Of a stretch of 17,472 bases of DNA, positions 1-17,472 are shown one piece after another. Both the position numbers and the translations under genes were made by a program. Position 1 is the first letter of the stretch. Each line of letters begins with the position of its first letter. The DNA is from Candidatus Aminicenantota bacterium (GTDB lineage Bacteria; Acidobacteriota; Aminicenantia; JAMOAD01), in contig JAMOUT010000003.1 of the NCBI GenBank assembly GCA_027061995.1, forward strand, positions 1-17,472. The letters run 5' to 3'. The notes under the pieces are model-generated. The model did not search any database. It saw only the letters and a list, made by a program, of their open reading frames with translations, and was not told where the DNA came from.

Positions 1-78
1 TACAGTAATAACAATGACTTTAATATAGATTTTGAATTAAATTATTCTAACAAGGAAATCGCTACAAAATGTTTATAA
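1..78 (+). CDS. possible C-terminal end of an unidentified protein cut by the window edge
   Basis: Frame 1 is open from the first base to a TAA at 76-78, giving 25 residues rich in Asn, Asp, Ile and Phe. No family can be recognised. Polar Asn/Asp runs next to hydrophobic residues would fit the end of a real protein, but a 25-codon open frame can occur by chance. The predicted cas6 promoter follows after about 115 nt, so the two are unlikely to share one transcript. A long ORF ending here in the sequence to the left would confirm it. Confidence 0.3.
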   Translation, partial: YSNNNDFNIDFELNYSNKEIATKCL

Positions 79-193
79 TAAATTATAAAATATATATTTC
101 AGTTAGATTTATTTTTGATGAAAAACGGGGGTGGGAAGAATCTTATAAAAAAGGTGATAAATCGGAAAAATTTAACGGAATTGTTTAAAACAC

Positions 194-222
194 TTGACAT
201 TCATTAAAAATCTTTTTATCCT
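194..222 (+). promoter_or_regulatory. sigma-70-type promoter of cas6
   Basis: A perfect -35 TTGACA (194-199), a 17-nt spacer and TATCCT (217-222, 4 of 6 matches) lie directly in front of cas6. The expected transcription start is near 229-231, so the message would begin at or within about 2 nt of the ATG at 231. No Shine-Dalgarno sequence is visible. Confidence 0.55.
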
Positions 223-230
223 ATATGTAT

Positions 231-947
231 ATGAGGTTAAAAATTAGTTTTTCAACTGAAAATAGCTTTTTTATTCCGTTTAAAAGCAATCTTGAAATAT
301 ACACTTTTATTATGGATATCCTTGGAAAAGCGGGTTTTGAAGACAGAATTTTTAATTATTCCCCTTTCAGATCAATGAATAGAGAGATAACTCAGGAAGG
401 AATAATTTTAAAAACACCTATTCATATATATATAAGTTCTCCCGTAGAAGAATATTTGTCCGTAATTAGAGAATATATCGGAAGTAAGGGAAATATCGAA
501 CTTTTTTCCACCAAATTAACTTTGGAAAAAATAATAGAGATTCCGAATATATCATTTTCCAATGATACCTATAAATTTAAATGCCTTTCCCCTATAACAG
601 TATTAAAAAAAATAATAGTAAAAGGTGATGATCAGAAAGAGGTTTTTCTAAATCCTCACGATAGTGAATTTTATGCAAAATTAAGGATTGATTTAACTGA
701 AAAATATAGGAAACTATATGGAACTTTTCCTAAGGATGCAAGACTCTTTATTGAATTTGATAAAGAATATATAGGCAAAAAAAGAAAAATATCAAAACTT
801 ATAGATATTAAGGGGAAAAAGATAAAAGGTTGGCTATCCCCTTTTACCATGGCGGGAAATGGTAAACTTATTCAAATAGCATATGACTGGGGTTTGGGAA
901 GGTTGAATGACTATGGTTTTGGTATGATTGACATAGTTAAAACTTAA
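231..947 (+). CDS. cas6: Cas6-family CRISPR RNA-processing endoribonuclease (solitary)
   Basis: Cas6 cuts the repeat RNA of CRISPR transcripts to make mature crRNAs in type I and III systems. The 238-residue length and two-ferredoxin-fold pattern fit: the N-terminus starts MRLKISF, a central SP-I segment (CLSPITVLKK) is followed by LNPHDSEF and a helix ending in KY, and the C-terminus has the glycine-rich loop YDWGLGRLNDYGFGM. I chose the ATG at 231 rather than the one at 225 because Cas6 proteins usually begin MR-(I/L)-K, and because the promoter would place the transcript start at 231. The usual catalytic His near residues 25-50 is missing (FIMDILGKAGFEDRIF); the only N-terminal-half His is at about 65. 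Some Cas6 proteins work without this His, so activity is uncertain. No other cas gene or array is in the window; any would lie to the left. Confidence 0.85.
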   Translation: MRLKISFSTENSFFIPFKSNLEIYTFIMDILGKAGFEDRIFNYSPFRSMNREITQEGIILKTPIHIYISSPVEEYLSVIREYIGSKGNIELFSTKLTLEKIIEIPNISFSNDTYKFKCLSPITVLKKIIVKGDDQKEVFLNPHDSEFYAKLRIDLTEKYRKLYGTFPKDARLFIEFDKEYIGKKRKISKLIDIKGKKIKGWLSPFTMAGNGKLIQIAYDWGLGRLNDYGFGMIDIVKT

Positions 948-1010
948 AAATAAGGTTTTAAATACGAAAAAAATTCATGAATATAAGATAATTATAAAAA
1001 ATAAATTTAA

Positions 1011-2312
1011 TTAAAAGATTTTGTCTATAATCTCAGGTTCGCCGAAATCATTAATGTTTTTTTTTAGTTTATCATAATTTCCGACAATTGTTATGAGTCT
1101 TTTATCTTTGTTTAAAAAACTTCTTGATACATCTTTTATATCCTCAGGTTTAACTTTTCTTATCTTTTCCATCTCCTCTTTAATATGATTTTTCCCGAGA
1201 GAATAAAGTTCGGAATATAAAACTTTATATGCAATATCAGCGGGAGTTTCAAGAGAAAGGGGGATATTTCCCGTATAATATGAAATTGCATCGCCTAACT
1301 CCCGGTCGGTTACCCCTGTTTTAATAAAATCTTTTAAAACTTTTTCACTAAGTTCAAGGGCTTTAACAGTTGTATCATGTTTTGTGAAACTTGATATTAC
1401 GAATTTTCCGCCATAAAGGTTTGCTTTTATTGAAGAGGAGATGCTGTATGTAAGACCTGCTTCAGATCTTACTTTTAGAAGTAATCTTGAAGAGAAGCCA
1501 CCTCCGCCGAGTATATAATTTGCCACTTTCAATGATTCATAATTTTCATTTTTTCTTTTTATTGATGTAAAACCGTATCTGATTTGACTTTGCATTGCAT
1601 CAGGTTTATTAAACAGAATAATCCTGTTGTTTTTAAGTTCCTCCACTTCCGGAATATTTTTAATATTTGTCGGATTATTATTAAGATTATCAAAGTCGGT
1701 TAATTCTCTTTTTACCTCCTTTAAATTCAAGTTACCGGCGAAAACAATAAACAAGTTACTCTTCCTATAATAATTATTATAAAAAGAAACAATATCCTCT
1801 CTTTGAATATTTGAAATTGATTCGGGGGTAGGTAGATTTCCGTAAGGATGATTTTCATAGATGTATTTTTCAAAAACATAAGAGGAAAGGTCGGCGGGAG
1901 AATCGAGTTTTTGAAACAGGGATGATAAAGTTTTTTCCTTTTCCCTTTCAATTTCATCCGTAGGAAAACTTGGTTCAATTATGAACTTTTTTAAAAGATT
2001 CATACTCTTTTTAAAGTTTTCTTTTAGCGTCCATAGATTAATAAAAACAGCATCCTTTCCCGTTGTTGATAAAAAAGATGTCCCCATGGAATCCAATTTA
2101 TCCGCTATTTCCATTGCGGACATCCCTTTTATCCCTTTGTTAATAAGGGTGGAAGTTAGGGAAGCAACCCCGCTTTTCGAGAAATAATCCAAACTATTCC
2201 CCCCCTTGATTAGGATACTAACCGTTATACTTTCTATATCATCTCTATTAATCAAAGCGCCTTTGATACCGTTAATTTCAAAATATTCCGTATTATCCAT
2301 TATATTAATCAT
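1011..2312 (-). CDS. M16 peptidase-like protein, non-catalytic partner subunit
   Basis: This is a 433-residue M16 (pitrilysin/processing-peptidase) protein without the zinc motif. Where the partner has HMLEH, this one reads GVASLTSTLINKG, and the later zinc-ligand Glu region is also altered. It keeps the C-terminal features of the substrate-binding type: a glycine-rich loop GGGGFSSRLLLKVR followed by GLTYS. In two-subunit M16 enzymes one chain carries HxxEH and the other supplies the R/Y substrate-binding pair, so the two neighbouring genes probably form one heterodimer (inference). The ATG follows directly on the TAG of the upstream subunit, with an AGGGGG Shine-Dalgarno inside that gene about 8 nt before the start, which indicates tight coupling. 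No signal peptide is seen. An alternative ATG lies 12 nt further in. Confidence 0.88.
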   Translation of the reverse strand: MINIMDNTEYFEINGIKGALINRDDIESITVSILIKGGNSLDYFSKSGVASLTSTLINKGIKGMSAMEIADKLDSMGTSFLSTTGKDAVFINLWTLKENFKKSMNLLKKFIIEPSFPTDEIEREKEKTLSSLFQKLDSPADLSSYVFEKYIYENHPYGNLPTPESISNIQREDIVSFYNNYYRKSNLFIVFAGNLNLKEVKRELTDFDNLNNNPTNIKNIPEVEELKNNRIILFNKPDAMQSQIRYGFTSIKRKNENYESLKVANYILGGGGFSSRLLLKVRSEAGLTYSISSSIKANLYGGKFVISSFTKHDTTVKALELSEKVLKDFIKTGVTDRELGDAISYYTGNIPLSLETPADIAYKVLYSELYSLGKNHIKEEMEKIRKVKPEDIKDVSRSFLNKDKRLITIVGNYDKLKKNINDFGEPEIIDKIF

Positions 2313-3560
2313 CTATTTATCCCCCTTCGCTAATATCATAACAATATTCCTTTTATCTCTTGAAAAATACCGGCTTAACACATCCTTAATTTCCGACTCT
2401 TTTATCATCGAATATCTGTCAAGAAGTTTTTTATAATATTCCAATTCCCCCGTGTAAAAATAACTGTCTCCTACGAGCATTCCCATTGAAAAATTCTTCT
2501 CTGTTTTTTCTACTATTTCAGCTTTTAATTGATTTTTCGCTTTTTCGATTTCAATACTATCTATCTTACTATTCTTCAAATTTTCAATAAGGTTAAGTAG
2601 TTTATCTTTCAAAATCATAATATTTTTCTCTTTGTTTTGTAAGCCATATGTGAAAAAAAGACCATAATCTTTGAAAGAATAAACACCTCCTCCCGCAGAA
2701 AGGGCCAATCTCTCGTTATAGACAAGCTCTTTATAAATTCTCGAGCTTTCACCTCCGCTCAATATCTTTTCGATTATATCAAAAACAGGGGAATCTTCGG
2801 AGCTATATTCCGGAATGATGTATGAAGCAAAGACAAAAGGGATTTTTACATCCATATTGATTGTGGACAATCTTTCCCCTTCTTGTTCAGGTTCTTTTGA
2901 AATTCTCAATTTGGGCACATCTTGTTTCCTCCACCGACCAAAATATTTCTTAATAAGAGGTATAGCTTCAGTATCATTATAATTACCTGATAGGACTATA
3001 AATACATTCTGAGGATTATACCATTTTTTATAATAATCTCTTATATCTTCTATTGACCAGTTCTCTATATCGCTCGACCATCCGATTACGGGCCAATGGT
3101 AAGGATGGGCGATAAAAGAGAGTGCGAAAAGCATCTCTATTGCTTTCCCATAGGGGCTATTATCAGTTCTTAATCTTCTTTCCTCATAAACAACCTCCCT
3201 CTCGGGAAGAAACTCTTTTTCATCAAGAGACAGATTGATGAATCTGTCAGCCTCAAGTTTTACGGCTGTTTCGAGTTTATCAGATGACATGTTATCGTAG
3301 AATACTGTTTTATCATTAGATGTAAAAGCATTCAGTTCCCCTCCGTTTGCCTGAATTATCTGAGCATGTTTTTGAGGACCGAAGTTTTTCGAGCCTTTAA
3401 ACATCATATGTTCAAGCATATGTGACAAACCTGTTTTACTTGTCTCTTCATTTCTTGAACCGGCTTTTACCCATAGTTGAAAACTGAAACTTTCACTAAA
3501 TCTATTTTTTATTAAAATAATATCAAGGCCATTTTCCAAAGTTGTTTTTTTAATATTCAT
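2313..3560 (-). CDS. M16 family zinc metallopeptidase, catalytic subunit
   Basis: The 415-residue protein has the inverted zinc motif H47-M-L-E-H51, followed about 76 residues later by a conserved Glu in EREVVYEERR (zinc ligand probably E127). These are the hallmarks of M16 peptidases, the family of mitochondrial processing peptidase, PqqL and bacterial YmxG. Other family features are the N-terminal LENGLDIILIKN strand, the GLSHMLEHMMFKGS block and the C-terminal loop LSGGESSRIYKELVYNERLA. The start is firm: GGGAGG (3565-3570) sits 4 nt before the ATG, and a good promoter lies just upstream. No signal peptide is visible, so it probably acts in the cytoplasm unless exported another way. The gene is co-transcribed with its non-catalytic partner. 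Substrates cannot be predicted. Confidence 0.93.
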   Translation of the reverse strand: MNIKKTTLENGLDIILIKNRFSESFSFQLWVKAGSRNEETSKTGLSHMLEHMMFKGSKNFGPQKHAQIIQANGGELNAFTSNDKTVFYDNMSSDKLETAVKLEADRFINLSLDEKEFLPEREVVYEERRLRTDNSPYGKAIEMLFALSFIAHPYHWPVIGWSSDIENWSIEDIRDYYKKWYNPQNVFIVLSGNYNDTEAIPLIKKYFGRWRKQDVPKLRISKEPEQEGERLSTINMDVKIPFVFASYIIPEYSSEDSPVFDIIEKILSGGESSRIYKELVYNERLALSAGGGVYSFKDYGLFFTYGLQNKEKNIMILKDKLLNLIENLKNSKIDSIEIEKAKNQLKAEIVEKTEKNFSMGMLVGDSYFYTGELEYYKKLLDRYSMIKESEIKDVLSRYFSRDKRNIVMILAKGDK

Positions 3561-3586
3561 AAATCCTCCCGTTGTTAAACCGATTA

Positions 3587-3615
3587 ATTTTAAATTAATA
3601 ATAATTATTTGTCAA
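3587..3615 (-). promoter_or_regulatory. sigma-70-type promoter of the M16 operon
   Basis: Read on the minus strand: TTGACA (3615-3610, perfect), a 17-nt spacer and TAAAAT (3592-3587, 5 of 6). The expected start near 3580 gives a leader of about 19 nt that includes the GGGAGG site at 3565-3570. Confidence 0.75.
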
Positions 3616-3729
3616 TTGTTCTATCTGTTTATGTTGTATTTATACTGAAAAAAACCGTAAGAAATCTTGTCTTCAGCTTACAACCCTAATAATCCTCCTT
3701 GAATTTAATCTGATTTTATGATAAATATA

Positions 3730-3735
3730 TATAAT
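3730..3735 (+). promoter_or_regulatory. possible -10 element of the STAS operon
   Basis: A perfect TATAAT lies 25 nt before the STAS start codon and would put transcription start near 3742, just ahead of the GAGGAG ribosome site at 3748-3753. The -35 region is poor. The surrounding sequence is so AT-rich that chance is a real alternative. Confidence 0.3.
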
Positions 3736-3760
3736 AAAATTAATAAAGAGGAGAGTGACA

Positions 3761-4105
3761 ATGAATATTAAAAAGGAAAGTAAAGGCGATGTTACTATCA
3801 TTAATGTTTCGGGAAAAATAGTTGTAGGTGAAGATCTTGATAAGTTGAGAAATGCGGTTCTTGAAGAATTGGAATCCGGAAAGAAAAATATAATCTTAAA
3901 TCTGGCTGAAGTTCCTTATATTGATAGCACGGGGCTTGGAGAGATAATAAGGTCATATATAAGTGTAAACAAGAAAAACGGAAGTATGAAGCTTCTTAAA
4001 ATATCGGAAAAAATAAGAGATTTATTGGTTATATCAAAATTGATAACAACCTTTCAAAAGGATATATTCGATAATCTTGATGAAGCTGTAGCTTCTTTTA
4101 AATAA
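3761..4105 (+). CDS. STAS-domain anti-sigma factor antagonist-like protein
   Basis: This is a 114-residue single-domain protein of the SpoIIAA/RsbV type. The layout is typical: an N-terminal beta strand (VTIINVSGKI), a helix with DLDKLRNAVLEEL, and the phosphorylation-loop signature YIDSTGLGEI with Ser at about 56. In SpoIIAA and RsbV this Ser is phosphorylated by an anti-sigma kinase and controls partner switching. I chose the ATG at 3761, not the in-frame GTG at 3755, because GAGGAG (3748-3753) is 7 nt before the ATG and too close to the GTG. No HATPase kinase or PP2C phosphatase is in the window. It is the first gene of a run of surface-glycan-type genes, so it may regulate that process, as the STAS protein SypA does in Vibrio fischeri (inference by analogy only). 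Confidence 0.9.
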   Translation: MNIKKESKGDVTIINVSGKIVVGEDLDKLRNAVLEELESGKKNIILNLAEVPYIDSTGLGEIIRSYISVNKKNGSMKLLKISEKIRDLLVISKLITTFQKDIFDNLDEAVASFK

Positions 4106-4113
4106 AACCGTAT

Positions 4114-5877
4114 TTGAATTTTATAGATAAGAGAGAAGATAAAACAAGTTTATATATAATTTTTTTAATTTTTATCTCTTTTTTTTCATATTCCCTTTTT
4201 ATGAATCTTCAGGTTCGTCAAAGAGGGGGCTTTTTCAGTGATGAGTCAGCTTATTATTCCATAACTCAGAGTATAGCTTATGATTTGGATTTAAAATATA
4301 CAAAGACCGATATATACAGGATAAAAAAAAATTACGGAACTCCCCAGGGCATTTTTCTTAAAAAGGGGAGGGATGGAAATCTTTATTTTTCCAAATCTTT
4401 TATCTATCCTCTGTTTGCAGCTCCGTTTTTCAGAATTTTAGGAGTAAACGGCTTTTTTATATTCCACTCGATTCTTCTTTTAATCCTTTTGATATATGGT
4501 TACCTTTTATTACTGAAATATTATAAATCGGAAATAAGCTTGGGATATATTTTATTATTTGTTTTCGGTAGTGTGGCTTGGATTTATTTTTTCTGGATTA
4601 CCGCGGATTTTTTTAATTTTTCAATGGTTTTCATCTCTTATCTTATTTTTTTCTATTACAAAGATGATGATGAAAATATAATCCCCGTTATTTTATCCGC
4701 TTTTATCCTCGGGATTGTTACTTTTTCCAAACCTCCGAATGTTTTTTTAACTTTGCCTTTATTATATTATATAGTGTTTAAGAAAAAAAGTTTTAAAAAG
4801 TTCATATTATATTCGGCCTTTTATATATTACCGGCAATATTACTGTTTACAGTTCAATACTCTTTCACGGGAGATTGGAATTTTATGGGTGGAGAGAGAA
4901 AATCTTTTTATTACAGATTTCCTTTGGAACAAAAAGATTATACTTTTGATAATCTCGGGATAAAGATGAGTTCTTCCGATTATTGGCAGAGATACTATAT
5001 TACTCCCAAAATATTTTTTCTTAATCTTATCTATTTTTTTATAGGAAGATATACCGGAATCTTGATTTACGGACTTCCTGCTCTGATTTTTCTAATCTTA
5101 TTTTTATTCAGAAGAGAGCGGAATACCCTAAAATATATAATAATCCTAACTTTTTTTATAGAAATTTTCGTATATATAGGGATGGCGCCCGATAATTATT
5201 TCGGAGGAGCAGGTTCCTTGGGAAATAGATACGGTTTGAATTTTTTACCATTACTCTTCTTCCTTTTCCCCGAAAAAATAGATCTGAAAAAAATGTTTTA
5301 CATAGCAATCGGAGCACTGTTATTTTTAGCTCCCGCATTTTTCGAACCTATTTTCTACTCAGCTTATACCGGTGAATTAAGTAAGACTCCGATATTGGGG
5401 ATTTTCCCCCCTGAAATTACTCAAATCTCTTCCATCCCTACTAATATAAATCCCCATGCATACAGAAAACCGCTTGTTAATTCAAAGATATATATCCTAA
5501 ATAATAATTTTAACGGTTTGAAAGAGGATAGGGGAATCTGGATGTATAAAGAGGGGATGATAGAATTTGTTCTTGAAACTACAAAAAAATGTGATAATTT
5601 AAAACTTTATCTTAAAAATAATCCTATGAAAGAGTTTAATATTGTTAAAATTAAGATAGGCTCAAAGAAAATAAAACTGAGATTAAGTGCTGATGAATCT
5701 AAAAATATTGTTTTGTCGGGAATAAAACCGGCTTTAAAATTGAAAAACCACTACTATTATTATGGAAAAATCTCAACGACCACTTCCGCAATCCCTTTTT
5801 ATATAACAAAAGATAATCGCGATAGAAGAAGAGTATCTTTGTATTTTAAACCGGTGTTTGAAAAATGTGCGGAATAG
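4114..5877 (+). CDS. GT-C-like polytopic membrane glycosyltransferase (putative)
   Basis: The 587-residue integral membrane protein has a first hydrophobic segment at about residues 12-30, many further ones between about 105 and 410, and a soluble C-terminal domain of about 150 residues. The first extracytoplasmic loop has FSDESAYYS (D43-E44), the acidic pair typical of GT-C enzymes such as ArnT/PMT relatives, which use polyprenyl-phosphate sugars outside the membrane. A later FFIGRYTGILIYGLPALI segment also fits such proteins. I infer glycan or lipid glycosylation; donor and acceptor are unknown. The start must be TTG at 4114: no other start lies between it and the upstream in-frame stop at 4099, and the next ATG (4201) would remove the first membrane segment. 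No ribosome site is visible, so translation may be coupled to the STAS gene 8 nt upstream. The end overlaps asnB by 13 nt. Confidence 0.62.
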   Translation: MNFIDKREDKTSLYIIFLIFISFFSYSLFMNLQVRQRGGFFSDESAYYSITQSIAYDLDLKYTKTDIYRIKKNYGTPQGIFLKKGRDGNLYFSKSFIYPLFAAPFFRILGVNGFFIFHSILLLILLIYGYLLLLKYYKSEISLGYILLFVFGSVAWIYFFWITADFFNFSMVFISYLIFFYYKDDDENIIPVILSAFILGIVTFSKPPNVFLTLPLLYYIVFKKKSFKKFILYSAFYILPAILLFTVQYSFTGDWNFMGGERKSFYYRFPLEQKDYTFDNLGIKMSSSDYWQRYYITPKIFFLNLIYFFIGRYTGILIYGLPALIFLILFLFRRERNTLKYIIILTFFIEIFVYIGMAPDNYFGGAGSLGNRYGLNFLPLLFFLFPEKIDLKKMFYIAIGALLFLAPAFFEPIFYSAYTGELSKTPILGIFPPEITQISSIPTNINPHAYRKPLVNSKIYILNNNFNGLKEDRGIWMYKEGMIEFVLETTKKCDNLKLYLKNNPMKEFNIVKIKIGSKKIKLRLSADESKNIVLSGIKPALKLKNHYYYYGKISTTTSAIPFYITKDNRDRRRVSLYFKPVFEKCAE

Positions 5878-7778
5878 CGGGATTTATATATCAAAATAAA
5901 AATAATAAAGCCGAAGAAAAACTGTTAAAAGAGATGCTATCTCTTATCGTTCACAGAGGTCCCGATGAAGACGGGGTTTATATTGATGATAATGTGGCTT
6001 TGGGGATGAGAAGACTGAATATAATTGATCTTAACACAGGTTCCCAACCGATTTTCAATAAAAATAAAGATAGAGTTATTGTTTACAATGGGGAATTTTA
6101 CAAATTTAATAATTATAGGGAAAAACTTAAAAATAAATATGATTTTAAGACAAAAACCGATACAGAGGTAATTCTTTATCTTTATGAAGAATACGGGGAA
6201 GAGTTTGTTAATAAACTTAATGGTATGTATGCAGTATCAATATATGATAAAAGGGATGATAAACTTATCCTTGTTCGAGACAGGGTGGGGATAAAGCCTC
6301 TCTATTATACTTTAACCGCAAAAGGAACACTCGTTTTCGGATCAGAGTTAAAAACAATCCTTAAACATCCCGAAGTTAAAAGGGAGGTTAGTCCGCAAGC
6401 TCTCGAATATTTTCTTACTCTTGAATATATTCCGGCACCTCTGTCAATATTTAAAAACATAAAAAAACTGCCTCAAGCCCATTATCTTGTTTATTCAAAC
6501 GGTAAAATAAGATTGCAAAGATATTGGCGAATAAAACCGGAAACAATTAAAGGGGATGAATCTCAATATATTGAAACACTCGATAAATTGTTTGAAAGCT
6601 CTGTTAAGGAGAGGCTTATTAGTGATGTTCCTTTGGGAGCTTTTCTTTCGGGGGGAGTTGACTCATCTTCTGTTGTAGGTAAAATGAGAAAGATAGGGGT
6701 TGAGCCTCTTTTAACCTTTTCAATAGGTTTTAAAGAAAAATCCTATAATGAACTCCCTTTTTCCGAAAAAGTTGCAAAAATATTTAAAACAAAACATTAT
6801 ACCGAATATGTTACCCCTGATATAATATCTTTGATTAAAAAACTTATAGTTTATATGGATGATCCGATAGGTGATTTTTCGATATTTCCCACATATCTTG
6901 TATCGGAGATAACGAGGAAAAAAGTTACTGTTTCCCTTTCGGGTGACGGGGGAGATGAACTTTTTGCGGGTTATGAACATTATATTGCTCAAAAAATCGG
7001 AAATATCCTTGATAAAATCCCATTATCAAAAATTCCGTTTAAAATAATGCCTTATTTTTTCCCCCCTTCAAAAACAAAAAAGGGGTTTGTAAACAGAGTG
7101 AGAAGATTCGGAAAGGGGATAGGCTTATCTTCGGGATTAAGACATTTCAGATGGATGGTTTTTCTTACCCTTGAACAAAAAAGAAGATTATTCTCCGACA
7201 ATATTAAAAAAGAGCTTGATTTGTCAAGGGAGATTAATGAAAGGGAGCCTTTAAAAGAGATTTTTGATTATGCGAAAAAGTTTGACAGTATTAACGGAGA
7301 GCTTTATATAGATTTTAATACATATCTTGTTGATAATATTTTAGTTAAAGTTGACAGAATGAGTATGGCAACATCACTTGAAGCAAGAGTTCCTATTCTT
7401 GACCATGAACTCGTGGAATATGCTTTTAAAATCCCGGGAAAATATAAATTAAAAGGTTTGACTACTAAGGATATTTTTAAAAAGGCCGCTCTTAAAATGC
7501 TTCCGAAGGAGATTGTTTACAGAGAAAAACAGGGGTTTTCAATACCTATAAAAAATTGGTTGAAAAATGAATTAAAACCCATGTTATTAAAGACTCTTTC
7601 AGAGGAAAATATTATGAGGACAGGATTTTTTAATTACAGTGAGGTAAAAAGATATACTGAAGAACATCTGGCGGGCAAGGATAATCACAGTCATATATTA
7701 TGGGGATTGCTTCTTTTCCATATATGGTATGGGTATTTTGTATCGGAAGATAAAAAATGGATAGAAGAGATTTTGTAA
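5865..7778 (+). CDS. asnB: AsnB-type glutamine-dependent amidotransferase (asparagine synthase family)
   Basis: This is a 637-residue two-domain enzyme. The N-terminal class II glutaminase domain begins MCGIAGF, so Cys2 becomes the N-terminal nucleophile, and continues with HRGPDEDG, MRRLNIIDL, YNGEFY and KTDTEVIL. The C-terminal domain has the ATP-pyrophosphatase loop LSGGVDSSSV at about residue 262 and SGDGGDELFAGYEHY. It moves glutamine nitrogen onto an acyl-adenylate. It is longer than E. coli AsnB (554 residues) and in the size range of AsnB paralogues from polysaccharide loci such as WbpS/WbtH, some of which amidate sugar uronic acids. Its position between a GT-C-like gene and tldD, together with a UDP-aminosugar dehydrogenase elsewhere in the window, favours such a role, but plain asparagine synthesis is possible. 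It overlaps both neighbours (13 and 22 nt). Confidence 0.9.
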   Translation: MCGIAGFIYQNKNNKAEEKLLKEMLSLIVHRGPDEDGVYIDDNVALGMRRLNIIDLNTGSQPIFNKNKDRVIVYNGEFYKFNNYREKLKNKYDFKTKTDTEVILYLYEEYGEEFVNKLNGMYAVSIYDKRDDKLILVRDRVGIKPLYYTLTAKGTLVFGSELKTILKHPEVKREVSPQALEYFLTLEYIPAPLSIFKNIKKLPQAHYLVYSNGKIRLQRYWRIKPETIKGDESQYIETLDKLFESSVKERLISDVPLGAFLSGGVDSSSVVGKMRKIGVEPLLTFSIGFKEKSYNELPFSEKVAKIFKTKHYTEYVTPDIISLIKKLIVYMDDPIGDFSIFPTYLVSEITRKKVTVSLSGDGGDELFAGYEHYIAQKIGNILDKIPLSKIPFKIMPYFFPPSKTKKGFVNRVRRFGKGIGLSSGLRHFRWMVFLTLEQKRRLFSDNIKKELDLSREINEREPLKEIFDYAKKFDSINGELYIDFNTYLVDNILVKVDRMSMATSLEARVPILDHELVEYAFKIPGKYKLKGLTTKDIFKKAALKMLPKEIVYREKQGFSIPIKNWLKNELKPMLLKTLSEENIMRTGFFNYSEVKRYTEEHLAGKDNHSHILWGLLLFHIWYGYFVSEDKKWIEEIL

Positions 7779-9274
7779 AAAGGGTGTTATTTGCAGGAAG
7801 TTTTTTCTCATTATCAGGAATGGGGCTTTCCAGAATAAATGTGTTAAAGGAGAAAGATATGTTAACCGATATATTAAACTCTTTCGGGTTATCCGAAGAA
7901 GATATAAAAAAATTATTATCTTCATCTCTTGAAAAGGGGGGAGATTTCTCGGAAATTTATCTTGAAAATACTGTTTCCACCTTTTTAAAGTATGAAGAGG
8001 GGATATTAAAAAAGCCGGAGATAAATTTAAGCAAAGGAATCGGAATAAGAGTTGTATCAGGCGAGAGATTCGGGTATTCTTATTCAGAGTCTTTTGATAT
8101 GAAAGATCTTGAAAGCGTTGCAAAAACGGCAAATAAAATCATAAAATCAGGTTTGAAAAAAGGGGTAAAAGGATTTAAGCGAAAAAAAAAGATAAACAGA
8201 CATTATCCCGAAGATATTATCTCGGATATAAAATCGGAAAATAAGATAAAACTTTTAAAAGAGGGGTATGAATCTGTAATAGGAAAAAAACATGTAAAGA
8301 GAGTCTCTGTTTCGTATGCGGACGAGATAAAAGTTATATTAATTGCAAATTCCGATGGTTTAATGGTTTATGATATACAACCGCTTTTAAGATACAATAT
8401 TGAAATTATCGGTGAGAGAAGCGGTAAAAGAGTCAGAGGTTATGAAGGGGGAGGAGGAAGATACGGGTTGGATTATTTTCAAATAAAAACACCCGAGGAT
8501 ATAGCGAATGAATCATTCAGACAGATGAGTGTTCAACTTGACGCAAAAGATAGTCCCGCGGGTGAGATGAAGGTAGTTCTTGCTTCGGGTGATTCGGGGA
8601 TTCTCCTTCATGAATCAATAGGTCATCCGCTTGAAGCTGATTTTAACAGGAAAAAGACATCGGCTTTTTCAGACAGGGTAGGTGAAAAAGTAGCTTGCTC
8701 GGATTGCACTATTATAGATTCGGGAATTATTCAGGGTTCAAGAGGGAGCATAAACATAGATGATGAAGGTATTGAATCTTCAAAAACAGTATTGATAGAA
8801 AAAGGGGTATTAAAAGGTTATATGCATGACAAAATAAGCGGTAAATATTTTAAGACAAAACCTACGGGAAACGGAAGAAGGGAGTCTTATGAATATTATC
8901 CTCTGCCGAGAATGACAAATACATATCTTGATAAAGGTAAATATGTTCCCGAGGAGATTATAAGAAGTGTTAAAAAAGGGATTTTTGTGAAAAATTACAG
9001 CGGAGGAGAGGTTAATATAACAAACGGTGATTTTGTGTTTAAGGCGACGGAAGCATATATGATAGAGAACGGTAAAATAGGTTATCCTTTGAAAGGGGTG
9101 ACTCTTATAGGGAATGGTCCGGATATTCTTACAAAGATTGATATGGTGGGTAATGATTTAAAATTTAGTGATGGTAAATGGACATGCGGAAAAGAGGGGC
9201 AATCTGTTCCTGTCGGAGTCGGGATACCGACTGTCAGAATAAAAAAGATAACTGTCGGTGGTTCATCATTATAG
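7757..9274 (+). CDS. tldD: TldD-family metalloprotease with an N-terminal Tat-type signal
   Basis: TldD is half of the TldD/TldE zinc protease that trims peptides such as microcin B17 and unfolded substrates. Seen here: the HExxxH motif H285-E286-S-I-G-H290 in LLHESIGHPLEADF, and the C-terminal Cys (about 477) in TCGKEGQSVPVGVG, matching the metal-site Cys of the family. At 505 residues it is longer than E. coli TldD (481). The extra N-terminus reads MDRRDFVKRVLFAGSFFSLS, a twin-arginine RRDFVK followed by a hydrophobic stretch, so it is probably exported folded. The ATG lies inside asnB and follows GGAAG at 7 nt. TldE/PmbA, its usual partner, is not in the window. The operon setting next to glycan genes does not reveal a substrate. 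Confidence 0.9.
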   Translation: MDRRDFVKRVLFAGSFFSLSGMGLSRINVLKEKDMLTDILNSFGLSEEDIKKLLSSSLEKGGDFSEIYLENTVSTFLKYEEGILKKPEINLSKGIGIRVVSGERFGYSYSESFDMKDLESVAKTANKIIKSGLKKGVKGFKRKKKINRHYPEDIISDIKSENKIKLLKEGYESVIGKKHVKRVSVSYADEIKVILIANSDGLMVYDIQPLLRYNIEIIGERSGKRVRGYEGGGGRYGLDYFQIKTPEDIANESFRQMSVQLDAKDSPAGEMKVVLASGDSGILLHESIGHPLEADFNRKKTSAFSDRVGEKVACSDCTIIDSGIIQGSRGSINIDDEGIESSKTVLIEKGVLKGYMHDKISGKYFKTKPTGNGRRESYEYYPLPRMTNTYLDKGKYVPEEIIRSVKKGIFVKNYSGGEVNITNGDFVFKATEAYMIENGKIGYPLKGVTLIGNGPDILTKIDMVGNDLKFSDGKWTCGKEGQSVPVGVGIPTVRIKKITVGGSSL

Positions 9275-9507
9275 TTGACTGTTATTTGAACAGTAAGAGT
9301 GTATAAAAAATCATGAATTATCAGCTATGAGTTTTTAGAATTGATGACTGATTCCGGAATCTTAATTGGAATTAACAGCAGAAAAAGGCTGCGATGTCTG
9401 CTTGATTTTGTAAATTTATGATGGATACCAACCATATAAGAAGTATTATCCGATGTTTTTATTTTTTTTATCTTTATTATTCGATTTTTAGGGGGAATAA
9501 AGAAAGG
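9275..9507. other. non-coding stretch between tldD and yjbQ with small inverted repeats
   Basis: No convincing gene is seen. The region contains ACTGTT/AACAGT (9278-9283 and 9289-9294, 5-nt loop) four bases after the tldD stop, without a following T-run. It also has a perfect 12-bp palindrome GATTCCGGAATC (9350-9361). The word ATTCGATTTTT occurs at 9479-9489 and again at 9539-9549, flanking the next promoter. The first hairpin might shield the 3' end of the tldD message, but it is not a standard intrinsic terminator. Confidence 0.4.
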
Positions 9508-9536
9508 TTGACAAAACCCTGTGTAATATATAAAAT
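9508..9536 (+). promoter_or_regulatory. sigma-70-type promoter of the yjbQ-fabD-tyrS operon
   Basis: A perfect TTGACA (9508-9513), 17-nt spacer and TAAAAT (9531-9536) match the arrangement of the M16 operon promoter exactly. The predicted start near 9543 gives a leader of about 24 nt containing AAGGAGA at 9554-9560. Confidence 0.75.
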
Positions 9537-9566
9537 TAATTCGATTTTTTATCAAGGAGAAATTTG

Positions 9567-9980
9567 ATGAAATCATATACTAAATATCTTTGGTTTAACA
9601 CAAAAAAAAGAAGAGAGATTATCCATCTTACAAATGATGTTGAACAAGCTGTTATGGAGAGCGGAATTAAGGAGGGGTTTGTTCTTGTTTCCGCTATGCA
9701 TATTACTGCCGGAGTTATTGTAAATGATAATGAATCGGGTCTTCACGAGGATATTTTTGAGTGGCTTGAAAAATTGGCTCCATATGGTCCCCCTTATAAG
9801 CATCATATGACAGGTGAAGATAACGGAGATGCTCACCTTAAATCTATTTTAGTCCATCACGAGGTTATATTGCCTGTTACGGAGGGGAAACTTGATTTAG
9901 GTCCTTGGCAAAGAGTTTTTTATCTTGAGTTTGACGGAAGAAGAAATAAAAGATTAATAATAAAGATTTTAGGAGAATGA
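9567..9980 (+). CDS. yjbQ: YjbQ/UPF0047-family protein (secondary thiamine-phosphate synthase)
   Basis: The 137-residue single-domain protein covers the whole UPF0047 fold. Family marks are [19 protein letters not shown], the [15 protein letters not shown] block with conserved His residues, and the C-terminal [21 protein letters not shown]. coli YjbQ has a weak thiamine-phosphate synthase activity, but the physiological role of the family is unsettled. The start is the ATG at 9567, not the TTG just before it, because AAGGAGA (9554-9560) is correctly spaced for the ATG. It is the first gene of the operon, and its stop overlaps the ATG run at the start of fabD. Confidence 0.92.
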
Positions 9981-9982
9981 TG

Positions 9983-10912
9983 ATGAGAAAAGCTTTTTTA
10001 TTCCCCGGACAAGGTTCCCAAAAAATAGGGATGGGAAAAGATTTTTATGAGAACAGTCAAAAGGCAAGAGAATTATTTGAGATAGCTGAAGAATCATTAA
10101 AAATTAATCTTAGAAAGATTTGTTTTGAAGGTCCCGAAGAGGATTTACAAAAAACGGAAAATACTCAACCGGCTCTTTTAACCGTAAGTTATATAGCTTA
10201 TTCTCTTTTGGAAAATATTAATCCCGATTATTCTGCCGGGCATAGTCTCGGAGAATGGACCGCTTATACGGGTGCCGGTTCTTTAAAGTTCGAGGATGCG
10301 ATTGTGCTTGTTAATAAAAGGGGAAAATATATGCAGACTTCTGTTCCCGTCGGGAAAGGGGCGATGGCTGCAATAATAGGTGAGCCTATGGAAAAAATTA
10401 AAGAGGGTTGTTCTAAAGTTGAAGGGATTTGCGAAATAGCAAATTGGAATACACATGAGCAAATTGTTATTTCGGGAGAATCGGAAGCAGTGCATAAAGC
10501 GGTTGATATTATTCAGCCGAAAAAACATGTTTTTTTGAAAGTATCAGCTCCCTTTCATTGTTCAATGATGGTTGAAGCTGAAAAAAGATTAAGTGAAGAC
10601 CTTGATAATGTTGAAATTGAGAATCCTAAGTATCCTATTATAAGAAATATAGATGCAAAGATAGTTCAAAAAAAGGATGAAGTTGTTGAGGGACTGAAAA
10701 AGCAGGTATCATCCGGAGTTATGTGGTATCCTACTATGGAAAAAATCTTGAATGAGCTTGAAATCGATACATTCATTGAATTCGGAGAGGGTAGGGTATT
10801 AACCAATATGGCAAGAAAAATTTCAAGAAAATTTGATAAACGGATACAAGTTTACAATATCTCGGATATGAAATCACTTGAGGAGAGTTATAATGAGCTT
10901 CAAAAAGCCTGA
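9983..10912 (+). CDS. fabD: malonyl-CoA:ACP transacylase
   Basis: FabD transfers malonyl groups from CoA to acyl carrier protein to feed fatty acid elongation in the cytoplasm. The 309-residue length is the family norm (about 310). Motifs: GQGSQ at residues 9-13, nucleophile elbow GHSLGEW with S88, the carboxylate-binding Arg in NKRGKYM (R113), and the catalytic His in APFHCSM (H192). Three ATG codons lie in a row at 9977, 9980 and 9983. AGGAG (9971-9975) is correctly spaced only for the last, which also gives the usual [11 protein letters not shown] start. No other fab genes lie nearby, so it is separated from the common fab cluster. Its end overlaps tyrS by 20 nt. Confidence 0.97.
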
Positions 10913-12134
10913 AGAACAATTTGAATTAATAAAAAAAGGTGCGGAAGAGATAATACCGGAAGATGAATTATTTAAAAAACTTGAAAAATCATATAAACAA
11001 AATAAACCTTTGGTTATAAAAGCGGGATTTGACCCGACCGCTCCCGATATTCATCTCGGGCACACGGTTCTTTTGAGAAAGATGAAGCATTTTCAGGACC
11101 TGGGTCATACTGTTGTTTTTTTAATCGGTGATTTTACAGCTTTAATCGGTGATCCCACGGGAAGAAATAAAACAAGAAAACCTATTACAAAAGAGCAGAT
11201 ACTGAAAAATACGGAAACATACAAGGAGCAGGTATTTAAGATTCTTGACCCTGAAAAAACAGTGGTTGATTTTAATTCGAGATGGCTTTCAAAACTATCT
11301 CTTGAAGATATTATTCATCTTACTTCAAAATATACTGTTGCAAGGATTCTTGAAAGGGATGATTTTACAAAAAGATATAAAGAGGGGATATCGATTTCAA
11401 TGCATGAGTTATTATATCCTCTGATGCAGGGATACGATTCCATAGCATTAAAAGCGGATGTTGAACTCGGGGGAACGGATCAAAAGTTTAATCTTCTTGT
11501 CGGAAGAGCTCTTCAGAAAGAATACGGACAGGAACCACAGATAATATTAACTATGCCCATATTGGAAGGACTCGACGGAGTGAATAAAATGAGTAAATCT
11601 TTGGGAAATTATGTAGGTGTATATGATTCCCCCTCCGAGATGTTCGGTAAAATAATGTCTGTTAGTGATGAGCTTATGTATAGATACTATCTTTTACTTA
11701 CCGATGTTTCCGAAAATGAGATAGAAAATTGGAAAAAAGAGGTGATTAAAGGTAAAATTAATCCTAAAAATCTTAAAATAAAGCTTGGAGAGATGATTGT
11801 TAAGGATTTTTGGTCGGAAGAGGATGCAAAAAAAGCATCGGAGGAGTTTGAAAGTGTTTTTAGTAGAAAAGATAGTATTCCGGAAGATATACCTGAGATA
11901 GGTAGAGGAGAGTTCGAACTTCAATCAAATAAGATTTCTCTTATAGAGCTTTTGAAAAAAATCACTTCGAGAGAAAATATATCGTCTTCGGAATTAAAAA
12001 GACTTGTTAAATCGGGTGCTGTTTCAATAAACGGAGAGAAAAAAAATAAGATAGATGATAATATAATTATAGAAGATGAGATGATTATAAGAATAGGAAA
12101 GAAACGGTTTTACAGAATAAAAAAAGATAAATAA
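10893..12134 (+). CDS. tyrS: tyrosyl-tRNA synthetase
   Basis: This class I synthetase charges tRNA-Tyr with tyrosine. At 413 residues it is of normal length. The HIGH-type motif is HLGH in [20 protein letters not shown], and the KMSKS motif is intact in [25 protein letters not shown] is the tyrosine-pocket segment. The C-terminal S4 RNA-binding domain is present ([17 protein letters not shown]). The [12 protein letters not shown] form is typical of the second bacterial TyrRS clade (TyrZ-like). I chose the ATG at 10893 over the in-frame TTG at 10878 because AGGAG (10881-10885) is 7 nt before the ATG. The start lies inside fabD, so the two are translationally linked. Confidence 0.97.
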
Positions 12135-12160
12135 ATTTATATAAGGGAAGGAGGAATTAT

Positions 12161-13471
12161 ATGTATAAAGAATTAATTGACAAGATTGAAGACAGAACTA
12201 TTGTCGTAGGTGTTATAGGTCTCGGTTATGTTGGTTTGCCACTTGCAAGAGAGGTTTTAAAAAATGATTTTAAAGTCATAGGTTTTGATGTTGATTCTAA
12301 AAAAGTTGATATGATTAATAGAGGTAAAACATATATTAAACACATATCGGATGAATTTTTAAAAGAATATGTTTTGGAAAAAGAAAAGTTTTTTGCGACT
12401 ACCGAATATAACAAAATTAAGGAAACGGATATAATCTTGATCTGTGTTCCCACTCCGCTTGACAGATATAAAAACCCCGATTTAAAATATGTAATTGATA
12501 CTACTCAGAAAATAAAAGAATATTTGAGAAAAGGGCATGTTATAGTCCTTGAAAGCACAACATATCCGGGAACAACAGAGGAGGTTTTATTAAAAATCCT
12601 TGAAGAGAGCGGTTTAAAAGAGGGTAAGGATTTTTATCTCGGATATTCACCCGAAAGAGAAGATCCCGGAAATAAAAACTTTAATACCAAAACAATCCCT
12701 AAAATTGTCAGCTCTATTACAAAAGAGGGGCTTATGGTTATTGAAAAGTTCTATGGCTCCGTAATTGATAATCCTGTCCCTGTTTCTTCATGTAAGGTTG
12801 CCGAAGCTTCAAAAATATTGGAAAATATATATAGGGCTGTAAATATAGCTCTTGTAAATGAACTTAAAATGATATTTGACAGGATGGGAATAAATGTTTG
12901 GGAAGTTATTGATGCCGCAAAAACAAAGCCATTCGGTTTTAATGCTTTTTATCCCGGTCCCGGTCTCGGAGGACATTGCATACCGATAGATCCTTTTTAT
13001 CTTACTTATAAGGCAAAAGAATTTGACTATAATACAAAATTCATAGAACTTGCCGGTGAGATAAACACTTATCAACCTTATTATGTTATTCAAAGAGTCC
13101 TTGAAACATTGGATGAGAATGGTAAAACATTAAAAGATGCTAAAATACTTGTGCTTGGCGTAGCATACAAAAAGAATATTGATGATATGAGAGAGAGTCC
13201 GTCTATAAAAATAATAGATTTACTAAAAGGGAAAGGTGCTTGGGTTGATTATTATGACCCTTATATAAAAGAGGTCGGAGATTTAAGGCATTACCCCGAA
13301 CTTAAACTCAAGTCAATAAAGTATGATAAAGACAGGATAAAAGAATATGATCTTGTTTTATTGACTACTGATCATTCTGATTTTGATTATAAAGAGATTC
13401 TTGAGAATGCGAACCTTATAGTTGATACAAGAAATGCTTTTCCTAACCATGAAAAAGTTTACAGAGGTTAG
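12161..13471 (+). CDS. wbpA: UDP-N-acetyl-D-glucosamine 6-dehydrogenase-like (WbpA-type nucleotide-sugar dehydrogenase)
   Basis: This is a 436-residue NAD-dependent dehydrogenase. It has the Rossmann motif GVIGLGYVGLPLA at residues 17-29, the CVPTPLD segment, SPEREDPGN, the Lys of EASKILENIYR (about K218), and the catalytic Cys273 in GPGLGGHCIPIDPFYLTYKA. That last block is characteristic of the WbpA branch, which oxidises UDP-GlcNAc to UDP-GlcNAcA for O-antigen or capsule; UDP-ManNAc dehydrogenases (WecC) are close relatives, so the substrate is an inference. The start has a full AAGGAGG (12148-12154) 6 nt upstream. It follows tyrS by 26 nt with no clear promoter between, so it is probably the last gene of that operon. 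It may supply a uronic acid donor for the AsnB-like enzyme encoded upstream. Confidence 0.87.
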   Translation: MYKELIDKIEDRTIVVGVIGLGYVGLPLAREVLKNDFKVIGFDVDSKKVDMINRGKTYIKHISDEFLKEYVLEKEKFFATTEYNKIKETDIILICVPTPLDRYKNPDLKYVIDTTQKIKEYLRKGHVIVLESTTYPGTTEEVLLKILEESGLKEGKDFYLGYSPEREDPGNKNFNTKTIPKIVSSITKEGLMVIEKFYGSVIDNPVPVSSCKVAEASKILENIYRAVNIALVNELKMIFDRMGINVWEVIDAAKTKPFGFNAFYPGPGLGGHCIPIDPFYLTYKAKEFDYNTKFIELAGEINTYQPYYVIQRVLETLDENGKTLKDAKILVLGVAYKKNIDDMRESPSIKIIDLLKGKGAWVDYYDPYIKEVGDLRHYPELKLKSIKYDKDRIKEYDLVLLTTDHSDFDYKEILENANLIVDTRNAFPNHEKVYRG

Positions 13472-13483
13472 GATGAACGATAT

Positions 13484-14179
13484 TCATATTCTCGGGGTGG
13501 CGATAGTATAGATATCAATCGATGAAAAACCGATAGGTTCTATTGTTTTTTTTATCTCTTTGAAAGTTGAACCTGTTGTCAGGACATCGTCCACAATAAG
13601 TATTGATTTATTATCATATGTTTTTCTATCCGTTTTTTTTATAATTGAAAACACTCCCCTAAGATTTTTTTCTCTTTCCGTTTTGCTTAATATGGATTGC
13701 GGCATTGTCTCTTTCTCTTTTTTTATTATCGATAATATCGGGATATTTGTTTCCTTACTTATAATTTTCGCTATTATCTCCGTTTGGTTAAATCCTCTCT
13801 CTTTTCTCTTTTTGGATGTTAAGGGAACGGGTAGCAGGAAATCATATTTATCAAACACAGTTTTATCTGTAAAAAATAAAGCTCTCTCAGTTAGAATTTT
13901 GCCGAGAGGTTGATATTGATTAAATTTAAAAAGATGGAGGATGTCCTTAACGATGTTTTCATATGAAAATACTGAGATATGAATTGAATTATCATCAATT
14001 TGAAAATTTTGTTCCCTTAATAATTTATAATCAAGCTCCGCAATACATTCTCTGCAAATTATATTTTCATCATATTTAAGTTTATTTCTACAAACATTAC
14101 ATTGTGAAGGATATATTATATTTATTATAAAAGGAATTATATCTTTTATATAAGACCTTTCTCTCTTTTTTCCTGACAT
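13484..14179 (-). CDS. comF: ComF-family phosphoribosyltransferase-like protein
   Basis: ComF proteins have an N-terminal zinc ribbon and a type I phosphoribosyltransferase domain and take part in DNA uptake or processing in naturally competent bacteria. Present here: CNVC and, 16 residues further on, CREC; the VPLTSKKRKERGFNQTEIIA block; and the PRPP loop ILIVDDVLTTGSTFKE. The length of about 231 residues is normal. Start choice is uncertain: ATG at 14179 gives MSGKKRERSYIKD, while a TTG at 14200 adds seven residues; neither has a clear ribosome site. Both lie inside the upstream dksA-like gene, so translation is probably coupled. The 3' end faces the wbpA-like gene with only 12 nt between stops and no recognisable terminator. 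Confidence 0.92.
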   Translation of the reverse strand: MSGKKRERSYIKDIIPFIINIIYPSQCNVCRNKLKYDENIICRECIAELDYKLLREQNFQIDDNSIHISVFSYENIVKDILHLFKFNQYQPLGKILTERALFFTDKTVFDKYDFLLPVPLTSKKRKERGFNQTEIIAKIISKETNIPILSIIKKEKETMPQSILSKTEREKNLRGVFSIIKKTDRKTYDNKSILIVDDVLTTGSTFKEIKKTIEPIGFSSIDIYTIATPRI

Positions 14180-14505
14180 TTGACACAAAAAGGTGCCCAA
14201 GGTATTGCTTCTATTCTCTTAGGATTAATCTCTTTACCGCATATTTCACAAATACCGAAATTACCACCCTCTATCTTTTTCAGAGAAATTTCAATGGAAT
14301 TATATATCTTGAGTTCTTTATATGAGAGTTGAGAAAGATAGTGTAAACTATAATGAGCAACAGCTTTATCCCCCTCATCAAGAGTTGCTCTTTCACTTGT
14401 TTCATTGGATTGAGACACTATTTCATCCAAAGAGGAAATTATATCTTCTCTTTTTTTTAATAATTTATCTTTTATCCGTTTTAAAAATGTTTTGGAATAA
14501 GACAT
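14146..14505 (-). CDS. DksA/TraR-family zinc-finger transcription factor
   Basis: The 119-residue protein has a long N-terminal coiled coil (about residues 5-80) and a four-Cys zinc finger: C86-x2-C89 in CEICG and C107-x2-C110 in CVKC. The coiled-coil turn carries D43-E-G-D46-K-A, matching the DxxDxA tip motif with which DksA reaches the RNA polymerase secondary channel. DksA works with ppGpp to adjust rRNA and amino-acid gene transcription, so a stringent-response role is plausible. At 119 residues it is shorter than E. coli DksA (151) and closer to YbiI- or YteA-like relatives. AGGAGA (14517-14512) is 6 nt before the ATG. It is co-transcribed with comF, which starts inside it. An inverted repeat overlaps its -10 box. 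Confidence 0.92.
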   Translation of the reverse strand: MSYSKTFLKRIKDKLLKKREDIISSLDEIVSQSNETSERATLDEGDKAVAHYSLHYLSQLSYKELKIYNSIEISLKKIEGGNFGICEICGKEINPKRIEAIPWAPFCVKCQEKREKGLI

Positions 14506-14526
14506 TTTTTTCTCCTCTTAAAGTCA

Positions 14527-14547
14527 TATATCTTACTTTAAGATATA
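14527..14547. repeat. 9-bp inverted repeat (operator-like dyad)
   Basis: TATATCTTA (14527-14535) and TAAGATATA (14539-14547) form a perfect 9-bp inverted repeat around CTT. The left arm contains the predicted -10 box of the dksA-like gene, and the repeat fills part of the spacer, where a repressor or autoregulator could block RNA polymerase. AT-rich dyads are common by chance, but this one is perfect over 18 paired bases. Confidence 0.55.
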
Positions 14548-14558
14548 AAAGATGTCAA
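14530..14558 (-). promoter_or_regulatory. sigma-70-type promoter of the dksA-like/comF operon
   Basis: Read on the minus strand: TTGACA (14558-14553, perfect), a 17-nt spacer and TAAGAT (14535-14530, 4 of 6). The predicted start near 14523 gives a leader of about 17 nt that includes the AGGAGA ribosome site. Confidence 0.65.
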
Positions 14559-14722
14559 TAGCTTAATAATTTGCCCTAAAATTCTACTATTTATAATCAA
14601 TCTTTTGTAATAATCATTGAAAACATTAGAACGAAAAAGTATTAAGAACTGTTAAAATTGACAATATTAACAACAATACGGACTTTTGTTGAATTAAAAA
14701 AGCAATAATAATCTATTGATAA

Positions 14723-15484
14723 TTAGATTGTCAGATTTATGAAATTAGAGTCAGGTGTTTGAATACCCGTATAAGAATTATTTATGATATTGATTACTCT
14801 GTCGGAAACTTGCGGTTTTTCCGATATATTAAAATTATCGGGTGAATCGGGTTTATTTGATTTCATGTTTTCTTCCATCTCTTTTTGCCTTTCTTTCATA
14901 ATCTCGGTTCTTGCTTTGTTCTCCATCTGTCTTGCTTTTGCGGCTACCTGTCGGTCTTGCGGAGAAGGATCTTGAGGAGCAAGAGCGGCTCTCTGAATCT
15001 TTTTTGCTTTTTCAAGGGTTGCTTCGGGATTATTTGGAACCTCTGATGTATCAATCGTCACTTCCCCCGCTATGGCATAAAGTTGTCCGTCAGGACCCCT
15101 TTTATATTCAAATTGCGCACCTGATATTATTAATCCCGCTCCCGCCATCATATGCGCTTGTTCATGCTGTCTGACCTTTTTATCCGTTTCTTTTAATTTT
15201 TTCACCTCTTCTCTCTCTTTTTCCGTAAGACCGTCAGCCCCTTTATCTTTTTCATTTTTGGAAACACCGGTTTTGTTTTGATTATCTTTTTTGTTGATGT
15301 TAAATTTATCATTCGGTAAAGTATTGTTTCGGCTTATATCTGATTCTTGAAGATTAAAAATATCATCTTGATTATTGGGATTGTTTTTATTATTATTGTC
15401 TCCATTATCTATTTTGACCCCGTATTTTTGGTTAAGAAAATATTCATTAAAGATATTGGAACCATTACCTACCGAACCTATCAT
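14723..15484 (-). CDS. SprA-related putative metalloprotease
   Basis: The 253-residue protein belongs to the SprA-related putative metalloprotease family (distinct from the large gliding protein also called SprA). The family core is clear: LTEKEREEVKKLKETDKKVR leads into the zinc motif HEQAH (H107-E108, H111), followed by YKRGPDGQLYAIAGEV, DTSEVP and AALAPQDPSPQDRQVAAKAR. The family's biochemical role is not established. Residues about 25-75 are low complexity, rich in Asn, Asp and Lys, and probably disordered. No signal peptide or membrane segment is present. The ATG has no ribosome site; a promoter 7 nt upstream suggests a leaderless message. It is a single-gene unit, with comF/dksA-like genes downstream under their own promoter. 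Confidence 0.87.
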   Translation of the reverse strand: MIGSVGNGSNIFNEYFLNQKYGVKIDNGDNNNKNNPNNQDDIFNLQESDISRNNTLPNDKFNINKKDNQNKTGVSKNEKDKGADGLTEKEREEVKKLKETDKKVRQHEQAHMMAGAGLIISGAQFEYKRGPDGQLYAIAGEVTIDTSEVPNNPEATLEKAKKIQRAALAPQDPSPQDRQVAAKARQMENKARTEIMKERQKEMEENMKSNKPDSPDNFNISEKPQVSDRVINIINNSYTGIQTPDSNFINLTI

Positions 15485-15491
15485 TATTAAA

Positions 15492-15519
15492 AATATAACA
15501 TTATTTTAAAAAAAGTCAA
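15492..15519 (-). promoter_or_regulatory. promoter of the SprA-related gene, leaderless arrangement
   Basis: Read on the minus strand: TTGACT (15519-15514), a 16-nt spacer and TATATT (15497-15492, 5 of 6). Only 7 nt separate the -10 box from the ATG at 15484, so transcription should begin at or one base before the start codon. Confidence 0.6.
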
Positions 15520-15537
15520 GATGAGAAAAAGTATATT

Positions 15538-16851
15538 CTATTTTTCATCAGCTCCCATATCATAACCTGAGCCTCTCGGCCTATTATCCCCTTCAAAATC
15601 ATAGGAAAGATTTGAATTCAACCCTTTGTCTATTGCGGGAGAATCTGTTTTCAGATGAAAATTATTCTTCAAAAAATCGATAAAAACTTGAGTAGGGGAT
15701 TTAATAAAAGAGTGTTTATCATAACCTTTATTTTGCCATTCAGGCAAGGTATATGAATTAACATCTTCATCCTCTATTAATATATTTGAATCAGCTCTAT
15801 AATATATATTATAATCTATTGTGATGTCGGAAAGGCAATTTGAGTTGTATTCGAATCCGCCGTGCTCTCCTCCGATTAATATATTATTTATGATATAACC
15901 TCCGGTTGAGCCGTTTTTCATGCTTATTGCCCACCTGCCATCGGTTTTCTTAAAATAGATGGTATTGTGCATTATTTTAAGGTTCTTGCACCCCCATTGA
16001 TTTCCCTGAGCATCATCCCATGCGGCTATACCTCCCGCATAATTATTATAAATAATATTATTTTGAATTTTAGAATCTCTGACGGAAGCAAGATTAATTG
16101 CCGCTCCTCCCCCTTTGCCGTTTTCATATAAAATATTACTGTCTATTGCGCAATCGGAAGATATTCCGTCGCCTCCCATCGAGGGATCAGCATTAATCTG
16201 AATTCCCGCCGCATAATTATTGTGAACAATATTATTTTTTATTATTGCATTATCAGAGCTGTTTGAGATATAGATTCCGTGTTCATCTCGGGAACCATAT
16301 ATATTACAGTTCGTAATTGTTGTTCTGTCGGAAAAATCGGTGAAAACACCCCATTTATAATTATTGTAAATAATGCAGTTGTCAATTGTTATATCATTTG
16401 AATAACTTAATCTTATCCCCGCTCTGTCAGCGTTTCTTATGGTAAGATTGGAAATATTGATATTTTTACAATGATCAAAAAAGATAAGATCACGATTAAT
16501 TCCGGTTCCGTCTATTATTGTCGAGTTTTTTGATTCACCCTCTATGTAAACAGGTTTATCATTATCCCCTTTGTTTTCTATCTCAATTTTTTCTTTATAT
16601 ATGCCTGAAAGAATTATAAGTTTTTCACCGTTTGAAATAGTGGTTATACCGTGAGTTATGGTTTTCCATGGTTTTTCCTTACTTCCGTCATTATTATCAT
16701 CCCCTTTAACGGAAACATAATAAACATTTGTAATCTCATCATCATTGGTATTTGAATCGGAATCGGAAGATTCCCTGTTGCAGAAGCTGGAAAATATTAT
16801 GAAAAGCAGAACAAAGGAAAAAAACAGAACTCTTTTAATATTTATATTCAT
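15538..16851 (-). CDS. right-handed parallel beta-helix protein, probable lipoprotein
   Basis: The 437-residue protein has a basic start, a hydrophobic segment at residues about 8-20 and Cys24 in FSSFCNRESS, followed by a Ser/Asp/Asn-rich linker. This looks like a lipoprotein signal, although Phe at -1 is unusual for a lipobox. The mature part begins YYVSVKGDDNNDGS, the DUF1565-type start of many surface beta-helix proteins, then shows about 8-10 Asn-rich coils of the form N-x-I-x-N-N-x-I-Y-N-N-Y. It ends with a DSPAIDKG and DFEGDNRPRG module common in such proteins. Relatives include pectate-lyase-like polysaccharide-binding or -cleaving proteins; no catalytic residues can be assigned. The start lacks a ribosome site but has a -10 box 6 nt upstream. 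The codon adaptation looks like that of its neighbours. Confidence 0.82.
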   Translation of the reverse strand: MNINIKRVLFFSFVLLFIIFSSFCNRESSDSDSNTNDDEITNVYYVSVKGDDNNDGSKEKPWKTITHGITTISNGEKLIILSGIYKEKIEIENKGDNDKPVYIEGESKNSTIIDGTGINRDLIFFDHCKNINISNLTIRNADRAGIRLSYSNDITIDNCIIYNNYKWGVFTDFSDRTTITNCNIYGSRDEHGIYISNSSDNAIIKNNIVHNNYAAGIQINADPSMGGDGISSDCAIDSNILYENGKGGGAAINLASVRDSKIQNNIIYNNYAGGIAAWDDAQGNQWGCKNLKIMHNTIYFKKTDGRWAISMKNGSTGGYIINNILIGGEHGGFEYNSNCLSDITIDYNIYYRADSNILIEDEDVNSYTLPEWQNKGYDKHSFIKSPTQVFIDFLKNNFHLKTDSPAIDKGLNSNLSYDFEGDNRPRGSGYDMGADEK

Positions 16852-16857
16852 AATATA

Positions 16858-16886
16858 ATTATATATTATTTATAATTATGTTTAAA
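16858..16886 (-). promoter_or_regulatory. possible promoter of the beta-helix gene, leaderless arrangement
   Basis: Read on the minus strand: TTTAAA (16886-16881, 4 of 6), a 17-nt spacer and a perfect TATAAT (16863-16858), 6 nt before the ATG. That spacing would make the A of the ATG the first transcribed base. The area is extremely AT-rich, so the match is less certain than the others. Confidence 0.45.
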
Positions 16887-16915
16887 TAAGTTTGAATTAA
16901 TAAATTGCTAATTAC

Positions 16916-16945
16916 TTGACAAAAAACGATTATATATGATATATT
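16916..16945 (+). promoter_or_regulatory. sigma-70-type promoter at the right edge
   Basis: A perfect TTGACA (16916-16921), an 18-nt spacer and TATATT (16940-16945, 5 of 6) point right. Transcription would start near 16952, up to 3 nt before an ATG at 16955. It is divergent to the beta-helix gene, whose start is 104 nt away. Confidence 0.6.
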
Positions 16946-16954
16946 GTTAAAACT

Positions 16955-17472
16955 ATGATTAAAGGCGGAAAAATTAAGATGGTAGGATTAAAGGGAACGA
17001 ACGGTTTTACTCTCTCTCTCTCTCTGTAAATATTGGATTTTCTATGGAATCGGAGAGCGGAAAATCAAATCCGTTTATATCAAGGATAGTGGAAATAGCT
17101 TAAAATTTAACAGAATAAAACAATCTTATTTAAAATTTTCCAACTCTTTTATTATTTCAAAAAACGATAGAATAATAAAATTCCAAGATATCAATAAGAA
17201 AAGCTTTAAAGCATCGAAACTTCCAAGCCTTCGAGCTTTTTCAAAATCATGCGAGATTTTGCAAGAGCTGAGGGTTTTGATTGCTTTATACCCGGAGAGT
17301 CGAAACAAAGTGGAGATCCCGCACCAATTTATAAATTGGGAACGAAACAATGAGAAAAAACTTGTGAGGGTAAATAAAAGAATAAGAAAAAAATTGGTGC
17401 AGCTGCCCGAAAATGTTTTTAGCTCCGATGCTTCGAGGCTCTATGCTTTAAGCTTTGATGGAGGAGGTGTAA
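16955..17472 (+). CDS. unidentified ORF interrupted at a (CT)8 repeat, possible phase-variable gene, cut by window edge
   Basis: From the ATG at 16955 the reading frame gives 24 codons (MIKGGKIKMVGLKGTNGF...) and stops at 17027-17029, immediately after a (CT)8 tract. A different frame is open from 16992 to the window end, 160 codons without a stop, which is unusual in DNA this AT-rich. Nine or six CT units would fuse the two into a protein of at least 173 residues. Seven units would give a 48-residue product ending at 17103. The downstream translation has segments such as LYALSFDGGG and a basic stretch KKLVRVNKRIRKKLVQLPE, but I recognise no family. The promoter with almost no leader supports expression. 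Alternatives are a decayed gene, a sequencing error in the repeat, or a non-coding repeat element that happens to be open. Confidence 0.35.
17010..17025. repeat. (CT)8 dinucleotide microsatellite
   Basis: Eight uninterrupted CT units lie 55 nt downstream of an ATG and 64 nt after a good -10 box. Such tracts slip during replication, and their length decides which downstream frame the upstream start codon reads. No other dinucleotide tract of this length was noticed in the window. Confidence 0.95.
17234..17269. repeat. 15-bp imperfect hairpin
   Basis: AGCTTTT-CAAAATC pairs with GATTTTG-CAAGAGCT around a 6-nt loop ATGCGA, with one mismatch (T41/C62 of 172xx) and one G-T pair. Its outer AGCT is also part of the long inverted repeat, so the two foldings exclude each other there. 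Confidence 0.6.
17321..17400. repeat. perfect 10-bp inverted repeat with an overlapping 16-bp palindrome
   Basis: GCACCAATTT (17321-17330) and AAATTGGTGC (17391-17400) are perfect inverted copies 60 nt apart. The left copy overlaps the perfect palindrome CCAATTTATAAATTGG (17324-17339), so the same bases can pair locally or at a distance. Confidence 0.7.

Follow-up and report, generated by a model that had tools for sequence, protein, structure and literature searches.

Near the right end of a Candidatus Aminicenantes contig, a promoter and an ATG are followed closely by eight CT dinucleotides, which raises the question of whether the tract switches a protein gene or belongs to some other kind of element. 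The stretch of DNA that we analysed (the window) comprises 17,472 nucleotides and is the entire contig C3 of a 104-contig, 2.36 Mb assembly. The original prediction was a phase-variable gene whose product changes with the number of CT units. The best-supported conclusion is that the feature is real and specific, but is better read as a repeated promoter-leader than as a phase-variable protein gene.

Promoter and leader core

The predicted TTGACA and TATATT boxes, ATG and (CT)8 tract were all located as claimed. TTGACA starts at 16916 and TATATT at 16940, forming a sigma-70-type promoter (16916 to 16945, forward strand) with an 18-nt spacer that agrees with the consensus at 11 of 12 positions, better than any other of the five promoter-like sites of the region; it is the start of the repeated module, and its -35 box is kept in six of seven copies. 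The ATG lies at 16955, and the tract begins 55 nt after it. The promoter is indeed near the ATG, but the proposed distance of about 3 nt matches the putative transcription start only, as 9 nt separate the end of the -10 box from the ATG. Judged by the distance to the -10 box, transcription probably starts at about the ATG, and the sequence from ATG to tract would therefore be the 5' end of the mRNA.

A search of the genome returned copies matching the end of the window on contigs C30, C59, C88, C28 and C90, and two more were found on contigs C30 and C25 of G003, a relative from the same family and a different genus, for a total of six copies of the leader module in the source genome (window included) and two in G003. 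Comparable copies have in common the promoter-like site, the ATG, 55 nearly identical nucleotides, the CT tract and then GTAAA. The conserved leader from ATG to tract (16955 to 17009, forward strand), which would read MIKGGKIKMVGLKGTNGF if translated, is near-identical in seven copies from two genera, and a promoter-like site, degenerate in C59, precedes each of the seven copies that have upstream sequence. Upstream of the -35 box the DNA is mostly unrelated between copies, with the exception of the C28 copy and the C30 copy of G003, which share ~120 nt although their neighbouring genes differ. Because of this lack of upstream relatedness, and because the C88 copy diverges ~20 nt 3' of the tract, the common core is taken to run from the promoter to ~17047, its strongly conserved part starting at the ATG. 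The conserved end of the core, GTAAATATTGSATTTWCTRTGG (17026 to 17047, forward strand), is the last part still common to the C88 copy, and the leader extension that follows (17048 to 17092, forward strand) is common to all copies but C88.

When public genomes were scanned for its pattern, the sequence turned up in a single Candidatus Aminicenantes assembly, JAMOVU01 (isolate PIR-30). The leader was not found in the other 296 genomes of the phylum sample, had no match in 38 of 40 near relatives when only strong matches were counted, and was absent from viral contigs in an exact pattern search. An Rfam search of the window returned no family match, and the leader folds no better than its shuffles (z -0.69 and 0.55), so that neither the known family nor the stable fold of a structured, riboswitch-like cis-regulatory RNA was found.

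Length and specificity of the CT tract

Direct counting gives eight CT units in the window (17010 to 17025, forward strand), 11 in C59, 10 in C88, 15 in C30, and 10 and 11 in the two copies of G003; the tracts of C28 and C90 have 10 units with one TT in each. A dinucleotide tract of varying length, as originally predicted, is thus borne out by lengths of 8, 10, 11 and 15 units between copies of the same sequence, these being paralogous copies and not the same locus, and the counts cover all three frame classes. Slippage would be the simplest cause of such differences, as seen here between different loci in consensus assemblies. All 20 overlapping hits to an uninterrupted (CT)7+ in the 2.36 Mb assembly lie within four module copies, and all nine hits in G003 lie inside its two copies; there were no hits in two other relatives and a single hit in one. 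Since every (CT)7+ of both genomes falls in the module, the tract is not a product of chance, and a short repeat in or beside a gene and longer than chance, as in contingency genes, is present here.

Coding potential on either side of the tract

Recomputing the frames gave the same products as originally reported, namely 24 aa with eight units, 48 aa with seven, 173 aa with nine and 171 aa with six, the last two still open where the window ends. That the frame continues beyond the window is explained by contig C3 ending inside repeat DNA; in C88 and C94 it shuts 13 codons after the window end, close to the early closure that the original prediction had itself named as evidence against it. None of the forward frames showed protein constraint over the 120 nt surrounding the tract, and across seven copies no frame on either side has the excess of synonymous changes that would support the proposed tract-switched protein. 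The leader before the tract has 7 nonsynonymous and 2 synonymous changes among copies, few enough to give low power; after the tract there are 9 and 1 in one frame and 7 and 3 in the long-product frame, again with low power, and the ratios on both sides are as expected without protein constraint. When set to nine units, the frame ends at 53 aa in five copies and at 41 aa in one, and the long joined frame is present only in the window copy (if it had nine units) and in C30. A conserved functional protein from one frame, the mark of a contingency gene, was thus not found, though weak contrary signals exist, as weighed below.

Searches of the short and long frames against Pfam, PHROGs and NCBIfam returned only chance-level matches, and the fused frame, for which a known family had been proposed as a test, had no convincing match in these databases. 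Coding on the reverse strand, where the tract reads as GA repeats and is crossed by frames of 69 to 85 aa in C28 and C90, was considered and rejected for lack of constraint. The string GFTLSLSL was likewise rejected as a type IV prepilin-like motif (GFTLIEL), since it lacks the Glu and is matched by no family model. The surface-type beta-helix gene named as the neighbour is present beside the window copy as a divergent parallel beta-helix (NosD-like) gene with a signal-like N-terminus (15538 to 16851, reverse strand), but most other copies adjoin other genes.

Dispersed repeats to the right of the leader

The long frame passes from a mosaic dispersed repeat (GCTTCGAGGCT-like; about 17199 to 17316, forward strand) through a dispersed element bounded by the terminal inverted repeats GCACCAATTT/AAATTGGTGC (17317 to 17403, forward strand; eight or more genomic copies) into a second mosaic stretch. 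Of 13 further places checked, 12 have these repeat pieces outside any frame of at least 90 aa, and the ~100 nt spanning the inverted-repeat element are missing from the C25 copy of the relative. What had been proposed as a tract-switched protein is a read-through of dispersed repeats that are intergenic elsewhere, and the long product is most likely non-coding repeat DNA read as protein.

The inverted-repeat element measures 80-90 nt and also occurs in C30, C54, C59, C76, C87, C88 and C93, mostly between genes and with no transposase seen; it looks like a small non-autonomous element. The mosaic repeat family also duplicates in tandem, as seen from a ~82-nt tandem copy (GCTTCGAGGCTC...) in C95 (L023 3316-3470).

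Genes downstream of the module

A complete downstream gene is available for two of the eight leader copies, the others ending at contig breaks, and both times it encodes a Cys-rich peptide. On C30 the order is leader, repeats, a 71-aa secreted Cys-rich peptide and a beta-propeller-like protein; on C88 it is leader, a 79-aa secreted Cys-rich peptide, a DUF5128-like beta-propeller and a thioredoxin-like protein, the last assigned by eye and supported by no model. The ATG of the C88 leader and that of the 79-aa peptide gene are 234 nt apart. The module is a repeated one with a tract of varying length, and peptide genes lie downstream of it in two copies. In C88 (L011 3290-3400), the leader contains ACCTCCGT, the exact complement of ACGGAGGT, which lies at the 79-aa gene's ribosome-binding site; the two are paired in the predicted fold, which as a whole is no better than shuffles.

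The last part of the window (17404 to 17472, forward strand) is the start of a module that precedes small peptide genes in C4, C30, C54, C88 and C94. In all five contigs that could be followed, the right-end sequence GCTTTAAGCTTTGATGGAGGAGGTGTAA leads into a 12-codon frame, MWLKTRLKFPMK, with a small peptide gene after it; the 12-codon frame has a strong ribosome-binding site in most of the five. The peptide genes in C4 and C54 lack a CT-bearing leader in the sequence examined, which speaks against linking leader and peptide gene as a cassette.

The 12-codon frame with its ribosome-binding site was located at L022:2104, L009:495, L011:350, L012 (reverse strand) and L015 (reverse strand), and in a version reading MWFKTRLKFPMK at L077 (reverse strand). 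It is thus near-identical at six places in two genera, five of which can be read onward and precede small peptide genes, and it is possibly a leader peptide. A match to the end module on C80 of the relative was discarded as a chance ribosome-binding-site match ahead of an unrelated 299-aa gene.

Over its final 83 nt the window is identical to the end of C94. By way of this overlap, which C88 shares, one likely continuation of the window is into a peptide gene and a radical SAM maturase gene. On C94, a 45-aa Cys-containing peptide gene (CEKCC motif) lies directly ahead of the gene for a maturase of the radical SAM/SPASM type, closest to CcpM and also akin to GG_samocin_CFB (L015, 985-2289, reverse strand), and a lipoprotein-like gene lies downstream of the two. 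Against the CcpM model TIGR04068 the maturase scores 228 bits (E 1.6e-67) where the family cut-off is 500, and it is a related non-member; the small Cys-containing peptide gene that accompanies the maturase in CcpM cassettes is in place. C94 possibly represents a modified-peptide cluster in Aminicenantes. Literature searches retrieved no paper linking Aminicenantes with phase variation and, for Aminicenantes with radical SAM and peptide, nothing beyond one passing co-mention.

Interpretation of the module

We give about an even chance to the explanation that the CT tract is part of a repeated promoter-leader module driving cassettes of a Cys-rich peptide and a six-bladed beta-propeller. The promoter would fire, the transcript would begin at about the ATG, and the conserved leader would form the 5' end of the mRNA, in which the tract presumably slips to different lengths in different copies. 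Any regulatory effect of the tract would probably be exerted on the leader, by moving the stop of its short reading frame or, alternatively, by altering the pairing or binding of the pyrimidine tract, and might change how much of the downstream peptide mRNA is made or translated. That the tract length of each copy sets the expression of its own cassette, giving differing peptide mixtures among the cells of one population, is an extension that we hold to be rather improbable.

The chief rival to the leader reading, somewhat unlikely in our estimate, is an inert dispersed repeat that bears a promoter and has spread by recombination or transposition along with the genome's other repeats, its CT tract drifting freely. 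The module does sit among other dispersed repeats, its copies adjoin unrelated genes, those in C28 and in C30 of the relative share their ~120 nt of upstream sequence despite different neighbours, neither protein nor structure constraint is apparent in it, and it was found in only two of the genomes searched; the similarity of the copies could come from recent copying and not from selection. An inert repeat would explain less well that the module begins at the promoter and keeps it while the surrounding DNA differs, that C88 retains a nearly unchanged sequence from ATG to tract between two diverged flanks, and that both readable copies lie ahead of Cys-rich peptide genes.

A phase-variable protein gene in which nine (or 6, 12 or 15) units join the ATG to the long frame is unlikely on present evidence, even though C30 has 15 units and a frame joined across the tract (its ATG lying beyond the contig start), the stop-free run of 149 codons was matched by one of 2000 simulated sequences, and C59, C88 and C25 of the relative have related open stretches of 115 to 128 codons. 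In the three copies closest to one another, synonymous changes in the long frame number 13 out of 28 where 6.6 are expected (P 0.0065, uncorrected for six frames), an excess that fades when all copies are considered (22 of 73 against 17.1 expected, P 0.12). The frame end is shifted between copies by a 2-nt difference, the joined frame shuts at 53 aa in five copies, the repeats traversed are the intergenic ones described above, some of their copies carry stops in the matching frame, and the long frame has no family match. Its codon score of 0.10 falls within the range of real genes and of wrong frames alike; the stop-free run, synonymous counts and codon score therefore still allow that the long frame may be real but fast-decaying. 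Very unlikely in our view is a short secreted or membrane peptide of ~56 aa (MIKGGKIMMVGLKGTNGFTLSFSLSVNIAFSVESESGK...), switched on at 7, 10 or 13 units, in which the tract encodes a hydrophobic Leu-Ser stretch. Four copies (C28, C90, C88 and C30 of the relative) have 10 units and thus the ~56-aa frame, five copies yield 56 aa at 10 units, and a CT tract in the part coding for a signal peptide has a precedent in Helicobacter pylori oipA (PMC10564699); yet the post-tract changes in this frame are 9 nonsynonymous and 1 synonymous, and at 10 units it ends at 38 aa in C88 and at 50 aa in the window copy, with differing sequences.

Should the tract tune expression, repeat-length control would be extended to secreted peptide cassettes and to a phylum that has received very little study, and, if the peptide-mixture reading is true, the tuning would act via the leader and not via a coding frame. 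Should it not, the locus is a warning that an open frame past a slippery tract can stem from dispersed non-coding repeats.

Comparison with known systems

The cassettes associated with CcpM (TIGR04068), GG_samocin_CFB (TIGR04148) and DUF5128 resemble C94 in its combination of peptide, maturase and lipoprotein-like genes, whereas the scores obtained here lie below the curated cut-offs, the peptides have no family match, and the window is linked to C94 by the 83-nt overlap that is also present in C88. Helicobacter pylori oipA and sabA likewise carry (CT)n shortly after the start codon, with the length setting the frame; in oipA the tract lies in the signal-peptide coding part and switches the frame (PMC10564699). 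In oipA and sabA one frame encodes a conserved outer membrane protein, whereas here no post-tract frame is conserved as protein and the tract lies within a repeated promoter-leader. In Helicobacter pylori tlpB, a repeat in the mRNA leader is read by the small RNA RepG (PMC8295292), the likeness being a repeat of variable length that lies in the leader of an mRNA, ahead of the controlled genes; the repeat itself is another one, and the present leader recurs at several loci. By analogy with these systems, the tract could in principle act by frame switching, as in oipA, or through reading of the leader by a small RNA, as in tlpB.
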